DNA of 64,000 nucleotides from Bradyrhizobium murdochi (lineage in GTDB: Bacteria > Pseudomonadota > Alphaproteobacteria > Rhizobiales > Xanthobacteraceae), in NCBI RefSeq assembly GCF_000472965.1, contig NZ_AXAU01000015.1:1-64000 (forward strand), written 5' to 3'. Below, in pieces: positions 1-64,000 of this stretch; position 1 is the first letter of the stretch; each line of letters opens with the position of its first letter. The notes below the pieces were generated by a model that was not told the DNA's origin, searched no databases, and saw only the letters and a list, made by a program, of their open reading frames with translations. The translations under genes were made by a program, and so were the position numbers.

Positions 1-2
1 TC

Positions 3-272
3 CGAACAGCCTGCAAGCGTCTCGGCCTCAAGCATATCCGTACCAAGCCCTACACACCCAAGACCAACGGCAAGGCTGAGCGCTTCATCCAGACAAGCCT
101 GCGCGAGTGGGCTTATGCCCGCGCTTACGACACCTCAGACGAACGCGCCGCCGAACTGCCACGCTGGCTTCACCGCTACAATTGGCACAGACCTCATGGC
201 AGTATCGGATCAAAGCCACCCATCAGCAGACTCGGTCTAACCGGGAACAACCTGTTGAGGCTCCACAACTAG
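3..272 (+). mobile_element. IS481-type transposase gene, C-terminal fragment cut by window edge
   Basis: An open frame enters from the left edge and stops at 270-272. It encodes the last ~89 residues of a DDE integrase/transposase of the IS481 type. The conserved end of the rve catalytic core is visible: PYTPKTNGKAERF, in which the Glu is the third acidic residue of the DDE triad, then W-L-H-R-YN-x-x-RPH near the C-terminus. The rest of the element lies outside the window, so completeness and the other terminal repeat cannot be judged. No clear right-end inverted repeat can be defined with only one end. The next reading frame begins almost at once with the signal peptide of a damaged binding protein, so the element probably inserted at that gene's start. 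Confidence 0.85.
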
Positions 273-273
273 A

Positions 274-853
274 GCGTTTTCAGCGGCGTGGAAACCGCAA
301 TATCGCCTCGCCCGATACGCGGCCGGCCTCGCGCTGCTGATGCTCTGGAACGCGCCGGCGGATGCCCGCTCGCTGGCCGTCATCGAGCGCGGCGCGTTGA
401 CGCTCTGCGCCAGCCCCAATGCGCTGCCGTTTGCAAGCAAGACCGGACCGGTCCCGGGATTTCAGATCGAACTCGGCGAGAAAATTGCCCAGCAACTCGG
501 CGTCAAGCTGACGCGGGAATGGGTGGTCAGTGCGATCGCCAAGGGCGGCACCGCCACGTCTCCATTCGTGTATGAGGACGACATTGTCGCGGCATTGGCC
601 AATCGCGAGATCGAGGCCCGCCACACCGATGATGGTCGGCTGGTTCAACCTGCAGCATGCCGACAAGCCGTTGCGCCTGATTCCAGCGTTCGACAACGAT
701 TCTGACTTGAACTGGAATATTGCGGCGGGGCTGCTCCGCCCCGACGACAAGCTGCAACAGCGTGTCGATGCGGCGATCGAGGCGCTGCTGGCCGATGGCA
801 GCATCGCGCGGATCTATGCTCGCTATCGCATCGAGCTGCGGCCTCCGCAGTGA
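274..853 (+). pseudogene. Periplasmic solute-binding protein (SBP_bac_3-like), pseudogene
   Basis: Two reading frames together encode parts of one exported family-3 type binding protein. The first frame (from about 274 to about 620) has a signal peptide (YAAGLALLMLWNAPADARS), then a mature N-terminus with LCASPNALPF and GFQIELGEKIA, as in binding proteins found beside PQQ/quinoprotein dehydrogenases. After about 620 the similarity continues one frame over (MVGWFNLQHADKPLRL, ending ARYRIELRPPQ). No start codon remains upstream of the signal peptide in frame. The protein is far shorter than the ~270 residues usual for the family, so a central block is missing as well. The transposase fragment abuts the 5' end, which fits inactivation by insertion followed by decay. 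The quinoprotein link is inferred from motif resemblance only. Confidence 0.7.
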
Positions 854-1007
854 GGCTATCGGATTGGTGTGTGTATTGTTATGGGACGTGCGCACCACGC
901 ATATGGGCCGTGCTTGCGTGTTCCGCACCCAGATGACACGCTTCACGGTAAACTGAGACCCGCCACAGGGCCTTTGTGCTAGTCTGGTAAAGGCAGGTTC
1001 TGCGTGT

Positions 1008-2546
1008 GTGCGGTCCAGAAGCATGCCAAGGGAACCAAAATGGCAATGCATCTTTACCGAGCGCGGTTGGCTGATTGCGCTGGCCGTCGCGGTGGGAATG
1101 TTGCTCGGCTTGGCCGGCCCCACCTCTGCACAGTTCTTTAATTTCGGCGGATATCAGCAGGGGCCACAACCGCAACGCGGCGGCGGCTGGTTTGGTAACG
1201 AACGCGGTGGCGGCTGGTATGGTAACGACACGTTTGCGCCGTACCAAGAGCACGCGCCGCAGCCTCGTTGGAATGGGCGGCAAGCGCCTCCGCCGCCGCG
1301 CGAGGATTTTTCAAAGGCGCCGCCGCCCGAGAAACGCAACACTGTATCGGAGCGCCACATACTTGTGCTCGGTGACGCCATGGCAGACTGGCTCGCCTAT
1401 GGGCTCGAGAACGTCTATGACGACCAGCCCGAGGTGGGTGTGATCCGCAAACACAAGACAGTCTCCGGCCTGATCAAATATCAGCCGAAGGGCGATCCAG
1501 CCGATTGGGCCGCCGCCGCCAAAGGTATTCTTGCCGCCGAAAAAGCGGATGCCATTGTCGTCTTGCTCGGGCTTCATGATCGCACCTCAATCCGCGAGCC
1601 GGCGGTCGACAAATCCGACAATAAAGCTGGGAACAAGAAGGACGCCAAGGCGAAACCTGATGGCAAGGCTTCGAGCGCAAAGCCCGAGGCGAAGCCCGAT
1701 GGCGCAGCCAAGGTGCCGGATCCCGAATTGCCGCCGGACGATGCCGCCGAAAACAATGGCGCGCGGGCGGTGATTGAACCGGAGAGGAGCGCGCATTCGC
1801 CGAACGACATCCATGAGTTTCGCGAGAAGCGCTGGGTCGAACTCTACATGCAAAAGATCGAGGAGATGATCGGCGTACTCAAGTCCAAGGGTGTGCCAGT
1901 GCTGTGGGTGGGTCTGCCGGTCGTACGTGGCCCCAAGTCGACCGCCGACACGGCGTTTCTGAATACGCTCTATCGCGATGCGGCCGGCAAGGCCGGCATC
2001 ACCTATGTCGATGTCTGGGATGGATTTGTCGATGAAACCGGCCGCTTCTTGCAGCACGGCCCCGATTTCGAGGGGCAGACCCGCCGGCTGCGCTCTTCCG
2101 ATGGCGTGTACTTCACCAAGGCCGGCGCGCTCAAGCTCGCGCATTATGCCGAGCGCGAAATCAACCGACTGTTGGCTGCGCGTTCCGCGCCGATTGTGCT
2201 GCCCACTGAGCCGGCTACGCCCGACGCCAGTGCGCGGCCGGATGAGCCGGCGCCGCGTCCGCTGGCCGGGCCGATCGTTCCCTTGGCGCCCTCCTCTGTC
2301 GGCACGAATCAATTGCTCGGCGGTCCGGGGGGGCGGCCTGTGACGATGGATGCGCAAGCGGCGCGGGTCCTGATCACAGGGGAGCCTTTGTCGGCGCCAG
2401 CCGGTCGAGCCGACGATTTTGCCTGGCCGCGACGCGAAATCGGACGCGAAGGGGCCAAGGGTGAGACCCCAATGGCATCAACATCGCTCGATGCCAACGC
2501 ACGGGCGCCGGCGGCATCGCTAAAGCCGAAAAAGCAACGCCGCTAG
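1008..2546 (+). CDS. DUF459 / SGNH-hydrolase-like exported protein
   Basis: This is a 512-residue secreted or membrane-anchored protein. A hydrophobic signal segment (residues ~20-42, ending TSAQ) is followed by a Gly/Pro/Arg-rich stretch. The DUF459 domain, which has an SGNH/GDSL-like fold, begins at HILVLGDAMADWLAYGL. A Lys/Ala/Pro-rich spacer (~residues 205-255) splits the domain, which resumes with VLWVGLPVVRGP and DGVYFTKAGALKLAHY, the usual place of the catalytic Asp-x-x-His block (here Asp...Lys...His). In the N-terminal block Gly-Asp is followed by Ala instead of Ser (GDA), so the nucleophile may be missing, as in several DUF459 members. The start is GTG at 1008 with AGGCAGG upstream; ATG at 1023 is an alternative. 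The role, perhaps cell-envelope polysaccharide modification, is inferred. Confidence 0.8.
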   Translation: MRSRSMPREPKWQCIFTERGWLIALAVAVGMLLGLAGPTSAQFFNFGGYQQGPQPQRGGGWFGNERGGGWYGNDTFAPYQEHAPQPRWNGRQAPPPPREDFSKAPPPEKRNTVSERHILVLGDAMADWLAYGLENVYDDQPEVGVIRKHKTVSGLIKYQPKGDPADWAAAAKGILAAEKADAIVVLLGLHDRTSIREPAVDKSDNKAGNKKDAKAKPDGKASSAKPEAKPDGAAKVPDPELPPDDAAENNGARAVIEPERSAHSPNDIHEFREKRWVELYMQKIEEMIGVLKSKGVPVLWVGLPVVRGPKSTADTAFLNTLYRDAAGKAGITYVDVWDGFVDETGRFLQHGPDFEGQTRRLRSSDGVYFTKAGALKLAHYAEREINRLLAARSAPIVLPTEPATPDASARPDEPAPRPLAGPIVPLAPSSVGTNQLLGGPGGRPVTMDAQAARVLITGEPLSAPAGRADDFAWPRREIGREGAKGETPMASTSLDANARAPAASLKPKKQRR

Positions 2547-2833
2547 AGCGTGACCAACAATCGCTTTTGACGGTTTCCAAGAATGGTCGAAAGACTGTTT
2601 CAGTGCATAGCTATGTGGCTCAATGACAACACTGACGCGAAATCGCGCGAATGGATGCCGTGATCGCCCTCTCCGACTTGTATCCGCCCTCATTGGATTG
2701 CGACCCTTGCACGTCGAATTCGGTGGGTGGGGTACGATATGTTTTCCATCGGCTGTGCCAGGACTTCGTTCGTCGACATCAACGCAAGCCTCATTCGAGT
2801 TAGCGCGCCTTCGGGTTCGGTCGCTGGGCGAGC

Positions 2834-3871
2834 ATGAAGCGCCGCGCGTTCATTTGTGTTCTCGACGCTATCGCTTCGCGATTTTGGCGTCGCGGCCGCA
2901 TCGTCGTTGCCGCAATGGCCGCAATGATGCTTCTGCCGATCGAGGTCAGCGACGCGGGCTGGCTGTCGGACGTCTTCAAAGGCTCGTCAAAACAGGCGAA
3001 ATCGCCAAGGCAAGGCAAGCCGTCAACGCACGTCACTTCGCGCAAGCACGTCGCTTCGCGCAAGCCAGCTACTTCGGCAAGATCAGCCGCCTCGCCAAAG
3101 CGCCGCACCGTGAAGCTTGCCGCCCTGGGCCCAGTCGCCCTGCCCTCTGCAGCTTTCAAACCGGTCGTCCCCCTGTGCGATCCCTCCAAGTTCCGGATCG
3201 TTCTGGATGTGGGACATACCGCCGAATCAGAAGGCGCGATCAGCGCCCGCAACGTCTCCGAGTTTGTCTTCAATCTGCGCCTTGCGAAGCGGATCGAGGA
3301 GAAGTTGAAGGCCGAGGGCTTTACTGAAACCAGATTGCTCGTGACCGAGGGCAAGGCGAGGCATAGCCTCGTCAAACGCGTCGCCGCCGCCAACAATCTG
3401 CCCGCGGATCTCTTCCTGTCGATCCACCATGACTCCGTGCCCAACAAATTCCTCGAGGACTGGGAGTTCGAGGGAAAGAAAAGCCATTTCAGCGACCGCT
3501 TCAGCGGATATTCCGTCTTCGTCTCCCGCAGCAACCCGGACTTCAAGACGAGTTTCGCCTTCGCCGAACTGATCGCCAAGGAAATGAAGGCCCAGGGCCT
3601 CGACTATGCCAGGCAATATTCCCAGCCCATCATGGGCCGGTACCAGCGTGAGCTGCTGAACAAGGAGACCGGCGTCTATCGCTACGATGAGCTCATCGTG
3701 CTGAGAAAAACCCGGATGGCTGCCGTCCTGCTGGAAGCGGGCTCGATCATCAACCGGGACGAAGAGCTCAAGATGAGTTCGCCTGAGCGGCGGGACATTA
3801 TCAGCAGCGGTGTTACGGCGGCGGTGAAGGCATTTTGCGAGCCCCGATGGGCCGTGCTCGGTCCGCTCTGA
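2834..3871 (+). CDS. N-acetylmuramoyl-L-alanine amidase (Amidase_3)
   Basis: This 345-residue exported zinc amidase should cleave the bond between MurNAc and L-Ala in peptidoglycan. The N-terminus is Arg-rich with a hydrophobic segment at ~23-40. A basic Ser/Ala/Lys linker (~52-95) follows, then the Amidase_3 domain from ~118 to 335. The catalytic set is visible: His128 in DVGHT, Glu143 in NVSEF, His198 in SIHHDS, and Glu301 in LLEAGSIINRDEE. An insert of about 90 residues separates the last two blocks, longer than in compact AmiC enzymes and like the regulatory-helix region of division amidases. The basic linker may bind wall polymers. It converges with the 3911-5110 gene, 39 bases away. No SH3 or LysM domain is present. 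Confidence 0.88.
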   Translation: MKRRAFICVLDAIASRFWRRGRIVVAAMAAMMLLPIEVSDAGWLSDVFKGSSKQAKSPRQGKPSTHVTSRKHVASRKPATSARSAASPKRRTVKLAALGPVALPSAAFKPVVPLCDPSKFRIVLDVGHTAESEGAISARNVSEFVFNLRLAKRIEEKLKAEGFTETRLLVTEGKARHSLVKRVAAANNLPADLFLSIHHDSVPNKFLEDWEFEGKKSHFSDRFSGYSVFVSRSNPDFKTSFAFAELIAKEMKAQGLDYARQYSQPIMGRYQRELLNKETGVYRYDELIVLRKTRMAAVLLEAGSIINRDEELKMSSPERRDIISSGVTAAVKAFCEPRWAVLGPL

Positions 3872-3910
3872 TGACGCGGTAGCGTAGCATCTGGACCCCG
3901 CCCTCCGGCT

Positions 3911-5110
3911 TCAACCCTTTGACTGCTTCTTGATTTCGTCGAATTTGGAAAGCGCTCGTTCAAATTTTTCGTTGAACAGCCACATCGCATCGAGAATTTC
4001 GCGGTAGGTCGCGGATGTTTTGGCCCGGTCAGCCTGTCCGAAGGTGAAAACGCTGTTGTTTCGCAGATAGGCCATGATCTTCGGGTCTGAAATTCTGTAG
4101 TCAACCAGGTTGCGCGAGCCGAGCGCAGACCTGGTCGGGCTCGGAATAATCTGGATGAGTTCAAAGAGCTTCATCTGATCGATCGGATCTGGCAGTGTTT
4201 TCACGATCGCCGGTACTTGCGGAAAGATATCCGCGTGTGCGTTCATGAGACCATCTCGCACGGCGGTCCAGTGGTTGTACCGATGGTCCACATTGCCGGC
4301 CCGTGCCTCTTCCTTGTCGTCGCGGGCGTTCAGTGCGGGATCAAAGGCTGCGATCGAATTCTTTATCGCCGCCCATTTCTTCCGTCCATTTTGATCTTCG
4401 GGTACGCCTGTTTGCAAGCTGCCCTTGTATTTGTTCGAGCGCGCATTCCCGATGTTCTGATTGCCATTTGTCTCGGCAAAAAACAGGCCCAGGCTGATAC
4501 GGCCTGCTGCTTCGGCATTGGCCGCATCAAGGCCCTTGGCTCGCGCAATGGCCGTGCCCAGATCGACAACGTCCTTGAATGGAGTATCTGAGTTTTGCGC
4601 GTTGGCGGGCGGCGCTTGCATCAGGTCGAAAAGTCTCCTGTACTCGTCGAGCAGCGGCTCATTGTCGGCGCTAAAATACGCCGGTGGGATTCCGTATTTA
4701 TTGGGCCCGCCTATCTTGGACGGAAGAGCGTCGGTGAGATCCTTGTACGCGCTGATCATGTTGTTGCGTGCAAGGTAGAGGGCTTGTCCTGGCAAGTTCG
4801 GCAGTCGCTGGTTCGAATTGATCTGCGCGCGCCGCTGGCCCAGGATCGACTCGAAGTTGCTTCGTGCCTCATTGTATGTATTGAGCGCATCCGATTGGGT
4901 TTTCGTTAGTGTGGCCGGCTCGCCCATTGCAGGCGACATGAAGCTGAGATTGCCGATCGCGGCCGCCACAAGCGACGCGACCGTGCTGACGATCGCGTTG
5001 GTGGCAACGGAAGCCGGCGCAGTGAAGAAGATTCCGAGAGCAAGAGCTGCCGCGGGCGCAGCAGTATGGCTTTTTATCCCCATGGCGATTTTTCCATGCC
5101 CAAGTTTCAT
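3911..5110 (-). CDS. Exported protein with a lysozyme-like motif, family not recognised
   Basis: This 399-residue protein is not one I recognise. The N-terminus is a signal peptide or anchor (hydrophobic ~18-62, Ala-rich). The middle is helical and hydrophilic. Residues ~203-235 read ISLGLFFAETNGNQNIGNA then SNKYKGSLQTG. That layout (Glu213, Asn-rich turn, Ser225, Gly-Ser-Leu-Gln at 230-233) resembles the goose-lysozyme/SLT pattern E-x-x-x-N-x-x-x-x-S-x-x-x-x-G-L-x-Q, with Glu213 as candidate general acid. The rest has no familiar domain. Base composition looks less GC-rich than its neighbours, so recent acquisition is possible. It faces an Amidase_3 gene, which fits a wall-related role. The start is ATG at 5110 with no strong ribosome site; an in-frame ATG lies at 5083. 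The function is inference. Confidence 0.6.
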   Translation of the reverse strand: MKLGHGKIAMGIKSHTAAPAAALALGIFFTAPASVATNAIVSTVASLVAAAIGNLSFMSPAMGEPATLTKTQSDALNTYNEARSNFESILGQRRAQINSNQRLPNLPGQALYLARNNMISAYKDLTDALPSKIGGPNKYGIPPAYFSADNEPLLDEYRRLFDLMQAPPANAQNSDTPFKDVVDLGTAIARAKGLDAANAEAAGRISLGLFFAETNGNQNIGNARSNKYKGSLQTGVPEDQNGRKKWAAIKNSIAAFDPALNARDDKEEARAGNVDHRYNHWTAVRDGLMNAHADIFPQVPAIVKTLPDPIDQMKLFELIQIIPSPTRSALGSRNLVDYRISDPKIMAYLRNNSVFTFGQADRAKTSATYREILDAMWLFNEKFERALSKFDEIKKQSKG

Positions 5111-5298
5111 TGGATCGCGACCGACGCGATCGTAAACAATGAACGTGCAGCTTGGCGAGGCGAAAGCAGCTCCAAATCCGATGCAATGTCCTTTGGTGCT
5201 TTTCAGATATTACGCCAAGTCCGGCTTGAGTCCGTAATACGCTTCAAGGCGGACATCGGCCGACGATCGCAGCGCGGGATGATTTCGACAGAGATCAC

Positions 5299-6138
5299 CT
5301 AAGCGAGCCAGCGCTTGCGTCGCTTGTAGTGCTTCACATCGCGGAATGATTTTCGCTTCTCCCCGGCGACGCCAAGATAGAATTCCTTGACATCTTCATT
5401 TGCGGCGAGCGCCCGCGCCTCGCCGTCCATCACCACGCGCCCATTTTCGAGGATGTATCCGTGTCTGGCGTATTTGAGCGCCATATTGGTGTTCTGCTCG
5501 GCGAGCAGGAACGTAACATTTTCCCGGACATTGAGGTCCTTGACGATCTCGAAGATCTCTTCGACGATCTGCGGAGCGAGGCCCATCGACGGCTCGTCGA
5601 GCAGGATCATCTTCGGGCGCGACATCAGCGCACGGCCGATCGCGCACATCTGCTGCTCGCCACCCGACGTATAGCCGGCGGTAGAACCGCGCCGCTCCCT
5701 GAGACGGGGAAAATAGGCATAGACCCGCTCGAGATCTTCCGCGATCGCGGCCTTGCCGTCCACGCGCGTGAATGCGCCGGTCAGGAGATTTTCTTCGACG
5801 GTAAGGTGAGCGAAGCAGCGCCGCCCCTCCATCACCTGAATGCAGCCGCGCCGCACTAGATCGTTTGGCGACAGCGACTGCACTTCCACACCGTCAAACA
5901 GGATTGAGCCCTTGGTGACCTCGCCACGCTCTGAATGCAGCAGATTGGAAACCGCCTTCAGAGTCGTGGTCTTGCCCGCACCATTGGCTCCGAGAAGCGC
6001 GACGATTCCGCCCCGCGGCACATCCAGCGATACGCCCTTCAATACCAGGATGACGTGATCGTACACGACCTCGATGTTGTTGACCGACAGGAACGGCGCC
6101 GCCGCTTCCGTCGTTGTGGCGGCCTTGGGAATCGACAC
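5299..6138 (-). CDS. livF: Branched-chain amino acid type ABC transporter ATPase
   Basis: This 279-residue LivF-type ATPase is the second nucleotide-binding subunit of the HAAT-family importer encoded upstream. Walker A is GANGAGKTT (~residue 50), the signature is TSGGEQQMCAIGRAL, and Walker B is MILLDEPSMGLAP. It is the last gene of the operon, 78 bases after the binding-protein gene. It starts with GTG at 6138, preceded by a strong GGAGGGAG site. The C-terminus is a little longer than usual and basic (KHYKRRKRW). Substrate is not set by this subunit. The operon context with an acyl-CoA ligase suggests an organic acid or aromatic acid instead of Leu/Ile/Val. Confidence 0.9.
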   Translation of the reverse strand: MSIPKAATTTEAAAPFLSVNNIEVVYDHVILVLKGVSLDVPRGGIVALLGANGAGKTTTLKAVSNLLHSERGEVTKGSILFDGVEVQSLSPNDLVRRGCIQVMEGRRCFAHLTVEENLLTGAFTRVDGKAAIAEDLERVYAYFPRLRERRGSTAGYTSGGEQQMCAIGRALMSRPKMILLDEPSMGLAPQIVEEIFEIVKDLNVRENVTFLLAEQNTNMALKYARHGYILENGRVVMDGEARALAANEDVKEFYLGVAGEKRKSFRDVKHYKRRKRWLA

Positions 6139-6216
6139 GCTGCTCCCTCCAAACTGTTACAGCTTCAGGAATACCCGGAAGGAAGCGAACGCTCCTTCCG
6201 GATCTCCGAGATGTTT

Positions 6217-7536
6217 TCAGCTCTCTTTCGAGCAGTCGCGAGGCTGAATCTTCTTGTCCGCGGCATACTTCGCGGAAACTTCGTCAACGAGCGGTTCGGT
6301 CTCGGATTGGTTGGCCGTGTACCAGTCGGAGATGACCTTCCAGCCCTTGCCGTCCCACTGCTGTACGCGCCCGTCCCGCGCGCCCTCGTGATCGGAGCAG
6401 GAAATCTTGATCGGCTTCAACATGCCCTCGAAACCGAGCTCCTTGAGACGCGCTTCCGAGAGGTTGAGGTTCTCAAGACCCCAACGGACCTGCTCGCCCG
6501 TCAGCGGCTTCTTGCCGAACTTTTCCTGCGCCTTGCGGATCGCTTCCACCCCGAGCATAGCGTTCACCATGCCGCGGTTGTAGAGAACCTCGCCGATCTT
6601 GCCAGGCTCCGACGCGCCCTTGCCCTTTGCATAGACGTGCTTCTCGATCTCGGCATGCACGGGGAATTTGCCCGCACCATGCTGAAGCATCAGCGCCTTG
6701 TAGCCGACGGCTTGATCGCCCGCGGGCTGCACATCCGGCTCTGCGCCCGACCACCAAACACCGATCATCTTGTCGCGCGGATAGGCAACGGCCGCCGCTT
6801 CCTTGACTGCCGTCCCGTTCATGACGCCCCAGCCCCAGACCAAGACATAGTCCGGGCGGTTCTGGCGGATCGACAGCCATTGCGACTTCTGTTCGACACC
6901 GGGATGCGTGACCGGGATCGGTGTGAACTCAAAGCCGTACTTCTTGGCCAGCACCTGCAGCATCGGGATCGGCTCCTTGCCGTAGGGGCTGTCATGATAG
7001 AGCAGCGAAATCTTCTTGCCCTTCAGCTTGTCGAAGCCGCCCACCTCCTTGGCGACGTGCTGGATCGCGATATCGGCCGCGGACCAGTACGTGCCGAGCA
7101 GCGGGAAATTGTAGGCGAACACGGCGCCGTTCTTGGAATCGGCGCGGCCATAGCCCATGGTGATAATCGGAATCTTGTCAGTCGTGGTCTTCTCGGTGAG
7201 GGCGAATGTAATGCCGGTCGACAGCGGATTGACGAAGGCCGCGCCGGTCGGCCCCTTGCCTTTGAGACGCTCGTAACATTCGACACCCTTGTCGGTGGCG
7301 TAGCCGGTTTCGCATTCCTCGAACAAGATCTTGACGCCGTTGATGCCGCCGTCGCGCTCGTTGACCAAGTTGTAATAGTCGGCCACGCCGTTTGCGTACG
7401 GCACGCCATTCACGGCGTACGCGCCCGTTCGGTAGGATAGTATCGGGATGAACTGCTCGCTCTGCGCTGCAGCAGGAGAGGCAAACGCCCCGCCTGAAAG
7501 TATGGCTGCAGCAAGTAATAGTTTGTTGCGTACCAT
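6217..7536 (-). CDS. ABC transporter substrate-binding protein, LivK/Peripla_BP_6 type
   Basis: This 439-residue periplasmic protein captures the ligand for the Liv-type importer. A signal peptide covers residues 1-23 (MVRNKLLLAAAILSG...PAAAQ). The mature protein begins SEQFIPILSYRTGAYAVNG, and the Peripla_BP_6 fold follows with NLVNERDGGINGVKI, then YHDSPYGKEPI and VLVWGWGVMNGTA. At over 400 residues it is longer than classical LivJ/K (~370), as is common for binding proteins assigned to aromatic or unknown ligands. The ATG at 7536 is chosen because AGGAGGAC lies 6-13 bases upstream and the signal peptide starts there; longer frames have no signal peptide. The gene lies between livM and livF in one operon. 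Confidence 0.9.
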   Translation of the reverse strand: MVRNKLLLAAAILSGGAFASPAAAQSEQFIPILSYRTGAYAVNGVPYANGVADYYNLVNERDGGINGVKILFEECETGYATDKGVECYERLKGKGPTGAAFVNPLSTGITFALTEKTTTDKIPIITMGYGRADSKNGAVFAYNFPLLGTYWSAADIAIQHVAKEVGGFDKLKGKKISLLYHDSPYGKEPIPMLQVLAKKYGFEFTPIPVTHPGVEQKSQWLSIRQNRPDYVLVWGWGVMNGTAVKEAAAVAYPRDKMIGVWWSGAEPDVQPAGDQAVGYKALMLQHGAGKFPVHAEIEKHVYAKGKGASEPGKIGEVLYNRGMVNAMLGVEAIRKAQEKFGKKPLTGEQVRWGLENLNLSEARLKELGFEGMLKPIKISCSDHEGARDGRVQQWDGKGWKVISDWYTANQSETEPLVDEVSAKYAADKKIQPRDCSKES

Positions 7537-7666
7537 ATAACTGTCCTCCTCGTTCAGCCCGTTTTTTCTGTACCGGGTCTTGTTTTCGCGGGCTTCCTTG
7601 CCTCCTATTGCCAACGACCGCCGCTCCGCATTGCGATCTTCGGCTTGCTTCGTACTACCCGCCCCT

Positions 7667-8794
7667 TCAGTAGGGAAACGGCCACAGTCTGAGCTTCTCC
7701 TTGCCAATCGATATGAGCCGGGCAAATCCATGTGGCTCCTTGATGAGAAGATAGCAGATCAACGATCCAAAGATGATGAATTCCAGATGGGTAATCGTCT
7801 CTGTCGACAGCGGCACACCGAGCTGGGTTGGAAGCAGGTTCAGCATGATGGGCAGGATCAAGATAAAGGCCGCGCCGATGAATGACCCCATGATCGAACC
7901 CAACCCGCCGATGATCACCATGAACAGAAGCTGCAGCGAACGCTCGATTGAGAAGGCGAGCGGCTCCCACGAGCCCAGATAGACGAACGCCCAAAGTGCG
8001 CCCGCCACGCCGATGATGAATGAGGAGACCGCGAAAGCTGTAAGCTTCGCGTAGAGTGGCCGGATACCGATGAGCTCCGCGGCTATGTCCATGTCGCGGA
8101 TTGCCATCCATTGTCTGCCGAGATTGCCGCGAACCAGATTCTTCGCCAGAAACGCGAACACCGTTACGAAGATCAGGCACAGCATATAGCGCTCGATCGG
8201 CGTGCCTACGTTCAGACCGAAGAAATCCAGCGTCGGTGCACTGACCGACCCCGACGGCGCATAATTGGTGAACCACGGCACCCGCAGGAACACCCAGTCA
8301 AAGAAGAACTGCGCTGCGAGTGTTGCGACCGCTAAATAGAGGCCCTTGATCCGCAGACTTGGAATACCGAAGAGGATGCCGACAACCGCCGCCGCCAGCC
8401 CGCCGAGCAAAATAGATAGCAGTACGGGCAACGGCGGGATCGAAATCGCAAAGCCAAGCCAGTCGAGCGGAATATGAACGCCGGTCCCCAACTTGTAGGC
8501 CGAGTAGGCGCCGATGGCCATGAACGCGCCGCTGCCGAGCGAGATCTGGCCGCAATAGCCGACAAGGATGTTTACGCCGATAGCGGCAAGCGCGAGGATC
8601 AGGAAGGGCAGCAGAATGGCGCGAAGCAGATAGTCGCTGCCGAACGGCCAAATGTCGAAGTCGGCCAGCAGCGGCACGCCAATGAAGGCGATACCAAGCA
8701 AGATCGCGAGCGCCATACGGTCCTGGCGGATCGGGAAGATCGCCATATCCTCCGCGTAGGTCGTCTTGAATTGGCCTGCCTCGCGATAAAGCAC
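7667..8794 (-). CDS. livM: Branched-chain amino acid type ABC permease LivM
   Basis: This 375-residue inner-membrane permease has about nine hydrophobic segments. The LivM hallmark is present: GYCGQISLGSGAFMAIGAYS near residues 80-100, and the EAA-like loop GLGSIMGSFIGAAF near 285. It forms the translocation pore with LivH. The start is GTG at 8794 with GAGGAG upstream, 15 bases after livH, so the two are co-transcribed. A 130-base gap then separates it from the binding-protein gene. The C-terminal tail (EPHGFARLISIGKEKLRLWP) is typical of the FAD/aromatic-acid branch of these permeases. Confidence 0.92.
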   Translation of the reverse strand: MLYREAGQFKTTYAEDMAIFPIRQDRMALAILLGIAFIGVPLLADFDIWPFGSDYLLRAILLPFLILALAAIGVNILVGYCGQISLGSGAFMAIGAYSAYKLGTGVHIPLDWLGFAISIPPLPVLLSILLGGLAAAVVGILFGIPSLRIKGLYLAVATLAAQFFFDWVFLRVPWFTNYAPSGSVSAPTLDFFGLNVGTPIERYMLCLIFVTVFAFLAKNLVRGNLGRQWMAIRDMDIAAELIGIRPLYAKLTAFAVSSFIIGVAGALWAFVYLGSWEPLAFSIERSLQLLFMVIIGGLGSIMGSFIGAAFILILPIMLNLLPTQLGVPLSTETITHLEFIIFGSLICYLLIKEPHGFARLISIGKEKLRLWPFPY

Positions 8795-8809
8795 AACTAA
8801 CTCCTCATC

Positions 8810-9739
8810 TCAGATGCGCTCGATGATCCGCTCGCCGAACAGCCCCTGCGGCCGCACGAGCAGCACCGCCAACGCCAGCACATAAGCGAACCAATATTCA
8901 ATACCGCCGCCAATATGCGACCCCAGGAACACCTCGGCGAGCTTCTCGCCCGCACCTACAATAAGCCCGCCGACGATCGCTCCTGGGACAGAGGTAAGGC
9001 CCCCAATGATCAGAACCGGCAGGGCCTTCAGCGCGAGAAACGTGATCGAGAACTGCACACCCAGCTTGGTGCCCCACACGGTCGCCGCAACGAGCGCAAC
9101 GAGACCGGCAACAAGCCAGACCACAAACCAGATCCAGCCGATTGGAATCCCGACCGACTGCGCTGCCATGTGATCGTCAGCAACCGCCCTGAGTGCGCGA
9201 CCAGTCTTGGTTTGCTGGAAGAAGATCGCGAGACCCGCGACCAGAATGCCGGCGATAAGGCCGCCCCAGACATCAAGCTGGTTGACCAGAATCCCACCCG
9301 GAAAGTGACTTTCGAACAGCAGCCAGATGTCGGTCGGGAACAGCCGCAACGGGTAAACATCGGAACCGAAGATCATCTGCGCCGCACCCTCGAGGACGAA
9401 TGTCACGCCAATGGTGGACATGAACAGCGTAAGAGCGTTCTGATTGACAAGAGGTCCAATCACGAACCGCTCGATCAGCCAGGCCGTTATCGCCATGATC
9501 ACGGCGGCAAAGCCGATGCCGAGGACGATCGCAACCCAAAGCGGGAAGCCATTGGCCACGAGGAGATCGAGCGAACGAACCAGCGCCAACCCGGCGAGCA
9601 ACACCATTGCGCCTTGCGCAAAATTAAAGACGCCGGATGCCTTGAAGATCAACACGAAGCCGAGCGCGACCAGCGAATACAGGACGCCAGACATCAATCC
9701 GCCGATCAGCACCTCCAGAAATTGACCCAATGCGATCAC
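8810..9739 (-). CDS. livH: Branched-chain amino acid type ABC permease LivH
   Basis: This 309-residue inner-membrane permease pairs with LivM. The LivH signature near the N-terminus is clear (SLVALGFVLIFKASGVFNFA, then QGAMVLLAG). The cytoplasmic coupling loop GLTSVPGAIVGGLIVGAGE appears near residue 250, and about eight membrane segments are present. The start is GTG at 9739 with AGGGAGCG upstream, 11 bases after livG. Its place between livG and livM is the usual order of such operons. Confidence 0.93.
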   Translation of the reverse strand: MIALGQFLEVLIGGLMSGVLYSLVALGFVLIFKASGVFNFAQGAMVLLAGLALVRSLDLLVANGFPLWVAIVLGIGFAAVIMAITAWLIERFVIGPLVNQNALTLFMSTIGVTFVLEGAAQMIFGSDVYPLRLFPTDIWLLFESHFPGGILVNQLDVWGGLIAGILVAGLAIFFQQTKTGRALRAVADDHMAAQSVGIPIGWIWFVVWLVAGLVALVAATVWGTKLGVQFSITFLALKALPVLIIGGLTSVPGAIVGGLIVGAGEKLAEVFLGSHIGGGIEYWFAYVLALAVLLVRPQGLFGERIIERI

Positions 9740-9750
9740 ACTATCGCTCC

Positions 9751-10536
9751 CTAGTGCGCGATGCCGAGATAGGCGTCGATGACGCCCTGGTCCTTCTTGA
9801 CCTCATCTGGCGTTCCGTCGGCGATCTTCACGCCATGATCGAGCACCACCACGCGATGGGAGAGATCCATCACCACAGCCATGTCATGCTCGATCAGCGC
9901 GATGGTCGTTCCGTAATAGTCGTTCACGTCGAGGATGAACCGCGACATGTCCTTCTTCTCTTCGAGGTTCATGCCTGCCATTGGTTCGTCCAGCAGAAGG
10001 AGATCGGGCTCCATCGCAAGGGCGCGGCCGAGCTCGACGCGTTTCTGCAGGCCGTATGGCAAGCGCGCGACCGGCACCTTGCGGATCGGTTCGATCTCCA
10101 GAAAATCGATGATCTCCTCGACGCGGTGCCGATGCTCGATCTCCTCCGTCAGCGCAGGGCCGTAGCGCAGCATCTGCCACAGAAGGCCCCGCCGCATCTT
10201 CAATGTGCGGCCAGCCATGATATTGTCGAGCGCGCTCATTCCCTTGAACAGTGCGACGTTTTGAAAGGTGCGCGCAATGCCGCCACGGGACGCCTCGAAC
10301 GGCTGCATCTGGGCGCGGGTTCGTCCCTTGAAGGTGATGGCACCACGATTGGGATGATAGAAGCCGTTGATGACGTTGAGCATCGAAGTCTTTCCGGCGC
10401 CATTCGGTCCGATGATGGCGCGAATTTCACCTTTCCTGATGTCAAGCGAGACATCCCTCAGCGCTTTCACGCCGCCAAACGCCAGCGATACCCCCTCGAC
10501 CTGAAGCAGGATTTCGCTCGTGTCTGGCATCCTCAT
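9751..10536 (-). CDS. livG: Branched-chain amino acid type ABC transporter ATPase LivG
   Basis: This 261-residue ATPase energises the importer. Walker A is GPNGAGKTS (~residue 42). The LivG-specific insert is present (ARTFQNVALFKGM, followed by a long helical stretch), with LPYGLQKRVELGRALAMEP as signature and LLLLDEPMAGMNLEEK as Walker B. Its ATG at 10536 overlaps the stop of the upstream acyl-CoA ligase by four bases, indicating translational coupling of ligase and transporter. A strong GGGAGGG site precedes it. Confidence 0.93.
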   Translation of the reverse strand: MRMPDTSEILLQVEGVSLAFGGVKALRDVSLDIRKGEIRAIIGPNGAGKTSMLNVINGFYHPNRGAITFKGRTRAQMQPFEASRGGIARTFQNVALFKGMSALDNIMAGRTLKMRRGLLWQMLRYGPALTEEIEHRHRVEEIIDFLEIEPIRKVPVARLPYGLQKRVELGRALAMEPDLLLLDEPMAGMNLEEKKDMSRFILDVNDYYGTTIALIEHDMAVVMDLSHRVVVLDHGVKIADGTPDEVKKDQGVIDAYLGIAH

Positions 10537-12503
10537 GCGGCCCTCCCAAAGGGCTCCGCTGCACCAATTGTCTGCACGTCGCGGATCTTGACCCGCGCCG
10601 CGATCACGCCTTTGCGGCCATCTTCAAAAGTGACTTCGGTGGAAATGTCGGCTTCATGCGAACCGTCGTAGAGCGCTGTAACCAATGGCCCGTAGCGCTC
10701 GGCGATGAACCCGCGGCGAACTTTCTGTGTGCGTGTCAATTCGCCATCGTCCGCGTCGAGTTCCTTGTGCAGAATCAGAAAGCGGCGAATCTGCGCGCCG
10801 GCCATCACCTTTTCCTCGGCGAGTGAGCGGTTCACTTCTTCAACGCTTTTCGTCACCAGGTCGTAGACCTGCGGATGCCCCGCCAGTTCCTGGTAGGAGC
10901 CGTAGGCAATGTTGTTACGTTCGGCCCAGCTCCCCACCGCAGTCAGGTCGATATTGAGAATGGCGCAAACGAACTCCCTGGAATCGCCGAAGGCGACCGC
11001 CTCCTTGATGCTGGGAAAGAACTTCAACTTGTTCTCAAGATACTTCGGCGCAAATATCGTTCCGTCGGCCAGCCGGCCCACATCCTTTGCGCGATCGATG
11101 ATCTTCAAATGTCCCGTCTGCTCGTCGAAGAAGCCGGCATCACCGGTCTTGACGTAACCGTCAGGCGTCAGAGCCTCCGCAGTTTTCGCCTGATCCTTGA
11201 AATATCGGACAAACATGCCGGGTGAACGGAATTGCACTTCGCCCGATTCCGCAATGCGAATGTCGACGTTCGGCGCCGCCGGCCCAACAGTATCGGAGTA
11301 GATCTCCCCGTCAGGCTGACACGTTACGTAGAGGAATGCTTCAGTCTGACCGTAGAGTTGCTTCAGGTTCAATCCGATCGATCGGTAAAACGCGAAAAGA
11401 TCCGGGCCGATAGCCTCACCTGCAGTATAGGCAACGCGTACGCGAGATAGGCCGAGAACGTTTTTGAGGGGCTCGTACAGTATCAATCGTCCAAGCGCAT
11501 AGAGCAGCCGGCCTGACACCGGCACCGGCTTTCCGGTCAAAATCGATTCGCCATGCCGTCGGGCAATGCCGAGGAAGTAGTCGAAGATACGCCGCTTGAT
11601 TGGCGCAGCATCCTCCATGCGGATCATCACCCGCGTCAGCATGTTTTCGAAAACGCGCGGTGGAGCGAAATAGAAGGTTGGTCCGATCTCGCGCAAATCC
11701 TGCTCGACCGTCTCACCGCTCTCCGGACACGCCATGCAGAAACCGGCGGCAAGGCCCTGCGCATAGTTGAGGTAATGGTCTCCCACCCAGGCGAGCGGCA
11801 GATAGGCAAGCGCCACGTCGTTCTCGGTCAACCTGTCGAACCTGACAGTATCCGTTACAGCGTCGATGCACCGTCGCGCCGACAGCATGACGCCCTTCGA
11901 CGCGCCGGTCGTTCCCGAGGTATAGAGGATGATCGAGACGTCAGAACCTTCACCCTGACGGATGATTTCATCGATCTGATCGCCAAGCGCAGGGTTGCCC
12001 GCAAGCGCGGCCCGGCCGCCTTCGATGACATCGTGGATTGCGACCAACCGGCTGTGATCGTAGTCGCGGAGTCCACGCGGTTCATCGTAGACAATCTTCC
12101 GGAGATGCGGCACCCGGTCGGATACGGACAAAATCTTGTCGACCTGCTCCTGATCTTGCGCTGCAACAAACTTCACATCGGCATGGGCAAGGACATAGGC
12201 AAGCTCGTCAGCCACCGCATCCGAATAGACCGGGACCGGAATGGCACGCAACGCCTGCGCTGCCATCACGGTCCAATAGAGCTTCGGCCGGTTTGAACCG
12301 ACGATGGCGATCGTGTCCCCTGGCTGCAATCCAATCCGCTGCAAACCCGCGGCATAAGCACGTACGATCCCGGCGACTTCGGTCCAGGTCCACGTCTGCC
12401 AGATACCAAGATCCTTGTGCCGAAACGCCGGACCGTTGCCAAACTGCGCCGCGTTTCGCAGAAGCAACTTGGGGAACGTATCAAACGATCCGCCATCGGC
12501 CAT
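10533..12503 (-). CDS. AMP-forming acyl-CoA synthetase (long-chain type)
   Basis: This 656-residue member of the ANL adenylating superfamily activates a carboxylic acid to its CoA thioester with ATP. The AMP-binding P-loop YTSGTTGASKGVM lies at ~194-206. LYGQTEAFLYVT is the A5 motif, and GYVKTGDAGFFDEQTG followed by IDRAKD is the A7/A8 hinge. The N-terminal architecture resembles FadD15/FAA1-like long-chain ligases. It shares a four-base overlap with livG, so import and activation appear to be coupled: the transported compound is probably a carboxylic acid trapped as a CoA ester. The ATG at 12503 is preferred because GGAG lies six bases upstream; an upstream GTG at 12515 is the alternative. 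Exact acid unknown. Confidence 0.88.
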   Translation of the reverse strand: MADGGSFDTFPKLLLRNAAQFGNGPAFRHKDLGIWQTWTWTEVAGIVRAYAAGLQRIGLQPGDTIAIVGSNRPKLYWTVMAAQALRAIPVPVYSDAVADELAYVLAHADVKFVAAQDQEQVDKILSVSDRVPHLRKIVYDEPRGLRDYDHSRLVAIHDVIEGGRAALAGNPALGDQIDEIIRQGEGSDVSIILYTSGTTGASKGVMLSARRCIDAVTDTVRFDRLTENDVALAYLPLAWVGDHYLNYAQGLAAGFCMACPESGETVEQDLREIGPTFYFAPPRVFENMLTRVMIRMEDAAPIKRRIFDYFLGIARRHGESILTGKPVPVSGRLLYALGRLILYEPLKNVLGLSRVRVAYTAGEAIGPDLFAFYRSIGLNLKQLYGQTEAFLYVTCQPDGEIYSDTVGPAAPNVDIRIAESGEVQFRSPGMFVRYFKDQAKTAEALTPDGYVKTGDAGFFDEQTGHLKIIDRAKDVGRLADGTIFAPKYLENKLKFFPSIKEAVAFGDSREFVCAILNIDLTAVGSWAERNNIAYGSYQELAGHPQVYDLVTKSVEEVNRSLAEEKVMAGAQIRRFLILHKELDADDGELTRTQKVRRGFIAERYGPLVTALYDGSHEADISTEVTFEDGRKGVIAARVKIRDVQTIGAAEPFGRAA

Positions 12504-12879
12504 GTCGGTCTCCACCCAAAAACCGGCACGTTGGTTCGCGCCTGCTTATGGTGATCTGCGCCGTTCAGGCAGCAGTCATGCGAGTTCCGCATGCTTCCCT
12601 TGAGAATACAATTGATCGAAAGTCCTACAAGCCCGGTTTGGCAGTCCGGGATGCGGCTAATTGTGTTGCCGCATGTCTCGACCCAATCACCTTATGATTG
12701 TGGGCTCAAAGACGGACCTCCCGAGAATGTGGGCTATTGGCGCCACAAGCAGGTATCGCACGAGTGTTTGTTTTCATCCGAAGCCGAAATTGCTTCTGTC
12801 GTTCTACGCCCTTCACTGCAGCCGCGCGTTGACCGCGCCGACGAAGCTTGGTCGCTCCACCGGCGCGGCCGTCTAACGC
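12504..12879. other. Intergenic region between acyl-CoA ligase and amidohydrolase
   Basis: This stretch of 376 bases should hold the promoter of the ligase-liv operon near its left side and the 3' end of the amidohydrolase transcript on its right. I found no convincing coding frame, tRNA, strong terminator hairpin or known repeat. The short frames here lack ribosome sites and familiar motifs. Confidence 0.5.
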
Positions 12880-14388
12880 TTACGCGGCGCGAACGTAGCC
12901 GTAGCGCAGGTTCGAGGGCGCCTGGGCCGCCTGCGTATACTCGTTCTTGAGCGAAGCGAGGCGGTCCTCGGAATAGGCCGGCATCCTGGTGTTGTCAGCC
13001 GCTCTCAGCTTGATCTTGTAGAACCTGGTGGCGTTGCCTGCGAAGATCAGTTGCTTGGTGGCGCTATTGGCGTCGCCGAGCGGCGCAAAGCCGTACTTCT
13101 TCTGCATGTCCTCCGGGATTTCGAGCCGGCGCATCGCCTCGATCTGCCACTGCGGTGAGCCGTACCAGACCGAGTCGGTGCCCCACATCACGTGGTCGAC
13201 CCCCATGCCCTTGATCAGCGTGCCCACCAACGCGGCACAGAACTTGGGATGCGCCACTGCCGAGTTGGCAAAGGACGTGCCGAGTTCGGCATAGACATTG
13301 TTGACGCCGAACTTCTGCGGGATTTCCGCGAGATCCGTGGCCCACTGGATGCGGCCGGTCTGCTCGAACTCAGCCCACGCCTTGTCCGGCAGTTCGGTGA
13401 ACGGCCGTAGCGCCGAGTGATAGATCACGAAGTTCATCTGCGGCCAATCCTTGGCAGCCTTTCCGATGTCCCATGCTGTTGCGTATTCCCACACGCCGGC
13501 GAACGACTTCTCGTAATCGGGCGGCAGCAGCCCCTTGTGGATGCACAGCGTGTTGATGCCGGCCTTTACCGCTTTCTCGTAAAACGGATACATCACCTGC
13601 TCGTCGTCGAGCCGCCACGGATATTTGGAGGGCGCCAGCGGATCGCCGATCGTGTAGGACTTCCAGGAATCCGGCTTGTAGACCTCGATCGCCTTGTCGG
13701 CCTCCTCCATCCAGCCGGGCTGCTTTGGGGTGATGACGCTGTGCGCCAAGAGGCGGCGCGAGCCGGCGAAGTCGTTGATGAGTTCGCGTGCCTTGACGAT
13801 CTGCTCATTGGAAAGGAGCCACCAGCTCGGATCGTCGAACGGCGCGCCGCTTAGCAGCGCCATGTTGGTGTCGCTGTCGTAGTAGATCTCTTTCACATAA
13901 TTCTGGAACTTGTAGCGGCCGAGCGAGGAGACGCCCTCCTCCTTCATCTTCGGATTCCAGTGCTGGCTCGCAAATTCCGCCAACCCCAACAGCTCCTTGT
14001 GATCGAAGTCGTCGCGCACGAAATGGGTCTGAACGTCGAAAATGAACTGGCCGGCGAGGCCCTGCGCGCGCGCCTGCATCAATTCGGGCTCTCGCGCCTC
14101 CGCGGGCGCAACCTGAAAAACATTGCCGTAGACGTCGTTCATGGCGAGGAATGCCGCCGCCATGCCGCAGCTCGTGTGCAGAAACTGCCGGCGACTCAAG
14201 CCGAGGTGCTTGCCGTTCGCGTCGGCGAGCTCGTTGATCCGCGCCTCGACTTTCTTTTGCACGGCGCTCTGCGGGGGCGGCAGATACTCGCCGTTGGAAA
14301 CAATCTGCGTGGGAATCGGCGTTGCCGCCGATGCCGCCTCCGCGCCCGCGACAAGACGCTGCTCTCGCTCGCTAAGCCAGGTGCTCAT
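12880..14388 (-). CDS. Amidohydrolase_2 family metal-dependent hydrolase with internal Tat-like motif
   Basis: This 502-residue TIM-barrel hydrolase or decarboxylase of the amidohydrolase 2 superfamily has an unusual N-terminal extension of about 65 residues. That is followed by LSRRQFLHTSCGMAAAFLAM, a twin-arginine motif (Arg66-Arg67) with a hydrophobic stretch. The barrel starts at FIFDVQTHFVRDD, where the usual first metal ligand pair His-x-His reads Gln-Thr-His. Later motifs are IHKGLLPPDYE and DHVMWGTDSVWYG, the latter carrying the conserved Asp. ATG at 14388 is chosen for the GGGAGGAG site directly upstream. The substrate is unknown; it lies upstream of the acyl-CoA ligase/Liv operon on the same strand and may act on the same compound. 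Confidence 0.8.
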   Translation of the reverse strand: MSTWLSEREQRLVAGAEAASAATPIPTQIVSNGEYLPPPQSAVQKKVEARINELADANGKHLGLSRRQFLHTSCGMAAAFLAMNDVYGNVFQVAPAEAREPELMQARAQGLAGQFIFDVQTHFVRDDFDHKELLGLAEFASQHWNPKMKEEGVSSLGRYKFQNYVKEIYYDSDTNMALLSGAPFDDPSWWLLSNEQIVKARELINDFAGSRRLLAHSVITPKQPGWMEEADKAIEVYKPDSWKSYTIGDPLAPSKYPWRLDDEQVMYPFYEKAVKAGINTLCIHKGLLPPDYEKSFAGVWEYATAWDIGKAAKDWPQMNFVIYHSALRPFTELPDKAWAEFEQTGRIQWATDLAEIPQKFGVNNVYAELGTSFANSAVAHPKFCAALVGTLIKGMGVDHVMWGTDSVWYGSPQWQIEAMRRLEIPEDMQKKYGFAPLGDANSATKQLIFAGNATRFYKIKLRAADNTRMPAYSEDRLASLKNEYTQAAQAPSNLRYGYVRAA

Positions 14389-14780
14389 TGTTCTCCTCCC
14401 TGTTTGTTGGGCCACGATGGCGCTGGTCGGTGCGCGCCTCAGCTTCCCGCATTTGGCCACTCCCGATCAGTCACGTGGACGCACCTCCCACGCATGAGGC
14501 CATCGCACTCGCCTCATGCCGAAGCCGAGTCTCTTCATCACGTCATTCTGTGAGGGTACAGACACACTTGAGAACTACTTACGGTAGTGGCGCATCTTCG
14601 CCGAATTCAATGCTCAAATTTCCAATGGCGCAAGTAATGTTATCGGGCAGTCATGCTGTCCCAAAGGTGGCAGGTTTGCCCCGGGGCGAGTGCAAAGCGC
14701 CTTTCGACCTTTACGGGGCGCATGAAACATCGTCCTTCGCGGACGGATGGAGGGATCCAACCCGCGTCAATTGCCCGGGC
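14389..14780. other. Intergenic region upstream of the amidohydrolase
   Basis: These 392 bases lie between the amidohydrolase start and the 3' end of the small Cys-rich protein gene. They should contain the amidohydrolase promoter. No coding frame, RNA gene or clear repeat is supported. Confidence 0.5.
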
Positions 14781-15014
14781 CTAGATTCGATCGCGTAGCC
14801 CTTTGACGCCCTCACCTTCGGCGCAATGCTCGCAACAGAAGAACGTGCCGGACTTCTCCAATCCGTGCCCGACGATGCGGATGCCGCAATGATCGCAGGT
14901 CGGCGCGAGCGCATGAATGGCGCACTCGAAACTATCGAAGGTGTGCGATTTGCCGTTCATGGTGACCTGAAAGGACTTGTCGTAGTCATTGCCGCAGGTT
15001 TCACATGTAGCCAT
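14781..15014 (-). CDS. Small Cys-rich, probably zinc-binding protein (metallothionein-like)
   Basis: This 77-residue soluble protein has paired cysteines: CETC at residues 4-7, a lone Cys near 36, CDHC near 45-48, and CCEHC near 65-69. A His between the pairs (SHTF) is also present. This arrangement would form two zinc-ribbon or treble-clef-like knuckles. Homologous small proteins in rhizobia are often labelled prokaryotic metallothionein, but this one is less Cys-dense than SmtA and looks more like a structural zinc protein. ATG at 15014 is chosen over an upstream GTG at 15029 because AAGGCGG lies at the right distance. It stands alone between an SDR gene and the amidohydrolase. The biological role is unknown. 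Confidence 0.7.
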   Translation of the reverse strand: MATCETCGNDYDKSFQVTMNGKSHTFDSFECAIHALAPTCDHCGIRIVGHGLEKSGTFFCCEHCAEGEGVKGLRDRI

Positions 15015-15092
15015 GATGTCCGCCTTCACTTATGACACGGTCGCCCCTCGCATTGATTAAATTCAATAACGGGGTCTTAAAAGGATGGTTCC

Positions 15093-16022
15093 TCACTGTT
15101 GTCCGCCGGAGTTCGACAGCATCTTCTGGAGTATTGTCTCGACCGGGTGCGGCGATATCCCAAGCTCGGCAAATCCAGGCATATCCGGCGATGACACGGT
15201 GTCGATTTCCATCAGCTCCACTTGATTGCGCGTCAGGAATGGAATCCGGAGCATTTCGGAGGCCCATGCCAGTGCATGCCAAGCGGCAAACGGGACTGGA
15301 ATCAGTCGAGGCGCAAGTCCAGCTTGACGCGCCACGGCTCTAAGCAACTCCTCGTAAGAGTAGACGCGCGGGCCGCCGAACTCGAAGATATCCGGCGTCT
15401 CGGCGCGCTGCATGATCCGGCCAATCGCTTCCGCAACATCATCCACATAGGCCGGCTGCAATCTGGTCACGCCGCGGCCGAACATCGGATAGACGGGAAG
15501 CTGGCGGAGCAGCTTGAGGATGACGACGAGAAACGCATCGTCCGGTCCGAACATCACCGCAGGACGGATCAAAGTTGCCTCGGGGAACGCGGCCCGCACC
15601 ACCTGCTCGCCCTCGCCACGCTTTCGGATGTAGCGCGACTGGGAGGCGGCATCGGAGCCGATTCCTGAAAGGTGGACGAGCCTTTTGACTCCGGCCTTGT
15701 GCGCTTGAATGGCTACCCGCCGGGCGGCCTCGACATGAACGGAATGAAAAGTCTCCGCTCCGCGCTCGACGTAAAGACTGACCGCATTCACGACGCCGTA
15801 AGCGCCGGCAAGCGCATCCGCGACCGACCGCTCGTCGTGAATGTTGGCCTCTACGGATTGAAGTTGCGGATCATCAGCACCAGGCAATGTGTAGCCTTGA
15901 TCCGGATGCCTTGACGCGATTCGAACCGGAAATCCGTATGAGCGCAGTTGTCGAACGATGCGGCGACCCAGAAAGCCGGTTCCGCCGAACACGGTGACGA
16001 TCTGATCGTTCGTTGCCACCAT
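15093..16022 (-). CDS. Complex I NDUFA9-like atypical SDR (NAD(P)-binding)
   Basis: This 309-residue Rossmann protein has the nucleotide-binding motif FGGTGFLGRRIVRQL at ~11-25. It lacks the classical SDR Tyr-x-x-x-Lys with certainty; the nearest is SRYIRKRGEGE (~residues 129-139), the pattern of atypical SDR5/NDUFA9-like proteins. ATLIRPAVMFGP and QPAYVDDVAEAI are typical of this group. In alphaproteobacteria it is often found near, but not necessarily in, complex I; ubiquinone biosynthesis or complex I stability roles are proposed for relatives. It ends with a Gly-Gly-Gln-Gln tail. ATG at 16022 is used. Confidence 0.85.
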   Translation of the reverse strand: MVATNDQIVTVFGGTGFLGRRIVRQLRSYGFPVRIASRHPDQGYTLPGADDPQLQSVEANIHDERSVADALAGAYGVVNAVSLYVERGAETFHSVHVEAARRVAIQAHKAGVKRLVHLSGIGSDAASQSRYIRKRGEGEQVVRAAFPEATLIRPAVMFGPDDAFLVVILKLLRQLPVYPMFGRGVTRLQPAYVDDVAEAIGRIMQRAETPDIFEFGGPRVYSYEELLRAVARQAGLAPRLIPVPFAAWHALAWASEMLRIPFLTRNQVELMEIDTVSSPDMPGFAELGISPHPVETILQKMLSNSGGQQ

Positions 16023-16423
16023 GGCCCACTCGCCAATTCATGTCGCAACCACCCCATTATAGCGGCTTCGAACCCTGCCGCGAGGAATAACTGCAAGTCT
16101 AGGATGAGGCCGAATCTCGCAACGGTCTTTGCAGTCGAGCGTGACCGCGATCCCGGCACTTACCCGCGGACAAACGCGATTTCGGCTGCGGACCCCAGGG
16201 CGGACATCCCCGGCGCAGGTCGTTGCCATCGCAACGGACCAAAACAGCCGCTTAGGGTGCTTCTGCGAAGCGCCTCAAGGGCACCCGTGTACTCAGCCCG
16301 AATCTGGATTTGGCGGTGCGCCGCACACGCCGCCGGACCATCCTTGTCGCATCATTGTTTGCCAAGTTCCGGCGTCTTGCTATGATCGAAAAAAATCAAT
16401 CAAGAGCGATAGGGAGAAGCGTC
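16023..16423. other. Intergenic region between divergent NDUFA9-like and tctC genes
   Basis: These 401 bases lie between two divergently transcribed genes, so both promoters should be here. I saw no coding frame with a ribosome site and no known repeat. The only clear site is the AGGGAGAAG ribosome site at 16411-16419 that sets the tctC start. Confidence 0.5.
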
Positions 16424-17377
16424 ATGAGGACCGTGCTCCGTATTTTGGCGGCGACAGCAGCCTTGGCCGCGATGGCCATGCCGGCCGCGGCTCAAAACTA
16501 TCCTGAGCGCCCGATCAAGATGATCGTGCCGTGGGCGGCAGGCGGCGATACGGACAACATCTTCCGCCCATTTGCGCCGCTTCTACAGAAGCACATCGGC
16601 CAGCCAATCGTGATCGCCAACGTCACGGGCGCCTCCGGCACCGTCGGGGCGCGCGAAGCCAAAGGCTCGCCGCCGGACGGCTATACGCTTTATGCGGTGC
16701 ACGACTACATCCACCTTGTGCACTATGCCGGCGTCACAGACGTCAAGTACAGCGACTTCGAGCCGATCTGCCTGCTCTCTGCGACGCCATCGGTCCTGAC
16801 GGCGAGCCCCAAGACGCCCTGGAAGAGCTGGGCCGAGCTTGCCGAGGACGCCAAGAAGCGTCCGGGCCAGATCACCGTGGGGGCTACCCTCGGATCGACC
16901 AGCCACATCTTCCCGGCGCTCATCGAGAAGGCGGCCGGCGTCAAGTTCAAATACGTCTCCTATGAAGGCCTTGCGCCGCGCATGAATGCCATTCTCGGCG
17001 GCCATGTCGATTTGACGGATTCCAACCTGACACAGAAGGGCAAGGTCGATGCCGGGCAGCTCAAGTTTCTTGCCATTGCTGCCGAGAAGCGCGATCCCGA
17101 AGCCCCTGACGTGCCGACGTTGAAGGAGCTCGGCATGGACATCGTCTACGCGGTTTTGCGCGGCCTGATCGTACCGAAGGGCACGCCGGCCGCGGTGCGC
17201 GCCAAGCTGGACGAGGCCTGCGGAAAAGCCGCCAAGGAGCCGGAGTTCGCGGACGCAATGAAGAAGCAAGGCACGCGCGTCTCCTATCTCAACGCCGCCG
17301 AATACGGTCCATTCCTCGACAAGCTCGACCGCGAGAGCAAGGTGATCATGACCGAGCTCGGTCTTGCCAAGCAATGA
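16424..17377 (+). CDS. tctC: Tripartite tricarboxylate transporter binding protein TctC
   Basis: This 317-residue periplasmic receptor has a signal peptide at 1-24 (VLRILAATAALAAMAMPAAA). The mature start, QNYPERPIKMIVPWAAGG, is the hallmark of the Bug/TctC family, in which the loop after IVPW binds a carboxylate. GASGTVGA near residue 65 is the second ligand-carboxylate loop, and PPDGYTL is conserved. ATG at 16424 is supported by AGGGAGAAG and the signal peptide. It overlaps tctB by four bases. The ligand is a carboxylic acid; which one cannot be read from the sequence. Confidence 0.92.
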   Translation: MRTVLRILAATAALAAMAMPAAAQNYPERPIKMIVPWAAGGDTDNIFRPFAPLLQKHIGQPIVIANVTGASGTVGAREAKGSPPDGYTLYAVHDYIHLVHYAGVTDVKYSDFEPICLLSATPSVLTASPKTPWKSWAELAEDAKKRPGQITVGATLGSTSHIFPALIEKAAGVKFKYVSYEGLAPRMNAILGGHVDLTDSNLTQKGKVDAGQLKFLAIAAEKRDPEAPDVPTLKELGMDIVYAVLRGLIVPKGTPAAVRAKLDEACGKAAKEPEFADAMKKQGTRVSYLNAAEYGPFLDKLDRESKVIMTELGLAKQ

Positions 17378-17856
17378 GACTTGGCCGCGATAGCCTTGCC
17401 GGATTGATCTTCCTCGCGGTCAGTCTGGCTCTGCTCGTGCAATCGTTTGGACTTCCGCAACTGCCGCTGGTGCCGGTCGGTCCCGGCTTCTATCCGCGCA
17501 TCGTTCTGATCTTCATGGCCGTGACCAGCGCGGCGCTGATCGCACAGGATCTGCTCGCGCGGCGCGCTGAGCCGGCCGACGTCCCTGCTCCAGCGCAGCC
17601 GCAACCGGCCTATGGCCTAGTCGCGCTCGCCTTCGTCATCGTTGCGCTCTACTTGGTGGTTCTGCCTCTGCTCGGCTATCGCATCGCGACCGTCCTGTTC
17701 GTCGCCGGACTCCAGGCGACGCTCGAAAGGCCTGCGACCTGGCGGCAATGGGCGATCCTCGCGGCAATAGCGATTGCTACGTCGGCTGTAACGTACCTGG
17801 TCTTCGAGCGGTATCTCACGGTGCTGCTTCCTCGCGGTAGCTGGACAAACTGGTAG
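17374..17856 (+). CDS. tctB: Tripartite tricarboxylate transporter small membrane subunit TctB
   Basis: This 160-residue protein has four hydrophobic segments, the size and topology of TctB. The N-terminus (AGLIFLAVSLALLVQSF then GPGFYPRIVLIFMAV) matches the family, with the PGFYP motif preserved. Its start overlaps the tctC stop (ATGA). It works with TctA as the sodium- or proton-driven carrier. A Pro/Ala-rich loop links TM2 to TM3. Confidence 0.9.
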   Translation: MRLGRDSLAGLIFLAVSLALLVQSFGLPQLPLVPVGPGFYPRIVLIFMAVTSAALIAQDLLARRAEPADVPAPAQPQPAYGLVALAFVIVALYLVVLPLLGYRIATVLFVAGLQATLERPATWRQWAILAAIAIATSAVTYLVFERYLTVLLPRGSWTNW

Positions 17857-17859
17857 GCC

Positions 17860-19383
17860 ATGTTCGAGCTTTTGGGACATGGGCTGCTGACGGTGTTGCA
17901 GTGGAATTATCTCGTTCCGCTATTCGCCGGCACGCTCATTGGCATCATCGGCGGCGCGCTGCCGGGCGTCACCATCACGATGACGATCATCGTCATCCTG
18001 CCGTTCACCTATGGCCTCGATCCCTTGCAGGGGCTGGCCGCGATGACCGGCGTCTATGTCGGCGGCTCTGCCGGCGGCCTGGTTACCGCGTGTCTGCTTG
18101 GAATTCCGGGCACGCCCTCGGCGATCGCCACGACCTTCGATGGCTTTCCGATGGCGCGGGGTGGCGCGCCGGGCCGGGCGATCTGGCTCGGCGTGTGGTC
18201 GTCGTTGTTCGGCGGGCTGCTCGGCGGTCTTTTCCTGATCCTGGTAACCGGACCGCTCGCGGCCATCGCACTTCAGTTCGGACCGTGGGAGTATTTCTCG
18301 CTGTTCGTGCTGGCCATGGCAATGGTGGCCGGCCTGGCCGAGTCCTCATTCATCAAGGGCCTGCTGTCGACCGCCATTGGCCTCCTGATCACCGTCATCG
18401 GCACGGATCCGATCGGCAGCGTGCCGCGCTTCACCTTCGGGTCCGAGTTCATCAGCGGCGGCTTCCCGTTCCTGCCGGTGCTGATCGGGATCTTTGCGTT
18501 CGCGCAGATCATGTCTGACATCGAGAAGGCAGCAGTTCCAAAGACGCCGGAGGCCGTTCTGACCGCGCAGCCGAGTCTGCGGGTTTCCCACCTCAAGGTG
18601 ATCGGCGAAATCCTCAGCCGTCCGTTCCTGCTCTTGTGGTCGACGATCGTCGGTATCCTGATCGGCGTGCTGCCGGCGATCGGCGGCAGCGCTGCCAATA
18701 TGCTGGCCTACGACCAGGCGAAGAAGTTCTCGCGCCACCCCGAGCGTTTCGGCACAGGCGTCCCCGAGGGCATCATCGCTTCTGAGTCCTCCAACAATGC
18801 CAATGTCGGCGGCTCGCTGGTGACCATCATGGCGTTCGGCATCCCCGGCGACGCCGTGACCGCCGTCATGCTGGGCGCCATGACGATCCACGGCATCCAG
18901 TCGGGGCCGCTGTTCGTCTCGCAGCAACCCGCCCTCGCCTACGGTATCTACGCCGCATACATTTTGGCACACCTGCTGATGGTGCTGATCCTGGCCGCGG
19001 GCGCGCTATTCATGCTTCAGATCACCCGGGTCAGGCTCGCGGTGCTTGCGCCGGTCGTGCTGGTGCTTTGCGTAATCGGTGCTTACGCGCTCAACAACAC
19101 GATGCAGAGCGTCTATGTCCTGCTCATCTTTGGTGTGTTCGGCTATGCGCTGGTGAAGGGCGGATTTCCGCTGGCTCCGCTGATCCTCGGCCTCATCCTC
19201 GGCGACCAAATCGAGATCAACCTTATTCGGGCGATCATGACGGACGACAACCCGCTGCTGTTCTTCACGCGGCCGATTTCCGGCGCGTTACTGTTCTGTG
19301 CGGGGCTATCGGTCGCCCTGGCTGTCTGGCAGCACATGCGTCATCGGGCGCGAACCGCGCGTGAGGAAGCGCCCGACTTCTGA
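17860..19383 (+). CDS. tctA: Tripartite tricarboxylate transporter large membrane subunit TctA
   Basis: This 507-residue permease has about 12 membrane segments. Family landmarks are GIIGGALPGVTITMTIIVIL near the N-terminus, GIPGTPSAIATTFDG around residue 85, and the repeat-related block PEGIIASESSNNA then GIPGDAVTAVMLGA around residues 300-335. The inverted duplicate PG-containing motifs are both intact, so the carrier should work. It begins three bases after tctB, in one operon tctCBA. No regulator is encoded directly upstream; an AraC-type gene lies convergently just downstream. Confidence 0.93.
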   Translation: MFELLGHGLLTVLQWNYLVPLFAGTLIGIIGGALPGVTITMTIIVILPFTYGLDPLQGLAAMTGVYVGGSAGGLVTACLLGIPGTPSAIATTFDGFPMARGGAPGRAIWLGVWSSLFGGLLGGLFLILVTGPLAAIALQFGPWEYFSLFVLAMAMVAGLAESSFIKGLLSTAIGLLITVIGTDPIGSVPRFTFGSEFISGGFPFLPVLIGIFAFAQIMSDIEKAAVPKTPEAVLTAQPSLRVSHLKVIGEILSRPFLLLWSTIVGILIGVLPAIGGSAANMLAYDQAKKFSRHPERFGTGVPEGIIASESSNNANVGGSLVTIMAFGIPGDAVTAVMLGAMTIHGIQSGPLFVSQQPALAYGIYAAYILAHLLMVLILAAGALFMLQITRVRLAVLAPVVLVLCVIGAYALNNTMQSVYVLLIFGVFGYALVKGGFPLAPLILGLILGDQIEINLIRAIMTDDNPLLFFTRPISGALLFCAGLSVALAVWQHMRHRARTAREEAPDF

Positions 19384-19405
19384 CGCCCGAGTTCGACTTT
19401 GCGCT

Positions 19406-20230
19406 TCATGCAGCCCCACTACCAACTACGAGGCTTAGATTGCGTCTATATTGAAGAGGACTAACTCTCATTTCCGAGCGAAACATGAATATGAATGCTG
19501 ACGCCGAGGAATAGCCAAGGCGTAGTGCGATCTCCGTGATCGGAAGGTCGCTGCCCAACATTTCGATCGCCTTGAAAAGGCGCAGACGCTGACGCCAGGT
19601 GCGCAAGCTCATGCCGACTTCGCTCTCAAAGCGTCGAGTCAGCGTTCGCGGCGACATCCCGATCTCAAGCCCCCACTTGTCACTGTGACGGGGATTGGCG
19701 GGATCGGCATAGAGGCTCTCACAAAGTGCAAGCAAGGCCGGGTGTGTAGGCCATGGCAGGGCTCCCGAGATAGGCGTTGCCCGTCGCAACTGCTCGAGGA
19801 TGAGTGCGGTAACGCGGTCGGCGTAGTGACGATCTTCTTGTTTGAGCGATGCGGCCTCTATGATGAGTGCCCGCAGAAGCGTGGATACATGAATGACCGC
19901 CGTCCCGGAGGTCATTCCTTGGCTTGCGTCATCGGCTATCCAGAGGCTTCGGAATTCCGCGCCCATGAGGGAGCCGACCGAGTGTTTGGTACCGGGCGGC
20001 AGCCAGACGGCCTGTTCTGGGGAAATGACGAGACTTCTTCCGTCAGCGTTGACGGTGAGCGCGCCGGAAATCGCGTAGACGAGTTGATTCCAGGTGTGGC
20101 TGTGCTCGGCAAAGTAGCTTCTCGCAGGAAGCGACTGGACCCGGACGATCAGAGGCTCAGGTGATCCAAGACCTCGCGGGCTATCGAGTGGCTTCCAGCC
20201 AACGTTTTTGCGCGATTTGTGACGTTTCAT
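19406..20230 (-). CDS. AraC-family regulator with cupin sensor domain
   Basis: This 274-residue regulator has an N-terminal cupin-like sensor: HSHTWNQLVYAISGALTVN, then WLPPGTKHSV with the second metal/ligand His. The C-terminal AraC DNA-binding domain has two helix-turn-helix units: GMSPRTLTRRFESEVGMSL and then ITEIALRLGYSSASAFIFMF. Its layout fits regulators that respond to small organic molecules. It is divergent from the MFS gene with ~120 bases between them, a typical arrangement for controlling the 20351-24624 operon; control of tctCBA is also possible. ATG at 20230 is used; a GTG at 20263 would add 11 residues. Neither has a strong ribosome site. Confidence 0.85.
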   Translation of the reverse strand: MKRHKSRKNVGWKPLDSPRGLGSPEPLIVRVQSLPARSYFAEHSHTWNQLVYAISGALTVNADGRSLVISPEQAVWLPPGTKHSVGSLMGAEFRSLWIADDASQGMTSGTAVIHVSTLLRALIIEAASLKQEDRHYADRVTALILEQLRRATPISGALPWPTHPALLALCESLYADPANPRHSDKWGLEIGMSPRTLTRRFESEVGMSLRTWRQRLRLFKAIEMLGSDLPITEIALRLGYSSASAFIFMFRSEMRVSPLQYRRNLSLVVGSGAA

Positions 20231-20350
20231 CGATATAAATTGGCATTTTGTAGAGGGAAACACCAGTGCTTTGTTCTTAGGCTAGCCGGATCTACGACGA
20301 TGCCGAGCTTGATCGCGGGACATCTCATTGACTGGCGGAGCAGTCGCAGC

Positions 20351-21571
20351 ATGAACTTCAATTTTCCCGCGCTCAACCATGAGGCGGCGACAGCCGTTCG
20401 CCGAGAGCGCAGCAATGTCGTAAGGCTTGCCGTCGCTCAGGCTCTCGCGGGCGCCAATTCTACGGTCGTCTACGCAATCGGAGCTGTCGTTGGCGACATA
20501 CTGGCGCCCAGCAGGACGCTGGCGACGCTGCCGGTTTCCGTTTTTGTCGTCGGCATGGCCCTCTGCACCCTACCGGCGGGCGCCGTCGCCGAACGGTATG
20601 GCCGGCGTACGACTTTCCTGCTCGGTGCGGGCAGCGGCATCCTCGCGGGCTTGATCGCGTTTCTTGCGGTCCTGCAGGCCTCGTTTCCGCTGTTCTGCAT
20701 GTCGACCTTTTTCGGGGGCGCCTACGCCGCCGTGGTGCTCTCCTTCCGCTTTGCCGCTGCCGATTGCGCGGCGCCGGAACGGCGGCCCCGTGCTCTTTCC
20801 GCTGTGATGGCCGGCGGTGTATTCGCTGGTGTGATAGGTCCGCAACTTGTGACGCACACCATGAACCTGTGGGGGCCTTACCTCTTCGCTGCGACGTTTA
20901 TTGGCCAAGCGGCGCTTGCGGCTTTCTCCGCAGTCATCCTGGCGGGCGTTCAGCTTCCTCGGCCAACTGCAACTGAGCGAGGCGCCGGAAGGCCGCTCGC
21001 TGTGATCGCCTACCAGCCGCGTTTCATCCTGGCAGTGATCTGTGGGGTCGTTTCCTACCTGCTCATGAATTTCATCATGACGGCAGCCCCGCTGGCGATG
21101 AAATTCTGCGGCTTGTCCCAGGAGTCAGCCAATCTTGGTCTGCAGTGGCACGCCATCGCGATGTACACTCCTAGCTTTTGGACAGGACGCCTTATCACGC
21201 GATTCGGTTCATCCGCTGTCGTCGCCGTCGGGCTGGCGCTCATCGCTGGCTCATCGTCGGTTGGTCTGCTCGGCATCGACGTCGGGCATTTCTGGGTGAC
21301 GCTGATCTTGCTCGGGATCGGCTGGAATTTCGGCTTCATTGGCGCTTCGGCCATGGTTCTGGAATGCCATCGTCCCGAGGAAAAGGCACGGGTCCAATCG
21401 CTTAATGACTTCGTCGTCTTCGGCACGATGACGGTCGGTTCATTCCTCTCCGGCGGGCTGCTGTCGTCCTTCGGCTGGTCGACCGTCTTGGTTCTGTCGT
21501 TCGTACCACTACTGATCGCGTTGTTGGCGCTAATTGGGTTTTCGTGTCGAGGCGACCTACAGCGAACCTGA
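20351..21571 (+). CDS. Major facilitator superfamily transporter
   Basis: This 406-residue protein has about 12 membrane segments. The MFS loop 2-3 motif is seen in GAVAERYGRRTTFLLGAGSG, and a long central loop with PERRPRALS splits the halves. It probably exports or imports a small molecule by proton coupling. ATG at 20351 is chosen because GCGGAG lies ten bases upstream and the protein starts just before the first membrane span; in-frame ATG at 20300 is possible. It is the first gene of an apparent operon with the GrdB-like, TPR and cupin genes. Substrate unknown. Confidence 0.85.
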   Translation: MNFNFPALNHEAATAVRRERSNVVRLAVAQALAGANSTVVYAIGAVVGDILAPSRTLATLPVSVFVVGMALCTLPAGAVAERYGRRTTFLLGAGSGILAGLIAFLAVLQASFPLFCMSTFFGGAYAAVVLSFRFAAADCAAPERRPRALSAVMAGGVFAGVIGPQLVTHTMNLWGPYLFAATFIGQAALAAFSAVILAGVQLPRPTATERGAGRPLAVIAYQPRFILAVICGVVSYLLMNFIMTAAPLAMKFCGLSQESANLGLQWHAIAMYTPSFWTGRLITRFGSSAVVAVGLALIAGSSSVGLLGIDVGHFWVTLILLGIGWNFGFIGASAMVLECHRPEEKARVQSLNDFVVFGTMTVGSFLSGGLLSSFGWSTVLVLSFVPLLIALLALIGFSCRGDLQRT

Positions 21572-21653
21572 CCAGCACGGCGCTTGCCGCCTTGCCAATA
21601 CAAAGTGTTCAAGCCAGCCGGCTTGCGCAAGAAACGTTTCGAGGAGATGCGAC

Positions 21654-22529
21654 ATGAACGAAGCAGACGCCCCAGTGCAATATATGGAGCGAACGCGCCG
21701 CTATTACCGTGCTCTCGGTTACGCCAACGACTATGTCTGGGCGAGCTTTGATGATGTCCCCTTCACCCGGCCGGCCAAGCCACTGTCGGAGCTGCGCATC
21801 GCACTGATTACCACGGCTAGTCCGCTGGACTTTGATGGGGTGAAGCGGGTGTGGTCAGGCGTCGTTTCGCCGCCGCCGGAGAAGCTGTTTACCGACAATG
21901 TTGCGTGGGAGAAGGAATCGACCCACACCAATGACCGGGCCAGCTTTTTGCCGATAGAAGCCGCTTTCGAATTAGTCGCCGAGGGAGTCATCGCCGGACT
22001 GACCCCGCGTTTTCACGGCGCGCCAACAGAATACAGCCAGCGAAAAACGGTGACCAAGGATGCGCCCGAAATCCTGGCGCGCGTTCGACAGGATGGAGCG
22101 GATGCTGCAATCCTTTGCCCCCTTTGCCCCGTTTGTCACCAGACCGTGAGCCTGGTGGCGCGTCACCTCGAAGCGAATGGAATTCCGACCGTCATTGTCG
22201 GTTCGGCGCTGGACGTTGTCGAGCATTGCGGCGTTCCACGGTTCTACTTCACGGATTTTCCGCTGGGCAATCCGTGCGGGCATCCTTGGCGACCCGACAT
22301 GCAGCGTAAGATCGTACGCGAGGCGCTCGCCCTTTTTGAGACATCGAAGGTGCCGCGAACAACTGTCAAGGCGCCATTTGCCTGGAACGAAGAAGGAGCG
22401 GTCTGGCGGGCACGATACGGGCGAGTCACCCCCGCAGATCGAGAGCGACTGCTCAAACTAGGCGATGAGCGGCGCCGTAAGCAGGCGCAATCCAAGCAGG
22501 CGGCTGCCAATAGAGAGTTATCCGAATGA
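21654..22529 (+). CDS. Glycine/sarcosine/betaine reductase selenoprotein B-like protein (Cys form)
   Basis: This 291-residue protein resembles the GrdB family, the substrate-specific subunit of anaerobic glycine/sarcosine/betaine reductases. The N-terminal part has RIALITTASP and the C-terminal region has FYFTDFPLGNPCGHPWRPDMQ. The key motif CPLCPVC (Cys155, Cys158, Cys161) has the spacing of the Sec-x-x-Cys-x-x-Cys motif of GrdB, with Cys155 at the selenocysteine place. No in-frame TGA is present, so no selenium is needed. No GrdA or GrdC partner is encoded here. ATG at 21654 follows GAGGAG. Its stop overlaps the TPR gene by four bases. The substrate and chemistry are unknown; a redox or reductive C-N cleavage role is inference. 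Confidence 0.75.
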   Translation: MNEADAPVQYMERTRRYYRALGYANDYVWASFDDVPFTRPAKPLSELRIALITTASPLDFDGVKRVWSGVVSPPPEKLFTDNVAWEKESTHTNDRASFLPIEAAFELVAEGVIAGLTPRFHGAPTEYSQRKTVTKDAPEILARVRQDGADAAILCPLCPVCHQTVSLVARHLEANGIPTVIVGSALDVVEHCGVPRFYFTDFPLGNPCGHPWRPDMQRKIVREALALFETSKVPRTTVKAPFAWNEEGAVWRARYGRVTPADRERLLKLGDERRRKQAQSKQAAANRELSE

Positions 22530-23836
22530 CTGCGAACTCGATGAGAAATTTCGTGAGCGCTTTTGAAGACCGATACGGGAACACGTTGAGCACAAGCTCC
22601 AGCAATGCCCGAGACGCTTATATCGTCGGCGTTGACAAGCTGTTATCGGCTGGCTGGGGCATTGATCAAGCTTTCCGTGAGGCGATCGCGGCCGATGAAA
22701 ATTTTGCCCTTGCGCACATCGCGCTTGCGCGGAGCTTGCAGATTCTCGGTCGGGGCCACGAAGCAAAAGATCCGCTCGAACGCGCGTTGGCACTCGCCCC
22801 AGCTACGACAGCGCGCGAGCAAAGTCATATTGCGATCTTTGCCAAAATCCTGGGCGGTCGGGGCGCTGAAGCTGTTTCGATGATAACCGAACACATCAAG
22901 GACTGGCCCCGCGACGCCATGGTGCTGGCGCCGGCCACCGGTGTTTTCGGTCTGATCGGCTTCTCCGGTAAATCCGGGCGCGAGGTCGAGCAGCTAGCAC
23001 TGCTGGAGCCGCTGGCCACGCACTATGACGATGACTGGTGGTTTCGAACGGTGCTCGCGTTTGCCGAAATCGAACTGCATAAGCTCGATAGTGGTTTCAA
23101 GAATATCGAGGCCGCACTTCGCGGCTTTCCTCGCAATGCACACGCTGCGCATATCAAGGCTCACATGTTCTACGAGAAGGGGCAGCGCGAAGAAGGGCTC
23201 GCCTATCTCGACCAATGGAATGCCGCCTACCCGCGAGAGGGACAACTGCATTGCCATATAAGCTGGCATCTTGCCCTCTGGTCGTTGGAGACCGGCAGGC
23301 GCGATCAGGCATGGAAGATCTATCGCGAAGCGCTGCATCCGGGCGGTTCGTGGGGACCGCAGATAAATGTCCTCACCGACTGCGCTTCGTTCCTTGCACG
23401 GGCCGAGATGGCAGGTGAGCCGCGATCTCCGGAATTGTGGGAAGAAATCAGCCAGTATGCGGCGAAATGGTTTCCCAATTCAGGGATCATCTTTGCCGAT
23501 ATACACAGCGCACTTGCCTTTGCAATGGCTGGCGATGCCGAGGCACTTGCGAGGATGATCGAGAACCCAAAGGGTCCCGCTGCGGACATTCTGGTACCGA
23601 TTGCGCGCGGCTTCGACGGTTTAGCGAGGGGTGACTGGACACGGGTCGTCGATGAACTAGATCCGGTTTTGCACGCCCATGAAAGGGTCGGAGGTAGTCG
23701 CGCGCAGCGCGACCTCCTGGAATATTCCGTGACCTGCGCCTTGCTGCGCAGTGGTCGCGCCGACGAAGCGCGGCGCCTGATAACGTTGCGACGACCTCAG
23801 AATGCAGCGAGCGGACTTCCGCTCGCCGGAATCTAG
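22526..23836 (+). CDS. TTC38-like tetratricopeptide repeat protein
   Basis: This 436-residue cytoplasmic protein is built of helical repeats resembling the TTC38 family. Recognisable repeat units include FREAIAADENFALAHIALAR at ~52-71 and units ending EAALRGFPRNAHAAHI (~195-210) and YLDQWNAAYP (~232). No signal peptide or catalytic motif is visible. It is translationally coupled (ATGA overlap) to the GrdB-like gene, so the two products are probably made in fixed ratio and may interact. TTC38-like proteins are reported beside metabolic enzymes in many proteobacteria without known function. Confidence 0.75.
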   Translation: MTANSMRNFVSAFEDRYGNTLSTSSSNARDAYIVGVDKLLSAGWGIDQAFREAIAADENFALAHIALARSLQILGRGHEAKDPLERALALAPATTAREQSHIAIFAKILGGRGAEAVSMITEHIKDWPRDAMVLAPATGVFGLIGFSGKSGREVEQLALLEPLATHYDDDWWFRTVLAFAEIELHKLDSGFKNIEAALRGFPRNAHAAHIKAHMFYEKGQREEGLAYLDQWNAAYPREGQLHCHISWHLALWSLETGRRDQAWKIYREALHPGGSWGPQINVLTDCASFLARAEMAGEPRSPELWEEISQYAAKWFPNSGIIFADIHSALAFAMAGDAEALARMIENPKGPAADILVPIARGFDGLARGDWTRVVDELDPVLHAHERVGGSRAQRDLLEYSVTCALLRSGRADEARRLITLRRPQNAASGLPLAGI

Positions 23837-23931
23837 AGCGGACCCACTACAGCCAGGCGCGAGCAACGGCGAAAGAGCCGAGGTAGTGGAGCGCCAAACC
23901 TTGTATAGTGCTACGATGAGGGAGAGCAGCG

Positions 23932-24624
23932 ATGCGCATTAACGATGACCTATCAAAGCCAGTTTTCGTTCATGCCGCGAAAATGGACTGGGTAGCCAGT
24001 CCGTCGGCCGGCGTTGATCGGCGCATGCTGTTCCGCATTGGCGGGGAAGTGGCGCGCGCCACATCGATTGTGCGTTATGCTCCCGGCAGCATCTTCCCGC
24101 GTCATACGCATAGCGGTGGAGAGGAAATTGTCGTCCTGGAAGGCACCTTTCAGGACGAGCATGGCGATTACCCCGCAGGCACCTATTTTCGTAATCCTCC
24201 GGGCACGTCGCACGTCCCCGCCTCGAAGGATGGCTGCACCATTTTCGTCAGGCTATGGCAGTTCCGTGATGCGGACCAGATTCAGATCGTGCGTCGACCA
24301 GGTCAGGGAGAACAGGTCGAGCCGCGGCCTGGCGCAATGAAAGCAACCGTCCTGTTCGAGGATGGGCATGAGGAGGTGCGTCTGGAACAATGGGCGCCAA
24401 GTGAAACCATCAGGGTTGCGAACACGCGCGGGTTGGAGTTTTTCGTTCTATCGGGGGAACTGATAATCGGGAACGAAGCGCTGGAGCCGCAGAGCTGGGG
24501 CCGCCTGCCCGCCGGCGTCGACCTGAACGTGAGAGTTGGTTCGCAAGGTGCGAAAATCTGGACGAAAGAGGCGCCGCTGCTGCATCCGGATGTCAGTCGG
24601 CTGCCCGGCAATCCAGCAGCCTAA
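23932..24624 (+). CDS. ChrR-like double cupin protein
   Basis: This 230-residue protein consists of two small cupin domains. The first carries PRHTHSGGEEIVVLEG (His58, His60, Glu64) and His94 in PPGTSH, a complete metal-binding set. The second (~150-215) has a degenerate cupin barrel without the His cluster. This resembles the ChrR cupin-like family, named after the anti-sigma factor that senses singlet oxygen, but no N-terminal zinc anti-sigma domain is present, so an enzyme or small-molecule binder is more likely. It lies 95 bases after the TPR gene on the same strand and is plausibly part of that operon. Confidence 0.8.
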   Translation: MRINDDLSKPVFVHAAKMDWVASPSAGVDRRMLFRIGGEVARATSIVRYAPGSIFPRHTHSGGEEIVVLEGTFQDEHGDYPAGTYFRNPPGTSHVPASKDGCTIFVRLWQFRDADQIQIVRRPGQGEQVEPRPGAMKATVLFEDGHEEVRLEQWAPSETIRVANTRGLEFFVLSGELIIGNEALEPQSWGRLPAGVDLNVRVGSQGAKIWTKEAPLLHPDVSRLPGNPAA

Positions 24625-24645
24625 CCGACCGGGAACAACAAAATA

Positions 24646-24676
24646 GGAAAAGCTCCTCGCCGAATTGAGCTCTTCC
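24646..24676. terminator. Possible bidirectional terminator hairpin
   Basis: Arms GGAAAAGCTC (24646-24655) and GAGCTCTTCC (24667-24676) pair at nine of ten positions with an 11-base loop. The hairpin lies exactly between the convergent cupin and kup genes. The stem is not GC-rich and the T-tract is poor, so it may be weak. Confidence 0.35.
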
Positions 24677-26602
24677 CTAGATCGTCACCTGCGTTCCCAC
24701 CTCCACCACGCGCCCGGTCGGGATCTGGAAATAGTCGGTGGCGTCGTTGGCGGCGCGGCTGAGGCGGATGAACAGCAAATCCTGCCAGCGCGGCATACCG
24801 GAATGGGCGGCGGGTTTGAGCGCGCGGCGGGACAGGAAGAACGATGTCGACATGATGTCGAACTGCCAGCCGAGCTTGCGGGCGATCGCCAGCGTCTTTG
24901 GCACGTTGGGCGATTCCATGAAGCCGAACCGCAGCGTCACCCGGGAGAAGGTCTCGCTGAGCTGCTCCATCCGCACCCGCTCGGCATCGTCGATCCGTGG
25001 GCTGGGCGCGGTCTCGATGGTGAGGATGACATTCTTCTCATGCAGCACCTTGTAGTGCTTCAGGCTGTGCATCAGCGCCGTCGGCGCGCATTCGGGGTCG
25101 GAGGTCAGGAACACGGCCGTGCCGGGGACCCGTTGCGGCGGACGCTTCTCCAACATCGCGACCAGTTCGGCTAGCGGGAATTCCAGCTTGCGCGATTTCT
25201 CGAACAGCAGCCGGCTGCCGCGGCGCCACGTGTACATCAGGAGCATCACGATGCCGCCGAGCGCGAGCGGCACCCAGCCGCCCTCGAGCACTTTCAACAG
25301 ATTGGCGGCGAGGAAGGTGATGTCGAGAAACAGGAACGGGGCGATCAGGGCGGCGGCCGCGATCGGCGACCATTTCCAGACGCGCCAGACCACGACAAAA
25401 CCCATCATGGCCGTCACCACCATCGTGCCGGTCACGGAGATTCCGTAAGCCGAGGCCAGCCCGCTCGACGAGCGGAACAGGACCACCAGCAAAATCACCG
25501 CAACGAACAGCAGCAGGTTGATGCGCGGGATATAGATCTGACCGGAATGCGCTTCCGAGGTATGGCGGATTTCGAACCGCGGCAGCAGCCCGAGCTGGAT
25601 CGCCTGGCGCGTCAGCGAGTAGGCGCCGGTGATGACGGCCTGGCTCGCGATCACGGTCGCCGCTGTCGCAAGCGCCACCATCGGGATCAAGGCCCAGTCC
25701 GGGAACATCAGGAAGAACGGGTTTTCAATCGCCTTGGGGTCGGCGATCAACAGCGCGCCCTGCCCCAGATAATTGATCGCCAGCGACGGCAGCACGATGA
25801 AGAGCCAGGCGGTCTGGATCGGCCGCTTACCGAAATGGCCGAGATCGGCATAGAGCGCTTCCGCTCCGGTGACGGCAAGAAACACCGCACCGAGCGTGAT
25901 GAAACCGATCATGCCGTGATGAAGCATGAAGGACACGGCGTAGAGTGGATTGAGTGCCTGCAGCACTTCGGGATGCCGCATGATCTGCGGCACGGCTGCC
26001 ACCGCAATGACAGCGAACCAGACGCACATCACCGGTCCGAAGAACGCGGCGACGCGCGCGGTGCCGCGGGATTGCACGGCAAACAGCGCCACCAGAATGA
26101 TCACCGTCAGCGGCACGACATAGTGCTCGAAGGTGACGGTGACGAGCTTGATGCCTTCGATCGCCGACAACACCGACAGCGCCGGCGTAAGAACCGCGTC
26201 GCCGTAAAACAGCGCACCGGAGATGATGCCGAGCAGCACGATCGCCGCCCCGCCCTTGCCGACCGCGCGCTGCGCCAGTGCCATCAGTGCCAGCGTTCCG
26301 CCCTCGCCATTGTTGTCGGCGCGCAAGAGGATGACGACATATTTCAGCGTCACCACCACGATCAATGCCCACAGGATCAGCGAGAGCACGCCGAGCACGG
26401 CCTGTGGCGTGGCAGCGGTCGAGGCCTCGCTGGCGGCGACCACCGCCTCGCGCAGCGCGTACAAGGGGCTGGTGCCGATGTCGCCATAGACGACGCCGAT
26501 GCTGCCGAGCATCAGCGCCTTGAAGGTGGCGGTGGAATGCGCTTCGCCATGACCATTGGCCGCGGGCGTTTCCGCCGCGGGGATCGCAAACTGGACTGAC
26601 AT
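24677..26602 (-). CDS. kup: KUP-family potassium transporter (copy 1)
   Basis: This 641-residue low-affinity potassium uptake protein of the KUP/HAK/KT family has about 12 membrane segments followed by a cytoplasmic C-terminal domain of ~170 residues. The family block [20 protein letters not shown] lies at ~32-51, with [17 protein letters not shown] near 95 and [17 protein letters not shown] near 135. It is the downstream member of a tandem pair; the C-terminal end ([17 protein letters not shown]) is identical to that of the second copy, showing duplication. The two are ~157 bases apart. Confidence 0.93.
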
Positions 26603-26759
26603 GAGATGGGGGGCCTCGGTTCCTTACCGCACTGCACAAGTGCAGAAGCGCAGCCCTATACTCCCGGGACGAATGGACCGGTTAGCCGGAATCCAGGCCT
26701 CCGGTATGCGCCTTCTGCATAGATGGCGGCAACGGCTGCGGCCAGTTTTCCATCTGAAA

Positions 26760-28661
26760 TCAGATGGTTACTTGGGTACCCACTTCCACGACCCGCCCGG
26801 TCGGGATCTGGAAGTAGTCGGTGGCATCGTTCGCCGACCGGCTCATCGCGATGAACATATGATCCTGCCAGAGCGGCATGCCCGACTGCGCCGAGGGCTT
26901 GAGCGACCGCCGCGACACGAAGAACGAGGTCGCCATGATGTCGAACTGCCAGCCGAGCTTGCGCGCGATCACCAGCGCCTTGGGCACGTTCGGGGATTCC
27001 ATGAAGCCGAACCGCAGCCGGACGGTAGAAAACTTCTCGCTGATGGTTTCCATCTTGACGCGCTCTGAAACGTCGACCCGCGGCGTTTGTGCGGTTTCGA
27101 TGGTCAAGATCACGTTGTGCTCGTGCAGCACCTTGTTGTGCTTGAGATTGTGCATCAGCGCGGTCGGCACAAAGCTCGGATCCGAGGTCAGAAACACCGC
27201 CGTGCCCTTGACGATGTGGGGCGGTCGCTTTTCCAGGCTCTTGATCAGGTCCATCAAGGGCACCTCGATGCGCCGCGTCTTGGCAGTCAGGATCGCGGCG
27301 CCGCGGCGCCAGGTCCAGATCATCACTGCGACCGCAGCGCCGAACAATAGCGGCACCCAGGCGCCTTCCAACAGCTTCAAGAGGTTTGCGGCAAAGAAGC
27401 TCATGTCTACGACAACGAAAGGCAGGATCACGGCCGCCGCGGTTGCGGCGCGCCAGTTCCACAACTTCCAGATCACGACAAAGCCCATGATGCCGTCGAC
27501 CACCATGGTCGTGGAGACGGCAATGCCATAGGCCGAGGCCAGACCGCTGGAGGTGCGGAACAGCAGCACCAGCAGCACGACCCCGATCAGCAGCATCCGG
27601 TTGACCCGCGGCAGGTAGATCTGGCCGGCATGGGTTTCGGAGGTGTAACGGACCTCGAAGCGCGGCAACAGACCGAGCTGCACCGCCTGGCGGATCAGGG
27701 AAAAGGCGCCCGTGATCACCGCCTGACTCGCGATCACGGTGGCGGCGGTCGCCAGCACCACGAGCGGGATCAACAACATCTCCGGGACCATCCGGTAGAA
27801 TGAGTTTTCGATCGCCGACGGATCGGACAAGACCAACGCGCCCTGTCCGAAATAATTGATCAGCAACGACGGCAACACAAAAAAGAGCCATGCGGCCCGG
27901 ATCGGCTTGCGCCCGAAATGCCCGAGGTCGGCGTAAAGCGCTTCGCCGCCGGTCACCGCCAGAAACACCAGGCCCATCGTCACCAGACCGATGACGCCAT
28001 GGGACAGCATGAACTGGATCCCATACCAGGGATTGATCGCGTAGAGCACCGTGGGATCGTCAGAGATATGGACGAGGCCCATCACCGCCAGCGTCAAGAA
28101 CCAGACCACCGTGACCGGCCCGAAGGCCGAGGCGACGCGCGCGGTGCCGCTGCTCTGCACCGAGAACAGCACGACGAGGATGAAGATCGTCAGCGGCACC
28201 ACATAATGTTCGAGCGCGGGCGTGACCAGCTTGAGACCTTCGACTGCCGACAAAACCGAAATCGCCGGCGTGATCATGGAATCCCCGATGAACATCGACG
28301 CGCCGACCACGCCGAGCGCCAATAGCGGCCAGCTCCGCCGGCCCAGCGCCCGCTGACCCAACGCCATCAGGGACAGCGTACCGCCCTCCCCATTGTTGTC
28401 GGCGCGCAACAACAGCAGCACATATTTAGCTGTCACCACGATCAACAGTGACCACAGAATCAGCGAGAGCACGCCAAGTACAATGATGCGCGATACCGGC
28501 TGGCCTTCGGCCGCGTGTGTGGCAGCCTCGCGGAACGCATACAGTGGAGAGGTGCCGATATCGCCGAACACCACGCCGATACTGCCCAGCGTCAGGGCCC
28601 AAAAGCCGGAGGTGGCATGCCCATCATGGGCTGCTTCGGTAGATGTGACGCTGACAGTCAT
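26760..28661 (-). CDS. kup: KUP-family potassium transporter (copy 2)
   Basis: This 633-residue paralogue of the adjacent potassium transporter has the same layout and motifs: [20 protein letters not shown] at ~26-45, [17 protein letters not shown], and [17 protein letters not shown]. The GDxxxTPA block differs at several positions between copies (AVL against SMI), and the N-terminal tails are unrelated, so the copies have diverged. Both are full length with no break. A tandem kup pair in rhizobia often serves growth at low osmolarity or low pH. Confidence 0.93.
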
Positions 28662-28819
28662 GATGGAGAAGGAACGTTCTCGTCGTTGAATTGATCCGCG
28701 CGGCTATCGGCGCTTCCGCGTTGCCTGTCAATCATCGCGCGACCATAGCACCACGCGCGATGCGCGACTGGCACAAAGTAGCCACAGCGCGACGCTGGTA
28801 TTATGGTAGTCGAACCGAA

Positions 28820-29647
28820 TTACGGCTTCAGGTTAGGCGGAAGCGGTGGATTTTCGCGCATCAACGTGATGGTAACGCGACGGTTTGCCGGCAGCGTCGG
28901 ATCGTCGGGAAACAGCGGCTGGCTGTCGGCCTTGCCGCCGACGGCGTAGATGTGGGATGCGGGCAGCCCTTCGCGTTCGAGGATCTGGCGCACGGCGTTG
29001 GCACGGTCCGCCGACAGATCGAAGGCGCCATATTCGCCGCGTGACGGCAGGAAGCCGGCAGAGGTGTGGCCGACAATGTTGAGCCGCAGCGGTGTCGCCT
29101 TCAGCGGCACAGCCAGTTTCTGAATCAGCCGGCGGGTGCGGTCGTACGGCACTTTGGAGCCGTCGGCGAACATCGAGCGGCCATCCTGGTCGACGATTTC
29201 CAGATTGAGCCCCTCTTTGGTTTCCTCGAACATGATGTTCTTGGACATCTCGGTCAGTTCCGGCATGTCCTGCAGCGCCTGGCGCAACGAGGCCGCAGCG
29301 AGCGCGAACTCGCGATCGACCTTCAATCGGGCTCCGTTTTCGCGCTGACGGTCCTTGTCGTCGGGCGTCGGGGTATTGGAGGCATCCTCGGGCGGAATAT
29401 GCTCGACATTCTTCAGCTTCGGCCGCGTCGGCAGGCCGTCGGATTCGACGATTCCCGAATGCCGGGACTCGGTCTGCACACCAAATGCCTCGCGCATCGA
29501 GCCGGCGACGATCTTGAGCTTTTGCTGGTCCTGGCTGGAGAACGCAACCAGCATCACGAAGAATGACAGCAACAACGCCATCAGATCGGCGAACGTCACG
29601 AACCAGCCGTGACCGCCATGCGCCTCTTCGCGTTTTTTCTTGGCCAT
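28820..29647 (-). CDS. motB: Flagellar motor stator protein MotB
   Basis: This 275-residue protein has one N-terminal membrane span with the proton-carrying aspartate: TFADLMALLLSFFVMLVAF, Asp21. A plug/linker region rich in charged residues (~60-120) follows, then an OmpA-like peptidoglycan-binding domain from ~150 to 265 with VGHTSAGF and LSADRANAVRQIL. The pair with MotA forms the stator; MotA lies 33 bases upstream in the same operon. No other flagellar genes are present in the window, so motAB is isolated here. ATG at 29647. Confidence 0.9.
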   Translation of the reverse strand: MAKKKREEAHGGHGWFVTFADLMALLLSFFVMLVAFSSQDQQKLKIVAGSMREAFGVQTESRHSGIVESDGLPTRPKLKNVEHIPPEDASNTPTPDDKDRQRENGARLKVDREFALAAASLRQALQDMPELTEMSKNIMFEETKEGLNLEIVDQDGRSMFADGSKVPYDRTRRLIQKLAVPLKATPLRLNIVGHTSAGFLPSRGEYGAFDLSADRANAVRQILEREGLPASHIYAVGGKADSQPLFPDDPTLPANRRVTITLMRENPPLPPNLKP

Positions 29648-29680
29648 GCTTTATGTCCGCGCCTTGATGCTATCAGCCGA

Positions 29681-30454
29681 TCAGGCCGGAACCAGTTCGC
29701 CTTCCTCGTGGCGGTGCTTCTCGGGCAAATAGGCCAACAGCATTTCACGCACCAAGGCCGGGCTCTTGGAATCGCGGATCATCAGGATGCCGTCGATGAT
29801 CAGCGTGCGATTGGTTTCCTCGTCGATCAGCTTGCCATGCAGCTTGTCGGCGATCGGCAGGCAGATCAGGTTCGCAACGACCGCACCGTAAAGCGTGGCC
29901 AGCAAGGCCACCGCCATGAACGGTCCGAGCTTCGAGGGATCCGACATGTTCGAGAACATCTGCACCATGCCGAGCAGCGTGCCGATCATGCCGAACGCCG
30001 GCGCGCAGTCGCCGATCGCCCGATAGATCTTCGAACCTTCGTTCAGGTGCATCAGAAAATTGTCGCGATCGCGCTCCATGTTGTCGCGGATGAATTCGAG
30101 GTCGTAGCCGTCGGCGACATAGCGGATGCCCTTGGCGAGAAACGGCTCGTCGGTCTCTACCTTTTCCAGTCCGACCGGGCCCTGCTTGCGGGCGATTTCG
30201 GCGATGCGCGCCAGTTCGTCGACCAGGTCGCGCGCCGAAAGACGGCTCATGGTGAAGGCGAATTTCGCGCCGAGCGGCATGCCGTGCAGGATCGCGCTGA
30301 GCGGAAAGCGGATCATGGTGGCGGCGAACGAACCGCCGAAGATGATGATGACGGCGTGGATGTCGTAGAACATCCGGAAATCACCACCCATCAGGATCAG
30401 CGTCGCCAGCACGATTGCACCGGCTGTCAGGCCAACGAGCGTGGTGATATCCAT
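29681..30454 (-). CDS. motA: Flagellar motor stator protein MotA
   Basis: This 257-residue inner-membrane protein of the MotA/TolQ/ExbB family has four spans, a large cytoplasmic loop (~70-150) with charged residues that contact the rotor, and the conserved block APAFGMIGTLLGMVQMFSN in the third span. The tail ALLATLYGAVVANLICLPIA forms the fourth span. The sequence is closer to the PomA-like short form than to the long enteric MotA. ATG at 30454 is chosen because GGAG lies six bases upstream; an in-frame TTG at 30466 is less likely. Confidence 0.9.
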   Translation of the reverse strand: MDITTLVGLTAGAIVLATLILMGGDFRMFYDIHAVIIIFGGSFAATMIRFPLSAILHGMPLGAKFAFTMSRLSARDLVDELARIAEIARKQGPVGLEKVETDEPFLAKGIRYVADGYDLEFIRDNMERDRDNFLMHLNEGSKIYRAIGDCAPAFGMIGTLLGMVQMFSNMSDPSKLGPFMAVALLATLYGAVVANLICLPIADKLHGKLIDEETNRTLIIDGILMIRDSKSPALVREMLLAYLPEKHRHEEGELVPA

Positions 30455-30805
30455 TCTGAACTCCAACGCGTACGCGAACTACCGGCCATCCTGACCGGTC
30501 GCGCGCTCCATTCGGAGCTGGCGCAGAGGAACCCTACGACCGCGCAATTAAAGAGCCGTAAAGGTTAAACTCGAACGGGGATCGTAAAAATGCGGGACGG
30601 CGGCCTGCGCAATCTCAAGGATTCGCTAACCATAGTGCGCCGGCAGGTTTCGCCCTCGTCATTGCGAGCCACCCGGTCGGCGCAAAGCGCCGCCGGATGA
30701 CGGGCTCCGCGAAGCAATCCATAGCGCTACGAGCGGATGGATGGATTGCTTCGTCGCTTCGCTCCTCGCAATGACGGGGTTAGGTCAATCGTCCGCGGTT
30801 GGCTG
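30455..30805. other. Intergenic region left of motA containing a large inverted repeat
   Basis: This stretch of 351 bases separates motA's 5' side from the tctC remnant. It contains the motA promoter region and the palindromic repeat at 30657-30776. I see no gene in the remainder. Confidence 0.5.
30657..30776. repeat. Palindromic intergenic repeat, type D
   Basis: This is a nested inverted repeat. Outer arms are CGTCATTGCGAGC (30657-30669) and GCTCCTCGCAATGACG (30761-30776). Inner arms are CGAAGCAATCCAT (about 30710-30722) and ATGGATTGCTTCG (30741-30753). Elements with this outer sequence are widespread in Bradyrhizobium and related genomes. It lies between the 5' end of motA and the 3' end of the tctC remnant. 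Confidence 0.8.
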
Positions 30806-31054
30806 CTACTGTGCCTGGGTGCCGATGCCGGTTGACTTGATGATAGGCCACCATTTTTCGATCTCGGCCTTCTGGAAGGCGGCCAATGCTTCCGGCGTCT
30901 GCTGCGCGCGCGGCGCGACGTCGAGGCCGAGTTCAGTAAAGCGCTTCTGGATCGCCGGGTCGGCCAGCGCCTCCCGCGAGGGATAGGTTTGTGCCTGCAC
31001 GGCTGGGACACCGAGAAGGAACGCTAATGACAGTGCCGCCCAGAACCGTCTCAT
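30806..31054 (-). pseudogene. tctC-type binding protein remnant with in-frame internal deletion
   Basis: This 82-codon frame joins the N-terminus of a TctC/Bug protein (signal peptide WAALSLAFLLGVPAVQA, then QTYPSR) directly to the family's C-terminal end (ALADPAIQKRFTELGLDVAP, then FQKAEIEKWWPIIKSTGI). The usual length is ~320 residues, so about 240 residues of the binding lobe are missing without loss of frame. A good ribosome site (GAGGGGGAG) and intact start and stop remain, so a small exported peptide could still be made. It lies 38 bases downstream of the RraA-like gene. The call as a pseudogene is based on absence of the ligand loops; no frameshift is present. Confidence 0.75.
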
Positions 31055-31092
31055 AGCGCTCCCCCTCGCCCGTTTGTTAGATCCGAGTTTCG

Positions 31093-31812
31093 TCAGTGAA
31101 TCTCCGCCGAGCGCTTCAGCGCCTCTTTCAGTTTTTCCAGCGTAAAATCCGGGCTGCGCGCGATCTCCAGGATCGGCGTCTCGCGCCGGCCGCAGAGTTC
31201 GGCGGCCTCCGGAATCTTTGCGGCGATGTCGACGGGGATCACGATGGCGCCGTGCTGGTCGGCGTGGATGAGATCGTCCGAATGCACCGTCATGCCGGCG
31301 ACGCGCACCTCACCGCCCCAATGTTCGGCATGGACCCAGGCATGCGACGGTCCGATCGAACCGGCCAAGGCCTGGAAGCCCGGCGCCCATTGCGGGATGT
31401 CGCGGATCGAGCCGTCGGTGATGACGCCGAGGCAGCCGAGCGCCTTGTGCACGTTGCTCTGCACCTCGCCCCAGAACGCACCATAGCCGACATCGGCGCC
31501 GTCGATATCCTGGATCACGGTGATGCGCGGGCCGAAGCCGGTGCCGACATATTCGTAATAGGCGATGCGGCGCTTCGCCTGCTCATCGGCCGGAAGCGTG
31601 GATTTGAGCACCGAGCGGATCGTCACTGTGCGGGCGTAGCCGACCATCGGCGGCAGGTCGGGGAACGGACAGACCAGCGGCTTGGTGGTGTAGCCGATCA
31701 GGCGGCGCTCTGGCGCCACGATCTCCATCGCATTGCAGATCGTCGGGGTGTCGTAGCGCGCCAGCGCCTCGAGGACGGAAGCAGGCAGCGGGGCGGTAAC
31801 GGCTTTGTTCAC
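31093..31812 (-). CDS. RraA-like / HMG aldolase-family protein
   Basis: This 239-residue protein belongs to the RraA/menaquinone methyltransferase-like fold, which includes 4-hydroxy-4-methyl-2-oxoglutarate and 4-carboxy-4-hydroxy-2-oxoadipate aldolases. The active-site pattern is visible: the glycine-rich loop before AFWGEVQSN, and GVITDGSIRDI, which has the conserved Arg-Asp pair that positions metal and substrate. TVHSDDLIHADQHGAIVIP is the conserved C-terminal block. These residues favour a metal-dependent aldolase/decarboxylase over the regulatory RraA of Escherichia coli. The start is GTG at 31812 with AGGAGAG upstream. It is followed by the tctC remnant, suggesting that a carboxylate uptake/cleavage operon once existed. 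Confidence 0.85.
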   Translation of the reverse strand: MNKAVTAPLPASVLEALARYDTPTICNAMEIVAPERRLIGYTTKPLVCPFPDLPPMVGYARTVTIRSVLKSTLPADEQAKRRIAYYEYVGTGFGPRITVIQDIDGADVGYGAFWGEVQSNVHKALGCLGVITDGSIRDIPQWAPGFQALAGSIGPSHAWVHAEHWGGEVRVAGMTVHSDDLIHADQHGAIVIPVDIAAKIPEAAELCGRRETPILEIARSPDFTLEKLKEALKRSAEIH

Positions 31813-31941
31813 GGCGTTCTCTCCTGATTTTTCGGCCCGGCTCTTTGAGGCCGTATGTCACTAGGCCCTATAGCCGAGATTGGGGGAGAACCCAACTCGG
31901 CTGCCGCTCATGGCAGCCATATCGGAGAGTGGCGAGGACGC

Positions 31942-32880
31942 TCAGTTCAGCCTCGCCGGCCGTTCGTCCTCGGTGTCGCTGGGGGGCGGCGAGAATGTCG
32001 CCGGAGATGACGGCGCGGTTTCAGCCGTCGGAGCCGGCTGTGTGGCAAGGGCGGCGTTGCGCTCGTGGTCGCGATAGGATTTCCAGCCCCAGGGCAGGCT
32101 TACGAGGTAGAGCACCGAACCGATCGACAAGATGTGCCAGGGGTAGCCGATCAGAAGCGCGACGAAGAACACCACGGAGACGAAGACCGGCAGCACCATT
32201 TCCGGCGGCACGCGCATCTTCACCGTCTTGCCGGAAAATACCGGCAGCCGCGACACCATCAGGAACGCGATCAGCACCGTATAGGCCGCGGTCAGCATTG
32301 CCGGCGGCTTGGGGACGCCGAGAAACGCCAGATAGAACGGCAGCATCGCAAGGATCGCGCCGGCAGGCGCCGGCACGCCGGTGAAATAGTTCGCTGCAAA
32401 GGCAGGCTTGTTCGGATCGTCGATACTGGCGTTGAAGCGCGCAAGCCGCAGCCCACCCGCGATCGCAAACACCATCGCCGCGATCCAGCCGCCGTTGTTC
32501 AACTCCTGGAGCTGCCAGAAATACAGCATCAGGCCGGGCGCGACGCCGAAATTGACGAAATCCGCCAGGCTGTCGAGCTCGGCGCCGAATTTCGACTGGC
32601 CCTTGATCATGCGCGCCACGCGCCCGTCGACCCCGTCAAGCACCGCCGCGAATACGATCGCTGCGACGGCAAGCTCCATCCGCCCTTCGATCGACAGGCG
32701 GATCGCCGTCAGCCCGGCGCAGATCGCGAGCAAGGTGATGACGTTGGGCACCAGCATCCGCACCGGGATCGGGCGAAACCGGCGGCGGCGCAATTCAGGG
32801 TATTTGGGGTCCGGGATCAGCATGCCAGCCATTATATAGCAAGCGCCGGACCAGTTTGCCATTGGCAGCCGCCTAGCCAT
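31942..32880 (-). CDS. pssA: CDP-diacylglycerol-serine O-phosphatidyltransferase
   Basis: This 312-residue integral membrane enzyme makes phosphatidylserine from CDP-diacylglycerol and serine. The CDP-alcohol phosphotransferase motif is complete: Asp82-x-x-Asp85-Gly86-x-x-Ala89-Arg90, Gly99, Asp103, Asp107 (LDGVDGRVAR, then GAELDSLAD). About eight hydrophobic segments are seen. The C-terminal tail is Pro/Ser/Ala-rich and hydrophilic. It follows psd, 17 bases away, in the usual psd-pssA order. The start is uncertain: ATG at 32880 gives the full frame, ATG at 32862 has a better AGGCGG site, and ATG at 32823 also fits the family's length. Confidence 0.9.
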   Translation of the reverse strand: MARRLPMANWSGACYIMAGMLIPDPKYPELRRRRFRPIPVRMLVPNVITLLAICAGLTAIRLSIEGRMELAVAAIVFAAVLDGVDGRVARMIKGQSKFGAELDSLADFVNFGVAPGLMLYFWQLQELNNGGWIAAMVFAIAGGLRLARFNASIDDPNKPAFAANYFTGVPAPAGAILAMLPFYLAFLGVPKPPAMLTAAYTVLIAFLMVSRLPVFSGKTVKMRVPPEMVLPVFVSVVFFVALLIGYPWHILSIGSVLYLVSLPWGWKSYRDHERNAALATQPAPTAETAPSSPATFSPPPSDTEDERPARLN

Positions 32881-32897
32881 TTAGGCGCCGAAGGTAG

Positions 32898-33596
32898 TTA
32901 ATCAGCGCGAAAAGTCCGGCCCTGCTCGGTCGAACCGAAATCGGCCAAAATCGTTTCGCCGGCAATCGCCGTCTGGCCTTCCGAAACCAGCGATCTCGTG
33001 CCTTCGGGCAGATAGACGTCCAGACGTGAGCCGAAACGGATCAGGCCGAATCGCTCGCCGGCGCCGATGGACTGGCCTTCGCGCACGAATGAGACAATCC
33101 GCCGCGCTACCAATCCGGCGATCTGAACCACGCCGATCCGGCCGTTCGTGGTCGAGATCACCAGCGAGTTGCGCTCATTGTCTTCGCTGGCCTTGTCGAG
33201 CTCGGCATTGATGAAGGTGCCGGGCCGGTAGGCGATACGGTCAATCCGGCCGGTCACCGGGCTGCGGTTCACGTGGCAGTTGAACACGCTCATGAAGATC
33301 GAAATGCGCGGCAGGGGCCGATCGCCGAGGCCGAGTTCGGCCGGCGGCAGCACCTGAGCAACCATCGAGACGCGGCCATCGGCCGGCGACACCACGATGC
33401 CATCGCGCACCGGCGTCACGCGGACGGGATCACGGAAAAACAGCGCGCACCAGACGGTCAGGATGGTGCCGATCCAACCCAGCGGCGTCCAGAGCCAGAA
33501 CAGGATCAGGCTGGCCAGCGCAAAGCCGCCGATGAACGGATAGCCCTCCGAGTGGATCGGTGGGATCTGCGCGCGGATGGAGTTCGCAATCGACAT
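32898..33596 (-). CDS. psd: Phosphatidylserine decarboxylase
   Basis: This 232-residue enzyme converts phosphatidylserine to phosphatidylethanolamine. It is the short (PSD-B-like) form found in alphaproteobacteria, with N-terminal hydrophobic segments at ~20-53. The self-cleavage site is Gly189-Ser190 in [11 protein letters not shown], the serine becoming the pyruvoyl cofactor. Conserved blocks SPADGRV and [12 protein letters not shown] are intact. It precedes pssA in one operon; the Atm1-like exporter gene lies upstream, 56 bases away, on the same strand. Confidence 0.93.
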
Positions 33597-33652
33597 TGAG
33601 GCTCACTGTTGTCTGGCCAGCTTCCTGCCTTTGAAATACCGGCGTATTTGGA

Positions 33653-35641
33653 TTATTCCGCGGCAGTTGCCAAGGGATCTTTGGATTTTGGCTGGTCAAC
33701 GGCCGGTTCATTGAGCGGATCATCGACCGGCGGCGGGGCGCGGTTCGGCGCTTCGTTGCCGTCGTCGATCTGCGCGAGCTTCTCCCGCGCCGCCTCGGCT
33801 TCACGCTGCCTATTCCACATGCTGGCATAAAGCCCGCCGGCTGCCAAAAGCCTGACGTGGGTGCCGCGCTCGGCGATGCGCCCTTGATCCAGCACGATAA
33901 TTTCATCGGCGCCAACGATCGTCGACAGCCGGTGCGCAATCACCAGCGAGGTGCGGCCGCGCGAGACGCGCTCCAGCGCTTCCTGGATTTCATGCTCGGT
34001 GTGGCTGTCGAGCGCGGAAGTCGCCTCATCGAGCACCAGGATCGGCGGCGCCTTCAAGACCGTGCGCGCGATCGCCACGCGCTGCTTCTCGCCGCCCGAC
34101 AGTTTCAGGCCGCGTTCGCCGACCTGGGTTTCGTAGCCCTTGGGCGAGTTGCGAATGAAGCTGTCGATCTGCGCCAGTTGCGCCGCCTCTTCCACCTCGG
34201 CATCGCCGGCGTCCCAGCGGCCGTAGCGGATGTTGTAGCGGATGGTGTCGTTGAACAGCACGGTATCCTGCGGCACCATGCCGATGGAGGCGCGCAGGCT
34301 TGCCTGCGTGACGTTCCTGATATCCTGGCCATCGATCAGGATTTTGCCGCTGGAGACGTCGTAGAGACGGAACAGCAACCGCGAAATCGTCGACTTGCCG
34401 GCGCCGGAGGGGCCGACGATCGCGACCGTCTTGCCGGCGGGGACCTCGAAGCTGAGGCCTTTGAGGATCGGCCGCTCCGGATCATAGGCAAAGCGCACGT
34501 CCTCGAAGCGCACCCTTCCTGCGCTGACCACGAGCGGCGCGGCGCCGGGGATGTCCTTGATCTCCGGATTGCGCGACAGCACGTTGAACATCTTCTCGAT
34601 GTCGATGATCGCCTGCTTGATCTCGCGATAGACCATGCCCATGAAGTTCAGGGGCTGGTAGAGCTGGATCATCATGGCGTTGACCATGACGAAATCGCCG
34701 ACCGTGTTGGTGCCGTTGCGCACGCCGAGCGCACACATCAGCATGGTCGCGGTGAGGCCCATGGTGAAGATGACCGCCTGCCCGGTGTTGAGCACCGCGA
34801 GCGAGGTATAGGTCTTGACGCTGTTGTGCTCGTAGCGCTCCATCGAACGGTCGTAGCGTTCGGCCTCGCGCGTCTCGGCGCTAAAATACTTCACCGTCTC
34901 GTAGTTGAGCAGCGAGTCGATCGCCTTGGTATTCGCTTCGGTGTCGGAATCGTTCATCTTGCGACGAATTCCGATCCGCCATTCGGTCGCGATGTAGGTG
35001 TAATACATGTAGATCACGACCGTGATCGCGGTGACCAGCACATAGCGCCAGTCGAACTGCCACAGCAGCACCGCCATCAGGAGCGAGACCTCGACAATGG
35101 TCGGGATGAGCTGCAGGATCACCATCCGCACGATCACCTCGATGCCGGTGCGGCCGCGCTCCAGGACGCGCGTCAGGCCGCCGGTCTTGCGCTCCAGATG
35201 AAAGCGCAGCGACAATTCGTGCATGTGAACGAAGGTGATGTAGGCGAGTTTGCGCACCGCATGCATTGCGACGCGGGCGAAGATGCCGTCGCGAAACTGC
35301 GTCAGCACCGCCATCAGCACCCGCACCGCGCCGTAGCTTGCGGTCATCAGCAGTGGCGAGGCGATCAGCCACAGCATCCAGTTCGAGGCCTCGACCGGCG
35401 CCGTGCCCATGCCGTTGAGCGCATCGATCGCCCATTTGAAGGTGAACGGCACCGTCAGCGTCGCGAGCTTCGCGAGCAAGAGCAGCACCATCGACCAGAC
35501 CACGCGCATTTTCAGGTCGGCGCGGTCGCCGGGCCAGATATAGGGCCACAGGTGAACCAGCGTCCCGATCAGGGTCGCCTTTTCGGCAGCGTTGTCGGCC
35601 GGCAGTTGGGCGATATCGGTGTGCGAATCAGAATCAGCCAT
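33653..35641 (-). CDS. Atm1-type ABC exporter (permease-ATPase fusion)
   Basis: This 662-residue half-transporter has an N-terminal six-span domain (~25-330) and a C-terminal ATPase. Walker A is GPSGAGKST, the signature is LSGGEKQRVAIAR, Walker B is ILVLDEATSALD, and the switch His is in VIAHRLST. The membrane domain resembles Atm1/HMT1 exporters, which move glutathione-linked sulfur or metal conjugates, and it has the characteristic ETVKYF sequence in the coupling region. The C-terminal ~50 residues are Glu/Pro-rich. ATG at 35641 is chosen; a GTG ten codons upstream (35671) is the alternative. The gene lies upstream of psd but need not share its role. Confidence 0.88.
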   Translation of the reverse strand: MADSDSHTDIAQLPADNAAEKATLIGTLVHLWPYIWPGDRADLKMRVVWSMVLLLLAKLATLTVPFTFKWAIDALNGMGTAPVEASNWMLWLIASPLLMTASYGAVRVLMAVLTQFRDGIFARVAMHAVRKLAYITFVHMHELSLRFHLERKTGGLTRVLERGRTGIEVIVRMVILQLIPTIVEVSLLMAVLLWQFDWRYVLVTAITVVIYMYYTYIATEWRIGIRRKMNDSDTEANTKAIDSLLNYETVKYFSAETREAERYDRSMERYEHNSVKTYTSLAVLNTGQAVIFTMGLTATMLMCALGVRNGTNTVGDFVMVNAMMIQLYQPLNFMGMVYREIKQAIIDIEKMFNVLSRNPEIKDIPGAAPLVVSAGRVRFEDVRFAYDPERPILKGLSFEVPAGKTVAIVGPSGAGKSTISRLLFRLYDVSSGKILIDGQDIRNVTQASLRASIGMVPQDTVLFNDTIRYNIRYGRWDAGDAEVEEAAQLAQIDSFIRNSPKGYETQVGERGLKLSGGEKQRVAIARTVLKAPPILVLDEATSALDSHTEHEIQEALERVSRGRTSLVIAHRLSTIVGADEIIVLDQGRIAERGTHVRLLAAGGLYASMWNRQREAEAAREKLAQIDDGNEAPNRAPPPVDDPLNEPAVDQPKSKDPLATAAE

Positions 35642-35832
35642 CGCTGTCGCGCCCAACGCAAGATGGCGCACCGACCGCCGTCAGATGGTTTCTGATGATC
35701 TGCATAGGCCCGTCATATAAAGCGTTTAACTCTCCCGTACAGCCTTGAAAGATAAATCTTTCCCCCGTTTGGTTTGATTTCGGGCCTATTTCTGCTGCAT
35801 CAGCGAAATCAATCAGACTTGAGGTTTCCTGG

Positions 35833-36459
35833 GTGCAGTGCCACATGGTCTTTATGGATCAAATCAAAACTGTCTGTGTCTATTGCGGCTCCGGCGCCGG
35901 CTCCAATCCCCGTTTTGTCGAAGCTGCCCAAGCCCTGGGAAAAACTTTTGCCGAGAACAGTATCCGCCTCGTCTATGGCGGCGGATCGGTCGGGCTGATG
36001 GGCGAGATCGCCAAGTCCACCCTGGATCATGGCGGCCTCGTCACCGGCATCATCCCGGATTTTTTGAAATCGCGTGAACTTGCGCTGTCGCGTGTCCAGG
36101 AGATGATCGTCACGCCCGACATGCACGAGCGCAAACGGCTGATGTTCGAACGCTCGGACGCCTTCGTGGCGCTGCCCGGTGGCATCGGCACGCTGGAGGA
36201 ACTGGTCGAGCAGATGACCTGGCAGCAACTCGGCCGCCACTCCAAGCCGGTGCTGCTCGCCAACATCGACGGCTTCTGGGAACCGCTGCTCTCGCTGCTC
36301 GCGCATATGCGCGCGACCGAATTTATCCGCCCGGCGTTCCCAATTGACGTGCTGATAGCCGACCGCGTGGAAGACATCCTGCCGCGCCTGAGTGCCCACG
36401 CCGCCCGTACGCCGGCGGCGACAAAGGAGCTTGCGCCGGAAGTGGCGCGGAGGCTTTAG
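35833..36459 (+). CDS. LOG-family nucleotide 5'-monophosphate phosphoribohydrolase (TIGR00730)
   Basis: This 208-residue Rossmann-fold enzyme of the lysine-decarboxylase-like LOG family hydrolyses nucleoside 5'-monophosphates to base and ribose 5-phosphate; relatives activate cytokinins. The family motif LPGGIGTLEELVE (PGGxGTxxE) is intact, as are VYCGSGAGSNP near the start and VYGGGSVGLMG. It is not a lysine decarboxylase, despite the older domain name. The start is GTG at 35833 with GAGG eight bases upstream; ATG at 35845 or 35854 is also possible. It is divergent from the Atm1-like gene. Confidence 0.88.
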   Translation: MQCHMVFMDQIKTVCVYCGSGAGSNPRFVEAAQALGKTFAENSIRLVYGGGSVGLMGEIAKSTLDHGGLVTGIIPDFLKSRELALSRVQEMIVTPDMHERKRLMFERSDAFVALPGGIGTLEELVEQMTWQQLGRHSKPVLLANIDGFWEPLLSLLAHMRATEFIRPAFPIDVLIADRVEDILPRLSAHAARTPAATKELAPEVARRL

Positions 36460-36470
36460 CCCTCCTCGGC

Positions 36471-36854
36471 TCACTCGCTCGGAAACGTTACCGCTTCGAT
36501 GCGGTTGCCATCGGGGTCGATGACAAAGGCGGCGTAATATTTGACGCGATCATGCGGCCGAATTCCCGGCGCGCCGTCGGAACGGCCGCCGGACTTCAGC
36601 GCTTCTGCGTGAAACGCATCGACATCATCAGTTGTTTTCGCGCGAAGGCAGATATGCGTGCCGCTCTCGGGCGGCACGGGCGCCATGCCGGCGCGCAGGT
36701 TAATCCAGAATTCGGGATAGGTTTTGCCGAAGCCGATGGTGGCCGGACGGGCGACGAGGCGCGAGAGACCGAGGGCTGCGAGGGTTGCTTCATAGAAGCG
36801 TGCTGAACGTTCGAGGTCGCTGACGCCTACGGAGATGTGATCGATCATTTGCAT
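36471..36854 (-). CDS. VOC (glyoxalase/dioxygenase) superfamily protein
   Basis: This 127-residue single-domain VOC protein begins MQMIDHISVGVSDLERSARF, the typical first beta-alpha unit with a metal-ligand His (His5 or 6). The second half ends with YAAFVIDPDGNRIEAV, which carries the Asp-Pro-Asp-Gly-Asn-x-x-Glu motif with the ligand Glu. HICLRAKT carries the middle His. The metal triad is therefore present, so an enzyme is more likely than a binding protein, but the substrate is unknown. It is convergent with the LOG gene, 11 bases away. Confidence 0.82.
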   Translation of the reverse strand: MQMIDHISVGVSDLERSARFYEATLAALGLSRLVARPATIGFGKTYPEFWINLRAGMAPVPPESGTHICLRAKTTDDVDAFHAEALKSGGRSDGAPGIRPHDRVKYYAAFVIDPDGNRIEAVTFPSE

Positions 36855-36865
36855 CTACTCCCAGC

Positions 36866-36947
36866 CGTCATTCCGGGGCGATGCGAAGCATCGAACCCGG
36901 AATCTCGAGATTCCGGGTCTGGTCCTTCGGACCATCCCGGAATGACG
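36866..36947. repeat. Palindromic intergenic repeat, type C
   Basis: Outer arms are CGTCATTCCGGG (36866-36877) and CCCGGAATGACG (36936-36947). Inside is a perfect 24-base palindrome at 36895-36918, half-site ACCCGGAATCTC. A second small palindrome, GGTCCTTCGGACC, lies at 36921-36933. It fills the gap between the VOC and cimA genes and has the form of a well-known dispersed element of Bradyrhizobium. Confidence 0.8.
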
Positions 36948-36954
36948 ACCCTCC

Positions 36955-38553
36955 TCACGCCGGCGCGCCCGATTTCACCAGCTTGTAGACCACCGAATCC
37001 ATCAGCGCCTGGAACGAAGCGTCGATGATATTGGGCGAGACGCCGATCGTGGTCCAGCTCTCGCCGTTCTCGTCCTCGCTCTCGATCAGCACCCGCGTCA
37101 CCGCTTCCGTGCCGCCATTGAGGATACGCACGCGGTAATCGATCAGCTTCAGGCCCTCGATGTATTTCTGGTACTTGCCGAGGTCCTTGCGCAAGGCAAC
37201 GTCGAGCGCATTCACCGGGCCGTTGCCTTCGGCCGCCGAGATCAGCCGCTCGCCGGCGACATTGACCTTCACTACGGCGAGCGCCACCGTGACGCGCTGG
37301 CCGTTGGCGTTATAGCGCTGCTCGACATTGACATCGAACTGCTCGACCTTGAAATATTCCGGCACCCGGCCGAGCGTGCGCCGCGCCAAGAGATCGAACG
37401 AGGCGTTGGCGGATTCGTAGGCAAAGCCGGCCGCCTCCCTCTCCTTCAATTCCTCGACGAGCCGCGCGAGTTTTGGATCGTCCTTCTCGTAAGGAATACC
37501 GGCGCGGTCGAGTTCGGCCATCACGTTGGAGCGGCCGGCCTGATCCGAAACCAGCACCTTGCGATGGTTGCCGACCAACTCGGGCAACACGTGCTCGTAA
37601 CTGTGCGGATCCTTCATCATCGCAGAAGCATGAATGCCGGCCTTGGTCACAAAAGCGCTTTCGCCGACATATGCCGCGTGGCGGTTCGGCGCACGGTTGA
37701 GCATGTCATCCAACGTGCGCGATACCCTCATCAGCGTCGCCATCTTCTCGTCCGTGACGCCGATCTCGAACGCATCGGAGAATTCATTCTTCAGCCGTAG
37801 CGTTGGGATCAGCGAACAGAGATTGGCATTGCCGCAGCGTTCGCCGAGCCCGTTCAGCGTGCCCTGGATCTGCCGCGCGCCGGCCCGCACCGCGGCCAGC
37901 GAATTGGCCACCGCCTGCTCGGTGTCGTTATGGGCGTGGATTCCGACATGACTGCCCGGGATGTGCTTGGTGACAGCGCCGACAATGGTCTCGATCTCGT
38001 GCGGCATGGTGCCGCCATTGGTGTCGCACAGCACCACCCAGCGCGCGCCGGAATCATAGGCCGCCTTTGCGCAGGCGAGCGCGAAATCGGCATTCTCCTT
38101 GTAGCCGTCGAAGAAGTGCTCGCAGTCGACCATCACCTCGCGCCCGGCGTCCTTCGCAGCAGCGACGCTGTCGCAGATCGAAGCGAGGTTTTCCTCGTTG
38201 GTGGTCTCAAGCGCCACCCGCACCTGATAGGCCGAGGACTTTGCGACGAAGCAGATCGCATCGGCCTTGGCTTCGATCAGCGCCGTCAGCCCCGGATCGT
38301 TCGAGGTCGAACGGCCCGGACGGCGCGTCATGCCGAACGCGGTGAATTTCGCGTATTCGAGCTTCGGCTTTTCGGCGAAGAATTCGGTGTCGGTCGGATT
38401 GGCGCCGGGATAACCGCCTTCAACGTAGTCGATGCCGAGTTCATCCAGCATCTGCGCGATGATCTGCTTGTCATGCAGCGTGAAATCCACGCCGTTGGTC
38501 TGCGCGCCGTCGCGCAGCGTAGTGTCGAAAAGATAGAGACGTTCGCGGCTCAT
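36955..38553 (-). CDS. cimA: (R)-citramalate synthase
   Basis: This 532-residue enzyme condenses pyruvate and acetyl-CoA to citramalate, the first step of the threonine-independent isoleucine route. An HMGL-like TIM barrel occupies ~1-280 with LFDTTLRDGAQTNGVDFT and the ligand motif HAHNDTEQAV. The C-terminal half carries the LeuA-type dimer/regulatory domain from ~400 (RVTVALAVVKVNV, ending MDSVVYKLVKS). The length and the DGAQ-TNGVDF block match the CimA type rather than isopropylmalate synthase. It overlaps the upstream GNAT gene by four bases. Confidence 0.9.
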   Translation of the reverse strand: MSRERLYLFDTTLRDGAQTNGVDFTLHDKQIIAQMLDELGIDYVEGGYPGANPTDTEFFAEKPKLEYAKFTAFGMTRRPGRSTSNDPGLTALIEAKADAICFVAKSSAYQVRVALETTNEENLASICDSVAAAKDAGREVMVDCEHFFDGYKENADFALACAKAAYDSGARWVVLCDTNGGTMPHEIETIVGAVTKHIPGSHVGIHAHNDTEQAVANSLAAVRAGARQIQGTLNGLGERCGNANLCSLIPTLRLKNEFSDAFEIGVTDEKMATLMRVSRTLDDMLNRAPNRHAAYVGESAFVTKAGIHASAMMKDPHSYEHVLPELVGNHRKVLVSDQAGRSNVMAELDRAGIPYEKDDPKLARLVEELKEREAAGFAYESANASFDLLARRTLGRVPEYFKVEQFDVNVEQRYNANGQRVTVALAVVKVNVAGERLISAAEGNGPVNALDVALRKDLGKYQKYIEGLKLIDYRVRILNGGTEAVTRVLIESEDENGESWTTIGVSPNIIDASFQALMDSVVYKLVKSGAPA

Positions 38554-39062
38554 GTCGGCGCTCCCGGCGCGGCGCTACCGGCCAGCGTCTTCTGCATCGT
38601 GGTGTTGGCGAGCCACTCGCCGTTGAGCGAGACGGTATTGCGCTGCTTGGCGGTATAGCCGCGCTTTCTGAACAACGGCTCGGCCGTATCGCTTGCATCG
38701 ACCGTCAGGGTTTTCGCGCCGCGCGCGCCCGCCAGTTTTTCCAGCGCATCGACCAGCATCGAGGCCACGCCCTGCCCGGCCACGCTCGGATGCACGTAGA
38801 GCATATCGATTTGGTCAGCGCCCTTCAGCGAGGCGAAGCCGACCGGCGCGTTCTGGATGGTCGCGATCAGCGTCAACTGCCCGGCGAGCTTCTTGCCGAA
38901 TGCGGCTTCGTCGTCGGCCACCTGCGCCCAGGCCTCCTGCTGCGCCTCGCTATAGTCGTCGCCGGTCAACCCCTCGATGGCGGCAACGAAGATCGCCGCC
39001 AGCATCGGAACATCCGCCGGCAAAAACGGCCGCAAGCCAGGTTTTGGCAATGCCTGTCCCAT
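38550..39062 (-). CDS. GNAT-family N-acetyltransferase
   Basis: This 170-residue GNAT enzyme has the acetyl-CoA loop VHPSVAGQGVASMLVDALE at ~108-126 (Gln/Gly-x-Gly/Ala). The N-terminus (PFLPADVPMLAAIFVAAIEG) resembles YafP-like acetyltransferases. It is translationally coupled to cimA (ATGA overlap) and lies five bases after a 37-codon membrane peptide gene. Substrate unknown. Confidence 0.85.
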   Translation of the reverse strand: MGQALPKPGLRPFLPADVPMLAAIFVAAIEGLTGDDYSEAQQEAWAQVADDEAAFGKKLAGQLTLIATIQNAPVGFASLKGADQIDMLYVHPSVAGQGVASMLVDALEKLAGARGAKTLTVDASDTAEPLFRKRGYTAKQRNTVSLNGEWLANTTMQKTLAGSAAPGAPT

Positions 39063-39066
39063 CGCG

Positions 39067-39180
39067 TCAAATTACTCCGAACAATCGCAGGGCCAGCACG
39101 ACCGCAGCAACGATCAGCGCCCACTTGATGAAGATGTAATAGCGCCAGTGTTTTGGGAACGGCGTATCGGGCTTGTCCAT
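39067..39180 (-). CDS. 37-residue membrane peptide, coupled to cysS
   Basis: This short frame encodes a peptide beginning [15 protein letters not shown] and ending with a single hydrophobic span (WALIVAAVVLALRLFGVI). Its ATG shares one base with the cysS stop (TGATG), and the next gene, GNAT, starts five bases after its stop. The cysS, peptide, GNAT and cimA genes therefore form a tightly packed series. An acidic/aromatic N-terminal segment followed by one C-terminal membrane span suggests a small tail-anchored membrane protein. Coupling, a clean start and the fit in the gap support it as real; conservation has not been tested. Confidence 0.6.
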   Translation of the reverse strand: MDKPDTPFPKHWRYYIFIKWALIVAAVVLALRLFGVI

Positions 39181-40595
39181 CACGCGATCTCCCAAGTGGT
39201 TACAGGTTTTCCGTCCGTGTCCTTGCCGTCCTTGATGGCAACGCCCATCGCGGCGAGCTCATCGCGGATACGGTCGGATTCCTTGAAATCCTTACGCGCG
39301 CGCGCCGCCGCGCGATCCGCAATCAGGCGGTCGACGTGTTGGGGATCTATGCCGCTCGCCTGCTGCTTCCGCCCCTTCCATTCCGCAGCGCTCATCGAGA
39401 GGAAGCCGAGCAGGCGGAGCGAGGCCGCAAACTCGCCGCGTTCCCGCGCGCCGCCGGACGCCGCCGCGTTGCGCAGGCTGTGCAGGACAGCCATCGCCAG
39501 TGCCGTGTTGAGGTCGTCATGGAGCGCCTCGATCATGGCCGGCGACGGCTCGGTGGCGACGGCGTCGGCTGTGATCGCATACCAATCGTCGAGCGTCTTC
39601 GCGCTCTCTTCCGCACCCTTCAGGGTCCAGTCGAGCGGTGAACGATAATGCGTCTTGAGCATGCTCAAACGCAGCACCTCGCCTGGCCAATCGGCCAGCA
39701 TCTCGCGGATCGTGAAGAAGTTGCCGAGCGACTTCGACATCTTCTCGCTCTCGATCTGCAGGAAGCCGTTATGCATCCAGACATTCGCCATGCGATCGGA
39801 ATGGAAGGCGCAGCAGGTCTGCGCGAGCTCGTTCTCATGGTGCGGAAACACCAGATCGATGCCGCCGCCATGAATGTCGAACTTCTCGCCGAGATGCTTC
39901 CAGGCCATCGCCGAGCATTCGATGTGCCAGCCGGGGCGGCCTTCCACCTTAATGCCCGCGGGCGACGGCCAGGACGGCTCGCCCGGCTTCGACGGCTTCC
40001 ACAGCACGAAATCGGTGTTGTCACGCTTGTAGGGGGCAACATCAACGCGGGCGCCGGCGATCATCTCGTCGAGCGAGCGTTTCGACAGCGCGCCGTAGCG
40101 CGGCATCACGGAATTGGCTTCGTTCATCGCCTGCGGCGAGAACAGCACGTGGTCCTCGGCGACATAGGCAAAGCCGCCGGCGACCAGTTTCTCGATGATC
40201 GCCCTCATCTCCGGGATGTGTTCGGTCGCGCGCGGCTGCACCGTCGGGGCCAAGCAGCCAAGCGCGGTGACGTCGTCCTGGTATTGCTGATAGGTCTCTT
40301 CGGTGACCTTGCGGATCGCCTCGTTCAGCGGCACGCCGGGATAGTCGCGCGCGGCGCGCACGTTGATCTTGTCGTCGACGTCGGTGACGTTGCGGACATA
40401 GGTCACGTGATCGGCGCCGTAGTGATGGCGCAGCACGCGAAACAGCACGTCGAACACGATCGCCGCGCGGCCATTACCGATATGGGCGAAGTCATAGACC
40501 GTCGGTCCGCAGGCATACATGCGGACGTTATCGGCATCGAGCGGCACAAACGGCCGCTTCTCCTTGGTCAACGTATCGTAGAGACGCAATTCCAT
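39180..40595 (-). CDS. cysS: Cysteinyl-tRNA synthetase
   Basis: This 471-residue class I aminoacyl-tRNA synthetase charges tRNA(Cys). The HIGH-type motif is [13 protein letters not shown] (~29-41, His-Ile-Gly-Asn) and the KMSKS loop is KMSKSLGNF. Zinc ligands are visible as Cys29, later Cys in HIECSAM, and His/Glu in HHENELAQ. Start ATG at 40595 is chosen because the sequence [13 protein letters not shown] is the family's N-terminus; a longer frame upstream to 40670 lies in a hairpin region. Near-terminal residues KRMSKS are intact, so it should be active. Confidence 0.95.
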
Positions 40596-40620
40596 GGAAA
40601 ACCCATCCCAGTGCCGAGGG

Positions 40621-40674
40621 CGATTTGAAGTTCCTGCAGTGGTAGCAGCGAGATCGACCAGGAACTTCAAATCG
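40621..40674. repeat. 16-base perfect inverted repeat upstream of cysS
   Basis: Arms CGATTTGAAGTTCCTG (40621-40636) and CAGGAACTTCAAATCG (40659-40674) are exactly complementary with a 22-base loop. It lies 26 bases upstream of the cysS start, so on the cysS transcript it could form a stable leader hairpin. It lacks the T-box sequence and anticodon-pairing features that I can recognise. Confidence 0.7.
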
Positions 40675-40712
40675 CAGGCGGCACTAAACTTTTAGTTTCT
40701 TGCAGCGCACCT

Positions 40713-40763
40713 GCTCTCGCATTCGCAACCCCATTCGCCGCAAGAACATGCGAATGCGAGAGC
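40713..40763. repeat. 15-base perfect inverted repeat
   Basis: Arms GCTCTCGCATTCGCA (40713-40727) and TGCGAATGCGAGAGC (40749-40763) are exactly complementary around a 21-base loop. With 40621-40674 and a short hairpin ACTAAA/TTTAGT at 40683-40696 it makes three consecutive stem-loops in about 140 bases. Confidence 0.7.
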
Positions 40764-41059
40764 CGATGCGCTGCCGGCCGGGCGTCCAGTGATCTCATTT
40801 TGAGAAAAGACGGCCTCAGCCAGCGAATCGCTAGCTAATAATCTCGCGGCAAATGGCGCAGATGGCGAGGAGACCGTTCATGGTTCCCACCATTGCGGTA
40901 TCGCAGGCACGCCGTCAAGGCCTTGCTTGTGCCCGATTTGGGGGCGATCAGGCCGCCGAACCCCGCCATTCGCAGCCGCCCTGGGCCCTCATGGTTAATC
41001 ATTATTAACGTTTTGGGCCTATTTCTGAGGGCGGTCCCTTCCCGCCGCCGGTGCCATCC

Positions 41060-41368
41060 ATGCGACTTTCCTCCGCACTCATTGCCTGTGCCTCCCTGCT
41101 CGCCGCCTCGGCCGCTGCCGCCGACAGCCGCGTCTTCATCGTGGCCAACCAGGCCGACGGTTACGGCGTGGACGAGTGCCTCGCCAGAGGCGACAAATGT
41201 GGCGCCCATGCCGCCCGCTCCTATTGTCAGTCACGGGAATTTGCGCAGGCGACCGCCTATCGTCGCGTCGTACCCGACGAAATCACCAACGCGGTTCCGA
41301 TCGGCGGTGGCGACCGCTGCTCAGGCCCGGCGTGCGGCGAATACGTCGCCATTACCTGCCAGCGCTAA
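41060..41368 (+). CDS. Small exported Cys-containing protein
   Basis: This 102-residue protein has a signal peptide (MRLSSALIACASLLAASAAAA, cleaved before Asp). The mature part has five cysteines (in DECLARGDKCGAHAA, SYCQSRE, RCSGPACGEY and TCQR), so disulfide bonds in the periplasm are likely. ATG at 41060 is chosen; a GTG at 41051 is three codons upstream. I do not recognise a named family; similar short exported proteins are common in Bradyrhizobium. Function unknown. Confidence 0.7.
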   Translation: MRLSSALIACASLLAASAAAADSRVFIVANQADGYGVDECLARGDKCGAHAARSYCQSREFAQATAYRRVVPDEITNAVPIGGGDRCSGPACGEYVAITCQR

Positions 41369-41538
41369 AGAGACCTAATCCCGTAATTTCAAGGGCCGGT
41401 TTGCCACACCCGCGCCCCGGAAACGACGTGACGCTGCCCCGAGAAGCAGCTATTGGATGCGGCCTTGGCCGCAGAACGCCGCCTTGGCCGCGTCATCAGG
41501 CTTTTTGAGCCGCGCGGATCAGCTCTCAATGGCCGGAT

Positions 41539-42711
41539 ATGCTGGAAATTCGCAACGCTTCCCTCTCCCTTCGAATTTTGACCTGCGCCATGCTGCTCGG
41601 CATCGCCGTACCGGGCGCACCCGCTCTGGCGCAGAGCAACGAAGACGCCATGGCGCAGATGAACCAGGACGCCCCGCCCCAGCAGGGCGCGCAGGCCAAT
41701 CCGATCTGCATCCGGCTCGAAGGACAATTGGCGACGATCGACCGCGGCGCCGGCACCGGCGACCCCGCCAAGGATGAGCAGATCCGCCGCTATCAGGACG
41801 CCGAGGCCAAGCAGCAGGCCGAGCTCGATCGGGTGACGCTGCAGGCCAAGCGGATGGGCTGCGAAAGCTCAGGCTTCTTCTCGCTGTTCAGCGGCCGTTC
41901 CGCCCAGTGCGGTCCGGTGAACAACCAGATTCAGCAGATGCGCGCCAATCTCGATCAGATCACCACCAGCCTGGAGCGGCTGCGCAGCGGCGGCATCGGC
42001 GGCGCTGACCGCGAAAACCAGCGCCGCTCGGTGCTGGTGGCGCTCGCGCAGAACAATTGCGGCCCGCAATATGCCGCTGCCGCGCGCGGCCCTGGCAACT
42101 TCATCGACAGCCTGTTCGGCAACAACAACAACACGCTGCCGCCGCCGAGCGCCGATCTCGGCGCGCCATCCGGCACCTACCGCACCGTCTGCGTCCGTAC
42201 CTGCGACGGCGCCTATTTCCCGGTCTCGTTCGCGACCGTGCAGGCTCGCTTCCAGGACGATGAGCGGACCTGCAAGGCGCTATGCCCGGCGGCCGAGGCG
42301 AACCTGTTCGCCTATCGCAATCCCGGCGAAGACATCAACCAGGCGGTCTCGATCAACGGCCAGCCATATTCATCGCTGCCCAACGCGTTCAAATTCCGCA
42401 CCGAGTTCAACGCATCCTGCTCCTGCAAGCCTGCGGGCCAGACCTGGTCCGAAGCACTGAAGTCCGTCGACGACAGGGCGGCGGTCGAACAGCAGGGCGA
42501 CATCATCGTCACCGAGGAAAGTGCGAGGCGGATGCAGCAGCGCGGGCAGTCGAAAGGCGCGCCGCCGCCCAAGAAGGGCGCTGCGCCCGCAGGCACCACC
42601 GCCGCCGCGCCTGCACCGGTGACGGCTCCGGCTGATACGACCGCGCCGACCAACGACAAGGACAAGCCGATCCGCACCGTCGGCCCGACCTTCATCCCGC
42701 CGAAGCAGTAG
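41539..42711 (+). CDS. DUF2865 domain exported protein
   Basis: This 390-residue secreted protein has a signal peptide (LSLRILTCAMLLGIAVPGAPALAQ split over residues ~8-31). A helical region of ~60-170 with Gln/Arg repeats follows, then the DUF2865 core (~210-310): YRTVCVRTCDGAYFPVSFAT, DDERTCKALCPAAE and FNASCSCKP. The conserved cysteines are all present and probably disulfide-linked. The C-terminal ~70 residues are Lys/Pro/Ala-rich and low-complexity. Function unknown; it may be anchored in the cell envelope. ATG at 41539 has a weak ribosome site. Confidence 0.85.
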   Translation: MLEIRNASLSLRILTCAMLLGIAVPGAPALAQSNEDAMAQMNQDAPPQQGAQANPICIRLEGQLATIDRGAGTGDPAKDEQIRRYQDAEAKQQAELDRVTLQAKRMGCESSGFFSLFSGRSAQCGPVNNQIQQMRANLDQITTSLERLRSGGIGGADRENQRRSVLVALAQNNCGPQYAAAARGPGNFIDSLFGNNNNTLPPPSADLGAPSGTYRTVCVRTCDGAYFPVSFATVQARFQDDERTCKALCPAAEANLFAYRNPGEDINQAVSINGQPYSSLPNAFKFRTEFNASCSCKPAGQTWSEALKSVDDRAAVEQQGDIIVTEESARRMQQRGQSKGAPPPKKGAAPAGTTAAAPAPVTAPADTTAPTNDKDKPIRTVGPTFIPPKQ

Positions 42712-42723
42712 GCGCCAAACGAC

Positions 42724-44472
42724 CTACCCTTCGAACGCATCCGCCGAGGCGCGGCCGGCGCGGGCGACCAGCTTTTCGTCGGGCGCGGGCAGCGCCTTGC
42801 CATTGTCGCGGAAGCGGTTGGTGATGGGATAACGGCGGTCGCGGCCAAAGTTCTTTTCCGTCACTTTGACACCGGGCGCAGCCTGCCGCCGCTTGTATTC
42901 GGCGATGTTGAGCAGGCGATCGATCCGCGTCACCATTTCAGCCGGGAAACCGGCCGCGATGATCGTGGCCAGCGGCTCCTCGCGCTCGACAAGACGCTCC
43001 AGTATGCCGTCCAGCATCTCGTAGGGCGGCAGCGAATCCTGGTCTGTCTGGTTCTCGCGCAGCTCTGCCGTCGGCGGCCGGGTAATGATGTTGACCGGGA
43101 TCACCTCGCCCGACGGCCCGAGCGCGCCGTCCGGCTTCCATTCGTTGCGCAGGCTCGATAGCCGGAACACTTCGGTCTTGTAGATGTCCTTGATCGGATT
43201 GAAGCCGCCGTTCATGTCGCCATAGAGCGTAGCGTAACCGACCGACATTTCCGACTTGTTGCCTGTCGTCACGACCATCGCGCCGGTCTTGTTGGAAATG
43301 GCCATCAAGAGCGTGCCACGGGTGCGCGCCTGCAAATTCTCTTCGGTGATATCGCGCGGCAGGCCGGCAAATGGTCCGGAGAGGATTTTCTCGAAGCCGT
43401 TCACCGCGTCGGCAATCGGCAGCACCTCGTAGCGGATGCCAAGTGCTTTGGTGAGTTTCGCGGCATCGTCGAGCGACACCTGCGCGGTGAAGCGGAACGG
43501 CAGCATCACGCCGCGGACCTGATCGGCGCCGAGCGCATCGACGGCGATGGCCGCGCACAGCGCGGAATCGATGCCGCCGGAGATCCCGAGCAAGACGCCC
43601 GGAAAGCCGTTCTTGCGGACATAGTCGCGCAGGCCCAGCACGCAGGCGGCATAGTCGCCCTTGTCGCCTTCGAGCAGCGGTACTACGGGGCCCGAGCAGC
43701 GCCAGCCGTCGGCGCCCTTGGTCCAGCGCAGCGTGGTGATGATTTCTTCGAACGCGGGCAGTTGCGCGGCCACCGACAGATCGGCGTTGAGCGCGAATGA
43801 CGCGCCGTCGAACACCAGTTCGTCCTGCCCGCCGATCTGATTGAGATAGACCAGTGGCAGCCCGCTCTCGGTGATGCGTGCAACTGCGATCGACAGCCGG
43901 AGGTCGTTCTTGTCGCGCGCGTAGGGCGAACCGTTAGGCACCACGAGAATTTCCGCGCCGGTCTCGGCGAGGCACTCGACGACGTTCTCGTATTCCTCGG
44001 ACTCTTCGAGCCAGATGTCCTCGCAGATGGGGACGCCGACGCGGATGCCGCGGACCGTCACCGGCCCGGCGGCCGGACCGCGCGCGAACAGGCGCTTTTC
44101 GTCGAACACGCCGTAGTTCGGCAGATTCGCCTTGAAGCGCAACGCGGCGATGCGGCCCTGATCGAGCAGCGCGCAGGCGTTATAGAGCTTGCCGTCCTCG
44201 ACCCACGGCGTGCCGATTAGAACAGCCGGTCCCCCGCCCGCGGTCTCGCGCGCCAGCTCTTCGACCGCGGCGCGGCAGGCGGCCTGAAAGGCCGGCTTCA
44301 GTACCAGGTCTTCCGGCGGATAGCCGCAGATGAACAATTCGGGCAGCAGCAGGAGGTCGGCGCCATCGGCCGAGGCCTTGTCGCGCGCCGCGCGGGCCTT
44401 GGTGGTATTGCCTGGCACGTCGCCGACCGTCGGGTTCAACTGCGCCAGCGTGATCGTAAAGGTGTCGGTCAT
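42724..44472 (-). CDS. nadE: Glutamine-dependent NAD+ synthetase
   Basis: This 582-residue enzyme makes NAD+ from nicotinic acid adenine dinucleotide using glutamine. The N-terminal nitrilase-type glutaminase has its triad: Glu in LLLPELFICGYP, Lys in LRFKANLPNYG, and Cys in VGVPICEDIW. The C-terminal synthetase carries the ATP-pyrophosphatase loop GISGGIDSALCAA, then NLQARTRGTLLMAISNK and NKSEMSVGYATLYGD. Length and order match the alphaproteobacterial fused form. ATG at 44472 is used; a TTG at 44508 would extend it by 12 residues. Confidence 0.93.
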   Translation of the reverse strand: MTDTFTITLAQLNPTVGDVPGNTTKARAARDKASADGADLLLLPELFICGYPPEDLVLKPAFQAACRAAVEELARETAGGGPAVLIGTPWVEDGKLYNACALLDQGRIAALRFKANLPNYGVFDEKRLFARGPAAGPVTVRGIRVGVPICEDIWLEESEEYENVVECLAETGAEILVVPNGSPYARDKNDLRLSIAVARITESGLPLVYLNQIGGQDELVFDGASFALNADLSVAAQLPAFEEIITTLRWTKGADGWRCSGPVVPLLEGDKGDYAACVLGLRDYVRKNGFPGVLLGISGGIDSALCAAIAVDALGADQVRGVMLPFRFTAQVSLDDAAKLTKALGIRYEVLPIADAVNGFEKILSGPFAGLPRDITEENLQARTRGTLLMAISNKTGAMVVTTGNKSEMSVGYATLYGDMNGGFNPIKDIYKTEVFRLSSLRNEWKPDGALGPSGEVIPVNIITRPPTAELRENQTDQDSLPPYEMLDGILERLVEREEPLATIIAAGFPAEMVTRIDRLLNIAEYKRRQAAPGVKVTEKNFGRDRRYPITNRFRDNGKALPAPDEKLVARAGRASADAFEG

Positions 44473-44520
44473 GGGAGCGATGGTGCCTTGCACAAGAGCA
44501 AACTGCAATTGCTCGCTTTG

Positions 44521-44597
44521 ATAGCGTTTTCGAGCGAAAGCCTGCCCCGGACTTGATCCGGGGTGGATACCGGTTCGCGTGAAGAAAACGCGTCAAA
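44521..44597 (+). repeat. Dispersed intergenic repeat, type A, copy 1
   Basis: Outer arms are GCGTTTTC (44524-44531) and GAAAACGC (44584-44591). Inner arms are CCCCGGA (44545-44551) and TCCGGGG (44557-44563), around CTTGA. The block between (GGATACCGGTTCGCGTGAAG) is shared, on the other strand, with copy 2 at 52535-52600. It lies between the nadE 5' end and dgkA 3' end. Confidence 0.8.
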
Positions 44598-44605
44598 ACA
44601 AAAAC

Positions 44606-44647
44606 TTAGATATGCGGTTCTGATGCAAATCAGAACCGCATATCTAA
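44606..44647 (-). terminator. Rho-independent terminator of dgkA (19-base perfect stem)
   Basis: Arms 44606-44624 and 44629-44647 are exactly complementary over 19 bases with a 4-base loop (GCAA on the plus strand). Read on the minus strand it is followed by a T-rich run (GTTTTTGTTTTG). The stem includes the dgkA stop codon at 44644-44646, so the terminator overlaps the end of the reading frame. Confidence 0.8.
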
Positions 44648-44997
44648 ATGGCGCCTATGCGTTCGGCGAGGGCGAACAGCCAGAAAGCACCGGCCATTAG
44701 TAGCGCCACGCCGACCGCGGCCGAACCCATGTCCTTGACCCGGCCGATCTGCGGATCGTGATCGGTGGTCAGGCGGTCGGCGAGCTTTTCGATCGCGGTG
44801 TTGAGCAGCTCGACCACCAGGACAAACGCCACGGCCGCGACCAGTTCCACGCGGCGCATCATGGTCGCGCCGATCAGCCAGGCCAGCGGTACCGACAGCG
44901 CCAATGCGAACAGTTCCTCGCGGACGGCCTGCTCCGAGCGGATCGCAAAAGCGAGGCCGTTACGCGTGTTGATGGTGGCCCGCCAGAGTCGCAGCAA
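44644..44997 (-). CDS. dgkA: Diacylglycerol kinase
   Basis: This 117-residue membrane kinase phosphorylates diacylglycerol to phosphatidate. The DgkA motif is visible: FVLVVELLNTAIEKLADR (Glu-x-x-Asn-x-x-x-Glu) followed by KDMGSAAVGVAL, with three membrane spans. It recycles diacylglycerol from membrane-derived glycan synthesis in relatives. The frame opens with TTG at 44997, two bases after the DAHP synthase stop, so it is probably coupled to that gene. Its stop lies in the terminator stem. Confidence 0.88.
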   Translation of the reverse strand: MLRLWRATINTRNGLAFAIRSEQAVREELFALALSVPLAWLIGATMMRRVELVAAVAFVLVVELLNTAIEKLADRLTTDHDPQIGRVKDMGSAAVGVALLMAGAFWLFALAERIGAI

Positions 44998-44998
44998 A

Positions 44999-46387
44999 TC
45001 AAAGTCCCGCTGCGGCCGGCATCGGCTGAGCTTTCCCGGCGCGTTCCTGCTTCAGCAGTTCGGCAATCAGAAAAGCCATATCGATCGACTGTTCGGCATT
45101 GAGGCGGGGATCGCAGACCGTGTGGTAGCGGTCGTTGAGGTCCTCGTCGGTGATGGCGCGCGCGCCGCCGATACATTCGGTGACGTCCTGGCCGGTCATC
45201 TCCAGATGCACGCCGCCGGCATGGGTGCCTTCCGCCGCGTGGATCGCGAAGAACGACTTCACTTCCGACAGCACCCGGTCGAACGGACGGGTCTTGTAGC
45301 CTGATGTCGAGGTGATGGTATTGCCGTGCATGGGATCGCAAGACCAGACCACAACCCGCCCTTCCCGCTGCACGGCGCGGATCAGCGGCGCGAGATGATC
45401 GCCTACCTTGTCGGAGCCGAAGCGGTTGATCAGCGTCAGCCGCCCCGGCTCGTTGTCGGGATTGAGGATATCGATCAGCTTGAGCAACTCATCCGGCTTC
45501 AGCGAGGGGCCGCATTTCAGGCCGATCGGATTCTTGATGCCGCGGAAATATTCGACATGGCCGTGATCGAGCTGGCGGGTGCGGTCGCCGATCCAGATCA
45601 TGTGGCCTGAAGTGGCGTACCAGTCGCCGGTGGTGGAATCCACCCGGGTCAGCGCCTGCTCGTAGCCGAGCAGCAGCGCCTCGTGGCTGGTGTAGAAATC
45701 GGTGGCGCGCAGTTCGGGATGGCTTTCGAGATCCAGCCCACAGGCGCGCATGAAGTTCAGCGCGTCCGAAATACGATCCGCCAGCTCCTTGTACCGGCGT
45801 GACTGCGGGGAATCCTTGAGGAAGCCCAGCATCCACTGGTGCACGCTGCCGAGATTGGCAAAGCCGCCGGTCGCGAATGCGCGTAGCAGGTTCAGCGTCG
45901 CCGCCGACTGCCGGTACGCCATCATCTGGCGTTGCGGATCGGGGATGCGCGCTTCCGGGGTGAAGGCGATGTCGTTGATGATGTCGCCGCGGTAGCTCGG
46001 CAGCTCGACGCCGCCAACCTTCTCCGTGTTCGACGAGCGCGGTTTTGCGAACTGCCCGGCGATGCGGCCGACCTTCACCACCGGCAGCGCGCCGGCATAG
46101 GTCAGGACCACGGCCATTTGCAGCAGCACGCGGAAGAAGTCGCGGATGTTGTTGGCGCCGTGCTCAGCAAAGCTCTCGGCGCAATCGCCGCCCTGCAGCA
46201 GGAAGGCCTCGCCAGCCGCGACGCGGGCGAGCGCCTTCTTCAGGTTACGGGCCTCGCCGGCGAACACCAGCGGCGGAAACGTAGCAAGCTGTGCCTCGAC
46301 GTCGGCCAATGCCTTGGCATCGGGATAATCGGGGACCTGCAGCACAGGCTTGGTGCGCCAGCTATCGGGCGTCCACCGCTCGGACAT
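44999..46387 (-). CDS. aroF: Class II (plant-type) DAHP synthase
   Basis: This 462-residue 3-deoxy-D-arabino-heptulosonate 7-phosphate synthase catalyses the first shikimate-pathway step from PEP and erythrose 4-phosphate. Class II features are seen: [14 protein letters not shown] at ~65-78 (metal-ligand Cys), [15 protein letters not shown], and the C-terminal block CDPMHGNT followed by GGVHLEMTG. It is unrelated in sequence to the enteric class I AroFGH enzymes. It is followed at once by dgkA and divergent from the alpha/beta hydrolase gene. The symbol follows common usage; aroG is also used. Confidence 0.92.
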
Positions 46388-46553
46388 GACGTTAACTCCT
46401 GAGCAAAAACCGCAACTTAGGTTACGAAGGCCGGGTTATACACAGGCCGCGGGCCGACCGCCAGTTAGATTTCCAGTAGTCCTGACAAGCTCTTGCGGCG
46501 AAATCCGAATTCGCATTTGTTATGGCCGCTCGCAAAGCTGGCAGGAGAACACG

Positions 46554-47462
46554 GTGGCCGAGCCGGGGCTGGACGACGTATTTAGCGACGACATCACGGT
46601 GCCCGCGACGGATGGATATCCCCTTGCCGCGACGCTGTTTCTGCCCCGCGGGGCCAAGCGCCACGCGGTCCTGGTCAATTCGGCAACCGCCGTTCCCCGC
46701 AAGCTTTACCGCGGTTTTGCCAGCTATCTCGCCCACCGCGGATGCGCGGTTCTGACCTACGACTATCGCGGCACCGGCGACTCCAGGCCGCAGGCGCTGC
46801 CCGGCTCCATCAGGCCGAAATCGCTGGTCGGCTTCAAGGCCTCGATGTCGGACTGGGCAGCCCAGGACATCACCGCAGCGGTCGCCTGGATGCGGGAGCG
46901 TTACAAGGCGCTGCCCTTCGCCTATGTCGGGCATTCGTTCGGCGGGCAGGCGCTCGGCCTATTGCCGAACAATTCGGAGATTTCGCGCGCACTCCTGATC
47001 GCCGCACAAGCCGGCTACTGGAAGCTGATGACGGCGCCGGAGCGATACCGCGTCTACGCCCTGCTGAATTTCGTCGGCGCTCCCTTGACCCGCGCGCTCG
47101 GCTACATGCCCGGCAAGGCCGGCCTCGGCATGGATCTGCCGAAGGATGCATTCCTGCAATGGGTCCGCTGGGTGATGAGCCCGCGCTACCTGTTCGACGA
47201 TGCCAAGCTCGAAGCCGTGCAGAATTTCCCGAAATATCAGGGCGCGTTGCGTGCGCTCTGCATGTCCGACGATCCCTGGGCAACGCGGCCGGCGGTCGAA
47301 TTGTTGTGTTCGGGATTTACCTCGACCGCGCCTGAGATCATCACGGTGAGGCCTGCGGATACCGGCGTGAGCAAGATCGGGCATATGGGATTTTTCCGGC
47401 CCGAGCATCGCGACACGCTGTGGCGCGGGGCCGCGGAATGGATCCAGGCGGGCCGCGCATAA
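46554..47462 (+). CDS. Alpha/beta hydrolase (serine hydrolase)
   Basis: This 302-residue hydrolase has the nucleophile elbow GHSFGGQA (~residues 120-130 from the chosen start) and oxyanion region LTYDYRGTGDSRP. The C-terminal end GVSKIGHMGFFRPEHR carries the catalytic His, and DDPWATRP a likely acid. It resembles the group of small esterase-like proteins with an N-terminal TVPATDGYPLAATLFLP strand. The start is GTG at 46554 with AGGAG six bases upstream; the longer frame to 46350 would run through the start region of the divergent DAHP synthase gene and is rejected. Substrate unknown. It converges with the 47470-47733 gene, seven bases away. Confidence 0.82.
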   Translation: MAEPGLDDVFSDDITVPATDGYPLAATLFLPRGAKRHAVLVNSATAVPRKLYRGFASYLAHRGCAVLTYDYRGTGDSRPQALPGSIRPKSLVGFKASMSDWAAQDITAAVAWMRERYKALPFAYVGHSFGGQALGLLPNNSEISRALLIAAQAGYWKLMTAPERYRVYALLNFVGAPLTRALGYMPGKAGLGMDLPKDAFLQWVRWVMSPRYLFDDAKLEAVQNFPKYQGALRALCMSDDPWATRPAVELLCSGFTSTAPEIITVRPADTGVSKIGHMGFFRPEHRDTLWRGAAEWIQAGRA

Positions 47463-47469
47463 TTCACCA

Positions 47470-47733
47470 TCAGCCCTCGCACCGAGGACATTGGCCGTCC
47501 GCGGCCTCACCAAGCTGACGCGAGAGCTCGCTCCTGACAGCTTCCACCGGCCAATGGGTGCCATCGCTCCTGACCATTCTTCTTGCGCGCTCGAACGCAT
47601 GACTCTCGGCGGCGTCATCGCCGACGCGAACAATCACATCCCAATGGAAAGGGCATGCTGCCGTGGCGCGCGTGGTCTCCAACGCGTAGCGCACCGTTGC
47701 TGTCAGATCGTCGGCATCGACCTTCACAGGCAT
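47470..47733 (-). CDS. Conserved-looking small protein with C-terminal CxxC
   Basis: This 87-residue soluble protein is acidic in its N-terminal third (VKVDADDLTATVRYALE) and ends with QCPRCEG, a CxxC pair. A strong AGAGGGG site lies seven bases upstream of ATG 47733. I do not recognise the family; no membrane segment or signal peptide is present. It lies in the same direction as the 47801-48013 gene, with 67 bases between. Confidence 0.6.
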   Translation of the reverse strand: MPVKVDADDLTATVRYALETTRATAACPFHWDVIVRVGDDAAESHAFERARRMVRSDGTHWPVEAVRSELSRQLGEAADGQCPRCEG

Positions 47734-47800
47734 GAATAATCCCCTCTACGCAGGGACGGCCATCGGCGCTGAGACCGCGCATACGCGTAGCGGCCGGCGC

Positions 47801-48013
47801 TCACCTCACCACGGCGGCCGCGTCACCTTCGTCGCGGGGCAAGACGTATTCGACCGCCAGCAGCCCGCCTTCAACGATGAGAAACGCAACCGCGCCGCCT
47901 AGCCAGCCGAAGTACGCAATTGCGAAGGCCAACAGGAGCAAGGCACATACGACATCCGCCAGTATCTTGCCGCTCCGCTCGATCGTATCCTGTCCTCTGG
48001 AAAAGTAAGCCAT
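47801..48013 (-). CDS. Small two-span membrane protein
   Basis: This 70-residue protein begins MAYFSRGQDTIERSGKI and has two hydrophobic segments (VVCALLLLAFAIAYFGW and GGAVAFLIVEGGLLAVEYV). The tail is acidic (RDEGDAAAVV). The start ATG at 48013 is supported by GGGAGAAGG; a longer frame to 48061 lacks a site. No family recognised. Confidence 0.6.
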   Translation of the reverse strand: MAYFSRGQDTIERSGKILADVVCALLLLAFAIAYFGWLGGAVAFLIVEGGLLAVEYVLPRDEGDAAAVVR

Positions 48014-48207
48014 GGCCTTCTCCCACCACGCGCCATCAACCACGAATGCAACGTGGCACAAAGGCGGGAGTTCCGTTCACCCTCGGCTATCGCCGAACCT
48101 CGGTCGCGACTTTACACATGCTCGGCAAGGCCGGACGTTCCCCGCCGGCTGTTGAAACCAGCTCCCATTTTCCGAATTAGCCTTCTCAATGAGGCGAGAG
48201 GCCAGCC

Positions 48208-48798
48208 ATGGAAGGAATTCGCGACGCCGCACATCTGTGCATCGATATGCAGAACATCTTTGCCAAAGGCGGCGTGTGGGAAACGCCATGGATGGAAAAA
48301 GTATTGCCGGTGATCTCGCAGATCGCCGCACGATATCAGGAGCGGACGGTATTTACGCGCTTCATCACACCCGAGCGGCCGGAAGACCGTCGCGGCCAGT
48401 GGCGCGTCTACTTCACCAAATGGGAGCGCGCGACGCGCGGCCATCTCGCACCCGGCGCGCTCGATATCGTACCGGCCCTAGCACGATATTCGCCGCCGGC
48501 TCTGGTCGTCGACAAGCCCGCCTATTCGGCGTTCTTCGGATCGCGGCTCGGTCATCTCCTCGTCGAGCGGCATGTCGGCACGGTGGTGGTGTCAGGCGCG
48601 GAGACCGATGTCTGCGTGCTTGCCACGGTGCTCGGCGCGGTCGATCTCGGCTTCCGCGTCATCATCGTGCAGGATGCGCTCTGCAGTTCCTCGGACACCG
48701 GCCATGATGCGCTGATGACCATGTACCGGACACGGTTCAACGAGCAGATCGAGCTGGTCAGCGCCGCGGAACTGTTCGAGATGTGGCGTCCGGACTAG
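48208..48798 (+). CDS. Isochorismatase-family cysteine hydrolase
   Basis: This 196-residue hydrolase has the catalytic triad of the isochorismatase superfamily: Asp13 in CIDMQNIF, Lys103 in VDKPAYSAF, and Cys136 in SGAETDVCVLAT. The cis-peptide-forming Val-Ser-Gly-Ala-Glu-Thr block is intact. Members hydrolyse amides, carbamates or isochorismate; the substrate here is unknown. ATG at 48208 follows GAGGCGAGAGG. The flavodoxin-like gene follows after 80 bases on the same strand. Confidence 0.87.
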   Translation: MEGIRDAAHLCIDMQNIFAKGGVWETPWMEKVLPVISQIAARYQERTVFTRFITPERPEDRRGQWRVYFTKWERATRGHLAPGALDIVPALARYSPPALVVDKPAYSAFFGSRLGHLLVERHVGTVVVSGAETDVCVLATVLGAVDLGFRVIIVQDALCSSSDTGHDALMTMYRTRFNEQIELVSAAELFEMWRPD

Positions 48799-48878
48799 AT
48801 GCTCCGGTCACGCCCCGGAACCGCCGCTCCGGCTGCAACGTTGAGACGGCAGCCATCGTCGTGCGAAAGGATCGATCC

Positions 48879-49955
48879 ATGGCGGCGCCGGACGTTCGCA
48901 AGGAAATGCCGCCCGTCAAATTGCCACGCGAGGAATTCGAGAGGCGCTATCGCGGCCGCTTCGTCGATCCGGTCTTCCAGCCGCTGCAGCGCGAGCTCGA
49001 CGCCATCGTCGCGGCGGCATGGGACGCCTATAGCCATTCCCGCAAAGCCCCGCTGACGCGCAAGGCGGGCGCCGGCTTCGCCGATCCCGAGTACGAAATC
49101 GCGGTGGACTGGCTGGCCGCACGCGAGGCAATTCTCGAAGCGCAGCGGCGCCACGACGATGCTGCTGCGCAGCCGCGCATCCTCGTCATCAACGGCTCGG
49201 CGCGAAGCGAGCATACCTGCCCCGGCGAGACATCCAAGACGTGGCGGCTGGTCAAGCTCGCCGAGCCGGTGCTGGTCGAAATGGGATGTGCGGTCGACAT
49301 CCTGGATCTGTCGCGGCTAACGTCGGAATATGGCCGGCAGATTCATCCCTGCAAATCCTGCGTCGCCACCGCGATGCCGCTCTGCCACTGGCCCTGCAGT
49401 TGCTATCCGAACTATTCGCTCGGCCAGACCGACGACTGGATGAACGAAATCTATCCGCTCTGGGTGGCAGCGCACGGCATCCTGATCGTGGCGCCGGTGA
49501 ACTGGTATCACGCGCCGACACCGCTGAAGGCGATGATGGATCGCCTGGTCTGCGCCGATGGCGGCAATCCCGATCCGACCTCGACACACGGCAAACACGC
49601 CGACCAGGCCAAGGCGCTCGAACTGAAGGGATGGCCCTATCCGCGGCATCTGGCCGGCCGATATTTCGGGCTTGTGATTCACGGTGACAGCGGAGGCGCG
49701 GAAACGCTGCGCCGCTCGCTGTCGGACTGGCTGACCGACATGGCGCTGATCTCGGCTGGCCGCACTGCCGAAGCCGAGGGCTATATCGGCTACATGGAGC
49801 CCTACGCCACCTCGCATCAAGCGCTGGATGAGGACCGCGAATTCCACAATGAGGTACGCAACGCAGCACGCGCGCTGGGGAATGCAGTGAAGTTGGCGCG
49901 GGCGGGGAAGCTGGAGAATCCGGCCAAGGGTCTTGTCGAGCCCGATCCGAAATGA
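48879..49955 (+). CDS. NAD(P)H-dependent FMN reductase-like protein with Cys cluster
   Basis: This 358-residue protein has an N-terminal extension of ~97 residues (helical, charged; no known domain) followed by an FMN_red flavodoxin-like domain: ILVINGSARSEHT (~101-113), the FMN phosphate loop, and LIVAPVNWYHAPTPLKAMMDR near 230. The region after the second strand is unusually Cys-rich: Cys158, Cys161, Cys169, Cys173 and Cys175 (CKSCVATAMPLCHWPCSC). Ordinary family members have fewer cysteines here. It may bind iron or a second cofactor, or be redox active. ATG at 48879 with AAAGG eight bases upstream is chosen over frames beginning inside the previous gene. Confidence 0.78.
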   Translation: MAAPDVRKEMPPVKLPREEFERRYRGRFVDPVFQPLQRELDAIVAAAWDAYSHSRKAPLTRKAGAGFADPEYEIAVDWLAAREAILEAQRRHDDAAAQPRILVINGSARSEHTCPGETSKTWRLVKLAEPVLVEMGCAVDILDLSRLTSEYGRQIHPCKSCVATAMPLCHWPCSCYPNYSLGQTDDWMNEIYPLWVAAHGILIVAPVNWYHAPTPLKAMMDRLVCADGGNPDPTSTHGKHADQAKALELKGWPYPRHLAGRYFGLVIHGDSGGAETLRRSLSDWLTDMALISAGRTAEAEGYIGYMEPYATSHQALDEDREFHNEVRNAARALGNAVKLARAGKLENPAKGLVEPDPK

Positions 49956-49968
49956 CTTCGTCGAGTAC

Positions 49969-50050
49969 GTAGGATGGGTGGAGCGAAGCGATACCCATCA
50001 CCCCTCCGCGCAAAGAATGATGGGTTTCGCTTACGCTCTACCCATCCTAC
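49969..50050. repeat. Dispersed intergenic repeat, type B, copy 1
   Basis: Arms GTAGGATGGGT (49969-49979) and ACCCATCCTAC (50040-50050) are exact complements, with GGAGCGAAGCGATACCCATC inside. A second copy lies at 50983-51100. It sits between the flavodoxin-like and hydroxybutyryl-CoA dehydrogenase genes. Confidence 0.8.
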
Positions 50051-50055
50051 ACCTC

Positions 50056-50907
50056 TCACTTCCCGTAACTATAAAACCCCTGCCCGGTCTTGCGGCCGAG
50101 ATGACCGGCGGCGACCATTTCCTTCAAGAGCGGCGCCGGGCGGTATTTCGGGTCGTTGAAGCCCTGGTAGAACACCTCCATCACCGACAGCATGGTGTCG
50201 AGGCCGATCATGTCGGCGAGCGCCAGCGGGCCGATCGGATGGTTGCAGCCGAGCTTCATGCCGGCATCGAGGTCTTCCGCCGTCGCCAGTCCCTCCTGCA
50301 ACGCGAAGATCGCCTCGTTGATCATCGGGCAGAGGATGCGGTTGACCGCAAAACCCGGGCTGTTCTTCGCGGTGATCGACACCTTGCCGATCCGCTTTGC
50401 AAAGGCTTCCGCCTTGGCATGGGTATCGTCGGAGGTTTGCAAGCCCCGGATCAATTCCAGCAGCGCCATCAACGGCACCGGATTGAAGAAGTGCATGCCG
50501 ATGAAACGGTCCGGCCGGTCGGTCGCCGCCGCGAGTTTCGTGATCGAGATCGAGGACGTGTTGGTCGCGAGCAGCGCCTGCGGCCGCAGTTTTGGGCAAA
50601 GGTCCTTCAGTATCTTGACCTTCAGCTCTTCATTCTCGGTCGCCGCCTCGATCACGAGATCGCAGGTGGAAAACTTCGCCGTGTCCGTGGTCGTCGTAAT
50701 CCGCGCCAGCGCCGCCTGGCGGTCGGCGTCGGTCATCTTCTGCTTGTTGACGAGGCGCTCCAGGCTGTTGGCGACCACAGACATGCCGCGGGTGAGCGCT
50801 GCATCGGAAATATCGGTCATGACCACCGGAAGGCCCGCCGCCGCGCACACCTGCGCGATCCCGTTGCCCATCGTGCCTGCGCCTACGATACCGATCTGCT
50901 CAATCAT
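50056..50907 (-). CDS. hbdA: 3-hydroxybutyryl-CoA dehydrogenase
   Basis: This 283-residue NAD-dependent enzyme oxidises 3-hydroxyacyl-CoA. The nucleotide-binding motif is IGIVGAGTMGNGIAQV (~5-20). The catalytic His is in MHFFNPVPLM (His137 region), with Glu149 in LELIRG. The block AKNSPGFAVNRI is the family signature. It ends with GRKTGQGFYSYGK. Size matches the mono-functional short-chain form used in beta-oxidation, butyrate or polyhydroxybutyrate metabolism. ATG at 50907 follows AGGTAGG. Confidence 0.92.
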   Translation of the reverse strand: MIEQIGIVGAGTMGNGIAQVCAAAGLPVVMTDISDAALTRGMSVVANSLERLVNKQKMTDADRQAALARITTTTDTAKFSTCDLVIEAATENEELKVKILKDLCPKLRPQALLATNTSSISITKLAAATDRPDRFIGMHFFNPVPLMALLELIRGLQTSDDTHAKAEAFAKRIGKVSITAKNSPGFAVNRILCPMINEAIFALQEGLATAEDLDAGMKLGCNHPIGPLALADMIGLDTMLSVMEVFYQGFNDPKYRPAPLLKEMVAAGHLGRKTGQGFYSYGK

Positions 50908-50982
50908 TGTTCGCCTACCTCTGTTCTTGAATACTGAATGACGCCGTTATCAGAATGCGGCGGATGTCGGTAGTCCGAGCCC

Positions 50983-51100
50983 GTAGGACGGGTGGAGCGA
51001 CTTGTCCGCCGTAGCTCAACGAGCGTAGGCGGAAGCGATACCCCATCCTTCGCGTTGCGCAGCAGATGATGGGTTTCGCAAGGGCTCAACCCATCCCACG
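50983..51100. repeat. Dispersed intergenic repeat, type B, copy 2
   Basis: It begins GTAGGACGGGTGGAGCGA and ends TCAACCCATCCCAC. The core (GAGCGTAGGCGGAAGCGATA, then ATGATGGGTTTCGC) matches copy 1 at 49969-50050 with an insertion. Both lie around the hydroxybutyryl-CoA dehydrogenase gene. Confidence 0.75.
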
Positions 51101-51107
51101 ATTCTGC

Positions 51108-52493
51108 CTACTCCGCCGCCTGCCTCACATACCGTGCCGTCGGCGTCCGCATGGTCACCAGTTCCTCGGCCGCTGTAGGATGCAGCGCGATTGTCGCGTC
51201 GAAATCGGCTTTGGTCGCTTTCATCTTTACGGCGATCGCGACCGCCTGGACGATCTCGGCGGCGGTGTCGCCGACGATGTGACAGCCCAGCACGCGGTCC
51301 GTCGTGCCGTCGACCACGAGCTTCATCAGCATGCGGGTGTCGCGGCCGGACATCGTCGCTTTGATCGGGCGGAAATCGGCCTTGTAGATGTCGACATGGC
51401 TTACTTGCGCGCGCGCCTGCGCTTCGGTCAGGCCGACGGTGCCGATCTCGGGCTGCGAGAACACCGCCGTCGGAATGGTGGCGTGGTCGACCGCTACCGG
51501 CCGCTTGCCGAACACGGTGTCGGCGAAGGCATGGCCCTCTCGGATCGCGACCGGCGTCAGATTGAGGCGATGGGTGACGTCGCCGATCGCATAAATGTTG
51601 TCGACCGACGTCTTCGACCACTCGTCGACGGCGATGCCGCCATTGGCGGGATTGATGACGACGCCGGCCTTCTCGAGCCCGAGATTGGCGACGTTCGGGT
51701 GGCGGCCGATCGCGAACATCACCTTCTCCGAGGCGATGCTCGAACCGCTGGATAGATGCGCGGTGTACTCGTTGCCGTGCTTGTCCACTTTATCGATGGT
51801 GCAGCCGGTGATGATCGTAATCCCCTGCTTCTCCATCTCGGCGCGCACGTGCTTGCGGACGTCCTCATCGAAACCGCGCAGAATGTTGTCGCCGCGATAG
51901 ATCACGGTCACGTCGGAGCCGAAGCCGGCAAAGATGCCGGCGAATTCCAGCGCGATATAGCCGCCGCCCTGGATCACGATGCGCTTCGGCAGTTCGGTGA
52001 GGTGAAACGCCTCGTTGGAGGAAATCACGTGCTCGATGCCGGGGATCTCCCGCCCATGGTTGGGCGCGCCGCCGGTCGCGATCAGGATGTATTTTGCGGT
52101 GACCGTTTCGCCGGTCAACAGGCGCAGCGTGTGGGCGTCTTCCAATACCGCGCGCGTCTTGACAATGCGCGCGCCTGATTTCTCGACATTGGCGGCATAG
52201 ATGCCTTCGAGGCGGGCGATCTCCTTGTCCTTGTTGGCGACCAGCGTCGGCCAATCAAAGGAGGGTTCGGCAATGGTCCAGCCGAAGCCTTTTGCGTCCT
52301 CGATCTCGTGGCGGACGTGCGAGCCGAGCACGAACAGCTTTTTGGGCACGCAGCCGCGGATCACGCAGGTGCCGCCCATCCGGTATTCTTCGGCAACCAT
52401 GACCTTTGCGCCATGGCCGGCAGCGATGCGGGCGGCGCGAACGCCGCCCGAACCACCACCGATGACGAACAGATCGACGTCGAACTTAGCCAT
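51108..52493 (-). CDS. gor: Glutathione-disulfide reductase
   Basis: This 461-residue FAD enzyme reduces glutathione disulfide with NADPH. FAD loop IGGGSGGVRAARIAA is at ~11-25. The redox disulfide is Cys43 and Cys48 in GGTCVIRGCVPKK. The NADPH motif GGGYIALEFAGIFAGFG lies near 175, and the C-terminal catalytic block is ALHPTAAEELVTM with the His-Glu pair. Complete and of usual length. It belongs to the redox defence set that also fits the Atm1-type exporter. Confidence 0.94.
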   Translation of the reverse strand: MAKFDVDLFVIGGGSGGVRAARIAAGHGAKVMVAEEYRMGGTCVIRGCVPKKLFVLGSHVRHEIEDAKGFGWTIAEPSFDWPTLVANKDKEIARLEGIYAANVEKSGARIVKTRAVLEDAHTLRLLTGETVTAKYILIATGGAPNHGREIPGIEHVISSNEAFHLTELPKRIVIQGGGYIALEFAGIFAGFGSDVTVIYRGDNILRGFDEDVRKHVRAEMEKQGITIITGCTIDKVDKHGNEYTAHLSSGSSIASEKVMFAIGRHPNVANLGLEKAGVVINPANGGIAVDEWSKTSVDNIYAIGDVTHRLNLTPVAIREGHAFADTVFGKRPVAVDHATIPTAVFSQPEIGTVGLTEAQARAQVSHVDIYKADFRPIKATMSGRDTRMLMKLVVDGTTDRVLGCHIVGDTAAEIVQAVAIAVKMKATKADFDATIALHPTAAEELVTMRTPTARYVRQAAE

Positions 52494-52534
52494 CTCAACC
52501 CCGCCCGAAGTCGCCCGTTTGCTCTCTTATATCT

Positions 52535-52600
52535 GACGCGTTTTCTTCATGCGAACCGGAAGTCCACCCTCGGATCAAGTCCGAGGACATGCTTCGCTTG
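52535..52600 (-). repeat. Dispersed intergenic repeat, type A, copy 2
   Basis: On the minus strand this reads CGGACTTGATCCGAGGGTGG then CCGGTTCGCATGAAGAAAAC, matching copy 1 (44521-44597) at most positions. Inner arms are CCTCGGA and TCCGAGG. It sits between the DUF2059 and gor genes. Confidence 0.75.
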
Positions 52601-52604
52601 AAGA

Positions 52605-53150
52605 TCATATATCCTTGCCGCGCTTCTTCATCTCGGCGCGGAACTGGCCGTTGATGACTTCAGCAAATTGCTGTGCCCACTGGTTCATGTAGGACATGCT
52701 GAACTGAATGGCGCGGGGCTCGTTCGCGAGCAGCTTCTGGCCGAGCGGCGACTTGTAGAAGGTCACGAGGTCCTTCAACTCCTGCTCGGTGAACTCATTG
52801 GCGTAGACCTGCGCCATGCCTTCGCCGATCTCCTTTTCGCGGCCGGCGAGATTCTTGGCCACGATCACCGCGACTTCGTTGAGATCCTTCTGATAGTTCA
52901 GATTGCTCTGCATCAGCACGTTCTTGGTCTGCTCGACGAGATTGGGAACGGCATTGGCGTACATCGCCGCCGCGTTCTTCATCGCCAGGATTTCCTTGGC
53001 GGCGGCGATCGCCGCCGGTGAACCGGGCTTGAGTGGCGCGGTCGCAGGCGCCGCGGGCGCGTTCTTCTGCTGCGCGCCGGCCGGAGCGCCGGTCAGGGCC
53101 AGCCCCACCGCAAGGCCGGCCGCCGACAAAATCCGTGAAAGCCTCTTCAT
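52605..53150 (-). CDS. DUF2059 domain exported protein
   Basis: This 181-residue secreted protein has a signal peptide (ILSAAGLAVGLALTGAPAGA) and then the DUF2059 helical domain: EILAMKNAAAMYANAVPN, EFTEQELKDLVTFYKSPLG and GQKLLANEP, the last two being the family core. DUF2059 proteins are small periplasmic helical proteins with no known activity. ATG at 53150 follows GAGGAG. It lies 24 bases after rpiA on the same strand. Confidence 0.88.
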   Translation of the reverse strand: MKRLSRILSAAGLAVGLALTGAPAGAQQKNAPAAPATAPLKPGSPAAIAAAKEILAMKNAAAMYANAVPNLVEQTKNVLMQSNLNYQKDLNEVAVIVAKNLAGREKEIGEGMAQVYANEFTEQELKDLVTFYKSPLGQKLLANEPRAIQFSMSYMNQWAQQFAEVINGQFRAEMKKRGKDI

Positions 53151-53174
53151 TCCAATTCTCCTCGATTACCGGCG

Positions 53175-53873
53175 TTACCGCCGCTCAACTACGCGAATTC
53201 CCTGGGCACCTGCCAGGACGGCGGTGCTGGCCAGGCCAATGAACAACCCGTGTTCGACGACACCCGGGATCAGGCTCAACAGGCCCGCCAGACGCGGCGC
53301 ATCGGCGATGCGCCCGAGATGGGCATCGATAATCCAGTGGCCGCCATCGGTGACAAAAACGTGGCCGTCCTTGCCCTTGCGGAGCCCCATTTGCCCGGAA
53401 ACGCCGCTTTGGGCAAATGCCGCGGCCATGGCCCGCTGGGTGGCGGCCAACCCGAACGGAATCACCTCTACAGGTAGGGGGAAGCGGCCGAGAACATCGA
53501 CCCATTTGGTATCGTCGGCAATCACGATCATGCGATCGGATGCCGCTGCCACGATCTTCTCCCGGAGCAGCGCCCCACCGCCACCCTTGATCAGGTTGAG
53601 GGCGGGATCGACCTCGTCGGCGCCATCGATGGTGAGGTCGAGCCGGTCGACTTCATCGAGCGTGGTCAGCGGAATTTTGCAGGCTTCGGCCTGGGCGCGG
53701 GTCGCTTCCGAGGTCGGCACGCCGATCACCTTCATCCCGCCGGCAACCCTCTCGCCGAGCAGTTCGACAAAGTGCCTGGCGGTCGAACCGGTGCCGAGCC
53801 CGAGCTTCATGCCATCCTGCACGTGCTCCAGCGCCCGTGCCGCCGCTTGCCGCTTAAGTCCATCCATATCCAC
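53175..53873 (-). CDS. rpiA: Ribose-5-phosphate isomerase A
   Basis: This 232-residue enzyme interconverts ribose 5-phosphate and ribulose 5-phosphate. Key loops are [16 protein letters not shown] (~25-40), [20 protein letters not shown] with the catalytic Glu and Asp (Asp-Gly-Ala-Asp-Glu), and [10 protein letters not shown] with the Glu-Lys pair. The start is GTG at 53873, with GGGAG ten bases upstream; ATG at 53867 would shorten it by two residues. It is the upstream gene of a probable pair with the DUF2059 protein. Confidence 0.93.
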
Positions 53874-54034
53874 GCTGACGATGCTCCCAGAATCCGCTGA
53901 TCCGCGGGCGCATGTCTAGCGTCGTTTTGGCTTTGGGAACAGCGCCGCGGCCCGTCTAAATTGCCAGAAATAGGTTGTCCGCTGTGTCGGGGCTGCACTT
54001 GCATGAAGGCGCGCCTGCCGCTAGCGAATTCCGG

Positions 54035-54727
54035 ATGAGCCTTCCCCGCACTGTAGTCTTCGATCTCGACGGCACACTGGTCGACACCGCGCCCGACTTG
54101 ATCGCCGCCCTCAATTTCGTGCTTGATCGCGAAGGATTGCCGCCGGTGCCGCTGCGCGCCGCGCGCAACATGATCGGCGCGGGCGCCCGCAAGCTGATCG
54201 AACGTGGGCTGGAGCTGGAGGGCCGTGCGACAAGCACCGACGACATCGACCGTCTCACCAGGGATTTTGTCGATTATTACGGCGCCCATATCGCAGTGGA
54301 ATCGCGCCCCTTCGAGGGTCTGGAGGCTGCCCTCGACGATCTCGAGGCGCAGGGCTGTCGTTTTGCGGTCTGCACCAACAAGCTGGAATGGCTGTCGAAG
54401 CGGCTGCTCGACGAACTGGGATTGAGTGGACGATTCGCCGCGATCTGCGGCGCCGACACGTTCGGCGTCGCCAAGCCCGACCCCGTGATCCTGCAGCAAA
54501 CGGTGGCGCGCGCCGGCGGGGATATCGGTGCGACCATCATGGTGGGTGACGCGGGACCTGACGTCGGCGTCGCCAGGCGGGCCGGCGTTCCCGTGATCGG
54601 GGTCGAATTCGGCTACACCGACGTTCCGATCGCCCAGCTCAAGCCTGACCGGCTGATCGGGCATATGCGCGAATTACCGGCCGCCGTGGATGGCCTCAGC
54701 CGTCGCTTTACGGATTTAACTGCTTGA
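54035..54727 (+). CDS. gph: Phosphoglycolate phosphatase-like HAD hydrolase
   Basis: This 230-residue HAD phosphatase has motif I FDLDGTLVDTAPDL (~8-21), motif II CTNKLEWLSK, and motifs III/IV KPDPVIL and MVGDAGPDVGVARRAG. The Thr-Ala-Pro-Asp after motif I is characteristic of Gph. The start ATG at 54035 gives the standard N-terminus MSLPRTVVFD. It is divergent from rpiA. Phosphoglycolate as substrate is the family assignment. Confidence 0.88.
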   Translation: MSLPRTVVFDLDGTLVDTAPDLIAALNFVLDREGLPPVPLRAARNMIGAGARKLIERGLELEGRATSTDDIDRLTRDFVDYYGAHIAVESRPFEGLEAALDDLEAQGCRFAVCTNKLEWLSKRLLDELGLSGRFAAICGADTFGVAKPDPVILQQTVARAGGDIGATIMVGDAGPDVGVARRAGVPVIGVEFGYTDVPIAQLKPDRLIGHMRELPAAVDGLSRRFTDLTA

Positions 54728-54868
54728 TTTTGCATAAATTATTGGACCGCCACGCGCCAGGTCCGCCCTGTCCCGCGGCCCCCTCTGAGAGGTTGCGATT
54801 GTAGGCGCCTTACAAGGTGCCTAGATTATGCTAGCGAACCAGCGTGCGGCCCTTTAGAGGCAGTTTGA

Positions 54869-55897
54869 ATGAGCGGCTTCCCGTCACCCGATCATCTGAT
54901 ACGTCCGATGGTCGATCCCTTCGGCCGGACCATCCGGTATCTGCGCGTGTCGGTCACCGATCGCTGCGACCTGCGCTGCTTCTACTGCATGTCCGAGGAC
55001 ATGACGTTCCTGCCGAAGAAGGATCTCCTGACGCTGGAGGAACTCGACCGGCTGTGCTCGGCCTTCATCGCCAAGGGCGTGCGCAAGATCCGCCTCACCG
55101 GCGGCGAGCCGCTGGTCCGGCGCAACGTGATGTCGCTGGTGCGCTCGCTGTCGCGGCATCTTGGAACCGGCGCGCTCGATGAGCTGACGCTGACCACCAA
55201 CGGCTCGCAACTGGCGCGCTTTGCGGCTGAACTGCGCGACTGCGGCGTGCGCCGCGTCAACGTCTCGCTCGACACGCTTGATCCCGCAAAGTTCCGCGCC
55301 ATCACGCGCTGGGGCGATCTCGACCAGGTTTTGGCCGGCATCGAGGCTGCGCGGGACGCAGGGCTTGCGGTCAAGATCAATGCGGTGGCGCTGAAGAACA
55401 TGAACGAGGAAGAGATCCCCTCGCTGATGGAATGGGCGCACGGCAAGGGCATGGCGTTGACGCTGATCGAAGTCATGCCGATGGGCGACATCGGCGAAGG
55501 GCGGATCGACCAGTATGTGCCGCTGTCGCTGCTCCGTGCCCGCCTTGCGCAGCACTATACGCTCACCGATCTCGACGACAACACCGGCGGCCCCGCCCGA
55601 TACGTCCGCGTCACTGAGACCGGCGGCAAGCTCGGCTTCATCACGCCGATGACGCATAATTTCTGCGAGTCCTGCAACCGCGTACGGATCACCTGCACCG
55701 GCACGTTGCACACCTGCCTCGGCCATGAGGATGCCTCCGATTTGCGCAAGCCGTTGCGCGCGTCCGCCGACGACGACCTGGTCTCGGCAACGATTGATCG
55801 CGCCATCGGGTTGAAACCGAAGGGCCACGACTTCATCATCGACCGCCGGCATAATCGCCCGAGCGTCTCGCGCCACATGAGCGTGACCGGCGGTTAG
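54869..55897 (+). CDS. moaA: GTP 3',8-cyclase MoaA
   Basis: This 342-residue radical SAM enzyme starts molybdenum cofactor synthesis. The N-terminal cluster is Cys33-x3-Cys37-x2-Cys40 (RCDLRCFYC). The second cluster is C-terminal, Cys-x2-Cys-x13-Cys, within [13 protein letters not shown] and [16 protein letters not shown] is the SAM-binding GGE loop. It ends in Thr-Gly-Gly, the tail needed for activity. No other moa gene is adjacent. Start ATG at 54869 with AGAGG upstream. The 141-base leader shows no moco-riboswitch pattern that I can recognise. Confidence 0.94.
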
Positions 55898-56090
55898 ATC
55901 TTTTCGGTTCTGATTGAATCAGTACCGGGCTCTAGCTACCGCAACCCCTATAGTCCGACGCATTTTCCGATTGACGCTGTTGCAGCACGCTGGAATGGTG
56001 CGGCTGCTTCACGCCAGCATGGCTGGACAGGCCACGCACCTAAACGGAGCGGCGAAGACGGCGGAAGCGCAAGAAGGGGGAGGACGATCG

Positions 56091-56147
56091 ATGCCATCGA
56101 TCGCGACATCGGCGATGGCGTCGTGGCCACCGCCTGGGCAGGTATGA
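56091..56147 (+). CDS. 18-codon possible leader peptide overlapping dctQ
   Basis: ATG at 56091 follows an exceptionally strong ribosome site (GGGGGAGG, 56076-56083). The frame (MPSIATSAMASWPPPGQV) stops with TGA at 56145-56147, overlapping the likely dctQ start ATG at 56144 by four bases. Translational coupling from this leader to dctQ is possible. Alternatively the strong site marks a former dctQ start now out of frame. The paralogous unit at 58529 uses the same kind of site directly for its dctQ. Function unknown; low confidence. Confidence 0.35.
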   Translation: MPSIATSAMASWPPPGQV

Positions 56148-56686
56148 TGCGGCCGTTGTTAGCGCTCAGTGCCGGCATCGATCTGCTCAACGAAAAGATC
56201 GGCAATCTCTGCAACTTTCTGGTCCTCGCAGCGTGCACGGTCAGCGCCGGCAATGCGATGATCCGCTGCGCGTTCGGCTATAGCTCCAACGGCTGGCTCG
56301 AACTGCAGTGGTACATGTTCGCCATCTTCGTGATGTTCGGCGCCTCCTACACCTTTAAGCGCAACGAGCATGTTCGCGTCGAAATCTTCTATTTGATGCT
56401 CTCTGAACGCGGCCAGCTCTGGCTCGACCTGATCGGAACGCTGTGCTTCCTGATCCCGGCCTGCCTGCTGCTGACCTGGCTGTCCTGGCCGTTCTTCCTG
56501 CAGGCCTACGCCGTCGGCGAGGAATCCAGCAACGCTGGAGGCCTGTTGCGCTGGCCGATCAAGCTCGTCGTGCCCGCAGGTTTCGTGATGCTCGCACTGC
56601 AGGGCGTCTCCGAGGTCATCAAGCGCGTCGCCGCGCTGCAGAATCTCGTGACCATCGATGCCAGGTACGAAAGACCGGTGCAATGA
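56144..56686 (+). CDS. dctQ: TRAP transporter small membrane subunit DctQ (unit 1)
   Basis: This 180-residue four-span protein belongs to the DctQ4/FcbT2-like group. Family features are GYSSNGWLELQWYMFAIF in span 2 and NEHVRVEIFYLML, followed by the conserved NAGGLLRWPIKLVVPAGF. The stop overlaps dctM by four bases. ATG at 56144 is preferred; GTG at 56123 is also in frame and neither has its own clear ribosome site, so coupling from the upstream leader is possible. It is the first subunit of one of two tandem TRAP units. Confidence 0.82.
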   Translation: MMRPLLALSAGIDLLNEKIGNLCNFLVLAACTVSAGNAMIRCAFGYSSNGWLELQWYMFAIFVMFGASYTFKRNEHVRVEIFYLMLSERGQLWLDLIGTLCFLIPACLLLTWLSWPFFLQAYAVGEESSNAGGLLRWPIKLVVPAGFVMLALQGVSEVIKRVAALQNLVTIDARYERPVQ

Positions 56687-58290
56687 TCACGCTGGAAATG
56701 ATGCCGCCGCTGATGTTCGGCGGACTTATTCTGGCGATGCTGATCGGCTTTCCCGTCGCATTCACGCTGGCGGCGGTCGGATTCTCGTTTGGCTTTCTCG
56801 CGATCCATCTCGGCTTTTTCGACTTCAGCTTCATGCAGGCGATTCCAGGCCGCATCTTCGGCAGCGTGCTGGCCAACGAATTGCTGCTGGCGATCCCTTT
56901 CTTCACGTTCATGGGAGCCGTCCTCGAACGATGCGGCCTGGCCGAAGACATGCTGGATTCGATGGGCCAGTTGTTCGGCCCGGTGCGCGGTGGACTAGGC
57001 TACTCCGTCATCATCGTTGGCTTCATTCTCGGCGCGATAACCGGCACGGTGGCGGCCCAGGTGATCGCCATGGCACTGATCTCGATGCCGGTGATGATCC
57101 GCTATGGCTACAATATGCGCTACATCACCGGCGTGCTGGCGGCCTCGGGCACCATCACCCAGCTCGTGCCACCGTCGCTGGTGCTGATCGTATTGGCCGA
57201 CCAGCTCGGCAAGTCGGTCGGCGACATGTATCTCGGCGCCTGGGGGCCGTCGCTGTTCCAGATCGCGCTGTTCGCCGGCTACACCTTTCTTCTCGGCATC
57301 ATCAAGCCGGACCACGTGCCGCCGGTGCCGAAGTCGGCGTTGACGCTGACCGGCTGGCCGTTGTGGCGAAAATGCCTGATGGGAATCATCCCCTCGGCGG
57401 TGCTGATCTTCGTCGTGCTCGGCACCATGATGCTGGGCCTGGCGACACCGACCGAAGCCGGCGCGATGGGCGCCGTTGGCGCCGTCGTGCTTGCCGCAAT
57501 ACACCACAAGGAATTCAGCGCCGCCGGCAACAAGGTTCTGCTGATCGGCATCGTCGCCGCAGGCGTCGGAACGATTCTCGGAATCCTCTACACGGGCAGC
57601 TTTCTCTTCAAGATCGCCTTCGCAATCACCTATCTCGGCGTGATCTGGATTTGTCTGGAAGCCGTGCGCATCCCCGACCTCCGCGACCTCATCCGTCAGG
57701 GCTATCAGTCGACGATGCGCCTCACCTCGATGGTGGTGTTCATCCTGATCGGTTCGACCTGCTTTTCCGTGGTGTTCCTCGGCGTCTCCGGCGGCGTCTG
57801 GCTGGAGCACATGCTGACCTCGGTACCCGGCGGGGTCTGGGGCTTCCTGATCTTCATCAACCTGTTCATCTTTTTCCTGGCGTTCATCCTCGACTTCTTC
57901 GAAATCGCCTTCATCATCCTGCCGATGGTTGCGCCGATTGCGCAAAAGGTGCTGGCGCCAGTGGTCGGCGCGGATGCGGCGCTGATCTGGTTCGGCGTGA
58001 TGCTGTGCGTCAACATGCAGACGTCGTTCCTGCATCCGCCGTTCGGGTTTGCGCTGTTTTACCTGCGTGGCGTGGCGCCCAAGGAGGTCAAGAGTTCCGA
58101 CATCTACTGGGGAGCGATTCCCTGGATCGGCCTGCAGGTCATCATGGTTGTGCTAGTGATCGCTTTTCCCTGGACCGTTACCGCGTTGCTGGACAAGCCG
58201 GTGAGCGCGGAGGATCTCAGCAAGATCAGAATTGAGGTTCCGCAGATCGAATTGCCGCCGCTGGATTTAGGTCCGCTCAAGCAGCAGTAG
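56683..58290 (+). CDS. dctM: TRAP transporter large membrane subunit DctM (unit 1)
   Basis: This 535-residue permease has about 14 spans. It begins MITLEMMPPLMFGGLILAM. Family landmarks are GEASNxx-type loops such as FFTFMGAVLERCGLAEDMLD, GTVAAQVIAMALISMPVMI and the C-terminal block WFGVMLCVNMQTSFLHPPFG. The MQTSFLHPPFG block is characteristic of the FcbT3/mannitol-chloroaromatic group (COG4664). The hydrophilic tail IEVPQIELPPLD is shared with the second unit. Coupled to dctQ by ATGA. Confidence 0.9.
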   Translation: MITLEMMPPLMFGGLILAMLIGFPVAFTLAAVGFSFGFLAIHLGFFDFSFMQAIPGRIFGSVLANELLLAIPFFTFMGAVLERCGLAEDMLDSMGQLFGPVRGGLGYSVIIVGFILGAITGTVAAQVIAMALISMPVMIRYGYNMRYITGVLAASGTITQLVPPSLVLIVLADQLGKSVGDMYLGAWGPSLFQIALFAGYTFLLGIIKPDHVPPVPKSALTLTGWPLWRKCLMGIIPSAVLIFVVLGTMMLGLATPTEAGAMGAVGAVVLAAIHHKEFSAAGNKVLLIGIVAAGVGTILGILYTGSFLFKIAFAITYLGVIWICLEAVRIPDLRDLIRQGYQSTMRLTSMVVFILIGSTCFSVVFLGVSGGVWLEHMLTSVPGGVWGFLIFINLFIFFLAFILDFFEIAFIILPMVAPIAQKVLAPVVGADAALIWFGVMLCVNMQTSFLHPPFGFALFYLRGVAPKEVKSSDIYWGAIPWIGLQVIMVVLVIAFPWTVTALLDKPVSAEDLSKIRIEVPQIELPPLDLGPLKQQ

Positions 58291-58528
58291 AAACTACCCC
58301 TGAAAACAATGACTCGTTGACGAAGTCGCGCCTACGGCCTGCCGCCTGGGCCAAGACGCAATGGTGTTCCGCAGACGAAATATTCCCCTTCAATATCAAC
58401 AAACTTCCGATTGACGGCGGCAACGAGCGCTGGTTTGGTGCATCGGCTTCATGCTAGCTCGGCAGGATAAGCCGGCTGCGCCTAACCGCGCGGTCAAGAC
58501 AGCAGAGGTCAGTCTGGGAGGGTAATCG

Positions 58529-59110
58529 TTGCAATCGCTCTTGAAATTGAGCCGGGGAATCGACGCGTTCACGCGTTGGACGGGCAAACGCCTGGCGTGG
58601 CTCATTCTGATAGCCGTGCTCATCTCGGCCACCAACGCGATCGTGCGCAAGACTTTCGACGTGTCGTCAAATTCCTGGCTGGAACTGCAGTGGGTGCTGT
58701 TCGGCGTTGTCTTTCTGCTGTGCTCGCCGTGGACGATGCTCGACAACGAGCACATCCGCATCGATATCGTAAACAACCTGTTTTCCAAGCGCTGGCGGGA
58801 TATCGTCGACATCATCGGCCACGTATTTTTCCTGATGCCACTCTGCATCGTGATGATCATCACCGGCGGTCCGTTCTTCATGCGCTCGGTTGAAATCAAC
58901 GAGCAGTCCGGCAATGCCGGTGGCCTGCCGCAATGGCCGGCCAAATCGCTGATCATCATCGGGTTCGTGTTCCTGTTCGCTCAGGGCATTTCCGAACTGA
59001 TCAAGCGAATCGCCGTGATGCGCGGCCTGATTCCAGATCCACACGCATCGCAGATGCATGCTCTCGAAGCCGAGGTCGAGCACCTCGTCGAGGCGATCGA
59101 AAAACGCTGA
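58529..59110 (+). CDS. dctQ: TRAP transporter small membrane subunit DctQ (unit 2)
   Basis: This 193-residue four-span paralogue of the first DctQ shares FDVSSNSWLELQWVLFGVVF, DNEHIRIDIVNNLF and NAGGLPQWPAKSLIIIGFVF. It starts with TTG at 58529, supported by a perfect GGGAGGG site six bases upstream. It is followed by dctM after 28 bases. The C-terminal tail has a charged coiled-coil look (MHALEAEVEHLVEAIEK). Confidence 0.86.
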   Translation: MQSLLKLSRGIDAFTRWTGKRLAWLILIAVLISATNAIVRKTFDVSSNSWLELQWVLFGVVFLLCSPWTMLDNEHIRIDIVNNLFSKRWRDIVDIIGHVFFLMPLCIVMIITGGPFFMRSVEINEQSGNAGGLPQWPAKSLIIIGFVFLFAQGISELIKRIAVMRGLIPDPHASQMHALEAEVEHLVEAIEKR

Positions 59111-59138
59111 TCGTCGGGCGCGCTCTCAGGGGGACTAG

Positions 59139-60794
59139 ATGACTGCTTTTCTCATCGCCAACATGGCGCCGATCATGTTCGCGTCACTGGTGATTATCCT
59201 GCTGCTGGGCTATCCGGCGGCATTTTCGCTCGGCGCGGTTGGACTGATCTTCGCCTTTGTCGGCATCGAGCTTGGCGAGTTCCGCCCGGACTTCCTGCAA
59301 GCGCTGCCTGAGCGCGTCTACGGCGTGATGAACAACGACACGCTGCTCGCCATTCCGTTCTTCACGTTCATGGGACTGGTGCTCGAACGGTCGGGCATGG
59401 CCGAGGATCTGCTCGATACCATCGGACAATTGTTCGGCACGATCCGCGGCGGCCTCGCCTATGCCGTCATTTTCGTCGGCGCGTTGCTGGCGGCGACCAC
59501 AGGTGTCGTTGCCGCTTCCGTCATCTCGATGGGCCTTATCTCGCTGCCGATCATGTTGCGCTATGGCTACGACCGAAGGATGGCCTCCGGCGTCATCGCC
59601 GCTTCCGGTACGCTAGCGCAGATCATTCCTCCCTCACTCGTCCTGATCGTGATGGCCGACCAGCTCGGCAAGTCGGTCGGCGACATGTACGAGGGCGCGT
59701 TCGTCCCGGGAATGGTGCTTGCCGGCCTGTATGCCGGCTACGCGTTCCTGGTAAGCATGATCTTTCCCAAGGCTGCTCCGGGTCTGCCAGCGGAGGCGGT
59801 CGGTTTCCGTGAGCCCAATGGCAGCCGCGGACTTTGGTCGCTCGGTGTCCTCTTCATTGTCAGTTGCGTATTCGGCTGGTTCATGATGCGCTCTTCGGAA
59901 GCGCGCGGTGCCGATTACGTCGTGCTCAGCATGTTCTATGGCATCCTATTCGCCTTCTTCGTGGCTGTGGTGAACTGGTTGATCCACAAGGTCTCCGGCT
60001 TCCGCTTTCTCTCGGCAATGGCGCAGCAAACCACGTTCGTGATGGTACCGCCGCTATTCCTGATCTTCCTGGTGCTCGGCACCATCTTCATCGGTGTCGC
60101 TACACCGACCGAAGGCGGCGCGATGGGCGCAGCCGGCGCACTTATTCTCGGCGCCGCCAAGCGCCGGCTGAGCTGGGATCTGATCCGGCAAGCGACGGAA
60201 TCGACGGCCAAACTGTCGGCCTTCGTGATCTTCATCCTGATCGGCGCGCGCGTTTTCTCGCTGACCTTCTACGGCGTGAATGGCCACATCTGGGTCGAGC
60301 ATCTCTTGACCTCCCTGCCCGGCGGACAGATCGGTTTCCTCCTTTTCGTCAACGCCCTCGTCTTCGTCCTGGCCTTCTTCCTCGACTTCTTCGAACTGGC
60401 CTTCATCATCATTCCGCTGCTCGGACCCGCGGCTGAAAAGCTCGGCATCGACCTGATCTGGTTCGGCGTCATTCTCGGCGTCAACATGCAGACGTCGTTC
60501 ATGCACCCGCCGTTCGGATTCGCGCTGTTCTATCTGCGCTCGGTGGCGCCAAAGGAATCCTATATCGACCGCGTCACCGGCAAGCGCATGGATCCTGTGA
60601 CGACCGGCCAGATCTATTGGGGCGCGGTGCCGTTCGTCGTCATCCAGGTCATCATGGTGGTGCTGGTCATCATGTTCCCGGCGATGGTGATGCACTACAA
60701 GGGCGCGGCGTCGACGATTGATCCGAACTCGATCAAGATCGAGGTGCCGCAGATCGAATTGCCGCCGCTCGATTTCGGGCAGCCCAAACAATAG
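59139..60794 (+). CDS. dctM: TRAP transporter large membrane subunit DctM (unit 2)
   Basis: This 551-residue permease is clearly paralogous to the unit 1 dctM. FFTFMGLVLERSGMAEDLLD, GVVAASVISMGLISLPIML and WFGVILGVNMQTSFMHPPFG align in order, and the tail IEVPQIELPPLDFG is near-identical. A ~25-residue insert in the loop before the C-terminal spans (KESYIDRVTGKRMDP) is absent from unit 1. Its 3' end is followed by a bidirectional terminator at 60832-60863. Confidence 0.9.
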   Translation: MTAFLIANMAPIMFASLVIILLLGYPAAFSLGAVGLIFAFVGIELGEFRPDFLQALPERVYGVMNNDTLLAIPFFTFMGLVLERSGMAEDLLDTIGQLFGTIRGGLAYAVIFVGALLAATTGVVAASVISMGLISLPIMLRYGYDRRMASGVIAASGTLAQIIPPSLVLIVMADQLGKSVGDMYEGAFVPGMVLAGLYAGYAFLVSMIFPKAAPGLPAEAVGFREPNGSRGLWSLGVLFIVSCVFGWFMMRSSEARGADYVVLSMFYGILFAFFVAVVNWLIHKVSGFRFLSAMAQQTTFVMVPPLFLIFLVLGTIFIGVATPTEGGAMGAAGALILGAAKRRLSWDLIRQATESTAKLSAFVIFILIGARVFSLTFYGVNGHIWVEHLLTSLPGGQIGFLLFVNALVFVLAFFLDFFELAFIIIPLLGPAAEKLGIDLIWFGVILGVNMQTSFMHPPFGFALFYLRSVAPKESYIDRVTGKRMDPVTTGQIYWGAVPFVVIQVIMVVLVIMFPAMVMHYKGAASTIDPNSIKIEVPQIELPPLDFGQPKQ

Positions 60795-60831
60795 CGCCCC
60801 GGCTCAAATCATCCGCTTCCCCCAAATAAAG

Positions 60832-60863
60832 AACCCCGGAGCTTTCGCTCCGGGGTTTTGTTT
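60832..60863. terminator. Bidirectional rho-independent terminator
   Basis: A stem AACCCCGGAGC / GCTCCGGGGTT (60832-60842 and 60847-60857) has loop TTTC and is followed by a TTG-TTT run on the plus strand and by an A-rich run (AAATAAAGAA) on the other side, which is T-rich on the minus strand. It lies between the convergent dctM (unit 2) and dctP genes. Confidence 0.85.
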
Positions 60864-60885
60864 GCTTCGCGCAGGTTCGACGAAA

Positions 60886-61974
<1,089 letters not shown>

Positions 61975-62076
61975 ATTTCATCCCTTTGGTTGTGCCGATC
62001 AGCCTTCGTGTCGAGGCTTGGAACCGAGCATGAAGCATCCGGCCGCCAAATTCCATAAGCAATTGGATGCAAACGC

Positions 62077-62114
62077 AAAAAAGCCCGACCTTCCTGCGAA
62101 GGCCGGGCTTTCTT
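62077..62114 (-). terminator. Rho-independent terminator of dctP paralogue 2
   Basis: Stem AAGCCCGACCTTC / GAAGGCCGGGCTT (about 62081-62093 and 62098-62110, one A-C mismatch) with loop CTGC. On the minus strand it is followed by a run of Ts (TTTTTTGCG). It lies directly after the dctP paralogue 2 stop and before the paralogue 1 start, so each copy has its own transcript end. Confidence 0.85.
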
Positions 62115-62145
62115 GTAAGCTTTTGGGACAGGTGTGCGGGTCAGA

Positions 62146-63234
<1,089 letters not shown>

Positions 63235-63415
63235 TCAAGCTCTCCTTCGGGTCGTTCCCCAAATTTCCTCGAGCGTTCCTCCGGCGGGACGAATTCCATG
63301 GCATCCGGGGCGCTCTGGCGGGGGCGCTTTAACACGGAAGTTCGCGCCAGAAAACGCGACAAAGGCATGACTGCACTGATTAAACGAAAGTCGTATGGGC
63401 GCGAATAAGGCGACT
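63235..63415. other. Intergenic region upstream of dctP paralogue 2
   Basis: This 181-base stretch holds the dctP promoter and the 3' end of the Mrp-like gene. No gene or clear hairpin is supported. Confidence 0.4.
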
Positions 63416-64000
63416 TCAGGCCGCGGCAATCGCGCCCTGAAGCTGGTCGCGAACTTTGGTCCCGATGGCCCGGTAGACCGCGGCATGCGGGCCGTCAGGC
63501 TGGCTCGCGACCACAGGATTACCTTCGTCCGAGGTGGTCCGAATCGACATGTGCAGCGGGATTTCGCCCAGGAATGGGACACCCAGCCGCTCCGCCTCAT
63601 GGCGCGCGCCGCCATGGCCGAAAATGTCCGAGCGCGTGCCGCACTCGGGACACTGGAAGTAGCTCATGTTCTCGATGAAGCCGAGCACCGGCACGTTGAC
63701 CTTCTTGAACATCGCAAGCCCCCGCCGCGCGTCGATCAGGGAGAGGTCCTGCGGGGTTGAGATAATCACCGCTCCCTTCAACGGCACGTTCTGCGCCAGG
63801 GTCAATTGCGCGTCCCCCGTACCGGGCGGCATGTCGACGACGAGAATATCGAGCGTGCCCCACGCCACGTCGCGCAGCATCTGGGTGATCGCCGACATCA
63901 CCATCGGCCCGCGCCAGATCATCGCAGTGTTTTCCTCGACCAGGAAGCCGATCGACATGATCGAAAGCCCAAAACGCTTGATCGGAATCATCTTGCGATC
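63416..64000 (-). CDS. Mrp/ApbC-type Fe-S carrier ATPase, C-terminal part, cut by window edge
   Basis: The frame continues past the right edge (it reads Asp-Arg-Lys before Met at 63991). The part seen, about 194 residues, is the P-loop ATPase second half: DILVVDMPPGTGDAQLTLAQ (switch II region, Walker B), GAVIISTPQDLSLIDA, VLGFIENMSYFQCPECG with the Cys-x-x-Cys that holds a bridging Fe-S cluster, and IFGHGGARHEAERLG. The N-terminal P-loop lies outside the window. Mrp/ApbC/NBP35 proteins deliver Fe-S clusters to apoproteins. Ends at 63416. Confidence 0.9.
   Translation of the reverse strand, partial: DRKMIPIKRFGLSIMSIGFLVEENTAMIWRGPMVMSAITQMLRDVAWGTLDILVVDMPPGTGDAQLTLAQNVPLKGAVIISTPQDLSLIDARRGLAMFKKVNVPVLGFIENMSYFQCPECGTRSDIFGHGGARHEAERLGVPFLGEIPLHMSIRTTSDEGNPVVASQPDGPHAAVYRAIGTKVRDQLQGAIAAA

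Follow-up and report, generated by a model that had tools for sequence, protein, structure and literature searches.

The GrdB-like gene of a Bradyrhizobium operon appears to encode an ex-selenoprotein, a Cys descendant of a proteobacterial PrdB/GrdB-like selenoprotein, and on balance we think that it is a thiol-redox enzyme working without pyruvoyl or GrdA partners in an operon for a sulfur compound. The protein family is known and the setting is new, and we do not see in it a new kind of system. The window is the whole stretch of Bradyrhizobium murdochi DNA that was analysed (64,000 nucleotides), and the features of the operon within it are as follows:

19406..20230, minus strand: AraC-type regulator, divergent, with a cupin-type sensor domain and HTH_18; 97-98% identity in L069/L070
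20283..20284, no strand: deletion junction, where the soxC and c-type cytochrome gene of relatives are absent
20351..21571, plus strand: MFS transporter
21654..22529, plus strand: GrdB/PrdB-like protein, 291 aa, ATG start, with Cys158-Pro-Val-Cys161-His-Gln, Cys158 being the Sec site
22125..22160, plus strand: TGC codon of Cys158 and, after it, the decayed remains of a SECIS-like hairpin (6/7 pairs)
22526..23836, plus strand: TPR protein, 436 aa, overlapping the GrdB-like gene by 4 bases (ATGA)
23932..24624, plus strand: double cupin protein with an N-terminal ChrR cupin-like domain (PF12973)

The five genes lie where the preliminary description had placed them, with the AraC gene alone on the minus strand and the other four on the plus strand, and both the 4-base overlap (22526-22529) and the CPLCPVC motif with Cys155/158/161 that it reported are present. 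Its "TTC38-like TPR protein" is a presumed name for the product of 22526-23836, in which Pfam shows TPR only as sub-threshold matches.

Against curated profiles, the GrdB-like protein scored below the cut-off each time: 76.1 bits (E 2.6e-21) vs 300 for PrdB TIGR04483, 28.8 vs 602 for GrdB TIGR01917, and 19.3 vs 22 for Pfam GRDB PF07355. The GrdB-like label holds for homology, to PrdB as well as to GrdB, but by those cut-offs the sequence reads as a relative of both and a member of neither. When aligned, the Sec of PrdB (UGTCHR) and the Sec of GrdB (UGTCTRC) both fall on Cys158, and C158PVC161H is in register with the UGTCH of three PrdB; where GrdB has its third Cys the window protein has Thr164, so the three-position UxxCxxC pattern is lacking. 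Cys155, previously taken as the Sec place, was rejected on the grounds of this alignment and of its variability across relatives: with Sec counted as Cys, C158, P159, C161, H162 and Q163 do not vary among 55 sequences, whereas C155 does. A Cys nevertheless occupies position 155 in 28 of 77 rows.

Homology to PrdB extends over most of that protein (about 240 aa vs 291 aa here) with the UxxCH/CxxCH motif in register, but the window protein carries Cys where PrdB has Sec, is extended at both the N- and the C-terminus, and has no PrdA/pyruvoyl partner that we could find. It matches the C-terminal half of GrdB, Sec-x-x-Cys site included, while lacking GrdB's N-terminal half and third Cys; no GrdE was found in the window genome, and no GrdA above cut-off. 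In a predicted model (pLDDT 93) the motif lies where helix 159-174 begins. A PDB sequence search for a solved relative returned 0 matches up to E 10, and Foldseek with the model gave a best E of 0.012 and none at 0.001. The rows of a VIA-align comparison were LacI- and Rossmann-type proteins (Z up to 8.9, rmsd 4.0 over 146 residues), a resemblance of the model that may reflect only a common arrangement.

To follow the Sec/Cys history we used 83 loci, of which L153 and L158 have no motif and L083, L085 and L114 are duplicates of L070, L072 and L073. An in-frame TGA occupies the Cys158 site in 63 of the 78 distinct motif-bearing loci, the window being among the 78; a script counted 62 in 77 rows, and L096, misread by the script, was checked separately and also has TGA. 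TGC or TGT is found there in the other 15 rows, and a second in-frame stop in none of the 77. We rejected the idea that these TGAs are errors, given the one conserved position, SelB and the hairpin. SelB was above cut-off in both TGA-bearing genomes tested and in 0/6 genus genomes; the window genome has no SelB above cut-off, in keeping with the selenium-free Cys form described before, albeit with Cys158 as the Sec site. A tRNA search of L073 and L074 found no genes.

All 7 pairs of a SECIS-like hairpin are present in 57 of 62 Sec forms and in 0 of 15 Cys forms, the latter including frameshifted L152, which has the lowest count. Full hairpins occurred in a mean of 42 and a maximum of 48 of 62 after synonymous-codon shuffles, and one pair is G-C in 31 and A-T in 31 of the 62 Sec forms. 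The window retains 6/7 pairs, one being broken by AGC for AGT. In the tree, from which L111, L147 and L152 were left out as partial or frameshifted, the window protein is one of the 11 members, all with Cys, of a clade (100/99) that lies among Sec forms, within a proteobacterial PrdB-like Sec/Cys family in which it shares a clade with Sec forms and [U/C]P[V/I]CHQ is invariant. Because the tree is midpoint-rooted and 9 of the 11 core paralogues in their group are Cys forms, the case for a change from Sec to Cys, and not the reverse, depends on the nesting and on what is left of the hairpin.

The preliminary description had offered an undescribed system, but the family was probably met before. 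Reports of 2005 and 2008 (PMC1088965, PMC2398784) describe UxxC "PrdB" selenoproteins in marine metagenomes, as a common selenoprotein family with both Sec and Cys forms, and the second paper (PMC2398784) assigns them to pfam07355. As with these proteins, the relatives of the window protein include sequences from marine MAGs and share the PrdB label, the UxxC motif and the two forms, and we infer that they are one family. In the passages on them, the function of the marine proteins is named only by analogy with D-proline reductase, and an operon that combines SoxC, TPR and cupin is not described (PMC1088965, PMC2398784). A literature search found nothing on the family in Bradyrhizobium, on selenoprotein B with soxC or TTC38, or on PrdB cryo-EM.

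Conserved co-occurrence across Proteobacteria had been set as a check of the system idea, and a system conserved on that scale is not supported. The full block occurs in 6 of the 78 loci, all Bradyrhizobium-type (five genomes besides the window), and direct GrdB-TPR adjacency in seven, namely those six and Vineibacter terrae L093, where a 70.7% identical TPR orthologue directly follows a Sec-form GrdB-like gene. The other loci have different neighbours, several on contigs that end close by; outside Bradyrhizobium these are glycerol-phosphate, CoA, efflux, hydrolase and other genes and not sulfur genes, so the co-occurrence of GrdB-like, TPR and cupin genes does not hold there, and the outcome named beforehand as fatal to the system idea, homologues among unrelated neighbours, is what is seen outside that genus. 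In 6.5 kb maps, the cupin-protein cluster is confined to the six Bradyrhizobium-type loci, plus the two that duplicate members of this set. Single neighbours can be wrong in these maps, as the gene caller is a simple codon-position heuristic that splits Sec genes at TGA. At L088 (Cys form, contig edge) the window TPR had no match at 1e-5, and an upstream 144-aa ORF looks TPR-like by eye. Within Bradyrhizobium, the GrdB-like, TPR, MFS and cupin genes are under purifying selection (dN/dS 0.11-0.39 vs relatives), and since the block also recurs in five other genus-type genomes, the operon is more than chance. TctABC (16310-19383) was rejected as a part of it, since L071, L072 and L084 have other genes upstream of AraC.

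The block described earlier is real, but its gene set is incomplete: four of the six operons (L069-L072) carry soxC and a c-type cytochrome gene, which we take to be SoxD-like, between AraC and MFS. The window has neither, and its adjoining segments 20101-20283 and 20283-20500 are two separate blocks 1.88 kb apart in L069 (13328/11447) and 1.895 kb apart in L070 (6512/8408). The window strain has lost the pair by a clean ~1.9 kb deletion, as a result of which a GTG reading frame starting upstream, at 20219, is now fused to that of the MFS gene. The SoxC of the relatives' operons scored 621 bits vs a curated cut-off of 420; the cytochrome had no NCBIfam match at 1e-5 but is 55% identical to the one adjoining the main soxC of the window genome. 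This likens the pair to SoxCD sulfane/sulfite dehydrogenase, whereas both genes are absent from the window operon, and no other sox genes were recognised in the relatives' operons. The window genome retains another soxC, and its main sox locus has SoxZ, SoxA and paralogues (52-57%) of the operon's MFS, SoxC and cytochrome, the MFS paralogue (56.5% identical) lying about 3 kb from soxC. The B. pachyrhizi operon (L084) is also missing soxC, as judged from an alignment that continues across the window's junction (75% identity, gapped) and from a contig that gave no SoxC match. As two of six operons do without it, soxC is either dispensable to the operon's job or these operons have changed role.

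The GrdB-like protein would most likely act as a stand-alone CPVC thiol-redox enzyme with neither pyruvoyl nor GrdA partners. Cys158, at the helix start in an alpha/beta fold, would attack the substrate, Cys161 would resolve the adduct by forming a disulfide with Cys158, and thioredoxin, glutathione or a similar reductant of the cell could then restore the enzyme. A few Bradyrhizobium may have recruited the gene into a putatively AraC-controlled operon with SoxC, cytochrome, MFS, TPR and cupin, the window strain later deleting the soxC-cytochrome pair. This operon probably handles a compound that contains sulfur, with oxidation of its sulfite or sulfane sulfur in the periplasm. Counting against this are the two operons without soxC, the other soxC of the window genome, and the lack of sulfur genes near relatives outside Bradyrhizobium.

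It is possible, though clearly less probable, that the protein serves thiol redox or the detoxification of electrophiles in general (peroxidase-, disulfide- or dehalogenase-like) and moves among many neighbourhoods, and that the operon has no dedicated pathway meaning. Neighbours that change from locus to locus would fit this, as would the small cluster-c23 gene, AhpD-type by eye, which the GrdB-like gene follows in seven loci, whereas purifying selection on the Bradyrhizobium block and the recurrence of the GrdB-TPR pair in Vineibacter argue against it. For PrdB, an attack on the alpha carbon with removal of the substituent has been proposed, and by analogy the selenol or thiol here could do the same to an activated acyl-CoA. 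In part of the genus a CaiB/BaiF-type CoA-transferase gene (by eye) lies 39-240 nt after a 43%-identical core paralogue, and a Sec form (G655) has a 56% identical transferase at 98 nt. Such a gene is found in 20 of 65 rows, two loci being counted twice, with one more at 5.1 kb; however, 44 of the 65 rows have none (most flanks are only 1.5 kb), the window operon contains no CoA enzyme, and the paralogues may differ in substrate. We consider this reading unlikely.

We rejected membership in the glycine/betaine/proline reductases for want of a pyruvoyl partner, and a working reductase of that type with Cys replacing Sec seems very improbable despite the homology to PrdB and, more weakly, to GrdB. 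The GrdE/PrdA profile PF09338 had no match in the window genome (G000) or in any of the seven genomes searched, while matching two clostridial control records (A. noterae and Terrisporobacter). GrdA reached at best 12.2 bits vs a cut-off of 22 in G000, in a search with no GrdA-bearing control genome, and the third Cys and N-terminal half of GrdB are absent. We also give little credence to a two-part pyruvoyl-free reductase, formed by the GrdB-like and TPR proteins, that would cleave the C-S bond of an organosulfur compound in aerobes, as a Sec form in Vineibacter and a Cys form in Bradyrhizobium, with SoxCD oxidising the released sulfur. Vineibacter and Bradyrhizobium do offer a natural Sec/Cys pair, each form adjoining an orthologous TPR gene and the Cys form being found in genomes without SelB above cut-off, with soxC alongside in 4/6 operons. 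This pair is a handle on the family's role outside amino-acid fermentation.

The TPR gene also occurs apart from its partner, with orthologues (61-63%) in seven Reyranella-type genomes that have no GrdB-like gene nearby. In 18 TPR neighbourhoods of other genomes, the operon's other genes, soxC, the cytochrome and the core GrdB were unmatched at 1e-8, the exceptions seen there being TctC-like genes and one weak ADH. Genes for 2OG-Fe(II) oxygenases, 27-29% identical, adjoin the GrdB-like gene in two Bradyrhizobium MAGs and the TPR gene in Reyranella-type genomes, which weakly hints at a link between the two kinds of neighbourhood.

The operon that the preliminary description put forward as a candidate undescribed system is real, lineage-specific and built around an ex-selenoprotein, but the family of its central protein is known, though poorly understood. 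Re-reading the sequence placed all five genes as that description had them, within contig C6 of the 7.95 Mb genome (G000):

19406-20230, (-) strand, AraC-type regulator (Pfam HTH_18 and cupin)
20351-21571, (+) strand, MFS transporter (Pfam MFS_1)
21654-22529, (+) strand, GrdB-like protein (Pfam GRDB at 19.3 bits, below the cut-off of 22)
22526-23836, (+) strand, TPR protein (Pfam TPR, sub-threshold)
23932-24624, (+) strand, cupin protein (Pfam Cupin_7 (ChrR))

The MFS and GrdB-like genes are 82 bases apart, the GrdB-like and TPR genes overlap by 4 bases, and a gap of 95 bases precedes the cupin gene. The top NCBIfam match of the GrdB-like protein was PrdB (76 bits, E 2.6e-21, cut-off 300), with GrdB models weaker. 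Adjoining the operon is a tandem pair of Kup-type potassium transporter genes (24677-28661), mutually 65.5% identical, a value taken from the equivalent pair in the related locus L069.

The CPLCPVC motif had been read with Cys155 in the place of Sec. We aligned 11 proteins of the window clade, the window's own among them, plus the core paralogue, a second GrdB-like gene common in the genus, against references from clostridial records (three PrdB, one GrdB scoring over the cut-off and one GrdB-type paralogue that fell short of it). Cys158 fell in the column of Sec in PrdB UGTCH and GrdB UGTCTRC, Cys161 was the second motif Cys, Thr164 lay at the third GrdB Cys, and the Cys155 column held Thr or Ala. 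When Sec was treated as Cys, a 55-sequence alignment had C158, P159, C161, H162 and Q163 as invariant, and C155 was absent even from the nearly invariant positions; residue 155 was C in 28/77 family rows, with S, A, T, V, F, I or Y in the rest. The motif does occupy the Sec-x-x-Cys site, but since Sec aligns on Cys158 and C155 is not conserved, the earlier register was off by three.

A scan of genome contigs gave 76 loci, making 83 with the window and six earlier loci, of which 78 were distinct and motif-bearing (77 rows counted by script, L096 checked separately). The codon at the Cys158 site was TGA in 62 rows, TGC in 10 and TGT in 5; L096 also has TGA (63/78 in total), and no second in-frame stop was found in any of the 77 rows. 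SelB was above cut-off in both TGA-bearing genomes tested (G396 and G655) and in 0/6 genus genomes searched, G000 included. G396 encodes four family members, each with TGA at this site. Dankookia rubra (L152, L118) carries two Cys-form genes, one of them intact and the other frameshifted. The title of the MAG holding L144, Bordetella parapertussis, looks doubtful, as its protein clusters with uncultured Burkholderiales MAGs.

Immediately 3′ of the TGA lies a 7-pair hairpin, complete in 57/62 Sec rows versus 0/15 Cys rows, with the loop CGTGA in 58/62 Sec rows and one pair being G-C in 31 and A-T in 31. Shuffling synonymous codons between rows left an average of 42 and at most 48 full hairpins, which is not a probability because the shuffles break the relatedness among rows; pairing was 99% with the 3′ arm in place and no more than 37% once the arm was slid. 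The window retains 6 pairs, the hairpin being broken by AGC in place of AGT, synonymous for Ser. In a maximum-likelihood tree of 86 proteins the window sits inside an all-Cys clade of 11 (100/99), 8 of them Bradyrhizobium-type, adjoined by a Sec clade including Vineibacter (joint branch 98/91) with more Sec forms around. We only infer the direction, as the root is the midpoint and the core paralogues are mostly Cys forms, but in the window lineage Sec probably changed to Cys and the hairpin then decayed. In other selenoproteins, vestiges of SECIS-like structures after Cys codons have been documented (PMC1794560).

The predicted model of the GrdB-like protein has an alpha/beta fold (pLDDT 93, pTM 0.92) and matched no solved structure at E 0.001. 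Cys158 is immediately ahead of helix 159-174, a usual position for a CxxC redox pair. Clostridial amino-acid reductase chemistry uses a pyruvoyl group. The pyruvoyl partner, PF09338, was found in none of seven genomes including G000, and two clostridial control records matched; this absence argues that such chemistry would not be available here, and favours a GrdB-like protein that may act as a stand-alone CPVC thiol-redox enzyme. The pyruvoyl group also appears in the title of a work cited by PMC13188914.

Within the genus, 144/146 genomes have a family member, and the window type (81-100% identity) occurs in 5/146. Nearly all other full-length relatives among the matches listed are the core paralogue (41-48% identity), of which G000 has its own copy on C18. 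This copy (G000:C18:45014-45895; L001, L075) reads VPNCPVCHQ and is followed by a gene that, by eye, is a CaiB/BaiF-type CoA-transferase; G655 (L078) has the same pair in Sec form. The operon block recurs in G109 (L069), Bradyrhizobium sp. LMTR 3 (G119, L070), G086 (L071), B. huanghuaihaiense (G057, L072) and B. pachyrhizi (L084), and in two Bradyrhizobium MAGs (L086, L087) the GrdB-like gene has a different setting. Purifying selection acts on the operon genes, with dN/dS of 0.11-0.39. An alcohol dehydrogenase-like gene lies between TPR and cupin genes in L072, and a shorter piece of it in L071.

The AraC-MFS interval of L069-L072 holds soxC (604-622 bits, cut-off 420) and a c-type cytochrome gene with no NCBIfam match, a pair missing from the window and L084. 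The L069/L070 flanks are joined at window 20283, a clean 1.88-1.9 kb deletion of both genes, whose by-product is an ORF running from 20219 in the AraC-MFS intergenic region into MFS. The L084 junction is unlike the window's. The tree pairs the window with L069 and L084 with L072 as sisters, which makes two separate losses the simplest account. SoxC and the cytochrome of L071 are 52% and 55% identical to neighbouring counterparts at the main sox locus (G000:C46, L218), which also has SoxZ, SoxA and, ~3 kb from soxC, an MFS gene that shares 56.5% identity with the one in the window operon. Because SoxC, cytochrome and MFS form a trio related to that locus, the substrate of the Bradyrhizobium operon may be a sulfur compound, a reading weakened by the two soxC losses.

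Outside Bradyrhizobium, the proposed GrdB-like/TPR/cupin co-occurrence across Proteobacteria was borne out for the GrdB-like/TPR pair in Vineibacter terrae, but otherwise neighbours were mixed. In V. terrae a TPR gene directly follows the Sec-form gene, with a likely GTG start four bases on, and is 70.7% identical to the window TPR over 423 aa, versus just 38-39% for the second TPR of the window genome. L110 has a 44% identical TPR ~3 kb upstream. Searching 45 genomes, drawn from 47/76 loci, gave a TPR relative in 26 (E 1e-40); seven at 61-63% identity were all Reyranella-type and none close to a GrdB-like gene. In several Reyranella-type genomes (L188-L194) the TPR orthologue adjoins a 2OG-Fe(II) oxygenase gene and, by eye, a TauD-like gene. 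Neighbours at other loci, mostly assigned by eye, included RND efflux, glycerol-3-phosphate genes with a 2OG-Fe oxygenase, TctC-type receptors, metallophosphoesterase, nitroreductase-like and MBL-fold-like genes, among others.

Our literature search, with most subscription journals outside it, found no paper on the operon or on the family in Bradyrhizobium. In the available portions of earlier surveys, PrdB (UxxC) ranked third by abundance among known selenoprotein families in the Sargasso Sea set, with 42 genes (PMC1088965), GOS held 235 Sec and 110 Cys PrdB sequences (PMC2398784), and 131 proline reductase selenoproteins were counted (PMC5029168); the accessible parts of PMC9312934 (2022) and PMC13188914 (2026) include PrdB and GrdB in their lists and assign them no other function. 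Elsewhere in the window (60886-63234), two similar TRAP-type solute receptor genes, identified by eye, lie side by side near TRAP-type membrane genes.
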